Shown here piece after piece: positions 1 to 64,000 of a stretch of 64,000 bases of DNA. The notes beneath the pieces are model-generated. The model searched no databases, was not told the DNA's origin, and worked only from the letters and a program-made list of their open reading frames with translations. The first letter of the stretch is position 1. Every line of letters begins with the position of its first letter. The DNA comes from Lysobacterales bacterium 66-474 (GTDB lineage Bacteria; Pseudomonadota; Gammaproteobacteria; Xanthomonadales; Rhodanobacteraceae), in assembly GCA_001899805.1 (NCBI GenBank), contig MKWP01000015.1, positions 1 to 64,000 on the forward strand. The letters run 5' to 3'. The position numbers were made by a program, and so were the translations under genes.

Positions 1-66
1 AAGTTCAGCGACGCGAACGTGGCTTGCTTCATCGGCGGCGGTTCCGGATCGGCGATGTGGCTATGA
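1..66 (+). CDS. C-terminal end of an unidentified protein (partial)
   Basis: The first 21 codons form an open frame that runs in from outside the window and stops at TGA 64-66. The residues include a Cys followed by a Gly-Gly-Gly turn and end in Ala-Met-Trp-Leu. A Cys just before a glycine-rich turn near the C-terminus resembles the closing loop of thiolase-superfamily enzymes, and the next gene is a thiolase. The piece is too short to assign. The 166-base gap before the next gene holds a large imperfect palindrome. Confidence 0.45.
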   Translation, partial: KFSDANVACFIGGGSGSAMWL

Positions 67-121
67 TGCCTCAGATGGGGAATAAATCAGAGCTTCCCTT
101 GAGGAATTGAACAACAAACTT

Positions 122-208
122 TTGTCCACGAAGAACGCGAAGAACGCAAAAATGCAATGAAGATTTTCTGTTGATTCTCTTTGCGTCTTTTGCGTCCTTT
201 GCGGACAA
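122..208. repeat. Imperfect palindromic dispersed repeat (REP-like)
   Basis: Two 29-base arms (122-150 and 180-208) are inverted copies that match at 23 of 29 positions, with a 29-base AT-rich centre. Both arms are built from short GCGAAGAACGCAAA-type units, a motif I recall as an intergenic palindrome in many proteobacteria. It lies 24 bases before the thiolase start, so it would form a long hairpin in the leader if transcribed. I see no target-site duplication. Confidence 0.6.
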
Positions 209-232
209 TCGTTCTTTGCTTTGGAGAACAAC

Positions 233-1429
<1,197 letters not shown>

Positions 1430-1433
1430 CCGC

Positions 1434-2144
1434 ATGATCAACGCTCACTTGCTCGGACGGGGCCCACTGCGATCCAGGTGCTACAAAATATGGCTACATA
1501 TGGTGCTGGCTTGTGCCAGCGCCATCGCAATGACGAGCGTGCCAACAGCATCGCAGGCAAAAGCATCACAGGCGGGCGACACGTTTTACACTGTATTCGC
1601 AAGCGCTTGCCGAGTCGACGAACGCGCGCGGGAGCTTGGGTATGCGTCCGACGTAAATTCGCTGAGCGGTCTCGCCGACAAAGGCGCAGTCTTGATTTAC
1701 GTGATCGATATCGGCAATACGGGACCGCCTGTAGCCAAATCGACGGGCGAGAACCAACCGTACGAGGCGTTTGGGCTGTTTGTCGCCAATCAAGTCGACG
1801 CGAAAGACTTCCCAACGTCATCCATGCTTCCTGCCCGCGGGAAGTCTGTCGAGAATGCCTCAGACGCGACTACGCTTTTCCGAGCAGCCGACGGAAAGCT
1901 ATGGTCCATCGAATGGAGAGCTTCTGTTACTTTTGAAAGTGATCTCGAGCCCGGCGGTATGCTGGAAGGTCAGGGCGGATTGCTGTCCGACGCCGAGTAC
2001 GCCGACATGATCGCCTACTTGCAGACACGTCCGTTTCGCCTTTTGCCAGATTGGAAATCGGTTCTATCTGCGGCAGACACATTACCGGTTTGCAAGATCA
2101 AATGGACGCAAACCGATCGCTATCTTCGATTGATAAAGCGCTGA
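1434..2144 (+). CDS. Hypothetical secreted protein, AT-richer than its neighbours
   Basis: This 236-residue protein is not recognised. It starts five bases after the thiolase stop. From ATG 1434 a basic stretch (RSRCYK) is followed by a hydrophobic run and an Ala-rich site near SQA-KA, which fits a signal peptide. A later ATG at 1500 would lose the basic n-region. The mature part has two cysteines (FASACRVDE and LPVCKIKW) that could pair, and a conserved-looking segment LLSDAEYADMIAYLQTRPF. Codon use is visibly less G/C-biased than in the flanking genes, which suggests acquisition. No catalytic motif is visible. Confidence 0.6.
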   Translation: MINAHLLGRGPLRSRCYKIWLHMVLACASAIAMTSVPTASQAKASQAGDTFYTVFASACRVDERARELGYASDVNSLSGLADKGAVLIYVIDIGNTGPPVAKSTGENQPYEAFGLFVANQVDAKDFPTSSMLPARGKSVENASDATTLFRAADGKLWSIEWRASVTFESDLEPGGMLEGQGGLLSDAEYADMIAYLQTRPFRLLPDWKSVLSAADTLPVCKIKWTQTDRYLRLIKR

Positions 2145-2199
2145 CCTGCATTGCTCAGAGACGGGCCGGTCTGAATCCGGCAAAACGTTGGTACCTCGG

Positions 2200-2316
2200 T
2201 CAGAGCAGCAGCGCCAGTGCAAAAGTCCCCGGCATCATGAACGCCACCGCGAGTTTGATTGCGGTGCAGATCAAGAGACCGATTCAGGCGCCGACAGCTA
2301 CCTTGGCGGCGTGATC
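2200..2316 (-). pseudogene. Decayed 3' fragment of a DUF456 gene
   Basis: The minus strand encodes 37 residues that closely match the last 38 residues of the intact DUF456 gene at 3660-4145 (for example CTAIKLAVAFMMPGTFALAL against GTAIKLATAFMMLGTFALAL), and both end at an equivalent stop. The copy is interrupted by TGA where the intact gene has the Trp of TWIGL, and similarity ends abruptly upstream near 2316. The rest of 2145-2457 holds no gene I can support. This looks like the remnant of a duplication, with the MBL gene and a repeat now between the two copies. Confidence 0.75.
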
Positions 2317-2457
2317 AATCGCAGTCATCAGGGACCCGCACCTCGATCCGGAAAAATGGTTTGGCCTTGGGTGGGAGGAGCGAACCGAATCTCGCAACGA
2401 GATCGCTCAGGACGACGAGATTTGTCGCGCCACCCCACTCCTACCCTGCGAAGGATG

Positions 2458-3444
2458 TCAGGACCACGCAGCCTGCCGCCCACCGAGTGGATGGCAATAG
2501 AGTTCCCTTTTCGCGACTGGCACGCGCAGGCGCGAGTCGATGTAGTAGCCCACCATGGCTGCCACGCGGGCGCGCTCGTCCTGCGGGATGAATTCGGCGG
2601 CATTGCTCGTCCAGCCATCGATGCAAACCTGGCGTGGCAGGCTCGATCCGGAACAATCCAGCAGGGCATTGAACGCCTCGCGCCAGTGCAGGAACTGCGG
2701 ACGTGTCATGAGGGCGCCATGGCCCGGAATGAGTTGGCGAAAATCCGTCGAGGCAATTTCGTCGAGTGCACGACGCCAGCCATCGGGGCAAGCCGTATCG
2801 AGGAAAGGCACCATCGCCACGACCAGATCACCTGCAATGACGAGCCCGCCATCCTGGACCCAGATGTCGCCCTCGGTCGCCGCGAAGCGCGCCAGATGCA
2901 CGTCCAGCGTGCGCCCGCCGATGTCGAGTTTTCCGCTCTGAAGGATCGGATGGGTTGGCCGCAGGGCCTGCGGGTGCGCCACGCGTTCCAGGTCGACCCG
3001 GATTTCCGCAGCCTGTTCGGTATTTGCCTTGCCCGCGGCAAGGTAGCGCTCGGCATCGCGCCGGCTCTCGGGGAAGAACCCGGCCAGTGCCCCGTCGATC
3101 GCTTTGCTCGCATAAACCTGCGCGTCTGGAAATGCCTTCAACAGCGTCGCGTTTCCGCCAGTGTGGTCCAGGTGCCAGTGCGAATTGATGATGGCGACAA
3201 TCGGCTGCTTCCGGGCGGCCGCAATCGCCAGTATCCGCTGCTGTTGTTCGGCATGCCTGCCGGTATCGAAGACGATCAATCCGCGCGGTGCATCAAGGAT
3301 GACGGTGTTGCCGTCAGGTTGCCGCCCGGGCTGGAAACTTCCGGGAACCAACGTGTAGCGACCCACCGGCATGGCGACTGCCATTGCAAAACTTGCCGAA
3401 CCGGCGAGTAACAACAATGCAGAAGCCAACCCTCGGACGACCAT
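2458..3444 (-). CDS. Secreted MBL-fold hydrolase lacking one usual zinc ligand
   Basis: This 328-residue protein has an N-terminal signal peptide (hydrophobic through about residue 24) and a metallo-beta-lactamase fold. The metal motif HWHLDH covers H89, H91, D93 and H94. D206 is in AGDLV and H242 in PGHGAL. Where relatives normally have His before T-x-G-D, this protein has Ala: FAATEGD places A189 there, so the site may bind only one metal or use another residue such as H183. It resembles the SoxH/quinoprotein-associated MBL group. GGGAG precedes ATG 3444 at a good distance. Its substrate is unknown. Confidence 0.8.
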   Translation of the reverse strand: MVVRGLASALLLLAGSASFAMAVAMPVGRYTLVPGSFQPGRQPDGNTVILDAPRGLIVFDTGRHAEQQQRILAIAAARKQPIVAIINSHWHLDHTGGNATLLKAFPDAQVYASKAIDGALAGFFPESRRDAERYLAAGKANTEQAAEIRVDLERVAHPQALRPTHPILQSGKLDIGGRTLDVHLARFAATEGDIWVQDGGLVIAGDLVVAMVPFLDTACPDGWRRALDEIASTDFRQLIPGHGALMTRPQFLHWREAFNALLDCSGSSLPRQVCIDGWTSNAAEFIPQDERARVAAMVGYYIDSRLRVPVAKRELYCHPLGGRQAAWS

Positions 3445-3547
3445 ATCGTGCTCCCGACTGGAAGATCCGCAGTCATGAAATCAGCTTGCGCTTCCAGGAC
3501 AAAAGAGACAATAGGACTTCCTTCATGGTATCGACCCCGGCGAGCAA

Positions 3548-3631
3548 GTAGCCGGATGCAGCCGCCTTGCGGCGAAATCCGGGAACGCTGACAGCCCGAC
3601 CCCGGATTCCGCTTCTCTCCATCCGGGCTAC
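3548..3631. repeat. Dispersed GTAGCCCGGAT-type inverted repeat
   Basis: The outer arms GTAGCCGGATG (3548-3558) and CATCCGGGCTACG (about 3620-3632) are inverted, as are AATCCGGG and CCCGGATT further in. One arm contains its own hairpin, GCCGCCTTGCGGC. I recall this kind of element as common between genes in Xanthomonadales and other proteobacteria. It lies between the MBL gene and the 3' end of the DUF456 gene, and could end transcription of the latter. Confidence 0.6.
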
Positions 3632-3659
3632 GATGGTTGGCCCAACTTGCGTCGCCCTT

Positions 3660-4145
3660 TCAAAACAGCAATGCCAAGGCGAACGTCCCCAGCATCATGA
3701 ACGCCGTTGCAAGCTTGATCGCGGTGCCGATCACAAGCCCGATCCAGGTGCCGACGCCGACGCGCGCGGCGTGTTCGACGCGGCTGCCGCTCGCAAGCTG
3801 CCCGACGATCGCGCCGATGAACGGGCCGAGGATGATGCCTGGGATGCCGAAGAAGATTCCAACGATGGTGCCGATGAAGGCACCCCACGCTGCCGCCTTG
3901 CTGGCGCCGTATTTCTTCGCGCCCCAGGTTCCAGCCAGGAAATCGAACACGATCGAGAACACGGCCAGCACGCCGAGGAACACGATCACCCAGACGGGGA
4001 TCTTTTCGAAGTGCCCGACCCACGCGGCCAGCAACATGCCGCCGAACATCACCGGGATGCCCGGCAGGTTGGGCAGGATCGCGCCGACCAGGCCGGCAAC
4101 GATCAGGATGCCGGCAATGACGTACCAGAGGATGTTCCAGTCCAT
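3660..4145 (-). CDS. DUF456 membrane protein
   Basis: This 161-residue protein is almost wholly hydrophobic, with about five to six membrane segments and glycine-zipper stretches such as GAFIGTIVGIFFGIPG and GPFIGAIVGQL. This is the pattern of the DUF456 inner-membrane family, whose function is unknown. I start it at ATG 4145 (MDWNILWYV), as in the family, not at an upstream codon that adds eight polar residues. A decayed copy of its 3' end lies at 2200-2316. It is flanked by dispersed repeats on both sides. Confidence 0.85.
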   Translation of the reverse strand: MDWNILWYVIAGILIVAGLVGAILPNLPGIPVMFGGMLLAAWVGHFEKIPVWVIVFLGVLAVFSIVFDFLAGTWGAKKYGASKAAAWGAFIGTIVGIFFGIPGIILGPFIGAIVGQLASGSRVEHAARVGVGTWIGLVIGTAIKLATAFMMLGTFALALLF

Positions 4146-4170
4146 CAGCGCAGGATAGCCGGAACGCATC

Positions 4171-4290
4171 TCCCCTCTCCCTCCGGGAGAGGGGTTGGGG
4201 GTGAGGGTGCGGATTAGCTCAGTGCGACATCGAGCAAGCCCGGACCCTCACCCACCCCATTCGGGGCACCCTCTCCCGAAGGGAGAGGGG
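4171..4290. repeat. Dispersed CCCTCTCCC/GGGAGAGGG inverted-repeat element
   Basis: The left end is a hairpin, CCCTCTCC-CTCC-GGGAGAGGG, followed by GGGGGTGAGGGT. The right end mirrors it: ACCCTCACCC, then CCCTCTCCC-GAA-GGGAGAGGGG. The whole is a 120-base palindrome-like unit with a small hairpin at each tip. I recall elements of this form as abundant in intergenic DNA of many high-GC proteobacteria. A short GGATTAGCTCAGT stretch inside looks like a tRNA D-arm but no tRNA folds around it. Confidence 0.65.
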
Positions 4291-4324
4291 AAAAGCGACC
4301 AAACCCATCGCAAGACGTGGCGTG

Positions 4325-6331
4325 TTACTTCGTTGGCGTGAGTTGCAACGTCAGCACCTCGAACGGTTGCAGCGTGATCGTGACTGCGTGGTCGGCGTCC
4401 AGCGCCTTCGGCGCGCTGTTGAAGCCGGTATGCCATACATCGCTGACGTCGAACTTCCGCGCAGCGCCTTCGGGCAACTGCAGTTGCCGGCCGACATCCA
4501 GGATCGCGAGCTGCGGCTTGTCGTCGGGATTGCGCAGCGTGATGAAAGCTTTCGTCGGCGACCATGCGGCCCAGCCATAGACATCAAGACGCCCGGGATC
4601 GCCGCCGATCCAGTGGCTGTCGCGCAACACGTCGGCATTGGCGCGCGACCAGTTGGCCGCTTGCGCCAGCGTGTCCCAATCCGCGTCGGTCAGAAGCGAT
4701 GGCGTGACGTACAGCTCTTGCAGGCCGGTGCCGGTCGCGAAGTAGGAATGCACCTCGTTGGCGAAGTCGTGGCCGGGATCGGTGTCGAGGTGCACCGCAT
4801 GCTGCGCGTAGATGATCCCGTGCAGCATCAGTGAATTGATCGGGAACAGCGGGCCTTTCTCGACGATGTTGCGGTAAGTCTGTTCGTCGCGATAGGTGAT
4901 CCATTGCTCGCGATAAGGTCCGACGCCCGTGAAATTGTGGTCGTAGCCGTCGCGCCAGATCGAATCGGCGTACTTCAGCCAGAACGGCGACGCCCAGGTG
5001 CCGGTGGTGAGGTTGATGAAGGTGTTCGGTTTGTCGGCGCGGATGTCGTCGATCAACTGGATCGCCGCCGCAAAATCGCTGTCGAACGCGCTACCCGGAT
5101 AAACGCTGTCGACGTTGCCGGTACCGTCGAACTTGAACTGGTTGATGCAGTCTTCGTCGAGCAACGTCATCACCACTTCGTGGAAGCGCTTCCAGTATTT
5201 CGGGCCTGACAATGCGAAACCGTTGTCGACGATCTCGTAGCCGCGCTTCCTTCCGTTGGCGATGCGTTCGCCATGCGGCTTGCTGTAGCCGCCCCACGGC
5301 GACAACCACACGCCGGGTGCCGCGCCATACTTTTCCGCTGCCTTGCACAGCGGCACGAAACCGTGCGGAAACGCCTTGCTGAAGTTCCACCCGCCGCTGT
5401 AATCGTCCCAGCCGTCGTCGAACAGGAACGAATCCATCTTCACGTGGCGTTTTTCGACCAGCTCCCTGCCGAAGGTATTGATGCGGTCCAGCGCCTCGGC
5501 CTCGGTGTACGGGGTGAAATAGCCGATGTCGTACCACGAGTTGTAGTGCAGGAACGGCCGGTACGGATGTGCGCGTTCGCGTTCGATGTAGGCGGCGAAG
5601 TCGCGCCGCATTTGTCCGGCATGCGCAACGCCGATCACCGCCGAGTAGGTTACCGACTGGCCCTTGGGCAGCGGCAGCGTGCGCTCGATCCACAACTTCA
5701 CCTTGCCGCGCCAGGCATCGGCTTTCGACATCGGATGCTCGAAGCCCAGCCAATCGTCGTGCGACACCACCGGGGAGCCATCGACCGAGCCGTCGACGAT
5801 GACATCGGGCGCGTTGGCGCCGAACAGCGAGACCCTGGTGATCGGCTCGTCAGCATTCAACGCAGTGATCGTGACGATCTCGCGCAGGTAATCGGAACCG
5901 TCGCGCTGCACCAGTTTCCAGTCGACGCGGATATTGCCTTTCGGACCGAGGAATGTACCTTCGACGGCCTTGCCGGGAATGCGATCAGCCAGGCGCGAGG
6001 CTTTGGCATCGACCGGCAGCGCGACTTCTCGCAACGCGCCTTGCAGACGGAAGTCGCTGGTGCCGAGCGTGCTGCCGTCCTTGAACGTCAGCGAAAACGG
6101 ATCGGTGACCGCAATCGGCACGTGATGGGGCTTGTCGGTGACCACCAGATCGGATAGAGCGCCGCCCTGCACTTGCCACGCCGCCGTGACAACGCCGTTG
6201 CCAAAGTACGTCGGCGTGCCGTTCGGCTCTTGGGCAAATACCGCCGTGGTGACAAGCATGGCGCAGAAGGCCGTGGCCCATGCGATCCAGCGAAGACGCG
6301 CGCGCGCGCCGCGCCAATGGCTTGCAGGCAT
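4325..6331 (-). CDS. Secreted GH36-like alpha-galactosidase-type glycoside hydrolase
   Basis: This 668-residue protein has a signal peptide with an Arg-rich n-region and a site near VFA-QE (residues 33-34). An N-terminal beta-sandwich of about 250 residues precedes a TIM barrel with FLFDDGWDD (about 302-310), GVWLSPWGGY (about 340-349) and FKFDG (399-403). By family analogy D402 is the likely nucleophile. SIWRDGYDHN (about 458-467) may carry the acid/base. A small beta-domain follows. Clan GH-D enzymes release alpha-galactose, but substrates vary and relatives are often mislabelled enterotoxin. No sugar transporter is adjacent, so the substrate is open. Confidence 0.8.
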   Translation of the reverse strand: MPASHWRGARARLRWIAWATAFCAMLVTTAVFAQEPNGTPTYFGNGVVTAAWQVQGGALSDLVVTDKPHHVPIAVTDPFSLTFKDGSTLGTSDFRLQGALREVALPVDAKASRLADRIPGKAVEGTFLGPKGNIRVDWKLVQRDGSDYLREIVTITALNADEPITRVSLFGANAPDVIVDGSVDGSPVVSHDDWLGFEHPMSKADAWRGKVKLWIERTLPLPKGQSVTYSAVIGVAHAGQMRRDFAAYIERERAHPYRPFLHYNSWYDIGYFTPYTEAEALDRINTFGRELVEKRHVKMDSFLFDDGWDDYSGGWNFSKAFPHGFVPLCKAAEKYGAAPGVWLSPWGGYSKPHGERIANGRKRGYEIVDNGFALSGPKYWKRFHEVVMTLLDEDCINQFKFDGTGNVDSVYPGSAFDSDFAAAIQLIDDIRADKPNTFINLTTGTWASPFWLKYADSIWRDGYDHNFTGVGPYREQWITYRDEQTYRNIVEKGPLFPINSLMLHGIIYAQHAVHLDTDPGHDFANEVHSYFATGTGLQELYVTPSLLTDADWDTLAQAANWSRANADVLRDSHWIGGDPGRLDVYGWAAWSPTKAFITLRNPDDKPQLAILDVGRQLQLPEGAARKFDVSDVWHTGFNSAPKALDADHAVTITLQPFEVLTLQLTPTK

Positions 6332-6409
6332 TTACAGATTCCGACGGCGCGGGACTCCCCGCACGGTCATTGTGCCGGAACCGCATCCGCTGGGCGTGCG
6401 CCTGCGTGT

Positions 6410-7183
6410 TCAGCGCCCGGACGCCGTGAGCCCCGATCCTTCGCGCTTTGCAGGCCGTGGCCACGGGCAGATCATCGGCACCCGACGGCGATATTCGCGG
6501 TATTCAGGGTGCATAGCGACCAGATCGCGCTCCTCCAGGAACCACACCGCGATCAGGGTGTAACCCGTGGTCGCCACGGCGAACAACAAATGTCCGACGC
6601 TCATCCGCGGAATCGCCCAGAACGCGATGATGAAGCCCAGCATCATGGGATGCCGGACGATCCGGTAATAGAAGCTGTCGTCGAATTCGGGCTGCGTGTA
6701 GGCGATGCCGCGTACGCGCAGCCATACCTGGCGCAACCCGAAAAGGTCGAAGTGGTCGATGACGAAGGTGCCGCTCAGGACGACCAGCCAGCCGAACCCG
6801 GAGAGTGCATACAACAACCACCACGCCGGTCCCTGGCCGACATCCCAGACCACACCGGGCAGCGGTCGCCATTGCCAGTACAGCAGGATCAACGCCAAGC
6901 TGCTCAACAGGACGTACGTACTGCGTTCGATCGACGGGCTCATCCAGCCCGTCAGCCACTTCTTGAAACCGCTCCGCGCCATGCCGCTGTGCTGCACCGC
7001 GAACAGGCCGAGCAGCGCGATATCGATGACCCAGTCGATTGCCGTGCCGGCCGGAACCGGCATCGGTCGATCCAGCGTTCGCGGAAGGGGGGCGTCTGCG
7101 ACAAAACCGATGGCGTAAAGGAACGTCAGGAAAAACAGTACGTAGCACAAAACGCCGTACACGAAGATCAGGGCGCTACGCAT
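6410..7183 (-). CDS. mddA: MddA/NnrU-type membrane methyltransferase (methanethiol S-methyltransferase-like)
   Basis: This 257-residue membrane protein has about six hydrophobic segments. Signature patches are FAVQHSGMAR near residue 61, FYYRIVRHPMMLGF about 168-181 and FLEERDL near 216. The RHPMxxGF patch is the cofactor-side motif of the isoprenylcysteine-methyltransferase-like superfamily. MddA members methylate methanethiol to dimethyl sulphide using SAM, in the inner membrane. ATG 7183 follows GGAGAG by six bases. NnrU-family proteins share this layout, so the exact substrate is not certain. Confidence 0.75.
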   Translation of the reverse strand: MRSALIFVYGVLCYVLFFLTFLYAIGFVADAPLPRTLDRPMPVPAGTAIDWVIDIALLGLFAVQHSGMARSGFKKWLTGWMSPSIERSTYVLLSSLALILLYWQWRPLPGVVWDVGQGPAWWLLYALSGFGWLVVLSGTFVIDHFDLFGLRQVWLRVRGIAYTQPEFDDSFYYRIVRHPMMLGFIIAFWAIPRMSVGHLLFAVATTGYTLIAVWFLEERDLVAMHPEYREYRRRVPMICPWPRPAKREGSGLTASGR

Positions 7184-7256
7184 GATTGCTCTCCATTGGG
7201 AGGGGCGAAAAGAACTGCGCGGCATGTGCAGCGGACATCTCCAGGTCCTCAAGGCT

Positions 7257-7751
7257 TCATTGCGTTGCCGACGGATCGTCGGCTGGATTGACGTAGTGGA
7301 TCTGGAACGGCCCGTAGAAGCTCAAGTCGATCACGACTTCCTCGTCGCCGCTGTAAACCCAGTGAGGGTGGATTGCCGGGAGCGATGCAAACCCCATCGG
7401 CGGCAGCGCCTTGGCATTCGACTTGTCCACCTTGTCGCCCATGCCGGGGTAAACCATTCCACGCAGCACGCTGAAGTTTTCCGCGGCCGGATGCCAGTGC
7501 GGCGCAAACGTCGTGTGCGGCGGAATTTTCAGACGCACAACCGAAAAACCTTCCGCGAAGGGGTTGCCGCTCAACACCGCGATCTGCACACCCTTCGGCA
7601 GCACCGGCGGCGCCGGCATCCATTTCAATTCATCGGGGGCGAGCACGGTGCGATCCGTCGGTGCGGGCGCCTGGGCCATCGCAGCGGTCATTCCCGCTGC
7701 GAATCCAAGCAAGCACGCCAAGGGTATCGCCAAGCGCCAGTGCATGTTCAT
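7257..7751 (-). CDS. Periplasmic cupin-domain protein
   Basis: This 164-residue protein has a signal peptide ending near AMA-QA (about 25-26) and one cupin barrel. The metal-binding pattern PHWHPAAENFSVLRG supplies two His and a Glu, and IHPHWVY gives a later His, so a bound metal is plausible. GGAGGG lies about eight bases before ATG 7751; a second ATG is two codons in. The open frame continues upstream to 7958, but that part is low-complexity and has no SD. Secreted cupins with this HWHPxxE motif are usually of unknown function. The 210-base stretch to the cytochrome gene contains nothing else I can support. Confidence 0.75.
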   Translation of the reverse strand: MNMHWRLAIPLACLLGFAAGMTAAMAQAPAPTDRTVLAPDELKWMPAPPVLPKGVQIAVLSGNPFAEGFSVVRLKIPPHTTFAPHWHPAAENFSVLRGMVYPGMGDKVDKSNAKALPPMGFASLPAIHPHWVYSGDEEVVIDLSFYGPFQIHYVNPADDPSATQ

Positions 7752-7961
7752 CTTCGTGCCCTCCGTGTGGCCGCAGTCGAGCGGATTCGATCGACTTGCC
7801 GCGCCGCCAATGCCAACCCCGCGCCTGCGGGCAAGGCCACCGTCGCGATCGTGGCAATCGTCATGTCGGGGAACACCGAATACCGCAGGATTGCGACATG
7901 CGACAGGACCGAAATCCGGACTTGCCGTGTCTTCGCCCTGCATCCGGGACTCTTGCATGGC

Positions 7962-9398
7962 TCACAACGCCGACAGGAACGCCACCAGATCCTGTTTTTG
8001 CCGCTCACTCATGCCGACGTGGAAGCGTGTGTCGTAGAAGTTCACCACGTCCATCAGCGTCGCCGCCGAACCGTTGTGGAAATACGGCGCGCGTGCCGCC
8101 AAGCCGCGCAGGTTCGGACCCTTGAACTTGCCGATGTCGGCCCACTTGCCGGTCAGCATCGCGAGGCCGGGGTCGGTGGTCTGCACGGCTTGCCCGGTGC
8201 GATTGTTGGTGAGCGTGTACAGCGGCATGTCCGGCGTGCGCCGGCTGGCGTCGGCGATGCCGATGTCGAGCGGTGCAGCGACCGAATGGTTGCCGATGTT
8301 GGGCGCGTCGTGGCAGGTGCCGCAGGTGCCGCGGATCACCGGCTTGCCGGTCGCATCGTTGAGGCCCGCCACGCCGCTGATGTTGATCGGCAGCGAATCG
8401 AACACATCCTGCCCGCGCGCGACCGCGGCGCGGCCCGATTGCCAGGGACCGGAACGACGCAACACGAGCGGATCACGCCAGTGGTCGAACAGTCGCATCA
8501 CCCGCGGATCGAACGGTTCGGTGGTCGGGTCGTTGCCGAGCGAGTCGTTGATGCCGACCCAGAATTTCTGCTGCGCAAGGATGTCGGCGCCGCCCATGAC
8601 GCCGTCGGCGTTGAGTGCGCCGGCCTCGTTGTCGAAGGCTTGCGCGGTGAACAGGTGCGATTCGAATTCGACGATTTCGCTGATGGTGAGTTCGCTTGGC
8701 GCAACCGCTGCCTGCTCGTGCCCGAGGACCGCGTGCAGCGCCTGCGAAGCCAGGCTGAGGCGGACGTCCTCGTGGTCGATGCCGGCATCCATCGGCGGCT
8801 TGAACGGCATGTAGGTTTCGCGGCCATCCCACATCACCGCGGTATCCCAGATGAGGTTCGTCGCCGGCAGCGGACGCCGGAACAACGACAGTTCCGCGGC
8901 ACTGGCGTAGTGGTAGGGATCGTCGACCGCGGTGAGCGTGAATTCGGCGTCGGCGGGAATGGGCAAGCCGACCCGGATCACGCCGTGGTCGAGCAACATC
9001 GAATAGGCGGCTTCGCGCGCGGCCAGCGTCGAGACATTCGCCAGCGGCGAGTCGGCGCCGTCGACCGGGCGGAAAATCGGATCGGTACCACGCGTCGCCA
9101 CGAAACGGCGTTGCACTTCCGCGGCGGAAATCGTCCAGCCTTCGGCCTGGCGGTGGCAGGAGTTGCAGGAACGTCCGTTGCTGCCGAGGCTCTGGAAGAA
9201 CGAATTGCCCGTGTCGATGCGGCCGTCCGGCGCATTGGTTTGCAACTGGCCGGACGGATCCCGCGTGACCAGCGGATCGCGGTCCGGCCGCGGCGCGAAC
9301 GAATGGGGTTGCGCCATGCCCGCGATGGACAGCAAGGCCGCGACAGTCGCCGCGGCAATCCTTGTGCGAACGACAGAACTGCGGTTTGGATTCGGCAT
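7962..9398 (-). CDS. Di-haem cytochrome c (cytochrome c peroxidase/MauG-like)
   Basis: This 478-residue exported protein has a signal peptide (basic start, hydrophobic 15-28) and two c-type haem sites, CNSCH (C78-H82) and CGTCH (C359-H363). PYFHNGSAATLMDVVNFYD near the C-terminus is typical of the di-haem peroxidase/MauG superfamily. It should act in the periplasm after the Ccm haem-ligation system. The family spans peroxide reduction and protein-radical chemistry, and substrate cannot be told from sequence. At 478 residues it is longer than classical CcpA (about 330). It lies downstream of the sigma/kinase pair on the same strand. Confidence 0.85.
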   Translation of the reverse strand: MPNPNRSSVVRTRIAAATVAALLSIAGMAQPHSFAPRPDRDPLVTRDPSGQLQTNAPDGRIDTGNSFFQSLGSNGRSCNSCHRQAEGWTISAAEVQRRFVATRGTDPIFRPVDGADSPLANVSTLAAREAAYSMLLDHGVIRVGLPIPADAEFTLTAVDDPYHYASAAELSLFRRPLPATNLIWDTAVMWDGRETYMPFKPPMDAGIDHEDVRLSLASQALHAVLGHEQAAVAPSELTISEIVEFESHLFTAQAFDNEAGALNADGVMGGADILAQQKFWVGINDSLGNDPTTEPFDPRVMRLFDHWRDPLVLRRSGPWQSGRAAVARGQDVFDSLPINISGVAGLNDATGKPVIRGTCGTCHDAPNIGNHSVAAPLDIGIADASRRTPDMPLYTLTNNRTGQAVQTTDPGLAMLTGKWADIGKFKGPNLRGLAARAPYFHNGSAATLMDVVNFYDTRFHVGMSERQKQDLVAFLSAL

Positions 9399-9518
9399 GG
9401 CATTCCCCTGTCCGTCGGCACCCGCCTGTCGCGGGCCTCATCGCGAACAACACCGCACGGCCGCGGATTGCGACATGCGGTTCCGGGGAACAGGGTGTTC
9501 GGAAGCGGGGCCTCCGGT

Positions 9519-12299
9519 TCAGTGCAGCAAGTTGCCGCAGGAACCGACGTCATCGCGCAGCGCCGCCTGGACACCGGCAAGCCCCGGGTGCGAGGCAAGA
9601 TGGTGCACGTCGATGATCCCGCGTGCCGCCTGTGCTTGCATCGTGGCACCCGGGCAATCCCCGGTTTGCGCCACGGCGACTGCCAGCCACAGCCGCGCCG
9701 CAAGCAGCCGCGGATGCGAAGGTTGCAACTCGGCGCCGGCGCGCCGGATCGCCTGTTGCAACCGGTCACGCGCCGCGCCGGGTTTGCCCTGCCGCAATTC
9801 CACTTGTGCCAGCAAGGTGTGCAGCCACAGCAGCATCGGATCGTCCCGTCCGGCGACCTCGGACAGATGGCGTTCGACCGTCGCGTGCAGGTCGGCGGGG
9901 CATTGCGGCCCGGGCGATTCCGTGCAGGCGAGCAGCAGACGCGCTTCGGCGATCAGCGGCGGCATCCTGTAGGCGCGCGTGCGCAATCCCGCGATGGCAT
10001 CCGGCAGCAACGCGCGGGCGCGTGCCGGATCGCCTTCCAGTAGCGCAATGCCGGCCAGTTCGCTGTCCACCCGCCCGAGGCGCATCCGGTTGGCGGGAAC
10101 GTTGCCGTACAGCTTGCGGGCCTTCCCGAACAGCGCCTTCGCCGTGCCGAAATCGCCCGCCTCGATCTCGCCGAATGCAGTGGCTTCCAGCGAGTCGCCG
10201 TGCAATGCCGTGTCCGCGCCGAAGCCTTCAGCCGACAGCTTTTGCGCCAGCGCACAATCCTTCGCAGCGGAAGCGCGGTCCGCCCGCAGGCCATCCAGCA
10301 CGCAAGCTTTCTGTGCGGTATACACCTCGGTGACCTGCGGTTTGGAGCCGATGTGCGCGTAGGCGGCCAGGGCCTGCGTGAACAGTGCATGCGCGCGTGT
10401 CCAGTGGCCGGCGCGCCACTCGGACGAGGCCCAGCCCGCCAATGCCAGGGTCGATTCGTTGCTGTACGGACCGAAATGCGCAAGCTCGAATTCCCGGGTC
10501 TTGCGCCACATCCGGATCGCTTCGTCGTAACGCTCCAGCCCTTCCAGCCCGGAAGCAACATCGTTGTAGCCGACGCCGATCCGCGGATCGTCCGGTCCCC
10601 AGGTGGCGATGCGCTCCTGCAGCGCTTCGCGGGCAAACGCGAGTGCGGCCTCGCCATGTCCTTCGATGTTCTCGACCGCCGCCAGCGGTTCGAGCAGGTC
10701 GATCAGGGGTTCGCCGCGGATGCCTTGCGCAAGCATGCGCTGGTGCGCGGTGCGCAGGTCGGCACCGGCTGCCGCGTAGTCCTCGGCGCGCACCGCGGCG
10801 TAGCCGCGCGTCGCAAGGGCGCGAATCGCATTGAGATCGGAAGGCGCCAGGGTACGTTGCGACAGTGCCACCGCCTGCTCCGCCAGTTTGCGCGATTGCG
10901 GGATGTCACCGAGGTTTTCGTACAGGCGCGAGAACATCGCCAGCAGGTCGACCCGCTCGCCGGCACCGAGTTGCGGCGAGTGTTCGAGTTTCGCAACGCC
11001 GCGCGTGAGCAACACGCTCAGGCTGGGCTGCTTCGACTCGGCGATGCCGTAACGGAGCGGCGCGAACAGGCTCTCGATGAAATCCCGCACCATGTTCGCG
11101 CGTGCCGCCTGCTGCTGCGCGATCCGCGCCTGGCGCTGTGCCACCTGCGCCTGCCACAGCGCCAGCGATGACGAAACCAGAATGGCCGCGAGCAGGATCG
11201 CTGCAATCGCGACGCCGCCACGATGGCGCGTGACGAACCGCCCCGCGCGATACCAACGCGATGGCGGATGTGCCTGCACGGGCAGGCAATCGAGATAACG
11301 TTCGATGTCCTCGGCCAGCGCGCCGGCGGAACCATAGCGGCGTTCCGGTTCGGGCGCGGTCGCCTTGGCCACGATGTTGGCAAGGTCGCCGCGCAACTTC
11401 CCGGCTTGCGGCTGCGCGTGCATCGAAGGCAGGCGCGCATCGATCGCTGCGCCGCGCTCGCCGGTCAGCAGTTCGCGCAACAGCACGCCCAGTGCATAGA
11501 CGTCGGTTGCGGTGGTGATCGCGCCGGGTGTGAATTGCTCGGGCGCCGCGTATGCCGGCGTCAGTGCGTGGTGCCGGGTGCGGGTGGCGTCTTCGGTATC
11601 ATCGAGCAGCTTGGCGATGCCGAAATCCAGCAACTTCACTTCGCCGTCGCCCGTCACCAGGACATTGGAAGGTTTCAGGTCGCGGTGCACGATCAGCGCG
11701 CGATGCGCCGACTCGACTGCGCGGCAAACTTTCAGAAACAAGGTCAGCCGCTGGCGCTCCGAAAGCCCGTGCGTGATCGCGTAACGGGTGATCGGTTCGC
11801 CCTCGATCAGCTCCAGCGCGATATAGGCAAGGCCGTTGTCGGCGGCGCCGCCTTCGATCAGCCGCGCGATCCCGGGGTGCCGCAGGCGTGCCAACGCTTC
11901 GCGCTCGTGATGGAAACGGCGGCGTGCCTCGCTGGTGTACAGACCGCGCGCCAACAGCTTGAGGGCCACGTGTTGGCGCACGCCATCCGCATCGCGGAAG
12001 GCGCGGAACACGGTGGACGAACCGCCCTCGCCCAGCACCTCCAGCAATTCGAACGGACCGATGCGGCTTCCGGCCGGAAGCGGTTCGCCGGCTTCGGTTT
12101 CGCCGATCACCTGCGCCGCACTGGCGGCGTCGCCAGCGGCCAGCCAGTCGCCCCCGCCCGCGTCGGCGGCCAACATGCGTTCCAGTTCGGCACGCAATGC
12201 CGGATCGCTGCATTGCCTGGCCAACAGCGAGGCGCGCGCGTCGGGCGGCAACGCCAACGCCTCCTCGAACAAGTCGCGCAATGTCGGTGTGGATTCCAT
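9519..12299 (-). CDS. Membrane Ser/Thr protein kinase with C-terminal TPR-like region
   Basis: This 926-residue protein has a short N-terminal helix, then a Hanks-type kinase domain (about 80-345) with GEGGSS loop (90-95), K114, HRDLKPSN (205-212), DFG (225-227) and AAPEQF (251-256). One membrane segment lies at about 363-382. A coiled, Gln/Ala-rich linker (about 383-405) leads to some 500 residues of TPR-like helical repeats, probably periplasmic. The kinase motifs are complete, so activity is expected. The gene follows an ECF sigma factor gene by 60 bases, and I recall this pairing from Xanthomonadales genomes. The kinase may gate that sigma factor, but this is inference. Confidence 0.9.
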   Translation of the reverse strand: MESTPTLRDLFEEALALPPDARASLLARQCSDPALRAELERMLAADAGGGDWLAAGDAASAAQVIGETEAGEPLPAGSRIGPFELLEVLGEGGSSTVFRAFRDADGVRQHVALKLLARGLYTSEARRRFHHEREALARLRHPGIARLIEGGAADNGLAYIALELIEGEPITRYAITHGLSERQRLTLFLKVCRAVESAHRALIVHRDLKPSNVLVTGDGEVKLLDFGIAKLLDDTEDATRTRHHALTPAYAAPEQFTPGAITTATDVYALGVLLRELLTGERGAAIDARLPSMHAQPQAGKLRGDLANIVAKATAPEPERRYGSAGALAEDIERYLDCLPVQAHPPSRWYRAGRFVTRHRGGVAIAAILLAAILVSSSLALWQAQVAQRQARIAQQQAARANMVRDFIESLFAPLRYGIAESKQPSLSVLLTRGVAKLEHSPQLGAGERVDLLAMFSRLYENLGDIPQSRKLAEQAVALSQRTLAPSDLNAIRALATRGYAAVRAEDYAAAGADLRTAHQRMLAQGIRGEPLIDLLEPLAAVENIEGHGEAALAFAREALQERIATWGPDDPRIGVGYNDVASGLEGLERYDEAIRMWRKTREFELAHFGPYSNESTLALAGWASSEWRAGHWTRAHALFTQALAAYAHIGSKPQVTEVYTAQKACVLDGLRADRASAAKDCALAQKLSAEGFGADTALHGDSLEATAFGEIEAGDFGTAKALFGKARKLYGNVPANRMRLGRVDSELAGIALLEGDPARARALLPDAIAGLRTRAYRMPPLIAEARLLLACTESPGPQCPADLHATVERHLSEVAGRDDPMLLWLHTLLAQVELRQGKPGAARDRLQQAIRRAGAELQPSHPRLLAARLWLAVAVAQTGDCPGATMQAQAARGIIDVHHLASHPGLAGVQAALRDDVGSCGNLLH

Positions 12300-12359
12300 C
12301 GCGGCAATTCCGAAGGTATCGTGCGATAAACCCCACTCGTGCCTTATTTGCGACGCGGG

Positions 12360-12890
12360 TCAATCCAGCCGCGCCTTGATGAACGCGCGTGCGAAACGCC
12401 AATCGCGGTCGATGGTTCGACGCGCCAGCCCCAATGTTTCGGCCACCTGTTCCAGGCTGAGTCCCGCGAAATAGCGCAATTCGACCACCTTCGCCGCACG
12501 CGCGTCGGCCTGTTCCAGCGCACCCAGTGCCGCATCCAGCGCCAACGCCTGTTCCGCAGCTTCGATTGCCAGTTTCGGATTGCGGTCGTCGAGCGTGACG
12601 CGGCCCCACTGTCCGCCCGCGCACAACCGCAAGCGGTCGCGCGCCCGATTGATCAACAAGTGGCGCATGGCGTGCGCGGCGTAAGCAAAAAATTGCGCGG
12701 GCTCGCGAAATTGCAAGGCCGGGCGATCACCCATGCGCAGGTACAACTCGTGCACCAGTTCGGTGGTGTCCAGCGTGCCGCGACGCTGCCCGGCAAGTCG
12801 CCGCGAAGCCATGGCTTTCAGGCGCTCATAGACCTCGGCAAACAACGCGTCGGTCGAACCCATCGCCGGCATCTGGCTGCATTCGACCAT
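12360..12890 (-). CDS. ECF-family RNA polymerase sigma factor
   Basis: This 176-residue protein has sigma-70 region 2 (LVHELYLRMG through FFAYAAHAMRHLLINRARDR) and region 4 (VVELRYFAGLSLEQVAETLG, then RRTIDRDWRFARAFI). The RARDR/TIDRDW pattern fits the ECF group often linked to Ser/Thr kinases. ATG 12890 has GGGAGG six bases upstream. The open frame runs to 13004, but that part has no SD. No anti-sigma gene follows. The next gene, 60 bases on, is the membrane kinase, so control by phosphorylation is likely. The 218 bases upstream hold no other gene. Confidence 0.88.
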   Translation of the reverse strand: MVECSQMPAMGSTDALFAEVYERLKAMASRRLAGQRRGTLDTTELVHELYLRMGDRPALQFREPAQFFAYAAHAMRHLLINRARDRLRLCAGGQWGRVTLDDRNPKLAIEAAEQALALDAALGALEQADARAAKVVELRYFAGLSLEQVAETLGLARRTIDRDWRFARAFIKARLD

Positions 12891-13074
12891 GCACTGCCTC
12901 CCTACCCGTGCGGAGTCCGCGCCCGCTGGCGCCAGCTTCGTCCAAAATCGCCGCAGGGGCAAGCCCGGCCATCGGCCTCCTGCCTCGGGCGCTATTCGCG
13001 CCATCCATGGCGCTCACCCTGCGGGGCCACCTGCGGTGTTCGGGCACGCTCCTGCGCGCCTCGTCGCGCCCGCA

Positions 13075-13095
13075 CGAACTGCCACCGGCAGTTCG
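13075..13095 (-). terminator. Hairpin after the FAD oxidoreductase gene
   Basis: CGAACTGCC and GGCAGTTCG form a perfect 9-bp stem with a 3-base loop, about 13 bases past the stop of the minus-strand oxidoreductase gene. No T-run follows, so it is at best a weak intrinsic terminator or an RNA-stability hairpin. Confidence 0.4.
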
Positions 13096-13108
13096 TAAAC
13101 GCGGTCGC

Positions 13109-14389
13109 TCACCCCTCGACCATCGCCTTCCAGCGATCCCTGGCCTCGGCCCGCCAGTACTGCGCCTGCGCACCGAGGTAGCCGAACGGCCGCCGGGTGC
13201 TTGGCAGGCCGAACGAGGCGAATTCTCGCCAGCCCTCGTCGTCCTGCGCGATCGCGGCGGCCAACAACTCGCCGGCTGCACAGGTCGGCGCGGTACCGTG
13301 ACCACCGAACGCCTGCATCCACCACAGGCCGTCGCCGCGCGTGCCGAGCTGCGGCATCTGGTGGCGTGCATAGCTCATCAGGCCGGACCACGCGTAGTCC
13401 ACCTTCACGCCTTCGAGTTGCGGGAACACGCGCAGCAGGTCGCGCAACAACAGTTTCTTCACCGCCTGAGGCGAACGGTTGCGGATCGAAATGCGGCCAC
13501 CCCACAAAAGGCGCGAGTCCTTGAGGGGACGGTAATAGTCGAATGCGAAGCGGCTGTCGTAGATCGCCGCTTCGGTGTGCAGGCATTCGTGCAGGCGCGC
13601 TCCCAGCGGCTCGGTCACCATCACGTAGGTCGCGATCGGCAGTATCGCCTTGTCGACCTCACGATCGAGGTGCGCGAGATAACCGCCGCAAGCCAGCACC
13701 ACGGCCTGCGCCTTGACCTCGCCGGCATCGGTCCGCACGCGCCAGACGGCACCGTCGCGCGCCACCCGGCGCACGCGCGAGTTTTCGTGGAACGCGATGC
13801 CCTGCGCTTGCGCCGCGCGCAGCATGCCGTGCAGGTAATCGAGCGGATGCAGGTGCAGCGCATTCCGTTCGAACAACCCGTCGTGGTAGCGCCTGCTGTG
13901 GATCACGCTGCGCAGTTGCTCCTGCGGCAGCCATTCCCATTCGACGCCGAAGGTTTCCTTGAGCAGCCGTTGGCGGTCGCGCAACACCTGGGGATCGCGA
14001 AACCAGTTGGCCCAGATCACGCCCGCGTCGACGGCGTCGCATTCGATCGCATAGTGTGCGATGCGTTGGCGAATCAGCTCGACGGCATCGGTGGTCGCGG
14101 CGTACAAGCGGCGTGCGCGTTCCGCGCCAAGCTGCCGCAGCAAGGCGTCCTCGCCGAGCGAATAACCGGCGAACACGAAACCGCCGTTGCGACCCGATGC
14201 TCCATGTCCGATTCCGTCGCGTTCCAGCAGGACCACATCGCGCACGCCACGCTCGGCAAGCCCCAATGCCAGGCACGCCCCGGCATAGCCGCCGCCCACG
14301 ATCGCGACGCGCGCATCGACCGTACCTTGCAAAGGCGGCGTGGGTCCGAACGGTCGTGCGCTGGCGGCATACCAGGTCGATGGCGTCAT
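13109..14389 (-). CDS. FAD-dependent amine/amino-acid oxidoreductase (DadA/PuuB-like)
   Basis: This 426-residue flavoprotein of the D-amino-acid-oxidase superfamily has an FAD-binding Rossmann motif VAIVGGGYAGACLALGLAE near residue 28 and a second flavin patch GHGASGRNGGFVFAGY. The C-terminal WSGLMSYARHQMPQLG and GGHGTAPTCAAGELLA close the FAD site. Relatives with YAASA near the start and a SGRNGG patch oxidise gamma-glutamylputrescine or similar secondary amines. No polyamine genes are nearby, so the substrate is unproven. I use ATG 14389; an upstream in-frame TTG at 14407 adds six residues and has no better SD. Confidence 0.82.
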   Translation of the reverse strand: MTPSTWYAASARPFGPTPPLQGTVDARVAIVGGGYAGACLALGLAERGVRDVVLLERDGIGHGASGRNGGFVFAGYSLGEDALLRQLGAERARRLYAATTDAVELIRQRIAHYAIECDAVDAGVIWANWFRDPQVLRDRQRLLKETFGVEWEWLPQEQLRSVIHSRRYHDGLFERNALHLHPLDYLHGMLRAAQAQGIAFHENSRVRRVARDGAVWRVRTDAGEVKAQAVVLACGGYLAHLDREVDKAILPIATYVMVTEPLGARLHECLHTEAAIYDSRFAFDYYRPLKDSRLLWGGRISIRNRSPQAVKKLLLRDLLRVFPQLEGVKVDYAWSGLMSYARHQMPQLGTRGDGLWWMQAFGGHGTAPTCAAGELLAAAIAQDDEGWREFASFGLPSTRRPFGYLGAQAQYWRAEARDRWKAMVEG

Positions 14390-14476
14390 CCGTTCAGGAT
14401 AGCGCAACCATCCGGCGCAGCTTGCCTGCGCTGCGCGCGAAGCGCTGCGGAATGGTCGTGCGCGGCAAGCGGCGTG

Positions 14477-15322
14477 TCAGGCAATGCCGCCCACGAGGTG
14501 TCGCAATTCGGGGTCGATGGATGCGAAGTGCAAGGTCGCACGCACCATCCCGGCCTTGTTGCCGCAGTCGAAACGCGTGCCTTCGAAGCGGTGCGCAAGC
14601 ACCGGCGTTTCCGCAAGCAGCGCGGCGATGGCATCGGTCAACTGGATTTCGCCGCCGGCGCCGGGCGTGGTCTTCTCCAGCAACTCGAAAATGCGCGCGG
14701 GCAACACGTAGCGCCCGACCACGGCGAGGTTGGACGGTGCGTCGGCGGGTTTGGGTTTCTCCACCATGTGCCGGATGCGGTCGCCGCCCGCCTCGACATC
14801 GACGATCCCGTACTTGCCGGTCTCCGCATGCGGGACTTCCTCGACCGCGAGTACGCCGCCGCCGTCCGTTGCACGCGCCACCATCTGCCGCAGTGCGCCT
14901 GGTCCGTCGTTCACGATCAGGTCGTCCGGCAGGATGATGCCGAACGGCTCATCGCCGATCACGGTCTTGGCGCACAGCACGGCATGCCCCAGGCCCAGCG
15001 CCTGTTCCTGGGTGACATACACGCAACGCACATGCGGCGGCAACAAACCCTGCACCATCGCCAGCAGTTCGCGTTTGCCGGCGCGTTCCAGCGTTTCTTC
15101 CAGTTCGTACGCGGAATCGAAATAGTCCGCGATGGAATGCTTGTAGCGGTTGGTGACGAACACCAGCGTGTCGGCGCCCGCATCGACGGCCTCGTCCACC
15201 GCGTACTGGATCAAAGGCCGGTCCAGCACGGGCAGCATTTCCTTGGCGACCACCTTGGTCGCGGGCAGGAACCGCGTGCCGAGACCGGCCACGGGAAACA
15301 CCACCTTGCGCAATCGTGCCAC
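14477..15322 (-). CDS. galU: UTP-glucose-1-phosphate uridylyltransferase
   Basis: This 281-residue enzyme makes UDP-glucose from UTP and glucose-1-phosphate, a precursor for LPS and exopolysaccharide. The nucleotide-binding signature is at the start ([18 protein letters not shown]), followed by [19 protein letters not shown] and DDLIVN. KYGIVD and VEKPKP complete the family pattern. The start codon is GTG 15322: GAGG lies eight bases upstream and translation then begins directly in the conserved segment. The 217 bases to the next gene hold no coding sequence, only a small GATGCC-AGT-GGCATC hairpin. It lies beside two surface-polysaccharide genes. Confidence 0.95.
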
Positions 15323-15539
15323 GTCTTTTTCCTCGATTGTTGCGATTCTGAAATTGGCCTGTCCGAAGCGGCTGTTGGTGAAAAGTCAGGGCGAGGACGG
15401 GCGCCTACGTGATGCCAGTGGCATCGCGTGCCCGGCCAAGCGACCGGCCAAGGATGGCTGGGCCGGCGCCCCGCGCCATGGATGGCTGCTTGCTGATGTA
15501 CTTGTAATCAATGTCTTCAGCTCATGGACGATCGCAAGA

Positions 15540-17447
15540 CTATGCCGCGGTATCGCCACCGCCGCGTTGCAACGTAACCACCTCTGCGGCGTGCGGAATC
15601 CCGCCGGTTTCCCAGCGGAACGCGGGCAGCAATGACCCGACGCAGTCGCGCAGGGCGTCCTCGTCGAACGCTTCGACGGCATCGGCGGCGCGCGCCAGTT
15701 GCGCCGTGACCAGCGCGGCGGATTGCTGCCGCGGTGCCGCTTCGAAAATCTTCGGGTGCGACGTGCTGTGGTAGTTCTCGAGTGGATGGAACAATTCCTC
15801 GAACAGTTTTTCGCCGGGACGCAGTCCGGTGTAGAGGATGGAAATGTCGCGGCCGGGTTGCTTGCCGGCGAGGCGGATCATCTGTTCGGCCAGGTCGCGG
15901 ATGCGGATCGGCTCGCCCATGTCCAGCGCGAACGTTTCGCCGCCCTTGCCCATCGCCATCGCCTGCAGGATCAACTGGCAGGCTTCGGGGATGGTCATGA
16001 AGTAGCGCGAGATTTCCGGATGCGTCACCGTCACCGGGCCGCCCGCAGCGATCTGGCGGCGGAACAGCGGCACCACCGATCCCGCCGAATCCAGCACGTT
16101 GCCGAACCGCACGGTGACGAAGCGCGTCGCGCGGCCTTCAGCGGCGACCCGGCAGATGATCTCGGCGACGCGCTTGCAGGCGCCCATCACGCTGGTCGGA
16201 TTCACCGCCTTGTCGGTCGAGATCAGCACGAAACTCTCGGCGCCGTGGCGGACCGCGTGCTCGGCCACGACGCGCGTGTTGAGCGCGTTGTTGCGGAAGG
16301 CCTCGCGCAACTGGTTCTGCAGCAGCGGCACGTGCTTGTAGGCCGCCGCATGGAACACCCGCTGCGGCCTGGCCTGCGCGAAGGCATTGGCGCAGGCGGC
16401 GGCGTCGCCGCAATCGCCAATCAGGCAACGCAGCAACAGTTCGGGATACTGCGCGCGCAATTCCTGCTCGATCCGATACAGGTTGAATTCGGACAGTTCC
16501 AGGATCGTGAGCTCGGACGCGCCCAGCCGCGCAATTTGCCGGCACAGTTCCGAACCGATCGACCCGCCGCCGCCGGTGACCAGCACGCGCTGGCCACTAA
16601 TGCTGAGCCGGATGGCGTTCCACTCCAGCTTCACCGGATCGCGACCCAACAGGTCTTCGATCGCGACTTCCTTCAACTCGTTGAACTGTGCGCGCCCCGA
16701 AACCACGTCGTCGAGGCGCGGCACGGTGCGGAACGGCAAGCCGGTGGCTTCACACAGCGCGACCACCTTGCGCATCTGCTCCTTGTCGGCGGACGGCATC
16801 GCAATCAGCAGCATTTCCGCGCCGACCTGGCGCGCCAGTTCGCCCAGCCGATCGGTGCCGCCCAGCACCGGTACGCCGTGCAGGCGCGATCCACGCAGCG
16901 AGGCGTCGTCGTCGATGAAGCCCGCTGGGATGTAACGGGCATCGCGACGCAGGTCGCGCACCAGCGCCTCGCCCGCGCGGCCCGCGCCGATCACCAGCAC
17001 GCGATGGCTGTGCCTGGCGTGGAACAGGTCGAGCTGGCTGTCTTTCCAGTAGCGGTAGGCGAGCCGTGGTCCGCCCAGCAGGATCGCCAGCAACACCGGA
17101 TAGATCAAGAGCACCGAACGCGAAATCCCGTACACGCGGTCGTACAGGAACAGCGCGAGGTAGATCACCACCGTGCCTGCAACCACCGCGCGCGCGATGT
17201 TCCACAGGTCCGGCACGCTGGCGAAGCGCCACAGACCCTTGTACAGGCCGGTCCAGTAGAACATCGCCGCCTGCACGCCCAGCACGATCAGGGTTTGCCA
17301 GCTCAACAGGTCGAGCTGCTGGCCGTACGGCAGCATCGCGTAACGCAGGGTGTTGGCCAGCCACCATGCGAGCAAGGTCACCGCAAGGTCGTGGATCACG
17401 ACCGCGGTACGCGGATGCAAGCGCCCGGTCACGTCACGCAGCTTCAT
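15540..17447 (-). CDS. CapD/WbpM-type UDP-sugar 4,6-dehydratase, membrane-anchored
   Basis: This 635-residue protein begins with four hydrophobic segments (about 14-125). A first Rossmann domain follows with VIGAGRAGEALVRDL (about 152-166), then a catalytic SDR domain with VLVTGGGGSIGSELCRQI (about 288-305). The active-site segment ISTDKAVNPTSVMGACKRVAE keeps the Met and Lys of this family in place of Tyr-x3-Lys. Relatives make UDP-4-keto-6-deoxy sugars for O-antigen, capsule or glycoprotein glycans. ATG 17447 has GGAGGA seven bases upstream, and the gene overlaps the end of the WecA-like gene by 14 bases, so they are translationally coupled. Confidence 0.9.
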   Translation of the reverse strand: MKLRDVTGRLHPRTAVVIHDLAVTLLAWWLANTLRYAMLPYGQQLDLLSWQTLIVLGVQAAMFYWTGLYKGLWRFASVPDLWNIARAVVAGTVVIYLALFLYDRVYGISRSVLLIYPVLLAILLGGPRLAYRYWKDSQLDLFHARHSHRVLVIGAGRAGEALVRDLRRDARYIPAGFIDDDASLRGSRLHGVPVLGGTDRLGELARQVGAEMLLIAMPSADKEQMRKVVALCEATGLPFRTVPRLDDVVSGRAQFNELKEVAIEDLLGRDPVKLEWNAIRLSISGQRVLVTGGGGSIGSELCRQIARLGASELTILELSEFNLYRIEQELRAQYPELLLRCLIGDCGDAAACANAFAQARPQRVFHAAAYKHVPLLQNQLREAFRNNALNTRVVAEHAVRHGAESFVLISTDKAVNPTSVMGACKRVAEIICRVAAEGRATRFVTVRFGNVLDSAGSVVPLFRRQIAAGGPVTVTHPEISRYFMTIPEACQLILQAMAMGKGGETFALDMGEPIRIRDLAEQMIRLAGKQPGRDISILYTGLRPGEKLFEELFHPLENYHSTSHPKIFEAAPRQQSAALVTAQLARAADAVEAFDEDALRDCVGSLLPAFRWETGGIPHAAEVVTLQRGGGDTAA

Positions 17448-18498
17448 CGATGCTCCTCCGGCGCGCCGAGGCGAGACAGGCGCGCTTGCCGACATGCCAC
17501 GCCACGATCGCGGCCACGTACGCGACAATGAAGCAAGGGAGACCGCGCGCCGGCCAGCGCGCCGCCAGCCACGCCAGCGGTGCCACGATCGCGAGGTTCC
17601 AGATCACGTAGGCGACGTCCGTGTGCGCATGGCTCCAGTTTACCCGCACCAGCCACTGGTACAGGTGCTGGCGATGCGGCGCATACCATCGTTGACGGGC
17701 GAACATGCGCCGCGCGAGGGTCAGGCCGCTGTCGACCAGGAACGCGGACGGAAGGATGGCGCATGCCCAGATCATGGCGGGGTTTCGCTGAACCACGAGC
17801 GCTGCCACCGCACCGATCGTCAAGCCCAGTGCGCCCGAACCGACGTCGCCCATGAAGATCTTCGCGGGCGGCCTATTGAAGACGAGGAAACCGAGGCAGC
17901 CCGCCGCCGCCGCGAAAGCCAGCGCAGCGATGCCGATGTCGCCCGTCCACGCCGCCAGCAACCCATATCCCGCCAACACGAACAAGCCCTGCAGTCCGAG
18001 GATGCCGTCGATCCCGTCCATGAAGTTGTGGGCATTGATGAAACCGATCAGCACCGGGACAAGCGGAAGCAATACCCACCAAAGCATCGGATCGCGCGCC
18101 GCCCAGGGCGCGAGCGCGGCGAGCCCGACCAGCAACGCGGCACCGACATGCACGAGCAGCCGCGGCACCACCGACAGCGGCTTGTGGTCGTCCCGCCAAC
18201 CGATCAGTGCAACCGCCAGCACCGCTGCGGCGACCGCTGCGGGGCGCGTCCATGGTGGCGAGCGGTCGAGCAACCACCAGGCCGCCACCCCGGCGAGCAA
18301 TATTGCAGCGACGATACCGATCCCGCCGCCGCGCGGCGTTGGTTGGGTATGCGAGCGACGCTTGCCGGGCTGGTCCAGCAAACCGCACCGGCGTGCGTAG
18401 GCCAGTGCCGCGCCCGTGAACGCGAGCGAGAGCAGCAGTGCGCATCCCGCAACGATCGCCCACGCAACGATGACCGCGGTGCCGTACGCGGCGCCCAT
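17434..18498 (-). CDS. WecA/MraY-family polyprenyl-phosphate sugar-1-phosphate transferase
   Basis: This 354-residue membrane protein with about ten hydrophobic helices transfers a HexNAc-1-phosphate from UDP to undecaprenyl phosphate, starting O-antigen or related glycans. Family motifs are present: the basic loop RRSHTQPTPRGGG, IGWRDD, the catalytic NAHNFMDGIDG, and KIFMGDVGSGALG. A late HRQHLYQ matches the cytoplasmic His loop of WecA-like enzymes. ATG 18498 comes one base after the lapB stop; a TTG further up is less likely. The order lapB, transferase, dehydratase suggests one envelope-related transcript. The sugar specificity is not readable. Confidence 0.88.
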   Translation of the reverse strand: MGAAYGTAVIVAWAIVAGCALLLSLAFTGAALAYARRCGLLDQPGKRRSHTQPTPRGGGIGIVAAILLAGVAAWWLLDRSPPWTRPAAVAAAVLAVALIGWRDDHKPLSVVPRLLVHVGAALLVGLAALAPWAARDPMLWWVLLPLVPVLIGFINAHNFMDGIDGILGLQGLFVLAGYGLLAAWTGDIGIAALAFAAAAGCLGFLVFNRPPAKIFMGDVGSGALGLTIGAVAALVVQRNPAMIWACAILPSAFLVDSGLTLARRMFARQRWYAPHRQHLYQWLVRVNWSHAHTDVAYVIWNLAIVAPLAWLAARWPARGLPCFIVAYVAAIVAWHVGKRACLASARRRSIDEAA

Positions 18499-18499
18499 G

Positions 18500-19687
18500 T
18501 CACTCGGAAACAACGCTGTGGATCGGCCTGACCGTGCCCCAGCTCTTGCAGCTCGGGCATTGCCAATGGTGGGCCTTGGCTCCGAAACCGCAATGGTTGC
18601 AGCGGTACATGGCCCTGCCCTCCAGCAGCTTGTGGGTCAGGTCGCGCAGGATCAGGAAGTTCTGGCGCGCCTCGCCCTCGGTCCGGTCCAGCGTCGCATC
18701 GATCAGCGCCATCATCCCGCGCACCGACGGGCGCTGGCGCAACTGGCCGGTGAGGAAGTCGATGGCCGCGCGCTCGCCTTCGCGCTTCTGGTACAGGTCG
18801 GTCAGCGCGAGTACCGGCGTGATGCCGTGGTAGCGATCCACCACGTGCACCAGGAATTTTTCGGCGCGATCCATTTCGCCGGTATGTGCATAGGCGTCCA
18901 GCAACGGCGGCAGGATCTCGGGCACGAAATCGACGTCGGCATCGACCGCTTGTTCGAAGGCGATCACGGCCTCCTTCCAGCGGCCCTCCTCGGCGTACAG
19001 ATGCCCGCTGATCATGTAGCCGCGCACGCAGCCGGGCTGGCTGGCGAAGGCTTCGTCGAGATAGGCGCGGGCCTCGGCGCGTGCGCCGTGCTGGCGCGAC
19101 TGTTCGGCCAGCTCGCACTGGAACTGCGCGATGGTCGCGGCCTGCGATTCGCCGGTCATCTTCTCCAGCCGGCGCGAGTGTCCGATGGCCTTGTGCCAGT
19201 CGCGTTCGTGCTGGTAGATCGCGATCAGGTGGCGCAGCGCGGACGGCGCGTGCGCATCCATCGCCACCAGATCGTCGAACAGCGCTTCGGCGCGATCGAG
19301 CAGACCGGCGCGCATGTAGTCCTCGCCCAGCTCCAGCAGCGCGACGGTGCGCTCGGCTTCCGAAAGATTGGAACGACTGACCAGGTGCTGGTGCACCCGG
19401 ATCGCGCGGTCCACTTCGCCGCGGCGGCGGAACAGGTTGCCGAGTGCGAGGTGGGTTTCCACCGTGTCGCGGTTGAACTCGGCCAGCTTCATGAACACTT
19501 CGATGGCCTTGTCCGGCTGCTCGTTGAGCAGGTAGTTGAGGCCGCGGAAGTAGTGCGAGGACAGCTCGGTGACGCGCGCGCCCGAGCGGCGCGCCGTCGC
19601 ATGCCGGCCGATGATCCAGCCCAGCCAGCCGGCCATCGGCAGCAACAGGATCAACAACAGCAAGGGGTCGAGGGGAAGCAGGCTCAC
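18500..19687 (-). CDS. lapB: Lipopolysaccharide assembly protein LapB
   Basis: This 395-residue protein has an N-terminal membrane anchor (about 6-26), tandem TPR helices (YFRGLNYLLNEQPDKAIEVF onward), and a C-terminal rubredoxin-like metal site with two CxxC pairs (CNHC and CPSC). LapB (YciM) recruits FtsH to degrade LpxC and so balances LPS against phospholipid. The position after ihfB matches other gammaproteobacteria, but the small lapA gene usually found between them is missing: only 120 bases separate the two genes. The next gene begins one base after its stop. Confidence 0.94.
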   Translation of the reverse strand: MSLLPLDPLLLLILLLPMAGWLGWIIGRHATARRSGARVTELSSHYFRGLNYLLNEQPDKAIEVFMKLAEFNRDTVETHLALGNLFRRRGEVDRAIRVHQHLVSRSNLSEAERTVALLELGEDYMRAGLLDRAEALFDDLVAMDAHAPSALRHLIAIYQHERDWHKAIGHSRRLEKMTGESQAATIAQFQCELAEQSRQHGARAEARAYLDEAFASQPGCVRGYMISGHLYAEEGRWKEAVIAFEQAVDADVDFVPEILPPLLDAYAHTGEMDRAEKFLVHVVDRYHGITPVLALTDLYQKREGERAAIDFLTGQLRQRPSVRGMMALIDATLDRTEGEARQNFLILRDLTHKLLEGRAMYRCNHCGFGAKAHHWQCPSCKSWGTVRPIHSVVSE

Positions 19688-19807
19688 CGATCTCTCCGGC
19701 GCTGCACGAGTGGCCCGGCGTCGCGACGAACCTTCGCAGCGGACCGGTGGTGGCTTGCGGTGTCCACGGGGGGCAGGCCCGGCATCAGGCGGAAGTCGGG
19801 ACGCCGG

Positions 19808-20104
19808 TCACGGTGACGAATCGCGCCCCTCGTTGACCCGCTGCCGCAACTCCTTGCCGGGCTTGAAGTGCGGGACATGCTTGCCCGGCAAGGCCACCGC
19901 GGTCCCGGTCTTGGGATTGCGGCCGGTGCGTGGCGGACGGTAGTGCAACGAAAAGCTGCCGAAGCCGCGGATCTCGATGCGGTCGCCGCCGGCGAGTGCC
20001 ACGCTCATCTGCTCGATCACGTTGCGCACCGCGAGTTCGACGTCGGCGAACGCCAGGTGCTTCTGGCGTTCCGCGAGCGCGGTGATCAATTCGGATTTGG
20101 TCAT
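19808..20104 (-). CDS. ihfB: Integration host factor subunit beta
   Basis: This 98-residue HU/IHF-family DNA-bending protein pairs with IhfA. It starts [14 protein letters not shown] at ATG 20104 and contains the family signature [22 protein letters not shown] with the arm residues RNPKTG. An upstream in-frame TTG adds three residues and is unlikely. It follows rpsA in the conserved order. The 128-base gap to rpsA contains two hairpins, one of them a good intrinsic terminator, so part of ihfB expression must come from its own promoter or read-through. Confidence 0.95.
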
Positions 20105-20174
20105 CGATGGCAACTGACGCCTACCTTGCTATCTGATTGGCCCTGACCGCACACGCGATCCGCTCCTTACTGAT

Positions 20175-20195
20175 GCCGCCCGCATCGCGGGCGGC
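20175..20195 (-). terminator. GC-rich hairpin between rpsA and ihfB
   Basis: GCCGCCCGC-ATC-GCGGGCGGC is a perfect 9-bp stem with a 3-base loop. It is not followed by a T-run on the minus strand. It may be a second barrier behind the rpsA terminator or an RNA 3' end stabiliser. Confidence 0.45.
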
Positions 20196-20207
20196 ACCGA
20201 TTGCTGC

Positions 20208-20234
20208 AAAAAACGCAAGCCTTTATATAGGCTT
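20208..20234 (-). terminator. Intrinsic terminator overlapping the rpsA stop codon
   Basis: On the minus strand AAGCCT and AGGCTT pair around a TATA-rich loop, and after GCG a run of six T follows. The hairpin begins within the rpsA TAA codon. The stem is short (6 bp), so termination is probably partial, which would let some transcripts reach ihfB. Confidence 0.6.
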
Positions 20235-21909
20235 ACTCAGGCTTGTTCAACTGCTCTTTCAGCAGCGCCCCCAGCTTGGTGGTGGCCTTGCCGGTGTTCT
20301 GGCTCTGGTACTCCGACAGGGTCTCGGCCATTTCATCCTCGTCCTTGGCGCGGATCGAGAGCGACAGCATGCGGCCCTTGCGATCCATGCCGGTGAACTT
20401 GGCCTCGACCTGTTCGCCCACCTTGAGGTGCTGGCTGAGGTCGTCGATGCGATCCTTGGAGAAGTCGCGCGCGGAGAGGTAGCCCTCGATGCCATCGGCG
20501 AGGTCGATCACCGCACCCTTGGCGTCCACTTCCCTGACCGTGCCGGTGAGGATCGCGCCGCGCGGATTCGCGGCCATGAACTGGCCGAACGGATCCTGCT
20601 CGAGCTGCTTGATGCCGAGGCTGATGCGCTCGCGCTCCGGATCGACCGCCAGCACCACCGCATCGACTTCCTCGCCCTTCTTGAACTCGCGGACCAGTTC
20701 CTCGCCCGTACCCTGCCAGGAAATGTCGGACAGGTGCACCAGGCCGTCGATGCCGCCGTCCAGGCCCACGAAGATGCCGAAGTCGGTGATCGACTTGATC
20801 GCGCCGTGCACCTTGTCGCCCTTCTTGAAGGTGGCCGCGAAGGACTCCCACGGGTTGGACTGGGTCTGCTTCATGCCCAGCGAGATGCGGCGGCGCTCTT
20901 CGTCGACGTCCAGCACCATCACTTCCACTTCGTCGCCGACCTGCACCACCTTGGCCGGGTTGACGTTCTTGTTGGTCCAGTCCATCTCGGACACGTGCAC
21001 CAGGCCTTCCACGCCCGGCTCCAGCTCCACGAAGCAGCCGTAGTCGGTGACGTTGGAAACCTTGCCGAACAGGCGGGTACCGGACGGGTAACGGCGGGTG
21101 ATGCTGACCCACGGATCGTCGCCCAGCTGCTTCAGGCCCAACGACACGCGGTTGCGCTCGCGGTCGAACTTCAGCACGCGCACGTCGAGTTCATCGCCGA
21201 CGTTGACGACTTCGGACGGATGCCGCACGCGCTTCCACGCCATGTCGGTGATGTGCAGCAGGCCGTCGATGCCGCCGAGGTCCACGAACGCACCGTAATC
21301 GGTGAGGTTCTTGACCACGCCGTGCAGGATCGCGCCTTCCTGCAGTTTCTCCAGAAGCTGCTCGCGCTCCTCGGAGTGCTCGCTTTCGACCACCGCGCGG
21401 CGGGAAACCACCACGTTGTTGCGCTTGCGGTCGAGCTTGATGATCTTGAATTCCAGGTCCTTGCCTTCGAGGTAGGCCGGATCGCGCACCGGGCGCACGT
21501 CCACCAGCGAACCCGGAAGGAACGCGCGAACGTCGCGGATGTCGACCGTGAAGCCGCCCTTGACCTTGCCGTTGATGCGGCCGGTGATGGCTTCCTGGCC
21601 CTCGAAAGCCTGCTCCAGTTCGTCCCACACCATCGAGCGCTTGGCCTTCTCGCGCGACAGCTTGGTTTCGCCGAAACCGTCCTCGATCGCGTCCAGCGCG
21701 ACCTTGACTTCGTCGCCCAGCTTGACTTCGAGTTCGCCGTCCTCGTTCCTGAACTGCTCGATCGGGACGATGCCCTCCGATTTCAGTCCGGCGTTCACCA
21801 CCACCACATCGGGGCGGATCTCGACGACGGTGCCGGAGACGATCGCTCCGGGTTTCAATTTGGCCAGCGACTGGCTCTGTTCAAACAGTTCGGCAAAACT
21901 TTCGGTCAT
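20233..21909 (-). CDS. rpsA: 30S ribosomal protein S1
   Basis: This 558-residue protein is close to the 557 of the E. coli protein. It has six S1 RNA-binding repeats, with repeat cores such as [37 protein letters not shown] and [20 protein letters not shown]1 brings structured mRNAs to the 30S subunit and is essential in Gram-negatives. I start it at ATG 21909 ([12 protein letters not shown]), the conserved N-terminus, not at earlier in-frame codons. It has its own leader behind a strong cmk terminator, which fits S1 autoregulation. It sits in the conserved cmk-rpsA-ihfB order. Confidence 0.97.
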
Positions 21910-21970
21910 GGGGATTCCAGGTTGGGAATGGATCGCGAGGCCTGCAAGTTCCATCGGGTTGTGCTCCACA

Positions 21971-22008
21971 GGCGGCGATCCGCCGGTTGGGGGATGCAAA
22001 CGTGCATC
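21971..22008 (-). promoter_or_regulatory. rpsA leader with two hairpins (possible S1 autoregulatory site)
   Basis: Between the cmk terminator and rpsA, the minus strand can form GATGCA-CGTT-TGCATC (21993-22008) and GGCGG-ATCG-CCGCC (21971-21984). Stacked hairpins upstream of the rpsA start are known from enterobacteria, where S1 binds and represses its own mRNA. The equivalence here is inferred from position only. I see no strong promoter hexamers. Confidence 0.4.
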
Positions 22009-22013
22009 CAACG

Positions 22014-22035
22014 GAAAAAACCGCGCGAACGCGGT
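22014..22035 (-). terminator. Intrinsic terminator after cmk
   Basis: On the minus strand ACCGCG-TTCG-CGCGGT forms a 6-bp stem with a stable tetraloop, followed at once by a run of T. It lies 11 bases past the cmk stop and separates the serC-hisC-aroA-cmk unit from rpsA. Confidence 0.8.
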
Positions 22036-22046
22036 ACGGGGTTGCT

Positions 22047-22730
22047 TCAGCCCTTGTGTACGAGCGCGAGCACCGCATCGACCACCGCGGCAATCGACCG
22101 GCCGCTGCTGTCGATCACGACCGCATCGGCAGCCGCTCGCAACGGTGCGACCGTACGCGATGCGTCGCGTGCGTCCCGCAACTCGATCTCGTGCAAAAGG
22201 CTTGCTAGTGTAACGTCAAGTCCCTTTGCCTTCAACTGCTTATAGCGCCTTTCCGCGCGCTCCGCGGGGCTGGCGGTCAGGAATACCTTGAACGGGGCAT
22301 CGGGAAAGATCACCGTGCCCATGTCGCGGCCGTCGGCCACCAAACCGGGCGCCGCGCGGAACGCCAACTGCTTGTCCACCAGGGCCTTGCGGACTTCAGG
22401 CAACGCGGCGATCGCGGACGCCGCCGCGCCCGCGGTTTCGGTGCGGATGGCGTCGGTGGCATCGATGCCGTCGATGACCACCCGTGTGTCGCCGCCATCG
22501 CCGGGGTCGCGGAATTCGATGCGGGTTTCCGCCGCACAGCGTGCGACCGCTTCGGCATCGTCGAGATCGAGATCCCGCAGCCCCGCGGCATAGCCGACCG
22601 CACGATAGATCGCGCCGGAATCCAGCAGGTGCCACCCCAACCGATCGGCGACGGCCCGGGCGATGGTGCCCTTGCCGGAACCGGAAGGACCGTCGAGGGT
22701 AAGTACCGGAACGGGATCGAATGTCGTCAT
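22047..22730 (-). CDS. cmk: Cytidylate kinase
   Basis: This 227-residue enzyme phosphorylates CMP and dCMP. It has the P-loop [16 protein letters not shown] near residue 14, the CMP-binding segment [11 protein letters not shown], and the [16 protein letters not shown] region followed by [14 protein letters not shown]. Length matches the bacterial family. It starts at ATG 22730, 30 bases after aroA, and ends 11 bases before an intrinsic terminator, making it the last gene of the serC operon. Confidence 0.95.
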
Positions 22731-22760
22731 CCGGCCGATTTTAGCGGGAGGCCGTCGGGC

Positions 22761-24071
22761 TTACGCCGCGCGCAGTGCCAAGCCGCAGCCATTCGCCAGC
22801 TCCACGAAACCCGGAAACGAAGTCGCGACATTGGCGCAGTCCCGGATTGTCACGGGTGCGTTCGCGACCGCACCTGCGATCGCGAACGACATCGCGCAAC
22901 GATGGTCACCGTGCGATTCGACCGTGCCGCCGCGCAACGTGCCGCCTTCGACCACCGCACCGTCCGGTGTTTCCTCGATCCGGATTCCCAGCGCCCGCAG
23001 GCCCGCCGCCATCACCGCGATGCGGTCGGATTCCTTCACCCGCAATTCCGCCGCGCCACGGATCGTGGTGGTGCCTTCGGCGCAAGCCGCCGCCACGAAC
23101 AGTGCCGGGAACTCGTCGATCATGTCGGCGACGTGTTCTTCCGGTACCTCGATGCCGCGCAGCGCCGCGTAGCGCACGACCAGGTCGGCCACGGATTCGC
23201 CGCCCGCCTCGTGGCGACGTTCCTCGGCGATGTTCGCACCCATCAAACGCAGCACGTGCAGCAGGCCGGTCCGGCGTGGATTCATCCCGACGCCGCGCAA
23301 CGTCAGCTCCGAACCCGGCACGATGGTCGCCGCCACGATGAAAAATGCCGCCGAGGAAAAATCCGCGGGCACGTCGATGTCGACGGCATGCAAGGCATGC
23401 CCGCCGGACAGCCGCGCCCTGCCTGGCGCGAATGCAATCGGCCAACCGAATGCGGCCAGCATGCGTTCGGTGTAGTCGCGGGTCGGCCGCGACTCGGAGA
23501 CCCGGGTTTCACCACCCGCATACAAACCCGCCAACAACACCGCCGACTTGACCTGCGCACTGGCGATCGGCGATGCGTAATCGATGCCGCGCAACGGCCG
23601 TCCTCCGCGCACGCGCAAGGGCGGCGTGCCGTCGCTGCCGGTTTCGATGACGGCACCCATCCGTGCCAATGGATCGGTGACACGGCGCATCGGGCGTTTC
23701 GAAAGCGACGCGTCGCCCGTCATCGTCGAATCGAATGCCTGTCCCGCGAGCACCCCGCACAGCAGGCGCATCGCGGTACCGGAATTGGCGCAATCGAGTA
23801 CGCCTTCCGGCGCACGCAACCCGCGCAGCCCCGCGCCATGCACGACGCGTTCGCCCGCCGCCGGCGCATCGATGCACACACCCATCTGCCCGAAGATGCG
23901 CGCGGTGGCGCGGGTGTCCTCGCCTTCCAGGAACCCGGTGATGCGCGAAACCCCATCCGCCAGCGCGGACAACATGATCGCGCGATGGGAAATGGACTTG
24001 TCGCCGGGCACGACGATTTCGCCACGCAAGGCGCGCGCCGGCAAACTGGTCCAGTCCAGCCTCTCGCTCAC
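22761..24071 (-). CDS. aroA: 3-phosphoshikimate 1-carboxyvinyltransferase (EPSP synthase)
   Basis: This 436-residue shikimate-pathway enzyme joins PEP to shikimate-3-phosphate. Signatures are VPGDKSISHRAIMLSALADG, the PEP-site segment LDCANSGTAMRLLCGVLAG, SLSKRPMRRV, and near the end ELRVKESDRIAVMAAGL with ESHGDHRCAMSFA. The NSGTAMR form of the PEP loop is typical of class I enzymes in this position, but I cannot assign glyphosate tolerance from it. The start is GTG 24071, which overlaps the hisC stop as GTGA; a longer frame exists but runs through hisC in another frame and is not conserved. Confidence 0.95.
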   Translation of the reverse strand: MSERLDWTSLPARALRGEIVVPGDKSISHRAIMLSALADGVSRITGFLEGEDTRATARIFGQMGVCIDAPAAGERVVHGAGLRGLRAPEGVLDCANSGTAMRLLCGVLAGQAFDSTMTGDASLSKRPMRRVTDPLARMGAVIETGSDGTPPLRVRGGRPLRGIDYASPIASAQVKSAVLLAGLYAGGETRVSESRPTRDYTERMLAAFGWPIAFAPGRARLSGGHALHAVDIDVPADFSSAAFFIVAATIVPGSELTLRGVGMNPRRTGLLHVLRLMGANIAEERRHEAGGESVADLVVRYAALRGIEVPEEHVADMIDEFPALFVAAACAEGTTTIRGAAELRVKESDRIAVMAAGLRALGIRIEETPDGAVVEGGTLRGGTVESHGDHRCAMSFAIAGAVANAPVTIRDCANVATSFPGFVELANGCGLALRAA

Positions 24072-25207
24072 GGCAGCGCCTTGAGCAAACGCCGGTTCTC
24101 GGCACGGCTGCCCACGCTGATGCGCAGCGCACGCGGCAAGCCGTAACCTCCCATCGGGCGCACGATCACGCCGCGCTCGAACAAATGGCGTTCCAATCTG
24201 GCGGCATCGCGTGGCAACACGCACAACAGGAAATTGGTCTGCGATGGCAGGCAGCGGTAGCCGCGCTCCAGCAGTTCCCCCCGCAGCCATTCGCGTTCGG
24301 CCCGGTTGAATGCACGTGCTTTCGCCAACCACGGCTTGTCGGCCAACGCGGCGGCCGCGCCTTCCAACGCCACGTTGTTGACGTTAAACGATTCGCGCAA
24401 GCGTTCCAGCATCCCGACGACATCCGGATGGGCAACCAGGTAACCCACGCGCAAGCCGGCCATGCCGTACGCCTTGGAGAACGTGCGTGTCACGACGAGG
24501 TTCGGATGCCTGCCTGCAACACCCATCGCGGTCGTGAGCCCGGGTGCATCCACGTATTCGTGGTAGGCCTCATCCACCACCACCAGGACCTCGCGCGGCA
24601 CCTTGTCGAGGAATGCCGCCAACGCGGCGTCGTCGAACCAGGTGCCAGTCGGATTGTTCGGATTCGCGAGATAGACGATGCACGTGTTGGCGCGGATCGA
24701 CCTTGCCATCGCATCGAGGTCGTGTCCGAGCGGCGCGCTGCGATGGCTGCGTGGCAGCGCCGGCACGCGGATCGCGCGCGCACCTGATGCCGTAGTCGCG
24801 ATCGGGAATACCGCGAAACCGAACTGCGAGAACACGATCGAGTGTTTCGCGTCCGCGAAGCATTGCGCCAGCAGCATCAGCAACTCGTGCGAGCCGTTGC
24901 CCAGCGCGATGCGCGCGACATCGACGTCGAGATGAGCGGCCAATGCGCGTTTGAGCGCCGAGCCGCGCGGGTCGGGATAACGGAGCGCTTCGGCCAGCGC
25001 GGCACGCATCGCCTTCAGCGCGCGCGGGCTCGGGCCGAGCGGATTCTCGTTCGAACCCAGTTCCGCGATCGCCGCGCCGAAGCGCGATCGCAACGCCGGC
25101 AAGTCGTGGCCGGGATCGTAGGCACGCAATTTTGCGGTCGCGGCGTTGACCAGATGCGAGGCGTCGAACGGGGGTTCGGATTTGCGTTGAACCGTGCGCT
25201 TAGCCAT
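24068..25207 (-). CDS. hisC: Histidinol-phosphate/aromatic aminotransferase
   Basis: This 379-residue PLP-dependent class I/II aminotransferase has SNENPLGPSP at 52-61, ANPNNPTGTW at 181-190, VDEAYHEYVD at 211-220 and the PLP lysine K245 in RTFSKAYGMAG. HisC converts imidazole-acetol phosphate to histidinol phosphate. Paralogues located beside aroA often act on prephenate or aromatic keto acids instead, so the physiological substrate here may be aromatic. The gene overlaps serC by 8 bases and aroA by 4, so all three are translationally coupled. No other his gene is in the window. Confidence 0.9.
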   Translation of the reverse strand: MAKRTVQRKSEPPFDASHLVNAATAKLRAYDPGHDLPALRSRFGAAIAELGSNENPLGPSPRALKAMRAALAEALRYPDPRGSALKRALAAHLDVDVARIALGNGSHELLMLLAQCFADAKHSIVFSQFGFAVFPIATTASGARAIRVPALPRSHRSAPLGHDLDAMARSIRANTCIVYLANPNNPTGTWFDDAALAAFLDKVPREVLVVVDEAYHEYVDAPGLTTAMGVAGRHPNLVVTRTFSKAYGMAGLRVGYLVAHPDVVGMLERLRESFNVNNVALEGAAAALADKPWLAKARAFNRAEREWLRGELLERGYRCLPSQTNFLLCVLPRDAARLERHLFERGVIVRPMGGYGLPRALRISVGSRAENRRLLKALP

Positions 25208-26285
25208 GGGTGCGCCGGAACTCCGCCATGAAATCGCACAAGGCGCGCACGCCTTCGATCGGAACCGCGTTGTAGATGGATGCCCGGATGCCGCCCAATG
25301 CGCGGTGTCCCTTCAATGCCAGCAGCCCGGCCTCGGTGGCTTCCGCGACGAACACCGGTTCCAGTGCGGCGTCGTGCAGGTTGAAGACCACGTTCATCCG
25401 CGACCGTGCCGAGGGATCGACTTCGTTGCGGTAGTAGCCGCCGGAGCCATCGATCGCGGCATACAAAGACTCCTCCTTGATCCGATTGCGGCGTTCCATT
25501 GCAGCGAGCCCGCCCTGCCCCTTCAGCCACTGGAACGTCAGGCCGGCGAGGTACCAACCCCAGGTATTGGGCGTGTTCAACATCGAATCCGCGGCGGCGT
25601 ATTCGGCGTAGCGGAAGATGCGCGGCAGCGGTCGCGGATGGCGTTGCAGCAGATCCTCGCGCACGATCATCACCACCAGCCCGGACGGACCGATGTTCTT
25701 CTGCGCACCCGCGTAGATCAGCCCGAACTTCGAGACGTCCAGCGGGTGCGACAGGATGTCGGACGACATGTCCGCCACCAGCGGCACGCCGCCGGTGTCG
25801 GGAATGTCGTGCATCTCGACGCCGTGGATGGTTTCGTTGGTGGTGATGTGCACGTACGCGGCCTCGGGATCGAGATCCCAACCCGCGCGATCCGGAATGG
25901 ACCGGTATCCGTCGTCCTTCGACGTCGCGGCCACGTACGCTGACGCGTACAGCGCGGCTTCGCTGGCGGCCTTCTCGCCCCAGTGCCCGTTCACGATGTA
26001 ATCCGCGCGCTGGCCGTCGGCCGCGATGTTCATCGGCACCTGTGCGAAATGCTGGGTCGCGCCACCTTGCAGGAACAGCACCTTGTAGTTCGACGGAATG
26101 CCAAGCAGTTCGCGCAGGTCCGCTTCGACCCGCGCCGCCATCTCCATGAACGCCTTGCCGCGGTGGCTGACTTCCATCACCGATGCACGCGCGCCGTCCC
26201 ACTCCAGCAATTCCTGCTGGGCGCGTTTCAACACATCTTCCGGCATCGCGGCCGGGCCGGCACTGAAGTTCCACGCTCGCGACAT
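25200..26285 (-). CDS. serC: Phosphoserine aminotransferase
   Basis: This 361-residue enzyme makes 3-phosphoserine for serine and pyridoxal-phosphate synthesis. It opens with NFSAGPAAMPEDVL, has EVSHRGKAF near residue 38, VADMSSDILS near 170, and the PLP lysine K196 in YAGAQKNIGPSG. A C-terminal SIYNAVPIEGV completes the family pattern. It is the first gene of the serC-hisC-aroA-cmk unit. The 165 bases upstream, to the FHA gene, should carry the operon promoter; I found no clear consensus hexamers there. In many relatives pheA follows serC, but here hisC does. Confidence 0.95.
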   Translation of the reverse strand: MSRAWNFSAGPAAMPEDVLKRAQQELLEWDGARASVMEVSHRGKAFMEMAARVEADLRELLGIPSNYKVLFLQGGATQHFAQVPMNIAADGQRADYIVNGHWGEKAASEAALYASAYVAATSKDDGYRSIPDRAGWDLDPEAAYVHITTNETIHGVEMHDIPDTGGVPLVADMSSDILSHPLDVSKFGLIYAGAQKNIGPSGLVVMIVREDLLQRHPRPLPRIFRYAEYAAADSMLNTPNTWGWYLAGLTFQWLKGQGGLAAMERRNRIKEESLYAAIDGSGGYYRNEVDPSARSRMNVVFNLHDAALEPVFVAEATEAGLLALKGHRALGGIRASIYNAVPIEGVRALCDFMAEFRRTHG

Positions 26286-26450
26286 TTCAAATCACCTGGG
26301 GATCGACAAGGGCGGGGTTGCGCCCCGTCGACTCGACGGGGCGACGATGCCGCTGCCTGGCAGCGTCATTGCGGGGGTTGTGGGCGTACATGCTTCCGTG
26401 GGCGAAGCCATCGCGCAGAGCCCACGCACAAGATTCGGGCATATCGGGCT

Positions 26451-27200
26451 TCACCACCTGAAATACAGGAAGAACGCGATGAGCACGGCCAACACCGCAG
26501 CCGCGGCGATCAGCCACCAGATTTCGGTGTGCGCGGAATCATCCGGCGGCGGTTCGGGTTCGACTGCCGGCGGCGGTGGCAATGACGCGACGTGCGCGGC
26601 GTATTCCAGGCCCGGCGCCTCGACCACCAGGCGGTGTTCGCCCAACACGACCTGGTCGCCGGGCGACAAACGGGCGCGCTTGCAATGCCACCCGTTGATG
26701 CGTGGCTCGGTGCTCGCGGATTCGAACACGAGGCCGTCGCCGGCCCGCGACACCCTGCAGCCATAGGCGAGGTCGCCGAAGTGCCGCGTTCCGGCGCCGA
26801 GATGCAATTCCGGCGCAACCGCCAAGGCCTGCCCGGAAGCGGTGCCCGAGACGATCCGCAACAACACCGGCCCCTCGAACCGATCCGCGTCCGTGATCCC
26901 TTCCGCCTGCGGCGGCGCCGAATCCGTGGTCACCAGGAACTTGTTGGCGCCGAGCGTCAACGTGTCGCCGTAGCGCAACAGCGCGCGTTCGCGCACCGCG
27001 CGCGCATTCACGTACACCCGTTGGCAGCCCGGCCGAACGGTGAGTACCAGCCCGCGCGCATCCGCGGCGAGCACGGCGTGGTGCGGATCGACACCGGCAC
27101 CGGCCGGCGCGATGTCGTTGTCCGGCGCACTGCCGAACTGCACCGGGCCTTCCCCGCACGGCACCGGATCGCGAGCTGGATGGACACCGATGACGCGCAT
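26451..27200 (-). CDS. FHA-domain protein with C-terminal membrane anchor
   Basis: This 249-residue protein has an FHA-like fold near residues 8-95 (FGSAPDNDIAPAG, PHHAVL, VYVNARAV, GDTLTLG), which binds phosphothreonine peptides in typical members. A second, weaker FHA-like segment follows at about 108-195. A Pro-rich linker leads to one hydrophobic helix close to the C-terminus ending in FFLYFRW, so the domains should face the cytoplasm. ATG 27200 is chosen because upstream codons lack FHA similarity. The kinase at 9.5-12.3 kb is a possible source of its ligand, but only as speculation. Confidence 0.75.
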   Translation of the reverse strand: MRVIGVHPARDPVPCGEGPVQFGSAPDNDIAPAGAGVDPHHAVLAADARGLVLTVRPGCQRVYVNARAVRERALLRYGDTLTLGANKFLVTTDSAPPQAEGITDADRFEGPVLLRIVSGTASGQALAVAPELHLGAGTRHFGDLAYGCRVSRAGDGLVFESASTEPRINGWHCKRARLSPGDQVVLGEHRLVVEAPGLEYAAHVASLPPPPAVEPEPPPDDSAHTEIWWLIAAAAVLAVLIAFFLYFRW

Positions 27201-27263
27201 GGCATGCCTTGAAAAAACGCGCGCCAATGTAACATGACGCGCCGCAACATTCGCCCCGCGCTC

Positions 27264-27542
27264 ATGCCCGAAATCGATATCCACCATACGCATCCGCTGG
27301 ACAAGGCCGCCTGCCGCGCGGCGGTCGACGAAGTCGCCCGCGGGTTGTCCGCGCGTTTCGGCCTGGGTGGCATGACATGGACCGGGGATACCCTTTCCTT
27401 CGCGGGGCATGGTGCCGAAGGCCGGCTTACGGTGGGGAACGGTGACGCACGGGTGCAGCTCCGGCTGGGGGCGTGGCTCGGCCTGATGCGTCCGTTGATC
27501 GAAGCCGAGATCCGCCGCACCCTGCGCGACAAACTGGGCTGA
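27264..27542 (+). CDS. Polyhydroxyalkanoic-acid-system family protein
   Basis: This 92-residue protein has the pattern IDIHHTHPLDKAACRAAVDEV, then GDTLSFAGHGAEGRLTV and a closing IEAEIRRTLRDKLG. It matches my recollection of the small PHA-granule-associated family (TIGR02610-like), whose role is not established. No phaC or phasin gene is near. I prefer ATG 27264 because family members start a few residues before IDI; an ATG at 27234 adds ten residues. It is divergent from the FHA gene and 75 bases upstream of infA. Confidence 0.65.
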   Translation: MPEIDIHHTHPLDKAACRAAVDEVARGLSARFGLGGMTWTGDTLSFAGHGAEGRLTVGNGDARVQLRLGAWLGLMRPLIEAEIRRTLRDKLG

Positions 27543-27617
27543 TGCCGGGGCGCGCTTTCGCACGGCGCCGTATCGTGGCAAAATGCACGGTTTCCCGACC
27601 TGCGCCCAGCGCAACCC

Positions 27618-27857
27618 ATGGCCAAAGACGACGTCATCGAAATGGAAGGTACGGTGCAGGAAACCCTGCCCAACACCATGTTCCGCGTGCGGCTCGAAAA
27701 CGGGCATGTCGTCACCGCGCACATTTCCGGCCGCATGCGCAAGCACTACATCCGCATCCTCACCGGCGACAAGGTCAAGGTCGAGATGACACCGTACGAC
27801 CTCACCAAGGGACGCATCACCTACCGCATGCCGACTTCCCGTCCGGTCACACGCTGA
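27618..27857 (+). CDS. infA: Translation initiation factor IF-1, C-terminally extended
   Basis: This 79-residue one-domain OB-fold factor binds the 30S A site during initiation. It starts [19 protein letters not shown] and contains [21 protein letters not shown] and [20 protein letters not shown]. The family normally ends one or two residues after TYRM; here seven extra residues (PTSRPVTR in place of a terminal Lys) follow. The last 11 bases overlap the 3' end of the convergent beta-CASP gene. The extension is probably tolerated, because the IF-1 C-terminus is free. Confidence 0.95.
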
Positions 27858-29265
27858 CGCGGGTGCCGGGCATCGGCAGCGTCACCTCGCTGCCCCACTT
27901 CGATTTCAACTCGTCGGCGAGCTTCGCCCGACCGGGGTCCTCGCCGTGCACGAGGCACACCGGCGGATGCCCCCCGATGAGTCCGTACCACGCCGACAGG
28001 CCCGCTTGATCCGCGTGTGCCGACAAGCCGCCCACGGTATGCACCTGCGCGCGCACCGGGATGTCGTCGCCGAACAGGCGCACGTGCTTCGCGCCATCCA
28101 CGATGATCCGGCCCAGCGTGCCGCTGGCCTGGTAGCCGACGAACACGATGTGCGCGGCGGGGTTGGCGAGGTTGTAGCGCAGGTGGTGGCGGATGCGCCC
28201 GCCCGTGCACATGCCGGAACCGGCGATGATCACGGCATGGCCGTGGATTCCGTTGATCCTGCGTGACGCCTCGCCGTCGGCGGTCGGCACGAGGTTGGGC
28301 AGCTTCAACGGTTGCGGACGCGTCGCCCACAATTTCTTCGCCTCGGCGTTGAACAGATCCTCGTGGCGGTCGTAGGCGTCGGTGACGCGGATCGCCATCG
28401 GGCTGTCGAGAAATATCCTGAACGCGCCGAGGCCCCATGCATCGAAATGCTCGGCGAAGAAATACAGCAGTTCCTGGGTGCGGCCGACCGCGAACGCGGG
28501 GATCACCACGTTGCCGCCATCGCGATGCGCGGCGGCGAAGATCGACGCCAGTTCGGCGACGGTGTCCTCGCGCGACTTGTGCAGGCGGTCGCCGTAGGTC
28601 GATTCCATCACCACCAGGTCGGCGGTCGGCACCGGCGCGGGATCGCACAGGATCGGCGTGCCGTTCGGACCAAGGTCGCCGCTGAAGACCAGTATGTGCG
28701 TCGCGCCCTCCCCGGCCGCGTCGAGTTCGACGGTGGCGGAACCCAGGATGTGTCCCGCATCGCGCAGGGTCAACGTGACGCCCGGCAGGATTTCCGTCGG
28801 CGTGCCATATGCGACCGGCCGCATCAACCTGGTCGCCGCATCCACATCGGCCTGCGCGTACAGCGGCACGGAAGGCTTTTGCCCCGGCTGCAGATGCCGG
28901 TTGTCGCGCTCGGCGTCCATCGCTGAGATGTTCGCGGCGTCGGCCAGCATGATCGCAGCGAGGTCGATGGTCGCGGGATGCGTGAAGATCGGCCCCGCGA
29001 ATCCGCGCTTCACCAGCAGGGGCACCCGGCCGGTGTGGTCGATGTGCGCGTGGCTGAGCACCAGCACATCGACCGATTCCGGGTCGAACGGGAAATCCGC
29101 GGCGTTGCGTTCGTCGGCCTTGCCTTCGCCCTGCGGGCGATTCGGCCGTCCCTGGCTCTCACCTTGAATCATCCCGCAATCCAGCAGCACGCGCTTGCCC
29201 GCGACCTCAACGAGATGACACGAACCCGTCACCTCGCCCGCTGCACCGTGGAACACGATGTCCAT
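27847..29265 (-). CDS. Beta-CASP metallo-beta-lactamase-fold RNase/exonuclease
   Basis: This 472-residue protein has an MBL core followed by a beta-CASP cap, as in the CPSF73-like RNA-processing nucleases (COG1236). Zinc ligands are in [25 protein letters not shown] and LVFSGDLG. The cap includes [18 protein letters not shown] and [15 protein letters not shown], and a last ligand lies in [11 protein letters not shown]. The family cleaves RNA endonucleolytically and may trim 5' ends. GGGAGG lies six bases before ATG 29265. Bacterial members of this subgroup are mostly uncharacterised. It overlaps infA tail to tail by 11 bases. Confidence 0.88.
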
Positions 29266-29456
29266 GCCGACCTCCCTTGCCATGCCGAATGCCGCCGCAG
29301 TATGCCTGCGCCGGAGGCGCGAACGAACCCCGCCGTCCCCGGGCGGTGTCGACATGACTTCCGGCAGGGTACCGCGCCACGCCACGACGACACTGGCACA
29401 ATCGACGGCTCTTGCGGCGCGCCGCAATCCGTTTCGCGACATCAAAGGACGCATTC

Positions 29457-31610
29457 ATGCACAAACATTTTCCGACCCCGATCGCGCTGGCCATCGGCGC
29501 CGCGCTTGCCATTTCCGGCTGCAGCAACAACGCCCAGGACCAGAACGCATCGGCGCCGGCCGCTTCGGCCACGGCACCCGCGCCTGCGCACACTGCCGCG
29601 GCGCCCGCACCGGCCGCCAGCGTGGCGATCACCCCGGAGCAACCCATCGCGTTCGACCTGGACGACCAGTACAACCCCTGCAACGACTTCGCCGACTACG
29701 TGAATGCGAAGTGGAACAAGGCCAACCCGATCCCGGCCGACCAGACCCGCTGGGGCGCATTCGGCATCCTCCATGAACGCAGCCTGCAACAGCAGAAACA
29801 GATCCTCGAAGCGGCCGCGCAGGAAGCCAGGGACCACAAGGGCAACGAGCTCGAGCAGAAGCTCGGCAACCTCTATGCGGCGGGCCTCGATACCGCGACC
29901 ATCGACAAGCTCGGCTACGACCCGATCAAACCGCAGCTCGCCGCTATCGACGCGTTGAAGACACCGGCCGACATCGCCGACTTCATCGACACCAGCTACA
30001 ACAATGGCGACAGTTACATTTTCAACTTCGGTTCGGGCGCCGACTTCAAGGATGCCACCCGGCAGATCGGCTACGTGTACCAGGACGGCCTCGGCCTGCC
30101 TACCCGCGACTACTACCTGTCGCCGAAATACAAGGACATCCGCGATGCCTACGTGAAATACATCGCCAAGTCGCTGGAGCTGGTCGGCACGCCGGCCGCC
30201 GATGCGCAAAAGCAGGCCGACGCGGTGATGGCTTTCGAGACCGGGCTCGCCAAGGCCTCGCTGTCGCCCGTCGAATTGCGCAATCTCGACAACCGGTACC
30301 ACTTCGTCACGGTCGCCGAAGCCGACAAGGTCAGCCCGCACTTCAGCTGGGACAAGTTCTTCAAGGCCCAGGGCGTGGACGTCGGCAAGGGCTTCTCGCT
30401 GTCGCAGCCGAAGTTCATCGCCGAGTTCGACAAGCTTCTCGCCACCGCGCCGGTACCGCAGTGGCAGGCCTACCTGAAGTTCCATCTGGTCAGCAACGCA
30501 TCGACGGCGCTGAGCCAGGCATTCCAGGACAACCGCTTCGACTTCTACGACAAGACCCTGCGCGGCCAGCCGGAGCAGAAGGATCGCTGGAAACGCGTGG
30601 TGGACGCGGTCAACGACGCGATGGGCATGGGCCTCGGCGAGCTGTACGTCGCCAGGTATTTCCCGCCGGAAGCGAAGGAACGGGCCGAACAACTCGTCAC
30701 CAACGTGCGCGCCGCGCTCAAGGAACACATCGAGAACCTCGACTGGATGAGCGCGGCGACCAAGCAGAAGGCGCTGGAAAAATGGGCGCTGTTCCTGCCC
30801 AAGATCGGCTATCCCGACAAGGGAGAGTGGCGTGACTGGTCGGGGCTGACCATCCAGCCGGACCAGTGGTACGCCAACCTCGAGGCCGCGTCGAAGTACA
30901 ACTACCACTACGACATCGCCAAGATCGGCAAGCCGACCGATCGCAAGGAATGGCACATGACGCCGCAGACGATCAATGCCTACTACTCCCCATCGACCAA
31001 CACCATCAACTTCCCGGCCGCGATCCTGCAGCCGCCGTTCTTCTATGCCAAGGGCGACGACGCCGTGAACTACGGCGGCATCGGCTTCGTGATCGGCCAC
31101 GAGTCCAGCCACGGCTTCGACGACCAGGGCAGCCAGTTCGACGGCCACGGCAACCGCGCCGACTGGTGGACGCCCAGGGACAAGAAGGCGTTCGACGAGC
31201 GCACCGCCGCATTGGCGAAGCAGTACGACGGCTACACGCCGATCCCGGGCAAGCCCGACCTGCACGTCAACGGCAAGCTGACGCTTGGCGAAGACATCGG
31301 CGACCTGGGCGGACTCAACATTGCCTATACCGCGCTGCAGGCGGCGCTGAAGGCCGATCCCGCGGGGGCCGGCGAGAAAATCGACGGCATGACCCAGGAC
31401 CAGCGATTCTTCCTGAATTCGGCGCGCGTATGGGAAGGCACCACCCGTGACAAGACCGCGGAGTTGTTGTTGAACGTGGACCCGCACGCACCGGCCAAGA
31501 TCCGTGCGTTCGCGTCCGCGGCCAACATGCCGCAGTTCGCACAGGCCTTCCAATGCAAGCCCGGCGACAAGATGGCGCACACGGGCGACCAGTTGGTGAA
31601 GATCTGGTAG
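29457..31610 (+). CDS. M13-family (neprilysin-like) zinc metallopeptidase lipoprotein
   Basis: This 717-residue protein carries a lipoprotein signal with the lipobox LAISGC near residue 20, then a Pro/Ala-rich linker. The M13 N-terminal domain starts at YNPCNDFADYVN. The catalytic site is HESSH (H548, E549, H552), with third ligand E612 and D616 in GEDIGDLGG. The substrate-binding NAYYSPSTNTINFPA precedes it. M13 enzymes cleave short peptides in the periplasm, anchored here to a membrane. AAAGGA lies seven bases before ATG 29457. The 191-base divergent region upstream is shared with the beta-CASP gene. Confidence 0.92.
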   Translation: MHKHFPTPIALAIGAALAISGCSNNAQDQNASAPAASATAPAPAHTAAAPAPAASVAITPEQPIAFDLDDQYNPCNDFADYVNAKWNKANPIPADQTRWGAFGILHERSLQQQKQILEAAAQEARDHKGNELEQKLGNLYAAGLDTATIDKLGYDPIKPQLAAIDALKTPADIADFIDTSYNNGDSYIFNFGSGADFKDATRQIGYVYQDGLGLPTRDYYLSPKYKDIRDAYVKYIAKSLELVGTPAADAQKQADAVMAFETGLAKASLSPVELRNLDNRYHFVTVAEADKVSPHFSWDKFFKAQGVDVGKGFSLSQPKFIAEFDKLLATAPVPQWQAYLKFHLVSNASTALSQAFQDNRFDFYDKTLRGQPEQKDRWKRVVDAVNDAMGMGLGELYVARYFPPEAKERAEQLVTNVRAALKEHIENLDWMSAATKQKALEKWALFLPKIGYPDKGEWRDWSGLTIQPDQWYANLEAASKYNYHYDIAKIGKPTDRKEWHMTPQTINAYYSPSTNTINFPAAILQPPFFYAKGDDAVNYGGIGFVIGHESSHGFDDQGSQFDGHGNRADWWTPRDKKAFDERTAALAKQYDGYTPIPGKPDLHVNGKLTLGEDIGDLGGLNIAYTALQAALKADPAGAGEKIDGMTQDQRFFLNSARVWEGTTRDKTAELLLNVDPHAPAKIRAFASAANMPQFAQAFQCKPGDKMAHTGDQLVKIW

Positions 31611-31630
31611 CAAACGTTGATTGACCTGTT

Positions 31631-31664
31631 GCGCCCGGACGTTGGCCTGACAACGTCCGGGCGC
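31631..31664 (+). terminator. Long perfect hairpin after the M13 peptidase gene
   Basis: GCGCCCGGACGTTG and CAACGTCCGGGCGC form a perfect 14-bp stem around a 6-base loop, 20 bases after the stop. No T-run follows directly. It is probably a transcript end or stability element, acting with the next hairpin. Confidence 0.55.
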
Positions 31665-31675
31665 CTGCACCTTCA

Positions 31676-31697
31676 CGCCGCGCGCAAGCGCGGCGTT
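31676..31697 (+). terminator. Second hairpin with short T-tract
   Basis: CGCCGCGC-GCAA-GCGCGGCG forms an 8-bp GC-only stem followed by TTTCT. With the stem just upstream this makes a tandem terminator for the peptidase gene. Confidence 0.6.
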
Positions 31698-31769
31698 TCT
31701 GTAAGAGCGCTTTCGCGCCCGCGTGTACGCCCCGCACCGCGATGTCTCCGTGCATCCGGGTAATTTCAG

Positions 31770-31788
31770 TATTGCGAATCGTTCGCAT
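31770..31788 (+). promoter_or_regulatory. Probable Fur box upstream of fiu
   Basis: TGCGAA-TCG-TTCGCA (31773-31787) is a perfect 6-bp inverted repeat inside an AT-richer stretch, ATTGCGAATCGTTCGCATTT. It resembles Fur operators of Xanthomonadales siderophore-receptor genes. It lies about 160 bases before the fiu start, so the promoter is likely to overlap it. The assignment rests on the palindrome plus the downstream iron-uptake genes. Confidence 0.6.
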
Positions 31789-31949
31789 TTGCCTTAGTAT
31801 CCATCGCGCATCCCGTTCGCGCCCGGTGCGCCTGCGGAACGACCCTTCAATCGTCAACGCGGACCCCCGCTGCACGGCTTCGGAATGCCCTTGCCGTGGA
31901 TGCGTGGTTGCGATCCGTCGTGGCGCAACACCAACAAGGCTGCATCCAC

Positions 31950-34277
31950 ATGCCCGGCATCAAGCACCGCAAGCACGCCGCCAGACACAATACGCACCAT
32001 CCCCTGGCCCTCACCACGCTGATGACCGGCATCGCCCTCGGCCTGCCGGCATTGGCCATCGCCGTGCCGGCGGCCGCGCCGACGCAACTGCCGACCATCG
32101 AGGTCAAGGGATACCACAACCCCTACAAGGTCGACGCGGTGCAATCCCCCAAGTTCACGGAGTCATTGCTGGACACGCCGCAAACCATCAACGTCATCGG
32201 CAAGCAGATCATCCAGCAGCAGGGCGCGACCACGCTGACTGACGCGCTGCGCAACAGTCCCGGCGTCGGCACCTTCTATGTCGGCGAGAACGGCAGCACC
32301 TCGACAGGCGACGCCGTGTACATGCGCGGTTTCGACGCGTCCGGAAGCATCTTCGTCGACGGCGTGCGCGACCTTGGTTCGATTTCGCGCGACATGTTCG
32401 ACACCGAGCAGGTCGAAGTGGTCAAGGGCCCCGACGGCACCGTGTACGGGCGCACCACGCCAACCGGCGCGATCAACATGGTCAGCAAGCAGCCACGCCT
32501 CGAGGATCGCGTGGATGCATCGCTCGGCTATGGCAGCGCCAACCTGCGACGCGTCACGGCGGACTGGAATGAAGCCACAGGCGAGCACTCGGCGTTCCGC
32601 CTGAACGTGATGGGACAGAAGAGCGGCGTTCCCGGCCGCGACAACGTGAAGAATGATCGTTGGGGCGTCGCGCCGTCGCTTGCGTTCGGGCTCGGCACGC
32701 CGACCACCGTTTACCTCGACTTCCTGCACATCACCCAGGACAACATCCCCGACGGCGGCGTCCCCACGATTGGCCTGCCGGGCTATTCCTCGCCCGACCC
32801 CGCGCGCCCCTTCTTGTCCGACGCGCCGCGCGTCGATCCATCCAACTTCTACGGCACCGCCGCCGACCACGACCATGTGAAGTCCGACATGGCCACGCTG
32901 ATCGTGCATCACGAATTTTCCGGCAACGCGGCGCTGCACGACACCCTGCGCTGGGGCCGCACGCAGGAGAACTACCTGCTGACCTCGTTCATGGGCAGCG
33001 CCGCCAACCTGCTGACGCCCGACCCCACCGATCCGTCGACGTGGACGATCGCGCGGAGCAATCCGACCTTCAAGGACCAGACCAACCGCATCCTCACCAA
33101 CCAGCTCAACTTCACCGCCAACTTAGGCAGCGGTTCCGTCACGCACGATCTCAGCACCGGTGTGGAATTGACGCGCGAGGAACTCGGCACCGGCGGATAC
33201 GCCGCACTGGAAGGCAGTGCGTGGACGCCCGCAAACCTGTACGGCCCCGATCCCGACACCGCGACGGGCCTCATCATCGGCGACAACGGGACGTGGAGCC
33301 GCGCCCGCACCGACACGGTCGGCGTCTACGCGTTCGACACGATGAAGTTCGGCGAACGCTGGATGCTCGTGGCGGGTGGACGGCTGGACCACTACAGCAC
33401 CGATTTTGAAAGCGTCGTCGCGTGCGGTGGCCGCAGCACGCCCGCCTGCGGCAACCTGCCGGCCGGCGCGCCGGTGCCGGGCCTCGATGCCGGCAAGCGC
33501 GGCAATCTTGCGAGCTACAAGTTGGGACTGGTTTACAAACCCGCCGCCAACGGCAGCGTGTACGCCAACTTCGCGACGGGCAGCGAGCCGCCCGGCGGCA
33601 ACACCCTCGCGTTCAGTTCGTCGGCCAGCAATACCGACAACCCGGCCTTCGATCCCCAGAAGGCGCGCACGGTCGAAGTCGGCACGAAGTGGAACGTGTT
33701 CGGCGGCCAGCTGCGGCTGACCGCGGCGTTGTTCCGCAGCATCGTCGGCAACCTCGTCGCGCAGGATCCCGTGGACCTGCAGTACTACCAGATCGGCCAC
33801 GAACGCGTGCAGGGCATCGAGCTGGGCGCCGTTGGTCAGATCACGCGGCATTGGGCCGTCAGCGCCGGCTACACCTTGACGGACACGCACGCCGACGGCG
33901 GCATCGTCAGCAGCGCCACCACGCCTTCGGCGCCCGCCACCGATGGTTCCGGCACGCTGGCCTACACGCCGAAGAGCGCATTCACCGCATGGTCCACCTG
34001 GCAACTCCCGCACCACATCGTGATCAGCGGGGGGGCACGCTACTCGGGCGAAATGCAACGCGGGCACGATGGCGCCATCGGCACGCCGGCCTTCACCGAG
34101 GCGTATTGGGTGTTCGATGCGATGGCAAGCTACGGCATCAACCGCCACGTGTCCCTGCAGCTCAACGTCTACAATTTGTTCGACAGGAATTACGTGGCTG
34201 CGATCAACAAGAGCGGCTACCGCTACACGCCCGGCACGCCGCGCTCGGCACTGCTGACCCTCAACGTTCGTTATTAG
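31950..34277 (+). CDS. fiu: TonB-dependent catecholate siderophore receptor, Fiu type
   Basis: This 775-residue outer-membrane receptor has a signal peptide (hydrophobic LTTLMTGIALGLPALAIA). A plug domain carries TLTDALRNSPGVG, GENGSTSTGDAVYMRGFD, SIFVDGVRDLGSISRD, and EQVEVVKGPDGTVYGR. The 22-strand barrel ends in LTLNVRY with an aromatic final residue. The plug text matches E. coli Fiu closely, including NERYGVAPS-like and DGGVPTIGLPGYS stretches. Fiu imports iron complexes of monomeric catechols and also siderophore-type antibiotics. I use ATG 31950; an earlier in-frame ATG at 31896 adds 18 residues. It is coupled to piuC seven bases downstream and probably Fur-repressed. Confidence 0.93.
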   Translation: MPGIKHRKHAARHNTHHPLALTTLMTGIALGLPALAIAVPAAAPTQLPTIEVKGYHNPYKVDAVQSPKFTESLLDTPQTINVIGKQIIQQQGATTLTDALRNSPGVGTFYVGENGSTSTGDAVYMRGFDASGSIFVDGVRDLGSISRDMFDTEQVEVVKGPDGTVYGRTTPTGAINMVSKQPRLEDRVDASLGYGSANLRRVTADWNEATGEHSAFRLNVMGQKSGVPGRDNVKNDRWGVAPSLAFGLGTPTTVYLDFLHITQDNIPDGGVPTIGLPGYSSPDPARPFLSDAPRVDPSNFYGTAADHDHVKSDMATLIVHHEFSGNAALHDTLRWGRTQENYLLTSFMGSAANLLTPDPTDPSTWTIARSNPTFKDQTNRILTNQLNFTANLGSGSVTHDLSTGVELTREELGTGGYAALEGSAWTPANLYGPDPDTATGLIIGDNGTWSRARTDTVGVYAFDTMKFGERWMLVAGGRLDHYSTDFESVVACGGRSTPACGNLPAGAPVPGLDAGKRGNLASYKLGLVYKPAANGSVYANFATGSEPPGGNTLAFSSSASNTDNPAFDPQKARTVEVGTKWNVFGGQLRLTAALFRSIVGNLVAQDPVDLQYYQIGHERVQGIELGAVGQITRHWAVSAGYTLTDTHADGGIVSSATTPSAPATDGSGTLAYTPKSAFTAWSTWQLPHHIVISGGARYSGEMQRGHDGAIGTPAFTEAYWVFDAMASYGINRHVSLQLNVYNLFDRNYVAAINKSGYRYTPGTPRSALLTLNVRY

Positions 34278-34283
34278 GCGATC

Positions 34284-34961
34284 ATGCTGCTGCACATCGA
34301 ACAGGTGCTGGACGCCGCAGCGATCGCGCGCATGCGCGCGAAGCTGGATGGCGCGGAGTGGATCGACGGCCGCGAAACCGTCGGCCCGCAGGGTGCGCTG
34401 GCCAAGCGCAACCAGCAGTTGGCGGACACATCGCCCCTGCGTGCGGAACTGGGCCGCGAAGTGCTGGCCGCGTGCGCGCGCCATCCGGAATTCCACGCAG
34501 CGACCCTGCCGGTGAAAATCCTGCCTCCGCGATTCAACCGTTACGCAAACGGCGGATGCTACGGCGCACACATCGATGGCGCGGTGATGGCGCTCGCTGA
34601 TGGCAGCCAGTTGCGCAGCGACATCGCCTGCACGGTGTTCCTTGCCGATCCCGAAAGTTACGACGGCGGCGAATTGATCGTCGACGACACCTACGGCGAA
34701 CACGAGGTCAAGCTGCCTGCCGGTGATGCCGTCGTTTATCCCGCATCGAGCCTGCACCGCGTCGAACCCGTGACGCGCGGCGCGCGCGTCGCGTCCTTCT
34801 TCTGGATCCAGAGCCTGGTCCGCGACGAGGCGCGGCGTCGCACCTTGCTGCAGCTCGACACCGCCATCCGCCAACTCACCGCAGGCGGCGCCGATGCGCC
34901 TGCGGTCAAGCAACTCACCGGCGTCTACCACAACCTGCTGCGACAGTGGTCGGAGACGTAG
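34284..34961 (+). CDS. piuC: PKHD-type Fe(II)/2-oxoglutarate hydroxylase, PiuC/YbiX
   Basis: This 225-residue dioxygenase has the metal triad H96, D98 and H158 (AHIDGAV and SSLHRVEPV) and the oxoglutarate-binding R168. The length and the RFNRYANGGCYGAHID segment match E. coli YbiX. The gene follows fiu by six bases, as in enterobacteria and pseudomonads, so they form one iron-regulated unit. Its substrate is unknown; a role in processing the imported siderophore has been suggested for the family. The 193 bases after it, up to rapA, hold no gene. Confidence 0.93.
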   Translation: MLLHIEQVLDAAAIARMRAKLDGAEWIDGRETVGPQGALAKRNQQLADTSPLRAELGREVLAACARHPEFHAATLPVKILPPRFNRYANGGCYGAHIDGAVMALADGSQLRSDIACTVFLADPESYDGGELIVDDTYGEHEVKLPAGDAVVYPASSLHRVEPVTRGARVASFFWIQSLVRDEARRRTLLQLDTAIRQLTAGGADAPAVKQLTGVYHNLLRQWSET

Positions 34962-35154
34962 GTTGAGCTGACGCCGGCTTCATCGGCGGAACCTCAGCAT
35001 CGGACCGCGCCCCGTTGGGCTTCTCCTGGCATGGCCCGGATCAGCCCAACCTGCAACGGGGACTTGAGGCCGAGACGCGATCGACAGGTTCGCCTCTCGG
35101 CAACAGGTACCGCGACGCGCGATAATGCGCAACTTTCCCGACTGCGAACCGCCA

Positions 35155-37980
35155 ATGGACTTCATCCCCGGCCAGCGCTGGGTTTCCGAAGCAGAACCGG
35201 AACTCGGCCTCGGCACGATCCTGCGCGTCGATGACCGCGCGATCCAGGTGTTGTTCGCGAAATCCGGCGTGTTGCGCAACTACGCCTCGCACGGTGCGCC
35301 GCTCGCGCGCGCGGCATTCCGGGTCGGCCAGCGCATCGCCGGCCGCGGGATCACGTTCGTGGTCGAGCGCATCGACCTGCGTGACGGCCTGCTGGTGTAT
35401 TCCGGCGAAAAACGCGAACTGGCCGAGGGCCAACTGGACGACGAACAATCACTGTCGCAAGCCGATGCGCGGCTGATTTCAACGCGCATCGACAAACCCC
35501 ACCAGTACGAATTGCGCAAGCAGGCGTTGCTCGCGCACGCAGCCGCCCGGCAATCGGACGCGTGGGGCATCCTGTCCGCACGCGTCGACCTCTTGCCGCA
35601 CCAGCTCGGGGTGGTCGCCGCGTGCATGGAGCGCGAACACCCACGCGTGTTGCTGGCCGACGAAGCGGGACTCGGCAAGACCATCGAGGCCGGCATGCTG
35701 GTTACCCGCATGCTCGCCACGGGCCGCGCTTCACGCGTGCTGATCCTGCTGCCCGAGGCCCTGCTGATGCAGTGGTTCGTGGAACTGCGCCGGCGTTTCC
35801 AGCTCGCCTTCGCGATCCTCGACGAGGAACGCTGCACGGCCATCGCCACGGCCGATCCCGGTCGCAATCCCTTCGAAGACGAGCAACTCGTGATCGCATC
35901 CCTCGCCTGGCTGGCGCACGCACCGGAACGTCGCGCACAGGCGCTCGCGGCCGGTTGGGACATGCTGGTGGTGGACGAGGCGCACCACCTCGAATGGACC
36001 CCGGATGCAGCCAGCGCCGAATACCTCACCGTCGAGGCGCTGGCCGCCGCGACGCCGAGCGTGGTACTGCTCACCGCGACGCCCGAACAACTCGGACGAC
36101 GGGCGCACTTCGCGCGCCTGCGCCTGCTCGATCCAGCGCGTTTCGACGACCTCGACCGCTATCTTGCGGAAGCCGACGACTATGCAAGGCTGTCGCCGCT
36201 GGCCACGCGCATCGCGGCGGGTGAACCCTTGTCGGCCGTCGAACGTGCGACGCTGCACGACCGCTATCCGCACGACGAAGCCCTGCTTGCGCTGGTTGCC
36301 GACTACCCGGATGGCGCGGATGCGCTGCTGTCCGCATTGGTCGACCGCCACGGCGCCGGGCGCATCATGTTCCGCAATCGCCGCGACACGGTCGGCGGGT
36401 TTGCCGGGCGGCTGCTGGAGCTGGCGGACGATGCCGACGCGCTCGAACCACCCGCGCGCCAGGACCTGCTCGCGGAATTCGATGCGGACGTGCACGCCGG
36501 CAACACCGCCCAGCGCGCGATCGACTACTCGCGCGATCCGCGCGTCGCATGGCTGGTGCGCCTGCTCGAGGCGCACCGGGACGACAAGTTCCTGCTGATC
36601 GCGACGACCCGCGGCAAGGTCGAGGCGATCGAGGCGGCGCTGCGAACCCGCAGCGGCGCGGCCGTCGCGTGCTTCCACGAAGACATGACCTTGCTGCAGC
36701 GCGACCGCGCGGCGGCATGGTTTGCGCAAGCCGCGGGCGCGCGCGTCCTGCTGTGCTCGGAAATCGGCTCCGAGGGTCGCAACTTCCAGTTCGCGCACCG
36801 GCTCGTGATGTGGGACTTGCCGCTCGATCCGGACCTGGTCGAACAACGCATCGGCCGGCTCGACCGGATCGGACAGCGCCACGCGGTGACCCTGCACGTG
36901 CCGTCGCTGCCAGGTACCGCCCAGGAAGCGCTGGCCCGCTGGCACGCCGACGGCACGCGGGTCCTGCGCGAATGCCCTGCGGACGGGCGCGAACTGCTGC
37001 GGCGGTTCGGCGACGATGTCGTCCGGATAGCCCGGACCCATGCCGAAAGCGGTGATCCCGCGGACCCGGAGCTGGATGACGTGGTCGCGGCGACGGCCGA
37101 TGCGCACGCCGGGCTTTCGCGCGCCGTCCGCGAAGGACGCGACCGCCTGCTGGAACTGGCCACCCGGCACGCCGGCGGCAAGGCCCTGCTGGAGACGATG
37201 CGCGCCGCAGACCGCGGCGAAGCAACCCACGCACTGGTACAGGAATGCTTCGAGCCCTTCGGCATCCACGTCGACGACCTTGGTGACGGCAGCCTGTTGC
37301 TCGATCCCGAATTCCTTTCCACCGACGCCCTGCCCGGCTTCAACGATGGCCCGCGTCGCGCAACCTTTGACCGCGGGCTCGCCCTTGCGCGCGAAGAACT
37401 CGACCTGTTGCGGATGGACCACCCGCTGGCCATGGGCGCGATCGACCTGCTGCTCGCGGGCGAATTCGGCAACGCATCGTTCCTGGTCGATCCTGCACTG
37501 CCGGCCCGCAGCGTGCTGCTGGAAGCCGTATACGTGGTGGAATGCGTTGCCGACGAGAGCCTCGACGTTGCGCGTTTCCTGCCGCCGACGCCGTTCGAGG
37601 TGCGCGTCGATTCCCGGCTCGCGTCGCGCGAGTACGCGCCCTCCCCGCAGGCGCTGGCGCGCGAACGTTCGCTCGACATATCCCGTTACCGCCGCCACCT
37701 CGCGCAGCTGGTGCCGCCGATGCTGGAGAAGACGGATGTCCTGGCCGTCGAACGCACGCGGGATGTCATCGGCACGGCGCTGGCGGAGGCGCGCGGCGCG
37801 CTCGATGCGCGCGTGCAGCGGCTGCGCGCGTTGGCCGAACTGCGTGCCTCCGTGCCCGACGACGAAATCGCGCACGCCGAAATGCTTCGCGCGCAGGTGA
37901 TCGCCGCATTGTCCGCCGCACGCCCGCGGCTGGACGCGGTGCGGATGGTCGTCAGCCCGGACTTCCTGACGTTGCGCTGA
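35155..37980 (+). CDS. rapA: RNA polymerase-associated helicase RapA
   Basis: This 941-residue Swi2/Snf2 ATPase recycles stalled RNA polymerase. It has the N-terminal polymerase-binding region (GQRWVSEAEPELGLGTI), a Walker A loop GLGKT (172-176) in LADEAGLGKTIEAG, the DEAH box (274-277) in VVDEAHHLEW, LLTATPEQLGRRAHF, and lobe 2 with SEIGSEGRNFQFAHR and QRIGRLDRIGQ. The C-terminal third is the RapA-specific region. ATG 35155 matches the start of E. coli RapA (one residue before the conserved GQRW block region); the frame is open ten codons further up. It is convergent with secF and abuts it with no gap. Confidence 0.95.
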   Translation: MDFIPGQRWVSEAEPELGLGTILRVDDRAIQVLFAKSGVLRNYASHGAPLARAAFRVGQRIAGRGITFVVERIDLRDGLLVYSGEKRELAEGQLDDEQSLSQADARLISTRIDKPHQYELRKQALLAHAAARQSDAWGILSARVDLLPHQLGVVAACMEREHPRVLLADEAGLGKTIEAGMLVTRMLATGRASRVLILLPEALLMQWFVELRRRFQLAFAILDEERCTAIATADPGRNPFEDEQLVIASLAWLAHAPERRAQALAAGWDMLVVDEAHHLEWTPDAASAEYLTVEALAAATPSVVLLTATPEQLGRRAHFARLRLLDPARFDDLDRYLAEADDYARLSPLATRIAAGEPLSAVERATLHDRYPHDEALLALVADYPDGADALLSALVDRHGAGRIMFRNRRDTVGGFAGRLLELADDADALEPPARQDLLAEFDADVHAGNTAQRAIDYSRDPRVAWLVRLLEAHRDDKFLLIATTRGKVEAIEAALRTRSGAAVACFHEDMTLLQRDRAAAWFAQAAGARVLLCSEIGSEGRNFQFAHRLVMWDLPLDPDLVEQRIGRLDRIGQRHAVTLHVPSLPGTAQEALARWHADGTRVLRECPADGRELLRRFGDDVVRIARTHAESGDPADPELDDVVAATADAHAGLSRAVREGRDRLLELATRHAGGKALLETMRAADRGEATHALVQECFEPFGIHVDDLGDGSLLLDPEFLSTDALPGFNDGPRRATFDRGLALAREELDLLRMDHPLAMGAIDLLLAGEFGNASFLVDPALPARSVLLEAVYVVECVADESLDVARFLPPTPFEVRVDSRLASREYAPSPQALARERSLDISRYRRHLAQLVPPMLEKTDVLAVERTRDVIGTALAEARGALDARVQRLRALAELRASVPDDEIAHAEMLRAQVIAALSAARPRLDAVRMVVSPDFLTLR

Positions 37981-38943
37981 TCAGGGCCGGCGCGCCAACT
38001 CCGGATTTTCCTTGGTCACCGGCATCAGGTCCGTCTTCGACACACCGAACCACAGCAGCAATGGGCTGGCGAAGAAGATCGACGACAGCGTGCCGACCAG
38101 GATGCCGATCAGCATGGTGATCGCGAAACCGTGCACGGCGGTACCGCCGAACAGCCACAGCGACGCCATGGTGATCGCAGTGAACACCGAGGTGATGATG
38201 GTGCGCGAGAGGGTGTTGTTGATCGCGCGGTTGAGGATCTGCGGCGTCTCGGCCTTGCGGGTCAGCCGGAACAGCTCGCGCACGCGGTCGAACACCACCA
38301 CCTTGTCGTTGATCGAATAGCCGATCACCGCGAGCACCGATGCCAGCACCGTCATGTCGAACTCGCGCTGCACCAGCGCAATGATGCCGACCGTGATCAC
38401 GGTGTCGTGGATTTCGCTGACCACCGCCGCGAATGCAAACCGTTTCTCGAAGCGCATCCACAGGTAGAACATGATGCCGATGATCACCACGATCGCGGCA
38501 TAGATGCCGCTGGTCTTCAGCTCCTGCCCGACTTCCGGGCCCACGAAATCGGGCGGCTGGGCGAGTTTCACGCCGGGGTTGCCGGCTTGGAGCGCTGCCA
38601 GCACCCGCTTGGAAACCTCCCCCGCGACCTGGTCGGGGCTTTCCTTGTTGTCGGTGGCCTTGGGCGGCTGCAACCGAATGGAAATGTCGCGGGTACCGCC
38701 CATGCTCTGCACCACGGCATGTTCGAACCCGGCCTTTTCCAGCGCACCGCGCACGTCGCCCACGTCGACCGGTTGTTCGTAATTCACCTCGATCAGGATG
38801 CCGCCGGTGAAGTCGAGCCCGTAGTTCAATCCCTTCACGGTGATGGCCCACACCGACACGATCAGCAGGATCGCCGAAATGACGATGCTGACCTTGCGCA
38901 TGCCGAGGAAGTCGATATTCAGGTCGTGGTGGAAGATTTCCAT
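37981..38943 (-). CDS. secF: Protein translocase subunit SecF
   Basis: This 320-residue inner-membrane protein has six membrane helices, with the first just after MRKVSIVISAILLIVSVW. The GLDFTGGILIEV motif precedes the periplasmic P1-like domain. The C-terminal SecDF helices contain VIGYSINDKVVVFDRVRE and the NRAINNTLSRTIITS segment. SecDF uses the proton gradient to pull secreted proteins across. ATG 38943 gives the normal SecF start; the open frame upstream is unlike SecF. It is the last gene of yajC-secD-secF, 47 bases after secD. Confidence 0.95.
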   Translation of the reverse strand: MEIFHHDLNIDFLGMRKVSIVISAILLIVSVWAITVKGLNYGLDFTGGILIEVNYEQPVDVGDVRGALEKAGFEHAVVQSMGGTRDISIRLQPPKATDNKESPDQVAGEVSKRVLAALQAGNPGVKLAQPPDFVGPEVGQELKTSGIYAAIVVIIGIMFYLWMRFEKRFAFAAVVSEIHDTVITVGIIALVQREFDMTVLASVLAVIGYSINDKVVVFDRVRELFRLTRKAETPQILNRAINNTLSRTIITSVFTAITMASLWLFGGTAVHGFAITMLIGILVGTLSSIFFASPLLLWFGVSKTDLMPVTKENPELARRP

Positions 38944-38990
38944 GGATGTTCGTCGTGTCTCGATGGAGGTTCGCTGCCGAAGCGGCAGCG

Positions 38991-40850
38991 TCAAACCCAC
39001 AACGTCTTGAGTTTCTTGCGGCGGCCGTGGATCAGCGCGGTGATCGCATGGGTCATGGTCACCGAGGTGAACAGCGAGGTCGAAATGCCGATGAACAGCG
39101 TGACGCCGAAGCCCTTGATCGCGCCGGAACCGACCGTGATCAGGCCCAGCGCCGCCAGCAAATGGGTGACGTTGGCGTCGAGGATCACGTGCCACGCCTT
39201 CTCGTAACCGGCGCGGATCGAAGCCAGCGGCGTCGACCCGTTGCGCAGTTCCTCGCGGATGCGCTCGCAGATCAGCACGTTGGCATCGATCGACATGCCC
39301 AAGGTCAGCACGATGCCGGCGATGCCCGGCATGGTCAGCGTCACCCCGACCGCCGACATGATCGCGACCAGGATCAGCAGGTTGAACACCAGCGCGATGT
39401 CGGCAACGAGGCCGAACAGGCGGTAGTAGATCGCGGCCGCGACCAATACCAGCGCGAGTCCCAGGATCACCGCGCGTTCGCCCTTCTTGATGTTGTCCTG
39501 GCCGAGGCTGGGGCCGATCACGCTCTGCTGCACGATGTCCATGGGCGCGGCGAGCGAACCGGAACGCAGCATCAGCGACAAGGTCTGCGCTTCCTGCTGG
39601 GTCAGGCCGGTGGTCTGGAATTTCTTGCCGAACACGCCCTGGATCACCGCGTTGTTCAGCACCGTCTCGGTGGTCTTGGAACTGTGGACTTCCTTGCCGT
39701 CCACGATCTTCACCACCGGGGTGCGCTCGATGTAGACCACCCCCATGCGCTTGCCGACGTTCTGGGTGGTGAAGTCCAGCATCTTGCGGGCGCCGGTGGA
39801 ATTGAGCGTGACGTTGACGTTGGGCAAGCCGGTCTGCTGGTCGTAGCCGGACGAGGCGTCCACCAATTCGTCGCCGCTCACGATCACGCGCTTCTTCAGC
39901 ACCACCGGCTGGCCGTCCTTGGTGAAATACAGGCGATCGTCCGGCGGCACGTTGCCGGTGCGCGCGGCTTCCTGCGGATTCACGCTCTCGTCATTGGCGT
40001 GGTATTCCAGCGATGCCACCGCACCCAGCACGCGCTTGGCCTCGGCGGTGTCCTGCACACCCGGCAGTTCCACCACGATGCGGGTCTGCCCCTGCTGCTG
40101 GATCAGCGGCTCCGACACGCCCAGCGCATTGACGCGGTTGCGCAAGGTCGTGACGTTCTGGGTGATGGTGGATTGCGCCAGCTTGTCCAGCACGTCCGGC
40201 TTGATCGCGGCATGCAGCGCATAGCCGCCGCCCGGCGTGCGGCTGGTGGTGATGTTGAGGTCGGTGTTGTCGCCGGATACCGCGTCCAGCGCCTTGTCGC
40301 GATCGGCGGAAGTCTTGAATACCGCCTGTACGCCATCGCCGCTCAGCGACACCACGTCATACGGCACCTGCTTCTGGCGCAGGGTCGAGCGGATGTCGTC
40401 GAGGTAACGCTGTTGCTGCTTCTGCAACACCGCGTCCTGGTCCACCGCCATCAGGAAGTGCACGCCGCCCTGCAGGTCGAGGCCCAACGGCATCGCGTGG
40501 GCACCGATCGCCTGCAGCCACTGCGGCACCGTGGTCGCAAGGTTCAACGCCACCGTGTAGTCGTCGCCGAGCGCCACGCGCAGGGCATCCGAACCACGCA
40601 ACTGCACTTCGGTGTTGGCGAAGCGCACCAGCATGCGATCCTTCTCGATCGAGATGTCCTGGAACGGAATGCTGGCCTTGTCGAGGTCGCCCGCGACCTG
40701 CTTTTGCAGCGCCTGGTCGACCTTGGCTTCGCGGTTGGCCACGATCTGCACGGCAGGCTGGGGGCGGAACGCGTTGGGCGCGGCATACACGATGCCGAGC
40801 ACCATCACGATGCCGACCAGCCAGTATTTCCAGCGGGGAAAGTCGCTCAT
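38991..40850 (-). CDS. secD: Protein translocase subunit SecD
   Basis: This 619-residue protein has an N-terminal helix (WLVGIVMVLGIVYA), the LGLDLQGGVHFLM motif, a long periplasmic domain (P1) with TLRNRVNALGVSEPLIQQQG, and five further helices with GMSIDANVLICERIREEL. Length matches the family. It partners SecF and YajC at the SecYEG channel. The gene follows yajC by 55 bases. The usual upstream genes tgt and queA are not in this window; a divergent asparaginase-like gene lies beyond yajC instead. Confidence 0.96.
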   Translation of the reverse strand: MSDFPRWKYWLVGIVMVLGIVYAAPNAFRPQPAVQIVANREAKVDQALQKQVAGDLDKASIPFQDISIEKDRMLVRFANTEVQLRGSDALRVALGDDYTVALNLATTVPQWLQAIGAHAMPLGLDLQGGVHFLMAVDQDAVLQKQQQRYLDDIRSTLRQKQVPYDVVSLSGDGVQAVFKTSADRDKALDAVSGDNTDLNITTSRTPGGGYALHAAIKPDVLDKLAQSTITQNVTTLRNRVNALGVSEPLIQQQGQTRIVVELPGVQDTAEAKRVLGAVASLEYHANDESVNPQEAARTGNVPPDDRLYFTKDGQPVVLKKRVIVSGDELVDASSGYDQQTGLPNVNVTLNSTGARKMLDFTTQNVGKRMGVVYIERTPVVKIVDGKEVHSSKTTETVLNNAVIQGVFGKKFQTTGLTQQEAQTLSLMLRSGSLAAPMDIVQQSVIGPSLGQDNIKKGERAVILGLALVLVAAAIYYRLFGLVADIALVFNLLILVAIMSAVGVTLTMPGIAGIVLTLGMSIDANVLICERIREELRNGSTPLASIRAGYEKAWHVILDANVTHLLAALGLITVGSGAIKGFGVTLFIGISTSLFTSVTMTHAITALIHGRRKKLKTLWV

Positions 40851-40905
40851 GGTTCAGAGGAAGTGGCTTGCGCAGGACGCGGAACGAGGCACGCCGGCAG
40901 CGTGC

Positions 40906-41232
40906 TCAGGATGACTTGAGGGTGCCTTTCGGCAGCACGTTGGAAACGGTGCCCTTCTGCACCCGGATGCGCACGTTGTCGGCGACCTCGAGGGTGAGGA
41001 AATGCTCACCGATGTCCTCGACCCGGCCGAGGATGCCGGCGGCGACCACCTCATCGCCCTTGGCGAGTTCGGCGATCATCTTGCGCTGCTCCTTGGCGCG
41101 CTTCTGCTGCGGACGGATCAGCAGGAAATAAAAAACGACGAACAGCAGGATGATGAACCCGAACGAGAACATCGGATTCGGCTCGGCCGCCGCAGCGGGC
41201 GCCGCGGCAGCGGCGATGAACGATGACAGCAT
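40906..41232 (-). CDS. yajC: Preprotein translocase subunit YajC
   Basis: This 108-residue protein has one membrane helix (FGFIILLFVVFYFLLIRPQ) followed by the signature RPQQKRAKEQRKMIAELAKGDEV and a beta-rich tail with VEDIGEHFLTLEV. An Ala/Pro-rich start precedes the helix. It associates with SecDF. As first gene of the operon its promoter should lie in the 176-base divergent gap upstream of ATG 41232; I saw no convincing hexamers there. Confidence 0.94.
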   Translation of the reverse strand: MLSSFIAAAAAPAAAAEPNPMFSFGFIILLFVVFYFLLIRPQQKRAKEQRKMIAELAKGDEVVAAGILGRVEDIGEHFLTLEVADNVRIRVQKGTVSNVLPKGTLKSS

Positions 41233-41408
41233 GTGGGACTCTCGGTTGTGGGGCGACAGCGGAAGGCATGTCTGCCCAAAAGACGGGGGATTATGCCATG
41301 GCCGGCCGTCGCGCGCATGCGCTTTCCACGACTGGCCCGCAGCCGGCTGACTGGCATTGGACAGCCTGCGATAATCCGAGTTTCCGGAAATCGCGCGAGG
41401 CCCACGTG

Positions 41409-41897
41409 ATGCAGCACCTGACCGTGATCACCACCGGCGGCACCATCGACAAGGTGTACTTCGACGCCAAGTCCGATTACCAGATCGGCGCGCCGCAGAT
41501 CGGCGAGATCCTCGCCCAGCTCGGCGTCGCGTTCGAGTTCGACGTGGTGCCGGTGCTGCGCAAGGACAGCCTCGACATGACCGATGCCGATCGTGCGGCG
41601 ATCCGCGCCGAGGTCGAGCGGCAAGCGCACCGGCACATCCTGATCACCCACGGTACCGACAGCATGGTCGACACCGCGCGTGCGCTGGCCGGTATCCCGG
41701 GCAAGACCATCGTGCTGACCGGCGCGCTGAACCCGGCGCGTTTCCAGGGTTCGGACGCGGTGTTCAACATCGGTTGCGCGGTGGGCGCGGTGCAGACCCT
41801 CGGCGACGGCGTGTGGATCGCGATGAACGGACGGGTCTGGGACCCGGCGCACGTGCGCAAGAACCGCGCGGCCAACCGCTTCGAGGGCGCGACCTGA
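41409..41897 (+). CDS. Single-domain asparaginase-like protein
   Basis: This 162-residue protein equals only the N-terminal domain of type I/II L-asparaginases, which are normally about 330 residues. Both catalytic threonine motifs are present: TTGGTIDK near residue 8 and HGTDSMVDTA in the middle, along with IVLTGALNP. The frame ends cleanly with TGA and there is no second-domain remnant downstream, so this is a stable short form, seen in other proteobacteria, not a recent truncation. Whether it hydrolyses asparagine is unknown. ATG 41409 is preferred; a GTG one codon earlier is also possible. Confidence 0.78.
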   Translation: MQHLTVITTGGTIDKVYFDAKSDYQIGAPQIGEILAQLGVAFEFDVVPVLRKDSLDMTDADRAAIRAEVERQAHRHILITHGTDSMVDTARALAGIPGKTIVLTGALNPARFQGSDAVFNIGCAVGAVQTLGDGVWIAMNGRVWDPAHVRKNRAANRFEGAT

Positions 41898-41931
41898 CAT
41901 CCCCGGGCAACGGCTGCCGTGAAAAGTCGGG

Positions 41932-41952
41932 CCACGGAACTCCCGGCCGTGG
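41932..41952. terminator. Hairpin between convergent genes
   Basis: CCACGG and CCGTGG pair across a 9-base loop, 35 bases after the asparaginase stop and 96 bases beyond the end of the convergent small membrane-protein gene. There is no T-run on either strand, so it is a weak candidate. Confidence 0.3.
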
Positions 41953-42047
41953 ATGACGGCTCGCATGCCTGTTCCGGCGTATCCGCCCGCGAACACATTG
42001 GCCCCGCAGGCAGTCGGGACAGCGGCGATCAGGGATGGTCGCAAAAG

Positions 42048-42461
42048 CTAGCGGGCGCGTCCCATTAGGTGGGTTTGCCGGCTGCGCAGTACCCAGGCGA
42101 GCAGCGCCAGCACCAGCAGCACCGGCGTGGCCCAATACAGCGCCACCAGGATCCCGCGCCACGGACCTTGCGAACGGCTGAACAACAGGCTGTCCGCCAC
42201 CGCCGGCATCGCGGTCACGGCGGGATACGCATCATGGAAGGCCATGTCCGCGACATGCTGCCCCGCCGTCGTGCCGACGTGCTGCGCCAGCGGAACCCCG
42301 ACCACGATGTAGCTGTGCAGCAGCGGCGCGTTCGCCCGTGCCGCCGACGCCAACGCCGGTCCGACATCCGGCTCCAGTGCCAGCGATCCGTATACCCACG
42401 CGTCGAACGCGAGGCACAACGCGAACAGTGCGAACAACACCGTGTACTTGCGCCAATGCAT
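42048..42461 (-). CDS. Small hypothetical membrane protein
   Basis: This 137-residue protein is not recognised. It has two likely membrane helices, one near the start (YTVLFALFALCLAFDAWVYG) and one near the end (GILVALYWATPVLLVLALLAWVL). Between them lies a roughly 70-residue, His-containing loop predicted to face the periplasm. The C-terminal LRSRQTHLMGRAR is basic and so cytoplasmic. ATG 42461 has GGAGGG eight bases upstream. It lies 59 bases downstream of the sufT stop, on the same strand. Confidence 0.65.
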   Translation of the reverse strand: MHWRKYTVLFALFALCLAFDAWVYGSLALEPDVGPALASAARANAPLLHSYIVVGVPLAQHVGTTAGQHVADMAFHDAYPAVTAMPAVADSLLFSRSQGPWRGILVALYWATPVLLVLALLAWVLRSRQTHLMGRAR

Positions 42462-42520
42462 CGCCCCGCCCTCCGTGCGGCGCAGCATGGCAAAACGGCA
42501 CTCGTGCAGTCAACGGGCGG

Positions 42521-43078
42521 CTACATCATCCCGGTCTGCAGCCTGGCTTCGTCCGACATCATCGTCTGGTTCCACGGCGGGTCGAACACCAGGTCGATCT
42601 GGGTTTCGGTGACGGTCGGGATCATCTCCAGCTTGGTACGCGCGTCTTCGACCATGATGTCGCCCATGCCGCAACCGGGCGCGGTCAAGGTGAGCTTGAC
42701 GTAAACCTTGCGGTTGCCGGCGTCGAGGTGCTCCATGCTGAGATCGTAGACCAGCCCGAGATCCACGACGTTGATCGGGATCTCCGGATCGAACACCGTG
42801 CGCAACTGTTCCCACACTACCCGTTCGATATCCTCGTCGTTGGCATTTTCCGGCACCGCGAGCGGTTCGGGCGGCGGCTTGCCCAGCGCATCCGCATCCT
42901 TGCCGTCCACGCGGAACAGGCTGCCTTCGACGTACACCGTAAAACTGCCGCCCATCGACTGCGTGATGTAGCCGGTCTGTCCGGCCGGCAGGTTGACGAC
43001 GTCGCCGTAAGGCACGTGTACCGCGTGGCAGTTGCGTTGCAAGGTGAAGGGTTCGCTGCTGGCACTGAATCCTGGCAT
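42521..43078 (-). CDS. sufT: Fe-S cluster assembly protein SufT
   Basis: This 185-residue protein has an N-terminal beta region found in SufT (YGDVVNLPAGQTGYITQSMG), then a DUF59/MIP18 domain with DPEIPINVVDLGLVYDLSME and LTAPGCGMGDIM. The conserved cysteine sits in APGCGM. SufT helps mature Fe-S proteins when demand for lipoate or aconitase-type clusters is high. The rest of the suf operon is not in this window. No clear SD precedes ATG 43078, but the conserved N-terminal block starts shortly after it. Confidence 0.88.
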   Translation of the reverse strand: MPGFSASSEPFTLQRNCHAVHVPYGDVVNLPAGQTGYITQSMGGSFTVYVEGSLFRVDGKDADALGKPPPEPLAVPENANDEDIERVVWEQLRTVFDPEIPINVVDLGLVYDLSMEHLDAGNRKVYVKLTLTAPGCGMGDIMVEDARTKLEMIPTVTETQIDLVFDPPWNQTMMSDEARLQTGMM

Positions 43079-43264
43079 GGCATCTTCGCGGGTGGTGGCG
43101 GCTGTGCACGCCTGTCCGCGCGCACCCGACAGGATAGCAAGTCGCCATTCCTTGCCTCATTGATGGAGGTCAGGACCCGTTCCGGCAAGTCCTCCTTGCG
43201 CACACAACGTCCGCAGGAAAAGCCGCCGCCGGCTTGCGGCGGTCGAACAGTTTCGCCAGAAAGT

Positions 43265-43292
43265 GCTGCGCCGCCGTATCCAGCGGCGCAGC
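43265..43292 (-). terminator. Hairpin after the ScyD-like gene
   Basis: GCTGCGCCGC and GCGGCGCAGC form a perfect 10-bp stem around an 8-base loop, 25 bases past the stop of the minus-strand ScyD-like gene. On that strand ACTTTCT follows. It is a likely intrinsic or hybrid terminator. The rest of 43079-43316 holds no gene. Confidence 0.6.
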
Positions 43293-43316
43293 ATTGAAGA
43301 ACAAAGTGAGCGACGC

Positions 43317-44375
43317 CTACGGCACGATCCGCAGCACTTCTCCGCCCCCCGTCGAAACGCCATGGTTCGTCACGTAGATCACGCCCCCCGGCGCCACCAC
43401 CAGCGATGTCGGGCGATCCAGTCCGCCGGCGACCACGCTGCGACTGCCGTCTTTGGCAACGCGAATGATCTCGCCCGGCCCGCCGAAAAACACCGGTCCG
43501 GTGGCGTGTTGCAGCACATACAGGGTGCCGTCGCGGGCGAAATCGAAATCGATGATGGTCTTGAATCCGCTCGCAAAAATCGTCGGGGCGGAACCCGGTT
43601 GCACCCGATAGATGCGCGCCGCGCCGTCGGCGAAGGGTGCGCCCGTCAGTTCACTGACATAGAAGGCCCGATCGGGACCGCGCACCACGGCCGTCGGCAC
43701 TGCATCGGTCGAATCGCCCATTCCGCGCGCCCTGAATATCGCCACCGTCTTGACGCTGCCGTCCCAACGCGCCTCGAGCAAGTCATTGGCGCCCGCATCG
43801 GCGATGTAACTTTGGCCCGGCGAGAGGACGAGCAGGCCATACGGATTGCTGTTCAGTTCCCCGCCGGTGGGATTTTCGGCCGCCTCGTGCGCGGCGAGGT
43901 CGGCCACGAGCTGCCAGCTGTGCCACTTGTAGAACGGCTGGATCCTGAGGAGGGTGCCGAACTCCGCCCCGGGCGGACCGAACTGGCTGCGCAATGCCGG
44001 GTCGTCGCCCCATCCGATGACCACGAAGGCATTGCCGAACCAGTCGAATCCGATGTCGTGCGGACCCGTCACCTCGGCAAATGCGGGATCCGAGTAGGAC
44101 GGCAGGCCTTCCAGTACGCGTTCCTGGCGGCCGAACCAGAGGCGGGTCACCGCACCGCTCGGTCCATAGCAACGCGGCAGGCCGCGCATCGTCACGCACG
44201 GACCCGCGCCACCGCTGCCCGCTTCGGCCACGTACAACGCCCCCCAGGGACTGAGCGCCAGGCCGCGGGGGTTGTACAAGCCGCTCATGACCGTTCTGAC
44301 GGAAAGCGGCGCAGCCATCGCCGCCTGCATGCAAAACGCCAGCGCACACGCAGCGATCATCTTGAAATACTTCAT
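43317..44375 (-). CDS. Secreted ScyD/ScyE-family beta-propeller protein
   Basis: This 352-residue exported protein has a signal peptide ending near AMA-AP (about 21-22). The mature part shows repeated propeller-like strands, such as GLYNPRGLALSPWGALYVAEAG, GPHDIGFDWFGNAFVVIG and DFDFARDGTLYVLQHA, and ends GGGEVLRIVP. ScyD/ScyE proteins are NHL-like propellers first named in cyanobacteria; most bacterial members have no known role. There is a single disulphide-capable pair (PCVTMRGLPRC). GGAGGG lies six bases before ATG 44375. It is divergent from a CadC-like regulator, which may control it. Confidence 0.8.
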   Translation of the reverse strand: MKYFKMIAACALAFCMQAAMAAPLSVRTVMSGLYNPRGLALSPWGALYVAEAGSGGAGPCVTMRGLPRCYGPSGAVTRLWFGRQERVLEGLPSYSDPAFAEVTGPHDIGFDWFGNAFVVIGWGDDPALRSQFGPPGAEFGTLLRIQPFYKWHSWQLVADLAAHEAAENPTGGELNSNPYGLLVLSPGQSYIADAGANDLLEARWDGSVKTVAIFRARGMGDSTDAVPTAVVRGPDRAFYVSELTGAPFADGAARIYRVQPGSAPTIFASGFKTIIDFDFARDGTLYVLQHATGPVFFGGPGEIIRVAKDGSRSVVAGGLDRPTSLVVAPGGVIYVTNHGVSTGGGEVLRIVP

Positions 44376-44495
44376 GGCACCCTCCTGATGGTCGGAGAGG
44401 GACCGACGCGGGCAGGCAACTGCCCCGCTTCGGGCGCCCCCCAAAATGCGGCGGCGGGATACCGCTCGCGGTGCCAGAGTGCTCCCGTACGGTTC

Positions 44496-44501
44496 TATAA
44501 T
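44496..44501 (+). promoter_or_regulatory. Consensus -10 hexamer upstream of the CadC-like gene
   Basis: TATAAT lies 50 bases before the regulator start, in an AT-rich patch rare in this genome. The -35 region 17 bases upstream is poor (around TGCCAG), so activation or an extended element may be needed. A small AGAAAG/CTTTCT hairpin at 44519-44536 lies in the would-be leader. Confidence 0.5.
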
Positions 44502-44550
44502 CCTGCAAAATCCGCTGAAGAAAGCTGAGACTTTCTGAAACGGGACACGG

Positions 44551-46524
44551 ATGAATGCACGGGGCGCCTCGTACAGCTTCGAAGGCTATCGGATCGATGC
44601 CACGAGCCGTGACTTGCACGCGCCCGATGGGACCTTGATTCCCCTGACGGCCAAGGCGTTCGACGTACTCCTGCACCTGCTCGAACACCGCGACCGCATC
44701 GTGGGCAAGGACGAATTGCTGGCCGCGGTGTGGCCACGGCGCATCGTCGAAGACAACAACCTGACCCAGGCGATCTCGGCACTTCGCCACGCCCTGGGCG
44801 CAGGTGCGGGCGACCATCGTTTCATCGTGACCGTGCCGGGGCGCGGCTATCGATTCGTGGCTGCGTTGGAAGAAGACGCCGGCATGCAGCCAACCCTGGA
44901 CCTGGCGCCGACGCGGTCGCCGCGCGACAGCCGTTTTTCCAACGATGGCACGCGTGTTTTCGGACGCGGTTTCCGCTGGGGCGTGCTCGCCGCCCTCGCG
45001 CTCGTCGTCGGCGTGATCGTGCTCACCGCGCTGGAATTGCACGGACCGGGAACAGTGCAGCAGGCGTCCGACGCGAACCGCGAGCCCACGCTGGCGGTCC
45101 TGCCGTTCCGGTCGATCGATGCGGTCGCCTCGGCCGATGCCGACCCGATGCTCGGGCTGGGCATGGCGGACACGCTGATTGCCAGGCTCAGCCATGTCAC
45201 GACCCTGCGGGTCCTGTCTTTGGGGTCGGTCCAGGTTTATGCCGGCAAACCCACCGATCCCGTGCGCGATGGGGCGACGCTCGGCGCCAACCTGGTGGTC
45301 GACGGCTCGACCCAAGGCCACGCCGGGTCGATTCGCATCAACGCGCGCCTGCTGTCGTTGCCCGACGGACGCACCCTGTGGGCCGGCACCTTCGACACGA
45401 CGCCAGAGCGGGTGTTCGTGGCGCAGGACGCGCTGGCCGAAGCGGTCTCGGCGGCGTTGTCCCGCAAGTACGCAGCCCAGGGCTACCGCAGCCCATGCGA
45501 TGGCGGGGACGTCCTGGCTTATCGTGCGGAACTGCGCGGACGCTATCTTTACAACCGTCCCGATCCACAGCGTCTGGTGCAGGCGCTGGCCGCCTTCGAC
45601 GAAGCGACGCGACGCGACCCGGCCTGTGCGAACGCGTGGGCCGGCATCGCCATGATCCGCCGCGCGCAGGTGATCATTGCCGACCACGACCCGCGCGTGG
45701 AGATACCCCTTTCGTATGCTGCGGTCGAGCGTGCGCTCGCGGTCGATCCGCAATCGGCGCGCGCGTATGTCGCCAAGGGCCTCAACCAGTTCTGGTACGA
45801 CTGGGATTGGTCGGCCGCGGAGGCTTCCCTGCGCCATGCGCTCGCGCTGGATCCCAACCTTCCCGACGCCAATTCCGCCATGGCGCATCTGCTCGACAAC
45901 CTCGGACGCCACCGCGAAGCGATCAGGTACGCGCGCGCGGCCGCTGCGCTCGACCCGATGGCGCCCGGGATCAACGCCATGGCGGCCAGGTTCGTCGACG
46001 ACGCGGGTTATGCCGCGGAAGCCAGGCAACGGCTGGACGATGTGCTGAAGCTGGAACCGGATTTCTGGCTGGCCTTGTTGTTTCACGGCGAGACGGCATT
46101 CGCGCACGGCGACCATGCCACCGGCATACGGGAACTCGAGCGCGCATCGGAACTCTCCGGCCGCAACAGCCAGACCCTGTCGCGGTTGGCGGTGGCCTAC
46201 GTGCGATCCGGACGACGCGACGATGCCTTGCGCATCCTCGATGAACTCGAAACGCGCAGCCGCACAAGCTACGTGCCCGCGACCACGCTCGCGATGATCC
46301 AGACGGCGCTCGGGAACCGCGACCTTGCGCTCGACATGCTGGAGCGCGCTTACGCGCAGCACGACATCGGCATGGCTTTCCTCGGATTGTGGTTTCCATC
46401 CCTGCAGGGAGATCCGCGCTACGACGCACTGATGAAACGGATGCGGCTACCCGAGGGCAATACATCCTCCGTCGCGGCGCGACAAACCGCGGCCGGACTG
46501 CAACCACCCACCACCGGCCGCTGA
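44551..46524 (+). CDS. CadC-like transmembrane transcriptional regulator with TPR sensor
   Basis: This 657-residue one-component regulator has an N-terminal OmpR/PhoB-type winged helix (about 8-105) with LIPLTAKAFDVLLHLLEHRD, LLAAVWPRRIVEDNNL and VPGRGYRFVA. One membrane helix lies at about 144-163. The periplasmic part starts with a FlgO/TolB-like domain (LAVLPFRSIDA) and continues in TPR repeats with family spacing. Such ToxR/CadC-type proteins bind DNA from the membrane. Its likely target is the divergent ScyD-like gene 175 bases away or its own promoter. There is no phosphoacceptor domain. Confidence 0.88.
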   Translation: MNARGASYSFEGYRIDATSRDLHAPDGTLIPLTAKAFDVLLHLLEHRDRIVGKDELLAAVWPRRIVEDNNLTQAISALRHALGAGAGDHRFIVTVPGRGYRFVAALEEDAGMQPTLDLAPTRSPRDSRFSNDGTRVFGRGFRWGVLAALALVVGVIVLTALELHGPGTVQQASDANREPTLAVLPFRSIDAVASADADPMLGLGMADTLIARLSHVTTLRVLSLGSVQVYAGKPTDPVRDGATLGANLVVDGSTQGHAGSIRINARLLSLPDGRTLWAGTFDTTPERVFVAQDALAEAVSAALSRKYAAQGYRSPCDGGDVLAYRAELRGRYLYNRPDPQRLVQALAAFDEATRRDPACANAWAGIAMIRRAQVIIADHDPRVEIPLSYAAVERALAVDPQSARAYVAKGLNQFWYDWDWSAAEASLRHALALDPNLPDANSAMAHLLDNLGRHREAIRYARAAAALDPMAPGINAMAARFVDDAGYAAEARQRLDDVLKLEPDFWLALLFHGETAFAHGDHATGIRELERASELSGRNSQTLSRLAVAYVRSGRRDDALRILDELETRSRTSYVPATTLAMIQTALGNRDLALDMLERAYAQHDIGMAFLGLWFPSLQGDPRYDALMKRMRLPEGNTSSVAARQTAAGLQPPTTGR

Positions 46525-46680
46525 ACAGGCCTGTCGGGTCCCGCATTCGTGGTGCAGTCCACACAAGCGGTACAGCGATAACGGGATCGGGTGGCAGGGC
46601 CGCTCCAACACGCGTCGCGGGGTTATCATCCACCGACACGATTGCCCGACCGAGCACGCTTGGACGACTCTACCCGCCCC

Positions 46681-47154
46681 ATGACTGCCGTCCATTCCGT
46701 GCGCCGACCGGGCGCAATCGTTGCAGGCGTGCTCAGTGCCTTGACGACGGGCTTCGTATGGCTGACGTGCACGCTCGCTGCCGGCGCGACCGCGGCATTC
46801 GCGGCACTGGTGATGGGCATCCGTCCATGCTGGACGATCCTGGTGCTGGCATTGCCGCTGACGCTGGTGTTGAAGATGTGCGGTTGCCTGCAAGCACGCT
46901 GGGCAGCCGCGGTCGCGGCACTTGCGATATTGCTGGCGGGTTTCTACGCGGCCTGCCTGGTGTCGGTGGCGCGCATCGCGGCGGCAACCGGGTTTCCGTT
47001 CGGCGAGGCGTTCCGCACCGGCGGCGTCGGCTTGACGTTGCAGGTCACGATGCTCGGCCTGGATGCGCTTGCCGTGCTGGTCTACGCCGCGGCAGCGGTC
47101 GTGGCGGCTGCGTTCGGCACCTGGCTGGCATCTTCTTCGTGCGATCGTCCATGA
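46681..47154 (+). CDS. Hypothetical membrane protein
   Basis: This 157-residue Ala-rich protein has about four membrane helices (including VLSALTTGFVWLTCTLAAGA and ILVLALPLTLVLKMCGC) and a short polar N-terminus with an RR pair. No family is recognised. I use ATG 46681; the frame is open to 46591 but that part is polar and has no SD. It lies 156 bases after the regulator, convergent with pntB. A GGCCAT-CC-ATGGCC hairpin at 47215-47228 lies in the 99-base gap before pntB. Confidence 0.5.
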   Translation: MTAVHSVRRPGAIVAGVLSALTTGFVWLTCTLAAGATAAFAALVMGIRPCWTILVLALPLTLVLKMCGCLQARWAAAVAALAILLAGFYAACLVSVARIAAATGFPFGEAFRTGGVGLTLQVTMLGLDALAVLVYAAAAVVAAAFGTWLASSSCDRP

Positions 47155-47253
47155 TCGCTGCAATGCCGGGCCGTCATACAGGGATAGACAATTTGCATCA
47201 TGGAGCACCAGAACGGCCATCCATGGCCTGACTTCTCACAACAGCCGCTCTGA

Positions 47254-48726
47254 TCAAACATCCAGTGTCTTCAATCCCGCGACCAGTTCGCCCGCTGCGG
47301 CCTGCCCGTCGCCGTACAGCATGCGCGTGTTGTCGGCGTAGAACAGCGCATTCTCGATGCCGGCGAAGCCCTTGCCGCGCCCGCGCTTGATCACGATCAC
47401 GTTCTTCGCGTTGGCGACGTCGAGGATCGGCATGCCGTAGATCGGCGAGCTCTTGTCGGTGCGCGCGACCGGGTTCACCACGTCGTTGGCGCCGATCACC
47501 AACGCCACGTCGGTATTCGGGAACTCCGGGTTGATGTCGTCCATGTCCGCGATCAGGTCGTACGGCACGCCGGCTTCCGCCAGCAGCACGTTCATGTGGC
47601 CGGGCATGCGGCCCGCCACCGGATGGATGGCGAACTTGACCTTGACGCCACGCGCGATCAGCAGCTTCGCGAACTCCCAGATCTTGTGTTGCGCCTGCGC
47701 AACCGCCATGCCGTAACCCGGCACGATCGCGACGCGCTCGGCATAGGCCATCATCACCGCGGCATCGTTGGCGTCGATCGGTTTCAGCGCGCCGGCGATT
47801 TCCTGGCTCTCGCCAGCGCCGCCGCCTCCGCCGAAATTGCCGAACAGCACATTGCCCAGCGAACGGTTCATGGCTTTCGCCATCAACTGCGTCAACAGCG
47901 TACCGGCGGCACCGACCACCATGCCGGCGATGATCATGGCCTCGTTCTGCAACACGAAGCCTTCGAACGCCACCGCGAGGCCGGTGAAGGCGTTGTACAT
48001 CGAAATCACCACCGGCATGTCGGCGCCGCCGATCGGCAGCGTCATCGCGATGCCGAACACCAGCGACAACACGACGAACCCGACCAGCAAGCCCCATGCG
48101 AACGCGTGGCCTTCGATACCGGCGGCCAACGCGAGCGCGCCGCACACCACCGCGGCGGCGAAGATCGCCAGATTCACCCAGCGCTGCAGCGGAAACACGA
48201 AACGCCGATCCATCCAGCCCTGCAGTTTCGCGAACGCGATCAGGGAACCCGTGAACGACACCGCGCCGATCAGCACGCCGAGGAAGGCCAGCACCAGTTC
48301 CACCGGGCTCAGGTGCACCGCCACGTTCACCCACGCCTCGGGCTGGATCGGTGATGTATCCGGAACCAGCATCAACGCGGCATTGAACTTGATCAGCTCC
48401 ACGGCGCCGATCGCCGCCGCCGCGCCGCCGCCCATGCCGTTGAACAGCGCCACCATCTGCGGCATCGCGGTCATCGGCACGCGCCGGCCGACGATCCACG
48501 ACAACACCACGCCGACCACGATCGCGCCGATCATCAGGGGCAGGTTGTGCATGCCGGGCAGGAAGAACGTCGCGACGATCGCGGCGGCCATGCCGATGCC
48601 GGCCCAGATGATTCCGTTCCGCGCGGTGCGCGGCGAACTCATCCGTTTCAGGCCCCAGATGAAGAGTACGGCCGCGATGAAATAGATGGCCTCGACGACG
48701 GTGGGCATCCACGCAGGCAGGACCAT
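47254..48726 (-). CDS. pntB: NAD(P) transhydrogenase subunit beta
   Basis: This 490-residue protein has an N-terminal half with eight to nine membrane helices, including the proton-channel segment AFNGMGGGAAAAIGA-like FNGMGGGAAA, and a C-terminal NADP-binding domain with VAIVPGYGMAVAQAQHKI, FAIHPVAGRMPGHMNVLLAEA and GANDVVNPVA. It drives hydride transfer from NADH to NADP with the proton gradient. ATG 48726 overlaps the pntAB stop as TGATG; a GTG one codon up is possible. Its partner pntAA is 10.4 kb upstream instead of adjacent. Confidence 0.95.
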   Translation of the reverse strand: MVLPAWMPTVVEAIYFIAAVLFIWGLKRMSSPRTARNGIIWAGIGMAAAIVATFFLPGMHNLPLMIGAIVVGVVLSWIVGRRVPMTAMPQMVALFNGMGGGAAAAIGAVELIKFNAALMLVPDTSPIQPEAWVNVAVHLSPVELVLAFLGVLIGAVSFTGSLIAFAKLQGWMDRRFVFPLQRWVNLAIFAAAVVCGALALAAGIEGHAFAWGLLVGFVVLSLVFGIAMTLPIGGADMPVVISMYNAFTGLAVAFEGFVLQNEAMIIAGMVVGAAGTLLTQLMAKAMNRSLGNVLFGNFGGGGGAGESQEIAGALKPIDANDAAVMMAYAERVAIVPGYGMAVAQAQHKIWEFAKLLIARGVKVKFAIHPVAGRMPGHMNVLLAEAGVPYDLIADMDDINPEFPNTDVALVIGANDVVNPVARTDKSSPIYGMPILDVANAKNVIVIKRGRGKGFAGIENALFYADNTRMLYGDGQAAAGELVAGLKTLDV

Positions 48727-49028
48727 CACTTCTTCTCCCCTGCGGCCGGCTTGGACGTCTTGAACATTTCCAGCATTCGTTCGGTCACCACGTAGCCGCC
48801 CGCGACATTGCCCGCAGCGAGCAATACCGCGATCACGCCGATCGTGATTTCGACCGGCGTTTCCGCATGACCCAGCGCCACCATCGCGCCTACCAGCACG
48901 ATGCCGTGCACGAAGTTGGAGCCCGACATCAGCGGCGTGTGCAAGATGACTGGCACCCGACTGATGATCTCGTAGCCGGTGAATGCCGCCAACATGAAGA
49001 TGTACAGTGCAAGAAAACCGGTAATCAT
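48726..49028 (-). CDS. pntAB: NAD(P) transhydrogenase subunit alpha, part 2 (membrane)
   Basis: This 100-residue protein has three to four membrane helices (FLALYIFMLAAFTGYEII, NFVHGIVLVGAMVAL) and the family segment PVILHTPLMSGSNFVHG. In the three-gene version of the enzyme this subunit links the NAD-binding PntAA to PntB. It has its own GGAGGG before ATG 49028, followed upstream by only 98 bases to a divergent sigma gene, so a promoter must lie there or transcription of pntAB-pntB depends on read-through across foreign DNA. Confidence 0.93.
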   Translation of the reverse strand: MITGFLALYIFMLAAFTGYEIISRVPVILHTPLMSGSNFVHGIVLVGAMVALGHAETPVEITIGVIAVLLAAGNVAGGYVVTERMLEMFKTSKPAAGEKK

Positions 49029-49126
49029 GTTTCCCTCCTGCAGGCCCGGGCCATCATAACGGCATGTGTGGCCCGCATGCGGCGGTCAACCCCATTCCGG
49101 CTGACGCGTTATCGAGGCAGGTACGG

Positions 49127-49762
49127 ATGCGCGAGACCACGGATGCCGAAACGATTCCCACGCACGGAACCGCGATGAACGCCGCCGTGGCACTCGAACT
49201 GGCGTCGCCGGTGCTGGATGCCGCGCGACCGGTCGCGGCCACCATCGAGGCCTTCCTCGCCTCGGTCGAACGGCGCGCTTGGCGCGTCGCGGAAATCGCG
49301 CTGCGCGATCCGGACGAGGCGCTGGACGCAGTGCAGGACGCGATGCTGCGGCTGGTGAAACATTATTCCGGCAAGCCGGCCGAGGAATGGCCGCCCTTGT
49401 TCTGGGGCATCCTGCGCCGGCGCATCACGGACCTGCAACGCCGGCGCACGGTCCGCAACCGGATCATGGTCTGGACGGGCCGCATGGTCACGGACGATGA
49501 CGAGGAACTGCCGGCGTGGGAAGCGCCGGACCTCGGTCCCGAGCCGTCGCGCGCGCTGGCCTCGCGACAGGCGTTGGCTGCGATGTCTGCGGCCATCCGC
49601 GCACTTCCGCGGCGTCAACAGCAGGCGTTCCTGTTGCGGGTGCTGGAAGGCCTGGACGTGGCCGACACGGCCAAGGCCATGGGTTGCTCGGAAGGCAGTG
49701 TCAAAACGCACTTGTCGCGCGCCATGGATGCGCTGCGGACACGCTTGGAGGATTGGCGATGA
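49127..49762 (+). CDS. ECF-like RNA polymerase sigma factor
   Basis: This 211-residue sigma factor has region 2 (ALDAVQDAMLRLVKHYSGKPA, FWGILRRRITDLQRRR) and region 4 (ALPRRQQQAFLLRVLEGLDV, MGCSEGSVKTHLSRAMDALR). I place the start at ATG 49127, with GAGG a few bases upstream; ATG 49175 would drop 16 residues. It overlaps the next gene by ATGA. Followed by a one-helix protein and DUF3106, it forms a trio I recall as conserved in Xanthomonadaceae, where the second gene acts as a candidate anti-sigma factor. Confidence 0.85.
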   Translation: MRETTDAETIPTHGTAMNAAVALELASPVLDAARPVAATIEAFLASVERRAWRVAEIALRDPDEALDAVQDAMLRLVKHYSGKPAEEWPPLFWGILRRRITDLQRRRTVRNRIMVWTGRMVTDDDEELPAWEAPDLGPEPSRALASRQALAAMSAAIRALPRRQQQAFLLRVLEGLDVADTAKAMGCSEGSVKTHLSRAMDALRTRLEDWR

Positions 49763-50199
49763 ACACATACAGTGGAAATACAATCAACGAGTTGCCGCGT
49801 GATGATGAAGTGGAATCGCGCGCACGCGCCGTGTTCCAGACCGCCTGCGAGAACACCGATTCCTACCATGCGTTGCGACTCGGCCTCGCTCGCCGCAAGG
49901 CGCTGCAATCGCGCGCGACGCGTTCACCGGCCCGCCTGTGGGCGCCGCTGGCGGGCGGTGCGGCCGCGTGCTGCGCGCTGGTGATCGCAATCATCGCAAT
50001 GCGCCCCGACATCCGCATCGCGGCCCCGGACACAACCATCGCCGCATCCGCACCGATCGCCGCCGAAGCCGCCGAAAACACCGAAGACATTCCGGCGGTC
50101 GACAGCAACCAGATGGAGATGGTGCAGGACCTCGATTTCTATCGCTGGCTGGCCACGCAGCCCGCGGTCGCCACGGCAACGCCGAAGGACGTCCGCTGA
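49759..50199 (+). CDS. Single-pass membrane protein, candidate anti-sigma factor
   Basis: This 146-residue protein has a cytoplasmic N-terminal part of about 65 residues (RARAVFQTACENTDSYHALRL), one membrane helix (LAGGAAACCALVIAIIAM) and a periplasmic tail ending in LDFYRWLATQP. The WL(A)-type tail recurs in small proteins that follow this sigma group. It overlaps the sigma gene by four bases and is followed two bases later by the DUF3106 gene, so the three are co-translated. It has no ZAS-type zinc motif, so anti-sigma function is inferred only from place and topology. Confidence 0.7.
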   Translation: MNTYSGNTINELPRDDEVESRARAVFQTACENTDSYHALRLGLARRKALQSRATRSPARLWAPLAGGAAACCALVIAIIAMRPDIRIAAPDTTIAASAPIAAEAAENTEDIPAVDSNQMEMVQDLDFYRWLATQPAVATATPKDVR

Positions 50200-50201
50200 C
50201 G

Positions 50202-50765
50202 ATGGCAAGGACCGCCGCCCCGTTGCTCGCGCTGTTCGCCGCCGCCGGCCTGTTGGCCGCGCCGCGTGCACTCGCGCAAACCACGGCGGCCATCCCGGCA
50301 CCTAGTGCGTCACGCGTGGCCGCAGGTATCGACAGCCCGAAGCAGCCCCTGGCATGGTCCAGCCTCAGCCCCTCGCAGCAACGCGTGCTCGCGCCCGTAC
50401 AGGACCAATGGGACCAGATGCACCCCGCGCGGCAACAACGCCTGGCCGAGCACGCGGATCATTGGGCGACCCTGCCGCCGCAGCGCCAGCAACAAATCCA
50501 CGAACGACTCACGCGCTGGGCCAACATGACCCCGCAACAACGCCAGCAACTGCGCGAAAACGCGCGCGCCTTCCATGACCTCACGCCCGAACAACGCGCG
50601 CGCGTCAGGGCCGCCTTCGAACGATTCCGTTCCCTGCCCCCAGACGAACGCAAGGCCCTGCGCGAACGCTGGCACGCGATGCCGCCCGCGCAACGCATGC
50701 GCTGGGCCGACGGACATCCCGGGCAGCCGCTACCCGCGCGCCCTCCCGGGCGCCGTGGCCATTGA
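50202..50765 (+). CDS. DUF3106 exported protein
   Basis: This 187-residue protein has a signal peptide ending near ALA-QT (about 25-26), and a mature part made of repeated helical units with the pattern W..L.P.Q...L....WA..P..QR, such as HWATLPPQRQQQIHERL and RWANMTPQQRQQLRENA and RAFHDLTPEQRARVRAAF. This is the DUF3106 signature. Function is unknown; such Pro/Gln helical repeats recall periplasmic sensors of the CpxP type. It closes the sigma/anti-sigma-like/DUF3106 unit. Confidence 0.8.
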   Translation: MARTAAPLLALFAAAGLLAAPRALAQTTAAIPAPSASRVAAGIDSPKQPLAWSSLSPSQQRVLAPVQDQWDQMHPARQQRLAEHADHWATLPPQRQQQIHERLTRWANMTPQQRQQLRENARAFHDLTPEQRARVRAAFERFRSLPPDERKALRERWHAMPPAQRMRWADGHPGQPLPARPPGRRGH

Positions 50766-50823
50766 GCGATCCATGGCATGCCCGGCAAGGATGACGCCGG
50801 AAACCGACCCCCGGGAACCACGT

Positions 50824-50853
50824 TTGACGCTGACAATTGCTCCACAGTAGGAT
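50824..50853 (+). promoter_or_regulatory. Sigma-70-type promoter candidate before the beta-sandwich gene
   Basis: TTGACG (50824-50829) and TAGGAT (50848-50853) are separated by 18 bases, and transcription would start about 35 bases before the chosen ATG. It implies that the three downstream genes form a unit separate from the sigma/DUF3106 trio. Confidence 0.45.
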
Positions 50854-50895
50854 GGCGGCCATCGAGTGGACTCCTGCAAGGGAGGCATGTCTTTC

Positions 50896-51717
50896 ATGAC
50901 TGCGACCCACGAGGTGACGGCGGCAAGGCCTTCGCTGCAATTTGCCTGCTCGCCCAAGACACGACTTTTCTTCACCGGCCCGCCGCAGGGACTGACCGGA
51001 TCGATTCCGCTTGTCAACACCAGCGACGGCAAGCTCAAACTGCGCAGCATCGGGCTCAAGTCGTCGTCGCTGAAGGGGGTCGCCAAGCTTCCCCTGAGCG
51101 AGATCCCCTTCTTCGCCAAGCTGTACCCGGGCGAACAAGCGGACATCCCGGGAACCATCGCGCTCGATTCGAGCACCCCGCCCGGACATCACACGTTCGA
51201 GGTCACCGTGGGCGGCACCACGGTGATGGCCGAGGCGCATGTGGAGGAAGTCGTCGATCTTCGCATGGCTCCTGCGCAGATCACGATCCTGGCCGGAAGC
51301 TCGCCCCACGTCACGCGCAGCTTCGTGGTCGAGAACGCCGGCAATGTCGACCTTCCGACCGGCGCGCAATGCGAGACGCCCATCCTCGATTCGAACGACA
51401 TCGCGTCCGCCATGGTCGCCGGCATCAACGATTCCGACAAGTCGACCGTCGAGGCCATGGTCAAGAGCATCCTTCTGCACTGGGGCGAACTGCACGTCGG
51501 CACGCTCGTCACCCGCCGTGATCCCATCGTCCTGCATCCCGGACAAAAACTTTCGGTCGATATCCATTTCGAGCTTCCTGCCACGTTGAAGCCGCTGCGC
51601 CACTACTGGGCGAACCTGCAGTTGTACAACGCGACACTGTTCGTCGACATCTACACCACCGCCAACTATGGCAGCAAGACGAAGCGTTCCGGCAAGGCCC
51701 AAGGGAGGGCGCCATGA
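50896..51717 (+). CDS. Beta-sandwich (Ig/NEW3-like) protein of unknown function
   Basis: This 273-residue protein has no signal peptide or membrane helix. Two tandem beta-sandwich-like halves are visible: about 10-115 (LTGSIPLVNTSDGKLKLRSI, LYPGEQADIPGTIALD, GHHTFEVTVGG) and about 125-255 (ITILAGSSPHVTRSFVVENA, LHPGQKLSVDIHFELP, HYWANLQLYNATLFVDIYT). The PG-then-alternating-strand signature recalls NEW3/COG1470 Ig-like folds. ATG 50896 follows GGAGG by ten bases; ATG 50887 is too close to the SD. It overlaps the next gene by ATGA. Function is unknown. Confidence 0.7.
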   Translation: MTATHEVTAARPSLQFACSPKTRLFFTGPPQGLTGSIPLVNTSDGKLKLRSIGLKSSSLKGVAKLPLSEIPFFAKLYPGEQADIPGTIALDSSTPPGHHTFEVTVGGTTVMAEAHVEEVVDLRMAPAQITILAGSSPHVTRSFVVENAGNVDLPTGAQCETPILDSNDIASAMVAGINDSDKSTVEAMVKSILLHWGELHVGTLVTRRDPIVLHPGQKLSVDIHFELPATLKPLRHYWANLQLYNATLFVDIYTTANYGSKTKRSGKAQGRAP

Positions 51718-52232
51718 ACAAAGGTGGATCCACCCCCAGCATCCCGAACCCGTGGGCATTCAAGATCGGCGTCAATGGCGCGATCGACGCCGACCTGGAC
51801 AACATCCATATCGCCGAGATCGCACCGATCAACACCACCTCGAAAGTGGACAGTGACTCGAAACTCGGCCTGAAAGTCGAACCACTGGATCTGAAAATCG
51901 AACCACTGAAAGTCGACAGCAATTCCGTCACGGCATCATCCATCGACCTGAAGCCGGTTGCCGTCGATTCCTGCCAGACGATCAAGATCGCGCCGTTGCC
52001 GCCCATGCGCATGGAGCAACCGTACTCGCAGCATTTCGGCATCACCTTCATGGGCGTGGAACTGTTCGGTTTCACCAGTTCCGGCAAGTACGACACGTTG
52101 CTGAACGATCCGCCGCACGCCGGATCATGCTGCGGCCAGCATGTGCACGCCGAGCGCGCGTCGACGTCCGGCCGGCCCGAACCCACCGTCGCACGCAACG
52201 ACAACGGGTTGCGGGTCCGCATCGGCAAGTGA
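51714..52232 (+). CDS. Short-repeat protein of unknown function
   Basis: This 172-residue protein is not recognised. It has no signal peptide. Its middle (about 25-90) consists of alternating charged and hydrophobic residues with near-repeats of the form K-V-D-S and V/I-E-P-L (KVDSDSKLGLKVEPLDLKIE, then PLKVDSN). That is the pattern of a stacked beta structure. A second part has a SGKYDTLLNDPPHAGSCCGQ segment with a CC pair and several His. It starts inside the stop of the previous gene and ends 31 bases before the Cys-rich gene, whose SD is strong. Confidence 0.65.
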   Translation: MNKGGSTPSIPNPWAFKIGVNGAIDADLDNIHIAEIAPINTTSKVDSDSKLGLKVEPLDLKIEPLKVDSNSVTASSIDLKPVAVDSCQTIKIAPLPPMRMEQPYSQHFGITFMGVELFGFTSSGKYDTLLNDPPHAGSCCGQHVHAERASTSGRPEPTVARNDNGLRVRIGK

Positions 52233-52263
52233 AGGGGCGGAACCTTTTCCGAGGAGACGCATC

Positions 52264-52974
52264 ATGCAAAATACCCGCTTCGCGCAAACCAGGGGTCCGG
52301 AAGTCTTCTACGGCTACTGCCACGACAGCGGCAGGATGCGGATGATGGACTACGACGATTTCATGACCAACCTGCAGCAGGGATACTCCAACCTGTACCA
52401 GGTTCCGGGCGGCACGGCCGCCTATTCGAATCCGGTTTCCAATCCAGTTTCCAGTTGGCCGGCTTCGAACTTCAGGCGTCGCCAAGGCTGCGATTGCCAC
52501 GCTCAGCAGGATGATTGCGGCTGCAACTGCTGCATCCGTTGCGCGGATGCCGTCCAGTACGCCTACTGCGGCGAGACGCGCAAGATTCCCGTCACCTTTG
52601 ACAACGACTCGCGCCGTGAACGCCAGGTCACCGTGCAGCTTGGCGAGTTCATCACCGACGGCGGACGCCCCCTCGCATGGAAGGCTGCACTCTCGGAGAC
52701 ACAATTCACCCTGTCTCCCTGCAGCCAGAAGACTGTCCTCATCACGGTCAACATCGACTGCCGGCAAGACCAGCCAACCAGGAAGGATGCCACCCGAAGC
52801 GACGCCCGCGCGGAACGTGCCGCCCCCGCTGCGGTTGAATCCTGCACGGTCGGTTACGCCAGGATCAACGCGGACGGCTGCCTCATCCGCCCGCTGATCG
52901 TTGCGGTGGCCGTCCTGCCCGATCATTGCGGGGCACGGAAGATCGGCTGCCTTTGCGGTGGCTGCTGCGACTAG
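52264..52974 (+). CDS. Cysteine-rich protein (18 Cys) of unknown function
   Basis: This 236-residue protein has no signal peptide. It has 18 cysteines, seven of them inside CDCHAQQDDCGCNCCIRC (about 75-92) and five in CGARKIGCLCGGCCD at the C-terminus. Between them lies a beta-sandwich-like stretch (KIPVTFDNDSRRERQVTVQL, FTLSPCSQKTVLITVNID). Spacing suggests metal binding or disulphide packing. GAGGAG lies seven bases before ATG 52264. Its TAG stop overlaps the stop of the convergent polyketide synthase through the palindrome CTAG. No family is recognised. Confidence 0.7.
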   Translation: MQNTRFAQTRGPEVFYGYCHDSGRMRMMDYDDFMTNLQQGYSNLYQVPGGTAAYSNPVSNPVSSWPASNFRRRQGCDCHAQQDDCGCNCCIRCADAVQYAYCGETRKIPVTFDNDSRRERQVTVQLGEFITDGGRPLAWKAALSETQFTLSPCSQKTVLITVNIDCRQDQPTRKDATRSDARAERAAPAAVESCTVGYARINADGCLIRPLIVAVAVLPDHCGARKIGCLCGGCCD

Positions 52975-55900
52975 GCGCGCTGCGCACGCAGGATCCTGTA
53001 CTGCCAGGCGCCGCTGTTCATCTGCTCGTACACAGCGGAGCCCGGCACGGCCAGGAAGTTGTCGATCATCGCGTCGTGCCCGCCGAATGCCTGCGCGCGC
53101 GTGGCGGCGACATCGTCGCAGGAGGCCAGCACGTTCGACGTGATGTCCCGCTCGCTCAGGATCTTGAACCCCAGCGGAAGCAGCAGCGCGCGCACTTCCA
53201 GCCACCGCTCCACCGGCAGCAGGTCCGTGTAGAGGAAAACCCCCTTCTTCCTGATCACGCGGCCCACCTCGCCGTAGAACGCGCGCAGATTCGGATACGT
53301 GTGGGACGACTCGACGTTGGTGACGACGTCGAAGGTCCAGTCCTTGAACGGCATGTTCTCGGAATCGCCGACCTCGAACCTGGTTCCGTGCCCGTGTGTC
53401 CTGCGGCAGAAGGCGATCGCTTCCGGCGACAGGTCCATGCCCACGGCCTTGGCCAGCAGGGTCTCGGCCATCAACGCCACCATTCCGCCGCGCCCGCAAC
53501 CCACGTCCAGCACGCGTTTGCCGTTGATCGCGGTATCACCGATCAACTCGAACGCCAGTCGGACCGAATTGCGATTGAATACGCGTTCCGGTATCTCGAA
53601 GCGGGCGTCGTCACCGGCGCCCTTGCTGACATATCCATAGTTGAGGAAGAACGACGCTTCCCCGACCCCCGAGTTCTGCAAACGCCGGCTCACGTCATCG
53701 TAGAAGTCGCGATAGCTCTGTTTCGCCGCCTTGCCCGGCGCATCGCCCCGCAATTCCGTCGCCTCCACCTGCTCGAACGGAAGCCCGGCGGGTTTGGCGT
53801 CTGCTTCGCCCGCCTGGGCTTTCGCGACGATCACCGCGAGTTCGCCGATGCTCGGCGCCTGGAACAGCTTCAGTACCGGCAACTCGATCTGGAATCTTTC
53901 GCAGATTTCCGCGGCCACCTGCGCCGCCAGCAGCGAGTGTCCGCCCAGATCGAAAAACCGGTCGTGGACACCGACCGCGTCGATGCCCAGTTGCCTTCCC
54001 CATATCTCGGCCAGGCCACGTTCCACCTCGTTGCGGGGTTCGACGTAAGCCGTCGCAAGGCTCGGCCGCGGATGCAACTCCATCGCCGAACCATTCGCGG
54101 CTGCGGTTTGCTTGTGCTGGACCCATGCCTGCAGGCGTTCCTCTAGATTCACCGCGACGATCGCCCGCGAACCCACCGGGGATGCCAGCAACCGCAACAA
54201 CGCGTCGCCTCCTTCCCGGGGATTGATCGCCAACGGCATGCTCACGTTCTGTGCTTCGGCGGCGTTGTCCCACGCATCCCAGTCGATGCTCAACCACCGC
54301 TCGCCTCGCTGAAGCGCCAGCACATCCAGCAGCGCATTCACCGCGGAGTACGCAGCGAGCCCAAGGCCGCCCAGGATCGACGAGATCGACGAGTGCAACA
54401 CCCATCGCGCCGGCTCGCGTCCCTGCATGGCCTCCATCACGTTGTAGAGCCCGCGGATTTTCGGCGAAAACTGCGCTTCCATGACCTCCATGCCCGTCTC
54501 CGCGGCGGAGGCAAACGCCGCGGCATCGATGCGCGCCGCACCGTGCACGACCATGTCGATCTTGCCGAACCGTTGGACCGCGAGGTCGACGGCCTCCATG
54601 ACTTCAGCGGCCTTGTTCAGGTCGGCACGCAGCACCATCACGTCATCGCGCGTCTCACGCATCGCCGCGAGCCGCTTCAGGATCTTCCGCTGCCCTTCCG
54701 AAACGGACGGATCTTCGCTCGCTGCCGCCCATTCCGGCGGAATCGGCAGCGCCGTCCTGCCGAGCAGCACCAGTCGCGCCCCGATGTTGGCGAACATCGT
54801 TTCGGCGAGGTGAAGCCCCATGTGCCCGAGCCCCCCCGTGATCAAGACCACCGGCGACTCCGGCAGATCCAGCGGCGGCTTCGAGGCACTGGTGGCCATC
54901 GGCACGAACGTTTCGACGAAACGGTTCCCCGAGCGCATGGCCAGCGCCGGATCAGGCAAGCCCGCCGCCAGTTCCGCAGCGAGCATCGCCGGCAGGTTCT
55001 TGTCGCCGTCGACATCCGCATGCGCAATCCTCAAGCCGGGGTGTTCCTGGGGCAACACACGTGCCACTCCCGCACCGAGGGCACGCGCAGGGTCCAGCGC
55101 ATCTCCCGGATGCACCAGGGCGGTGCCGCGTGCCACGAACAGCATCGGAAGAGGACGCACCGTTTGCTGGCCGCTGAGCGCGTGGGCCAGCCGCATCGGA
55201 CCCAGCAATGCCGGCACCGCCGCGTCGTCAAGCACCGTGTTGGCCGGGGACGCCGCATTCCAGCAATACACGACGCCCGCCAGTCTCTCTTCCCCGGCAC
55301 ACACGTCCGCCGCCATGCGGCGGTAGTCATCCGCCTTGGCAGGATCGATTTCATATCCTCCGCGGGTCTTCTTGAATCGGTTGCCCCGCCTTGCCGTTAT
55401 CGGTTTTGCACCTTGCGCACGCAGGGCGGCAAGCATGGATGGTGCGGGCGTTCCCGCATCATCGAAGACAAGTATTTTCCTGCCGGCGATCGCACCGGGG
55501 TCGGTCTTCAATGCCGCAGTCCCGTTCCACACCGCCTTGTACATCCACTTCGAAGTATCGCGCAGCTCCGCTTCCCTGCTCTTCGCGTCGGGCAGCGCCC
55601 CCACCCAATAACTGTGCCGTTCGAACGGGTAAGTGGGCAAACTCACGCGGCGCCTCGGCTCGGTTTCGTGAAACCGCTGCCAATCCGCGGCGACCCCGGC
55701 AGCCCACAGGTCGCCCAGGGCAGCCAGCATCGTGCGCGTGTCCGGCGTCGTGTTCTCCGCCGTCGGCAGCGAATTGACGCATCCCGCCTTCATTCCCGTG
55801 GCTGTCGCCGTGGCCTTGACGAAAGTCGTCAGTGCATTGCCCGGCCCGACTTCCAGATAGACGGGATCCTTTCCGGCCAGTGCCTCCTGCGCGATCCCCA

Positions 55901-58298
55901 GCAGTCCGTCGCCGAAGCGCACGGCATGGCGCAACTGCGCGACCCAGTACGCCGGCTGCGCCACGTCGTCCCCGGCAGGTTTGCCCTTCAGCGTTGCCAT
56001 GAACGGGAGCTTCGGCGCGCGCAACTTCACCGATGAAAAAACCGCTTCGAATTCGGCGAGGATCGGGTCCATCATCGACGAGTGGAACGCGTGCGAGGTG
56101 TGCAACCTGCGCGTCGCGATCGATTCCGCCGCCAGCGCCTTCTCGACACGATGGACCGCAGGCGTCGGGCCCGAGAGAACCGAAAAGCCGGGGGCGTTGA
56201 CCGCCGCCAGCGAGACCTTGCCCGTGGCGAACCTGGCCACCGCATCCGCACCCGCGAGCACGCCGAGCATCGATCCGTGCGGCAATGCCGAGATCAGTTG
56301 GCCACGCCTGGCGATGACGGCCAGTGCATCGTCCAGCGTCATGACGCCCGCAAGCGTCGCGGCAACGTATTCGCCGACGCTGTGGCCGATCATCATCGCG
56401 GGACGGATGCCCCAGGACAGCCACAACCTGGCGAGCGCGAAACTCACGGTGAACAGGATCGGCTGCGCCCACTTCGTGTCGCGCAGGGTTTCGGCTGCAT
56501 TCCCGCGGGAACGCGCGGCCGGGAAGATCACTTTCCTGATGTCGTGGCCGATGTGTTTCTTCAAATACCGGGCGCAGCGGTCGATGGTCTCCCTGACGAC
56601 AGGCTCGCTTTCGTACAGCCCCTTCGCCATCCCCGGATACTGCGAGCCCTGCCCCGGGAACATGAACACGACCGGGCGTTCGGAACCGCAGTTCGTGACC
56701 GTTTGCTTTGCAACGGACCTCAACGCATCGATGGCGCCACGGCGATCATCCGCCGCAACCACCGCGGCCCTGCGGAACGCGAAGGCCTTTCGACCGAGAT
56801 GCAGCGTGGCAGCCGCGTCCGCCAGGCCAACCTCCGGATGTCGTTCCAGGTAATCCGCCAGGCGCCTTGCCGAGGCATGCAGCGCTGGCTCGGTCCGTCC
56901 CGAAAGGGTCATGGCCTGGAACGGCCTTCCCGCCGTGGCCTCGCTTGGCCGGGGAGCCTCCTCGAGCACGATGTGGGCATTGGTTCCTCCAACGCCGAAC
57001 GAGCTGACACCCGCGCGCCGGGGTGTTCCGTTGCGGGCCCACTGTTCGAGCTTTTGGGTCACATAGAACGGGCTCGCCGCAAGATCGATCCCCGGGTTCG
57101 GCGACGTGTAATGCACCGTCGGCGGAATCGCTGCATGCTCGATCGCGAGCACGGCCTTGATCAGGCCCGCGATTCCCGCTGCGCACGACAGGTGTCCGAA
57201 GTTCGACTTCGCCGAACCGATGCCGCAGAAACCACGCTTGTCGCTCGCCTCGCGGAAGACCTCCGTCAAGGCTGTGATCTCGATCGGATCGCCAAGGATC
57301 GTTCCGGTTCCGTGCGCCTCGACATAACCGATCGACGACGGGGAAATCCCCGCCATCCGGTACGCGGAACGGATGGCCGCCGACTGTCCGCTCACGCTGG
57401 GCGCCGTGTAACCGACCTTGTCGTTGCCGTCATTGTTGATGCCGGTGCCGAGGATCACCGCGCGGATGTTGTCGCGATCGCGCAGCGCGTCGTCCAGCCG
57501 TTTCAGCACGATCAGTCCCACCCCGCTTCCGACGATGGTGCCCTGTGCCCTTGCGTCGAACGGCCGGCAGTGCCCGTCCGGAGAAAGGATCGAGCCGGCG
57601 GTGTAGAAATAACCTCCACGCTGCGGAACCCGCACCGTCACCCCGCCGGCCAGGGCCATGTCGCAGCGGCGCTGCTGCAGGCTCTCGCACGCCATCGAAA
57701 CGGCCACCAGCGACGTCGAGCACGTCGTCTGCACGGCCACGCTTGGCCCCTTGAGGTTCAGCCGGTACGAGACCTGGGTGCAGAGATGGTCCTTGTCATT
57801 GGTCACCATCAACTGCATGCCGTCGATGTATTTCAGCGCGTCCTGATTTTGATAGAGGTGGTAGAGGTAGGTACTCAGCTCCGACCCGCCGAACACGCCG
57901 ATCGCCCCCGCAAAGGCTTCCGGATCGTAGCCGGCATCCTCCAGCGCCTCCCACGCGGTTTCCAGGAACAGCCTGTGCTGCGGATCGGTCAGCGTGGCAT
58001 CGCGCGCGGAAAAGCCGAAGAACTGCGCATCGAATTTGTCCACGTCGTCGAGGACCGGCGACGCGTTCACGTAGCCGGGCAGCCGCGAGATGTGGTCGGG
58101 CACGCCGGCGGCACGCATCTCCTCCTCGTCGAGGACGCAAATCGACTCGACGCCTTGGGCGAGGTTGTTCCAGTATTCGTCGAGGTTGTTGGCGCCGGGA
58201 AAACGTCCCTTCATGCCGATGATGGCAATGGGTTCCTCATGCGCCATCACGCCTTTCGCATCTGCCACCAGGCCATCGGTCGCGCGCGAACGAGTCAT
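52971..58298 (-). CDS. Single-module type I polyketide synthase KS-AT-KR-ACP-MT
   Basis: This is a 1775-residue multidomain enzyme. KS (about 20-450): C193 in TTCSTSLV, H329 in EAHGTGT, H369 in KSNFGHL. AT (about 540-890): GHSVGEY with S640; HAFH at 736-739 points to malonyl-CoA. A structural half leads into KR (about 1145-1345): TGGLGHMG, Ser about 1304, Y1317 and N1321, so active. ACP (about 1425-1495): LGGHSL with S1455 for the phosphopantetheine. A SAM methyltransferase (about 1570-1740) follows: VLDVGCGRGG and NVESSHTYP, like phthiotriol-type O-methyltransferases. DH, ER and thioesterase are absent, so release is unexplained. No phosphopantetheinyl transferase is nearby. It follows the 58314 gene by 15 bases. 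Confidence 0.93.
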   Translation of the reverse strand: MTRSRATDGLVADAKGVMAHEEPIAIIGMKGRFPGANNLDEYWNNLAQGVESICVLDEEEMRAAGVPDHISRLPGYVNASPVLDDVDKFDAQFFGFSARDATLTDPQHRLFLETAWEALEDAGYDPEAFAGAIGVFGGSELSTYLYHLYQNQDALKYIDGMQLMVTNDKDHLCTQVSYRLNLKGPSVAVQTTCSTSLVAVSMACESLQQRRCDMALAGGVTVRVPQRGGYFYTAGSILSPDGHCRPFDARAQGTIVGSGVGLIVLKRLDDALRDRDNIRAVILGTGINNDGNDKVGYTAPSVSGQSAAIRSAYRMAGISPSSIGYVEAHGTGTILGDPIEITALTEVFREASDKRGFCGIGSAKSNFGHLSCAAGIAGLIKAVLAIEHAAIPPTVHYTSPNPGIDLAASPFYVTQKLEQWARNGTPRRAGVSSFGVGGTNAHIVLEEAPRPSEATAGRPFQAMTLSGRTEPALHASARRLADYLERHPEVGLADAAATLHLGRKAFAFRRAAVVAADDRRGAIDALRSVAKQTVTNCGSERPVVFMFPGQGSQYPGMAKGLYESEPVVRETIDRCARYLKKHIGHDIRKVIFPAARSRGNAAETLRDTKWAQPILFTVSFALARLWLSWGIRPAMMIGHSVGEYVAATLAGVMTLDDALAVIARRGQLISALPHGSMLGVLAGADAVARFATGKVSLAAVNAPGFSVLSGPTPAVHRVEKALAAESIATRRLHTSHAFHSSMMDPILAEFEAVFSSVKLRAPKLPFMATLKGKPAGDDVAQPAYWVAQLRHAVRFGDGLLGIAQEALAGKDPVYLEVGPGNALTTFVKATATATGMKAGCVNSLPTAENTTPDTRTMLAALGDLWAAGVAADWQRFHETEPRRRVSLPTYPFERHSYWVGALPDAKSREAELRDTSKWMYKAVWNGTAALKTDPGAIAGRKILVFDDAGTPAPSMLAALRAQGAKPITARRGNRFKKTRGGYEIDPAKADDYRRMAADVCAGEERLAGVVYCWNAASPANTVLDDAAVPALLGPMRLAHALSGQQTVRPLPMLFVARGTALVHPGDALDPARALGAGVARVLPQEHPGLRIAHADVDGDKNLPAMLAAELAAGLPDPALAMRSGNRFVETFVPMATSASKPPLDLPESPVVLITGGLGHMGLHLAETMFANIGARLVLLGRTALPIPPEWAAASEDPSVSEGQRKILKRLAAMRETRDDVMVLRADLNKAAEVMEAVDLAVQRFGKIDMVVHGAARIDAAAFASAAETGMEVMEAQFSPKIRGLYNVMEAMQGREPARWVLHSSISSILGGLGLAAYSAVNALLDVLALQRGERWLSIDWDAWDNAAEAQNVSMPLAINPREGGDALLRLLASPVGSRAIVAVNLEERLQAWVQHKQTAAANGSAMELHPRPSLATAYVEPRNEVERGLAEIWGRQLGIDAVGVHDRFFDLGGHSLLAAQVAAEICERFQIELPVLKLFQAPSIGELAVIVAKAQAGEADAKPAGLPFEQVEATELRGDAPGKAAKQSYRDFYDDVSRRLQNSGVGEASFFLNYGYVSKGAGDDARFEIPERVFNRNSVRLAFELIGDTAINGKRVLDVGCGRGGMVALMAETLLAKAVGMDLSPEAIAFCRRTHGHGTRFEVGDSENMPFKDWTFDVVTNVESSHTYPNLRAFYGEVGRVIRKKGVFLYTDLLPVERWLEVRALLLPLGFKILSERDITSNVLASCDDVAATRAQAFGGHDAMIDNFLAVPGSAVYEQMNSGAWQYRILRAQRA

Positions 58299-58313
58299 CC
58301 TCGGTATCCCTTC

Positions 58314-59315
58314 TCATTTTTCCTTTTCCGGAACCGGATCGGTCGCGACGATCCTCAGTTGCAGCTCGACGCGACGGTCATCCGCGCCCGTGACGTACAG
58401 GAACCCGATATACGGCACGCCCACTTCGTAGCGGTCCGCGTCCAGTTGCAGCGAGAGCGTGACCGTCGATTCTTCCCCGGGCTCGAGTTCCAGCAACTCC
58501 GGCGTGATCTGCACCTTGGGCGCGAAGGCGGGGCCCACACCATCCATGCGGCGTACCTCGGTCGCGACGTAGCGCACCGCCATCCGCGTCCGGGTCGTGT
58601 TCGATATCGTGAACGACTGGAAGGCCGCGCCACCTGCTGGTGCCTGGAGGGCGACGGCTGTCACGGGTTCGCTTGCGGATTCCTCGGCCAGGGCGAGAAT
58701 TCCGCTCAAATACGCGTCCTCGTAATCACCACGCAACGCGTCCAGTTCCTGCATCAGGTGCAGGTACAGCTGTCCGGCGTCGCGCATGTAAAACGGAAGC
58801 CGGCGCGACATGTCTCCGGCAACTTTTTGCTGGACGTCTTCGGGAGACAACTCTCCGCCGGCGACCTGGTCCAATTGCCTGCGGTAAGCCTTGAGCGCCT
58901 CCGCATTCAGCCTGCCCGCATATTCGGCGTACTGTTCGAACCAGCGCTCCGGAGTTTCCGGCTCGAATATCGGCGGGGGAACCTGCTCGGCCACCGCGCC
59001 CGCGTCCGCGTACGCCGCATTGCGCTTGTTCAGTTCGGCGAACCGGCCCATGAACGCGGCACAAACCGCCCTCAGGCGCTCGCTGTACAGGGCGCCGTGG
59101 CGTTGCACGAAGCGGGGGTAGTACTCCTGGAAGACCGTGGCCGGCAAACGCCCGGACGCGACGCTTTCGAGCGTTTGCTGATAGAGCCTCAGCGTCCTTT
59201 GCGCATTGGCGAGCGAACCGGACAGGAATCGCGCATACAGGCCGGACCAGTTGGGCTCACTGCCATCGGGCCGCGGGGCGGAATCCTCGACGTGCTGTGC
59301 GGCGCTTGTGACCAC
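58314..59315 (-). CDS. Helical plus beta-sandwich protein upstream of the polyketide synthase
   Basis: This 333-residue protein is not recognised. The first about 210 residues are helical, with repeated Tyr/Leu heptad-like patterns (GLYARFLSGSLANAQRTLRL, SRRLPFYMRDAGQLYLHL). The last about 110 form an Ig-like sandwich (FTISNTTRTRMAVRYVATEV, LLELEPGEESTVTLSLQLD, GVPYIGFLYVTG). There is no signal peptide. I prefer GTG 59315, because GAGG lies six bases upstream; the frame is open to a GTG at 59357 without a good SD. It is the first gene of the PKS unit. It may be a scaffold or carrier for the product, but this is inference. Confidence 0.65.
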   Translation of the reverse strand: MVTSAAQHVEDSAPRPDGSEPNWSGLYARFLSGSLANAQRTLRLYQQTLESVASGRLPATVFQEYYPRFVQRHGALYSERLRAVCAAFMGRFAELNKRNAAYADAGAVAEQVPPPIFEPETPERWFEQYAEYAGRLNAEALKAYRRQLDQVAGGELSPEDVQQKVAGDMSRRLPFYMRDAGQLYLHLMQELDALRGDYEDAYLSGILALAEESASEPVTAVALQAPAGGAAFQSFTISNTTRTRMAVRYVATEVRRMDGVGPAFAPKVQITPELLELEPGEESTVTLSLQLDADRYEVGVPYIGFLYVTGADDRRVELQLRIVATDPVPEKEK

Positions 59316-59377
59316 TGCCCACCTCAATCCCGGAGGATCTGGTTTCGTGACCGCCACAAACCATGCAATTCCACCCC

Positions 59378-59393
59378 TGACGCAACGCCGTCA
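59378..59393 (-). promoter_or_regulatory. Inverted repeat at the PKS-unit promoter region
   Basis: TGACG-N6-CGTCA forms a 5-bp inverted repeat about 60 bases before the first gene of the leftward unit. Its upstream half is part of TTGACG, the same hexamer used in the facing promoter at 50824. It could be a -35 element, a regulator site, or chance. The surrounding 59316-59472 holds no gene. Confidence 0.35.
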
Positions 59394-59472
59394 ATCTATC
59401 AAAAAACGGGTCCGCAAGCCAACTCCAGGGCCGTCGTTCGAACCCACCCGGCTCTGGCAACCGGGCACATCA

Positions 59473-60576
59473 TCACGCCTTCCCGAACACCACCTCGCCG
59501 TCGCGGGCGACGCAGGTTTTCGCAACCAGCTCGTCTTCGAAGTCCGGCTTCCATGCGCCGTCCACGATCACGAGTTCGCTGAAGTGCGCGAGGTTGCGCG
59601 CGTACATTTCCGAGGCGTGCAGCGGTGCACCCGAGGGAAGGTTCAGCGGCCCGATGATGGTGACGCCGTTGCGTTCAATGCGCTCGCCGGGTTGCGTCGC
59701 CTCGCAGTTGCCGCCACCTTCGGCGGCCAGGTCGACGATCACCGCGCCGGCCTTCATGCCGTCAACCATCGCCAGCGGGACGATCCTGGGTGACGGCCGT
59801 CCCGGCACCGCAGCGGTGGTGACGATCACGTCCACGGTTTTCACGTGCTCGGCCAGCTTCGCCTGCTGCGCGGCGCGCTCCTCGGCGGTGAGTTCCCGCG
59901 CGTAGCCGCCCTGCCCCGCGGCGTTGACACCGAGGTCGAGGAACTTCGCACCCAGCGATTCGATCTGCTCGCGGGTTTCCGGGCGCACGTCGAAACCTTC
60001 CACCATCGCGCCCAGCCGCCGCGCGGTGGCGATCGCCTGCAAACCTGCCACGCCGGCGCCGATCACCAATACCTTCGACGGACGCAGCGTGCCCGCGGCG
60101 GTGGTCAGCATCGGGAAGAACTTGGGCGCGGCCTCGGCCGCGATCAGCATCGCGCGGTACCCCGCGACCGCGGCCTGCGAAGACAACACGTCCATCGCCT
60201 GTGCGCGGGTGGTGCGCGGCAACAGCTCCAGCGAGAACGCGGCAAGCTTGCGCTGCGCGTATCGCGCAAGGCGCCCGGCGGCGTTGTGCGGATGCAGCGA
60301 TCCGATCAGCGCCGCGCCTTCCTTCATCGCGGCGATGCGATCATCCGCGGGCGGCTGCACGCACATCAATATGTCGGCCTGCGCAGCGACCGCATCCGCA
60401 TCGGCGAAATCGATGCCGGCATACGTCGCATCGGGAAAGCCCGCGCGCCCGCCCGCGCCGCGCTCCAGCAACACCCGCATGCCGCGCGACGCGTATTTCT
60501 TCGCCGTTTCCGGCGTCACCGCGACGCGGCGCTCCCCGTCGGCGGTTTCGCGCAAGGCTGCGACGGTGATCGGCAT
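59473..60576 (-). CDS. pntAA: NAD(P) transhydrogenase subunit alpha, part 1 (NAD-binding)
   Basis: This 367-residue soluble subunit has RETADGERRVAVTPETAKKY near the start and VLVIGAGVAGLQAIATARRLGA near residue 175 as NAD Rossmann motif. The mobile loop RETREQIESLGAKFLDL-type region follows (FDVRPETREQIESLGAKF), and VDLAAEGGGNCEAT is conserved. GAGGAG lies seven bases before ATG 60576. The start, stop and motifs look intact. It should be followed by pntAB and pntB, but those are 10.4 kb downstream, beyond the PKS unit, on the same strand. Confidence 0.95.
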   Translation of the reverse strand: MPITVAALRETADGERRVAVTPETAKKYASRGMRVLLERGAGGRAGFPDATYAGIDFADADAVAAQADILMCVQPPADDRIAAMKEGAALIGSLHPHNAAGRLARYAQRKLAAFSLELLPRTTRAQAMDVLSSQAAVAGYRAMLIAAEAAPKFFPMLTTAAGTLRPSKVLVIGAGVAGLQAIATARRLGAMVEGFDVRPETREQIESLGAKFLDLGVNAAGQGGYARELTAEERAAQQAKLAEHVKTVDVIVTTAAVPGRPSPRIVPLAMVDGMKAGAVIVDLAAEGGGNCEATQPGERIERNGVTIIGPLNLPSGAPLHASEMYARNLAHFSELVIVDGAWKPDFEDELVAKTCVARDGEVVFGKA

Positions 60577-60646
60577 GGTGGTTCTCCTCGGGTCGACGCG
60601 GCATCGTAACGCAAAAGCAGCCAAGCACGGCTGTTAAACTGGATGG

Positions 60647-61240
60647 ATGCACGACGAACAGACCCTCCATCCGCAGGCTCTGGACTTTCTCCGCAACCGC
60701 CGATCGGTCCCCGCCGCGCAACTGCAACCGCCGGGCCCGACGCCGGATGAACTGCGCGGGATTATCACCACCGCGATCCGTGTGCCGGACCACGGCAAGC
60801 TCACGCCATGGCGGCTGATCGCATTCACGGGTCATGCCGGCACGCGCTACGGAGAGGCGCTGGCGGAACTGCATGCGCGCGTCGATCCGGGCGTTCCCGC
60901 GGCCAAGCTTGCCAAGGACCGCGAGCGCTTCGCGCACTCGCCCGTGGTGTTGGCGGTGATCGCGCGCATCGACGAGCACCACCCCAAGATCCCGGCGCAG
61001 GAGCAACTGCTCTCGGCGGGCTGCCTCGGCTTCAACCTGTTGTTGGCCGCGCAGGCCGCGGGCTTTGCGGCGCAATGGCTCACCGGCTGGTCCTGCTACG
61101 CCCCCGAGGCCGCGAAACTGCTCGGACTCGCCGACAACGAACGCGCGATCGCCTACATCCACATCGGCAGCCGCGGGGTCGAACCGCCGGAGCGCAACCG
61201 CCCGGACGTCGACAGCGTGCTGGGCGCGTGGCAGGGATGA
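60647..61240 (+). CDS. Nitroreductase-family flavoprotein (YdjA-like)
   Basis: This 197-residue FMN-dependent reductase of the small NfsB/YdjA type starts LDFLRNRRSVPAAQL and has IRVPDHGKLTPWRLIAFTG as the FMN/dimer segment, LLLAAQAAGFAAQWLTGW near residue 125, and AYIHIGS at the end. The missing helical insertion fits the YdjA subgroup. The physiological substrate is unknown. Its stop overlaps the exonuclease start by ATGA. It is divergent from pntAA across 70 bases. Confidence 0.85.
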   Translation: MHDEQTLHPQALDFLRNRRSVPAAQLQPPGPTPDELRGIITTAIRVPDHGKLTPWRLIAFTGHAGTRYGEALAELHARVDPGVPAAKLAKDRERFAHSPVVLAVIARIDEHHPKIPAQEQLLSAGCLGFNLLLAAQAAGFAAQWLTGWSCYAPEAAKLLGLADNERAIAYIHIGSRGVEPPERNRPDVDSVLGAWQG

Positions 61241-62166
61241 CCCCCGCAGCTCCCGTGCCGGCGCCGGTCACGACGTTGTATCTGATCGACGCCAGCATGT
61301 ACGTGTTCCGCGCCTGGCATTCGATGCCGGACGCGTTCTTCGACGTCGACGGCCATCCGGTCAATGCGGTGCACGGCTTCGCGCGCTTCCTGCTCGATTT
61401 CACCGAACGCACGCGCGCCACCCACGCGGTCGCGGCGTTCGACATCGCGCTGACCAGTTCCTTCCGCAACGCGATCTACCCCGCCTACAAGGCCAACCGC
61501 GAACCCGCGCCGCCGGAATTGAAGCTGCAATTCGAATACTGCCGCGAACTCGCCACCGCGTTCGGGTTCACCGTGCTGGCCGACGCCACCTACGAAGCCG
61601 ACGACCTGATCGGCAGCGTGCTGCACGCCGCGCGAGGACACGACGTCCTGCCCGTGATCGTTTCCGCCGACAAGGATTTCGGGCAACTGCTGACGGATGG
61701 CGCCGAACAATGGGACTACGCGCGCGGCCAGCGCTGGGGCGCAGCGGGCGTGCCGGCGCGGCTCGGGGTCGAAGCGCGCCAGGTCGTGGATTACCTGGCG
61801 CTGACCGGCGATGCCACCGACAACATTCCCGGCGTGCCCGGCATCGGCGCCAAGGGCGCGGCGGCGTTGCTCGCGCACTTCGGCGATCTCGAGAGCCTGC
61901 TCGCGCGCATCGACGAAGTGCCGTTCCTGCGCCTGCGCGGTGCGGCATCGCTGGCCACGAAGTTGCGCGCGCACGCCGGGCAGGCGCGCCTGTCGCAGCG
62001 ATTGGCCCGCATCGCGCTGGATGCGCCGGTACCCGCCCATCCGGACGGGCTGTTGCGCAGCACGCCGGATCCCGCGGTCCTGGATGCACTGTTCGAGCGA
62101 CTGAAGATCGGCCCGCTTACGCGCACCCGCGCGCACCAGGTCCTGCAACGGCAGCCCACGACATGA
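61237..62166 (+). CDS. 5'-3' exonuclease (FEN/Pol I N-terminal domain-like)
   Basis: This 309-residue protein matches the PIN-like FEN domain of DNA polymerase I and Xni. Acidic metal ligands are in LYLIDASMYVF, THAVAAFDIALTSSFRNAIY, ADATYEADDLIGS and IVSADKDFGQLL. The helix-hairpin-helix GDATDNIPGVPGIGAKGAAALL binds DNA. It lacks polymerase domains, so it is a stand-alone flap or 5' exonuclease for repair or primer removal. ATG 61237 and the stop are both in 4-base overlaps with neighbours, giving a coupled three-gene unit. Confidence 0.9.
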   Translation: MTPAAPVPAPVTTLYLIDASMYVFRAWHSMPDAFFDVDGHPVNAVHGFARFLLDFTERTRATHAVAAFDIALTSSFRNAIYPAYKANREPAPPELKLQFEYCRELATAFGFTVLADATYEADDLIGSVLHAARGHDVLPVIVSADKDFGQLLTDGAEQWDYARGQRWGAAGVPARLGVEARQVVDYLALTGDATDNIPGVPGIGAKGAAALLAHFGDLESLLARIDEVPFLRLRGAASLATKLRAHAGQARLSQRLARIALDAPVPAHPDGLLRSTPDPAVLDALFERLKIGPLTRTRAHQVLQRQPTT

Positions 62167-62726
62167 ATCGCGATCCGCATGTCCCCGCCGACGCCGGGGC
62201 GCCCGTCGAAATCCTGCACGCAGGCCAATGGCTCACCCTGAAACAGCGCGGGCGCTGGGAATTCGTCGAACGCAACAACCCCCAGGGCGCGGTGATCATC
62301 GTCGCGGTCACGCCGGACGACCGCCTGCTGTTCGTCGAGCAATACCGCGTGCCGATCCTGAAATTCACCATCGAGATGCCGGCCGGCCTGATCGGCGATC
62401 CCGGCCACGCCGACGACGACAGCGTGGCCGGCGCCGCGCGGCGCGAACTGGAAGAGGAAACCGGCTGGAGTTGCGCGCGCGTGGTGCCGCTGCACATGGG
62501 CCCGTCATCGGCCGGCATGAGCACCGAAATGATGTACTTCGTGCGCGCACTGGACTTGCGCAAGGTTGGCGAAGGTGGCGGCGACGAGACGGAAAACATC
62601 GTGGTGCACGAAGTGCCGCGCGGCGACGCCGGCGCGTGGTTGCGCGCGATGGTCGAAAAAGGCTATTCCATCGATCCGAAACTGTTCGCGGGCCTGTGGC
62701 TTCTCGAACACGGCCACGACGCGTGA
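62163..62726 (+). CDS. NUDIX hydrolase (ADP-ribose pyrophosphatase-like)
   Basis: This 187-residue enzyme has the Nudix box at about residues 71-93, GLIGDPGHADDDSVAGAARR followed by ELEEETGW, with the catalytic RELxEE core complete. FVEQYRVPILKFTIEMPAGL just before it is typical of ADP-ribose/ADP-sugar pyrophosphatases. These clear free ADP-ribose or similar metabolites. The start overlaps the exonuclease stop by ATGA. The gene ends one base before the 3' end of the convergent metallo-beta-lactamase. Confidence 0.88.
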   Translation: MNRDPHVPADAGAPVEILHAGQWLTLKQRGRWEFVERNNPQGAVIIVAVTPDDRLLFVEQYRVPILKFTIEMPAGLIGDPGHADDDSVAGAARRELEEETGWSCARVVPLHMGPSSAGMSTEMMYFVRALDLRKVGEGGGDETENIVVHEVPRGDAGAWLRAMVEKGYSIDPKLFAGLWLLEHGHDA

Positions 62727-62727
62727 A

Positions 62728-63627
62728 TCATTTCGCCGCGTCACGTTCCCTGGCCAACTGCGCGTCCAGGGCGCGGGCGGCGGCCGCTGCATAAGCCCTG
62801 CACGCACCGGCATCAATCAGCGCCGCGGCATCGTCGGGCGATGTGCGCCGCGCGACCCTCTCCCAGAAATCGCTGGCACCGGGATGCGGGGTCATCAGGA
62901 TGTCGCACGGCAGCGCAGCGATCCTGGCGATGGATCGGCGGAACGCGGCGACGTATCGCGGATGATCGCCGAAGCGGTAGCCCGGCGCGGCCAGCGCGGT
63001 GAGGCTGTCGGCGTAGACCATGTGCAGGCAACGCGCGCCTTCGCAGGATGTCCATGTCCACGATGTGCTGCCCGGCGTGTGGCCGGGAGTGTAGTGCGCG
63101 GTCACGGCCACGTTCCCGAGTTGCAGGACTTCACCGTCGCGCACCACGCGCACCTGCTGCACCGGTGTGTAGGTCAATCCGAATCCGTATTGCGGATCGG
63201 CGGGATCGGCGCCACCCGATTTCATCTCGTGCGCGCCTTCGGTACTTGCCAGTACCTGTGCGCCGCTGGCGCGTTGCAATGCCGCGATGCCACCCGCGTG
63301 GTCGGCATGTGCGTGCGAATTGAGGATCCATTTGATGTCGCGTACCCGCAAGCCGAGCTTACGGACATGCGCCTCGATCTGTGCCGCCGATTCGGGCAGG
63401 TCGCCGTCGAACAGCGCCAGCCCCTTCCCCGTGTCGACGAGAATCGCCGAGAGGCCATGCGGCCCCACGTACCACGTGTTGCCGTAAATGCGGAAAGGCT
63501 CCTGTGGCGCGTTCCACTCCACGCGGGCCTTGCTGAAGGACGGTGCCGGCGAAGGCTCCGCGGCGCGGGCTCCGGGCAAGGCCAGCAAGCAACCGGCGAG
63601 GATGATGGGCCATCGGCGTATCGTCAC
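62728..63627 (-). CDS. Subclass B3 metallo-beta-lactamase
   Basis: This 299-residue exported enzyme has an N-terminal signal peptide (WPIILAGCLLALPGARAA). All six B3-type ligands are present: H105, H107, D109 and H110 in NSHAHADHAGG, H183 in GHTPGS, and H248 in MTPHPGAS. Such enzymes hydrolyse beta-lactams including carbapenems, but many environmental members are weak or act on other substrates. I choose GTG 63627 with GGAGAG five bases upstream; a TTG at 63645 is the alternative, and there is no ATG. It sits among housekeeping genes with no mobile marker, so it is probably intrinsic. Confidence 0.85.
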   Translation of the reverse strand: MTIRRWPIILAGCLLALPGARAAEPSPAPSFSKARVEWNAPQEPFRIYGNTWYVGPHGLSAILVDTGKGLALFDGDLPESAAQIEAHVRKLGLRVRDIKWILNSHAHADHAGGIAALQRASGAQVLASTEGAHEMKSGGADPADPQYGFGLTYTPVQQVRVVRDGEVLQLGNVAVTAHYTPGHTPGSTSWTWTSCEGARCLHMVYADSLTALAAPGYRFGDHPRYVAAFRRSIARIAALPCDILMTPHPGASDFWERVARRTSPDDAAALIDAGACRAYAAAAARALDAQLARERDAAK

Positions 63628-63729
63628 CGGCACTCTCCGCAGCAAGGAAGACGCGCAGCGTGCACGCGGAACATGAATCGGATGGGACGAAATCGTGTCC
63701 GGATCGGGGCGGGCCGGGCCGGGCTTGTC

Positions 63730-64000
63730 TCAGCCGGGGCCAACGCGCCAGCGCCACACCGCCACCCCGATCCCCGCCACCGCTACCGCAACCAGGATCG
63801 CTGCCGCGAACACCCGCGCATCGAACCAGTACGCGGCCGCGAGGATCGCCAGCGGCACTACGGCAATCGCCAGCGACAGCACCCGATCGCGCCGACGCAC
63901 GCGCGGCAGCAGCCACGCCGCCCCGGCCCACGCCAGCAGCACGGCCAACGCGCGCCGCGCCCATTTGTAGCGCGGCGGCTGCGGCGCGTCGGTGAGCACG
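63730..64000 (-). CDS. Hypothetical membrane protein (may continue past the window edge)
   Basis: At least 89 residues are open to the edge of the window, with three hydrophobic helices (ALAVLLAWAGAAWLLP, VLSLAIAVVPLAILAAAYWF, VFAAAILVAVAVAGIGVAVW). The only visible start is a GTG at 63999 directly at the edge, so the true N-terminus may lie outside. The end is a stop at 63730. Nothing identifies a family. Confidence 0.45.
   Translation of the reverse strand, partial: VLTDAPQPPRYKWARRALAVLLAWAGAAWLLPRVRRRDRVLSLAIAVVPLAILAAAYWFDARVFAAAILVAVAVAGIGVAVWRWRVGPG

Follow-up and report, generated by a model that had tools for sequence, protein, structure and literature searches.

A four-protein module that recurs beside a one-module PKS and beside other enzymes: a possible coat or scaffold for hydrophobic products in bacteria

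What might a one-module PKS be doing in the company of four proteins of no recognised family? The question is raised by a locus in the window, by which is meant the whole 64,000-nucleotide stretch of DNA that was analysed. A first-pass annotation described two convergent units holding one synthase and four further proteins, and all five open reading frames are found there, P1-P2-P3 reading forward (50896-52974) and the PKS and P5 in reverse (52971-59315), with the following features:

50766-59472, no strand assigned: inserted segment between a DUF3106-like gene (ends 50765) and a pntAA-like gene (ends 59473), which are convergent
50824-50853, forward: sigma70-like promoter serving P1-P2-P3 (TTGAC, 19 nt, TAGGAT), close to the left-hand end of the conserved cassette
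50896-51717, forward: P1, 273 aa, predicted to fold as Ig-like beta-sandwiches carrying a helical insert
51714-52232, forward: P2, 172 aa, containing short repeats; its C-terminal motif (QPYSQHFG...MG.E..GF..SG) is conserved
52264-52974, forward: P3, 236 aa including 18 cysteines, start codon ATG at 52264, with a single Ig-like domain indicated by profile
52971-58298, reverse: PKS, 1775 aa, KS-AT-KR-ACP-MT
58314-59315, reverse: P5, 333 aa, predicted two long helical hairpins plus a PapD/MSP/ASH-like Ig domain

The stop codons of the two convergent units overlap by four bases (52971-52974), P1 and P2 also overlap by four bases, and the P5 stop lies 15 bases from the PKS start. A sigma70-like box stands 71-72 nt upstream of the P1 start in all nine cassettes examined (L017 included), as against 9 of 2000 random 120-mers, for a pattern that was drawn up only after the sequences had been seen.

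A scan of named bacterial genomes produced 15 loci with relatives of the PKS, their hosts being Luteimonas marina, Luteibacter yeojuensis, Acidobacteriaceae bacterium KBS 96, acidobacterial and proteobacterial MAGs and an Anaerolineales MAG. Eight loci (L010-L017) carry a PKS 66-84% identical to that of the window; the others (L018-L024; PKS identity 42% or less, no small proteins) were not counted as cassettes. Co-occurrence of the four proteins with the PKS, which had been suggested as a check in the first-pass annotation, is borne out: all four lie beside the PKS in the same arrangement in six of the eight close relatives (L010-L014, L016), and again in a further complete cassette, L045, bringing the complete cassettes to eight with the window included. 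All of these keep the five genes, their order and their convergence, and they occur in gammaproteobacteria and Acidobacteriota. In the six relatives (L010-L014, L016) the five proteins are 43-84% identical to those of the window, so that the reading frames are not a product of chance; the identity of P2 to that of the window is 54-81% in seven relatives. The ranking of the six relatives by identity to the window follows that of the PKS in every small protein (Spearman coefficient 1.0 for P1, 0.94 for P2, 0.94 for P3 and 1.0 for P5); L017 and L043 were omitted from some of the alignments. The L017 locus opens within the PKS gene and includes P1, P2 and P3. On the 6.2 kb contig of L015 none of the four small proteins is present, and since about 1 kb of sequence is available past the PKS, where P3 would be expected, the arrangement differs there. 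P5 lies on another contig in the genomes of both L015 and L017, and is present in eight of nine genomes, the ninth being that of L018 (42% PKS). That the five genes form one conserved unit is supported.

The PKS itself is a type I modular enzyme by its KS, AT, KR and ACP domains, which together with a methyltransferase domain are recognised by Pfam and have their catalytic motifs intact. The HAFH motif of the AT domain is of the malonyl type. No thioesterase was found in the PKS with Pfam or NCBIfam, and the MT region matches the NCBIfam models for phthiotriol dimycocerosate and fatty-acid O-methyltransferases, in each case falling well short of the cut-off. Judged from the domains, the product would be a beta-hydroxy or O-methylated acyl compound. 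Searches of plasmids returned 966 records matching the PKS, all at less than 60% identity and the best among the matches listed at about 40%; the sole record opened, H1, sits within an NRPS/PKS cluster. Modular type I PKS clusters, with cyanobacterial KS-AT-KR-ACP modules about 40% identical to the window PKS, resemble it in domain order and motifs, but the window cassette has no NRPS, transporter, regulator or separate tailoring gene. None of the transporters, regulators or separate tailoring genes of an ordinary PKS cluster is conserved with this synthase; only P1, P2, P3 and P5 recur, and of the two close relatives that do not have all four beside the PKS both are on short contigs, with L015 differently arranged. 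The earlier statement that transporter, regulator and tailoring enzyme are missing therefore holds for the cassette as a set of genes, and fails in that the PKS has a methyltransferase domain of its own. A module built by the four proteins would offer a reason for a PKS that stands without an ordinary cluster.

The four proteins were also said to belong to no recognised family, and P1, P2, P3 and P5 indeed score above cut-off with none of the families of Pfam, NCBIfam, PADLOC or PHROGs. Among distant copies, Ig-like matches just below cut-off were obtained for NPCBM_assoc with the P1 of L053 (24.2 bits, cut-off 24.4), for FixG_C with the P3 of L091 (23.2 bits, cut-off 25.6) and for fn3_5 with the P3 of L090 (23.8 bits, cut-off 27.6); PapD_N was likewise matched below cut-off. 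The model of P5 (mean pLDDT 79, pTM 0.55) has helices at 23-212 and strands at 219-325, that is, two helical hairpins followed by an Ig domain, with fold matches to PapD, VAP-MSP and ASH domains that, among those listed, cover the Ig domain and not the helical half. The model of P1 is of low confidence and allows it to be called no more than Ig-like. The beta-sandwich and helical parts of the first-pass annotation fit P5, as modelled, and, loosely, P1. The Ig regions of the P3 and P5 families are related (profile comparison E 1.4e-5, probability 80, with cross-hits between the profiles). P2 was not Ig-like by any search run; it is repetitive, and its C-terminal motif is also present in distant copies. 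Sequence searches of solved structures with the P1 profile, the P5 profile and the P5 helices gave nothing significant.

Whether the cassette belongs to its chromosomal neighbourhood was examined in the flanking genes, which by their sequence are putative pnt and DUF3106 genes. The pntAA-like gene is present in all 16 genomes of the window's genus, in one of them only as a weak paralogue; setting aside the window itself and two loci cut off by contig ends (L072, L075), 12 of the 15 strong loci could be tested. In all 12 the two flanking genes are adjacent with no P1 or P5 between them, including L067, where about 675 bases of other sequence intervene. The cassette in the window is an insertion between two genes that are otherwise neighbours. 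One of the genomes with the empty site, G202, apparently also carries the L010 cassette, elsewhere; the gene adjoining that cassette is presumably phosphoketolase-like. Comparison of the flanking reading frames of nine cassettes (n=423, matches at E 1e-10; L010, L014 and L017 offer short flanks only) joins only L013 with L045, in addition to two weak matches (27-30%) to one reading frame of L016, and the shared flanks of L013 and L045 point to one insertion event. The cassette moves between genomes; no transposase or integrase was seen within it. By eye, the window's pntB, pntAB and pntAA (47254-49028 and 59473-60624) are split by a sigma-factor-like unit as well as by the cassette, and in relatives too the sigma-factor-like unit adjoins pntAA, whereas the cassette does not. 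Carriers are rare: P1 was found in 3 of 233 genomes of the window's family and in 5 of 347 genomes of the phylum of L012, and P5 in 1 of 200 genomes of the window's order and 1 of 301 genomes of the phylum of L015.

The four proteins are not confined to the company of the PKS. Compact P2-P1-P3-P5 operons of distant relatives are present without it at six loci (L042, L043, L044, L090, L091, L092), of which five are independent since L042 and L043 are near-identical, and L053 is a P2-P1-P3 trio, again without the PKS. L042 (genome G631) and L043 (G719) account for two of the five P1 matches in the phylum of L012. L044 was found in the Anaerolineales MAG, on another contig, and that MAG, G404, holds both the PKS of L015 and the separate L044 module on different contigs; either one cell carries two systems or the bin is mixed, and this single MAG, on which both rest, may combine more than one organism. 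A wider P1 profile found matches at E up to 0.01 in 4 of 299 genomes (one being the window and two, G1138 and G1090, marginal), which led to L053. In a further sample matches in 2 of 115 genomes added one P1 at a contig end, and two others (5 of 150 genomes, G491 marginal; 2 of 109, G1594 and G1663, both marginal) added nothing new that was clear. A wide P2 profile matched 5 of 202 genomes, one the window and one, G1692, marginal, the other three having the full sets L090, L091 and L092. Homology within each family was checked by profile and by pairwise BLAST, with significant E-values, P2 included; the P3 of L092, missed by the profile, matches that of L091 at E 5e-48 by pairwise BLAST. The first-pass annotation had held that occurrence of the small proteins widely without the PKS would speak against a single system. 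Relatives of all four do occur without it, at the six loci and in the L053 trio, and in this respect the original proposal is not supported in the form given, yet the occurrence is rare rather than wide. A PKS system closed in itself is ruled out by the PKS-free modules, and the unit is a four-protein module plus client enzyme rather than a PKS system with helpers.

What, then, are the other clients? At L092 a PHA synthase lies directly downstream of the P2-P1-P3-P5 operon (L092:5435-9780). This PhaC matches PF07167 at E 3.9e-55 and the NCBIfam class II model at 594 bits (below the cut-off of 855), and by eye it has C, D and H in the expected places; no ordinary phasin gene was seen by eye in the same stretch, and L092 is the only one of the seven PKS-free loci where PhaC adjoins the module. 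The neighbours at L091 (L091:4422-6843) are a polyprenyl synthetase (PF00348, E 5.2e-27) and a member of the geranylgeranyl reductase family (199 bits, cut-off 159), the prenyl synthase scoring highest with the model for family 2 encapsulin-cargo prenyl transferases (79.5 bits, cut-off 450). L042, L043 and L090 have in common a DUF362 protein, an HpnA/OleD-like SDR (in the L042/L090 set below the cut-offs of the HpnA/OleD models), an SRPBCC-like protein (matched in Pfam weakly and below cut-off in L042, and not at all in L090), a 409-411-aa protein and a PAP2 phosphatase, the L043 set being read from reading frames near-identical to those of L042. Between L042, from Acidobacteriota, and L090, from a gammaproteobacterium, these proteins are 39, 54, 51, 69 and 34% identical respectively, as against only 20-37% for the four module proteins. 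The set that travels with the module at L042:2549-12639 and L090:7035-16400 looks like an undescribed lipid-type pathway. L042 additionally has an ABC1 kinase, and the DUF362 protein of L090 (L090:10104-12611) begins with about 120 Lys/Thr-rich residues that resemble a histone H1-type tail and were not seen in L042. The L053 trio is next to an alpha/beta hydrolase, a GMC oxidoreductase nearest to cholesterol oxidase and a DyP peroxidase. At L044 no client stands out, and the neighbours are only presumably phosphofructokinase-like reading frames. None of the client genes tested was found in the PKS cassette loci (tblastn, E 1e-6). Most PKS-free modules adjoin other enzymes of hydrophobic products; the four-protein set is the constant part, and the client, mostly such an enzyme, the variable one.

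Comparison with known systems gives partial likenesses. PHA granules (carbonosomes, with PhaC and phasins) and bacterial lipid inclusions likewise place small amphipathic-helix proteins beside a hydrophobic-product synthase, and the L092 module adjoins PhaC, but most of the module copies found have a PKS as client. Neither Ig-like domains nor a four-protein set is known from granule coats. No phasin or granule-protein family was found for the four proteins in Pfam or NCBIfam, with the helical parts searched up to E 10. Actinobacterial lipid-inclusion proteins are a subject of PMC10699116. Encapsulins and bacterial microcompartments are like the module in the idea of a protein layer round a swappable enzyme, but P1, P2, P3 and P5 have no shell-protein family match in Pfam or NCBIfam, and this distinguishes them from gas vesicles too. 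In MSP/PapD/ASH-domain assemblies (VAP, CEP192, PapD, ciliary central-pair proteins) the matches listed are 12-17% identical to the P5 Ig domain, which differs in being joined to two helical hairpins and in being bacterial and apparently cytoplasmic. An anti-phage defence system was rejected (PADLOC, 0 of 8 proteins), as was phage origin (no PHROGs match). Peptide-pattern scans of viral contigs, which mainly see close relatives, gave no confirmed relative of the P1 profile, the L042 409-aa protein or the PKS. Plasmids gave no match for P1 of the window and L042, for P1, P2 and P3 of L053, for P3 of L092 and L090 or for the L042 409-aa protein. Among the matches listed in open-access PMC there is no description of the four-protein set, and as subscription journals and preprints lay outside that scope, absence from print is only weakly evidenced.

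The module is there to be seen in the genomes, and its function has to be read from neighbours and fold. The reading to which we incline most, tentatively and at a little under an even chance, is that the four proteins assemble in the cytoplasm into a coat or scaffold, built of Ig-like (PapD/MSP-like) proteins, that surrounds either the hydrophobic product made by an interchangeable client or the clustered client enzyme itself. The P5 helices, with the N-terminal stretches of P3 in the PKS-free sets, would lie against the hydrophobic body or form bundles with one another, the Ig domains of P1, P3 and P5 would interlock as an outer layer, the P2 repeats might serve as a tie and the P3 cysteines might provide metal or disulfide cross-links. 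In the window the client PKS would lengthen an acyl starter by two carbons, reduce the resulting beta-keto group and place a methyl group on a hydroxyl or carboxyl of the product. The scaffold, sheath or storage body proposed in the first-pass annotation is strengthened as an idea because other clients include a PHA synthase, and is lost as a system tied to the PKS. The main rivals to a coat are a filament-like scaffold and a lipid carrier complex. An MSP/PapD-like filament or cytoskeleton-like scaffold that organises soluble enzyme complexes only, with no hydrophobic body, would suit the repetitive P2 and the resemblance of the P5 Ig domain to domains (VAP-MSP, PapD, ASH) that in some cases take part in polymers and assemblies; most neighbour enzymes, however, make hydrophobic products, for which a general scaffold has no need, and we regard this as rather unlikely. 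VAP MSP domains recruit lipid-transfer proteins, and the four proteins could be soluble carriers or chaperones of a lipid-like intermediate in a plain minimal biosynthetic cluster, a suggestion that gains from the MSP-like fold of the P5 model and from the SRPBCC-like (START-superfamily) gene with the PKS-free module in L042, L043 and L090. Four mutually conserved, structural-looking proteins nevertheless exceed what a carrier needs, and the L042 SRPBCC-like protein was unmatched in the PKS cassette loci searched (tblastn, E 1e-6), and this too we consider unlikely.

Two further explanations have less in their favour. The four proteins might serve formation of the PKS product only, their PKS-free relatives being unrelated uses of common Ig-like domains, as the low identity of the PKS-free copies to the window proteins could suggest (P2 25-26%, with L042 at 26 and L043 at 25; P3 21-33%; P5 20-22%; P1 25-46%), but all four families, the non-Ig-like P2 among them, recur jointly in compact operons with significant E-values, and this explanation is largely refuted and very improbable. 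A surface or secreted fibre of the chaperone-usher type is prompted by the PapD-like fold matches, which cover a single domain of what in chaperone-usher systems is a two-domain chaperone fold, and is the least probable of those considered: the five-gene cassette contains neither an usher nor a pilin gene, and simple hydropathy of the first 40 residues of 57 proteins, with no positive control, gave no N-terminal signal peptide (L043 is absent from all four sets, L044 also from that of P2, and L017 and L053 from that of P5), on which ground a secreted pilus was rejected.

Bacterial compartments and granules are known in few kinds, namely BMCs, encapsulins, gas vesicles, PHA, polyphosphate and lipid bodies. 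On the simplest account the four-protein coat would work like a granule coat, outside every known coat family tested. A bolder version, which is possible but doubtful, would make the four proteins an unrecognised bacterial organelle or granule coat of helix-plus-Ig proteins round a swappable core (PKS, PHA synthase, prenyl-lipid or oxidative lipid pathway), with the PKS version spreading between phyla as an 8-9 kb cassette. If true, a rare and widely scattered four-family set that keeps company with hydrophobic-product enzymes would amount to a further kind of compartment, or at least to a new class of granule coat. Four unnamed protein families would gain a testable function, and the five-gene unit is compact enough for expression in a laboratory host and direct viewing.
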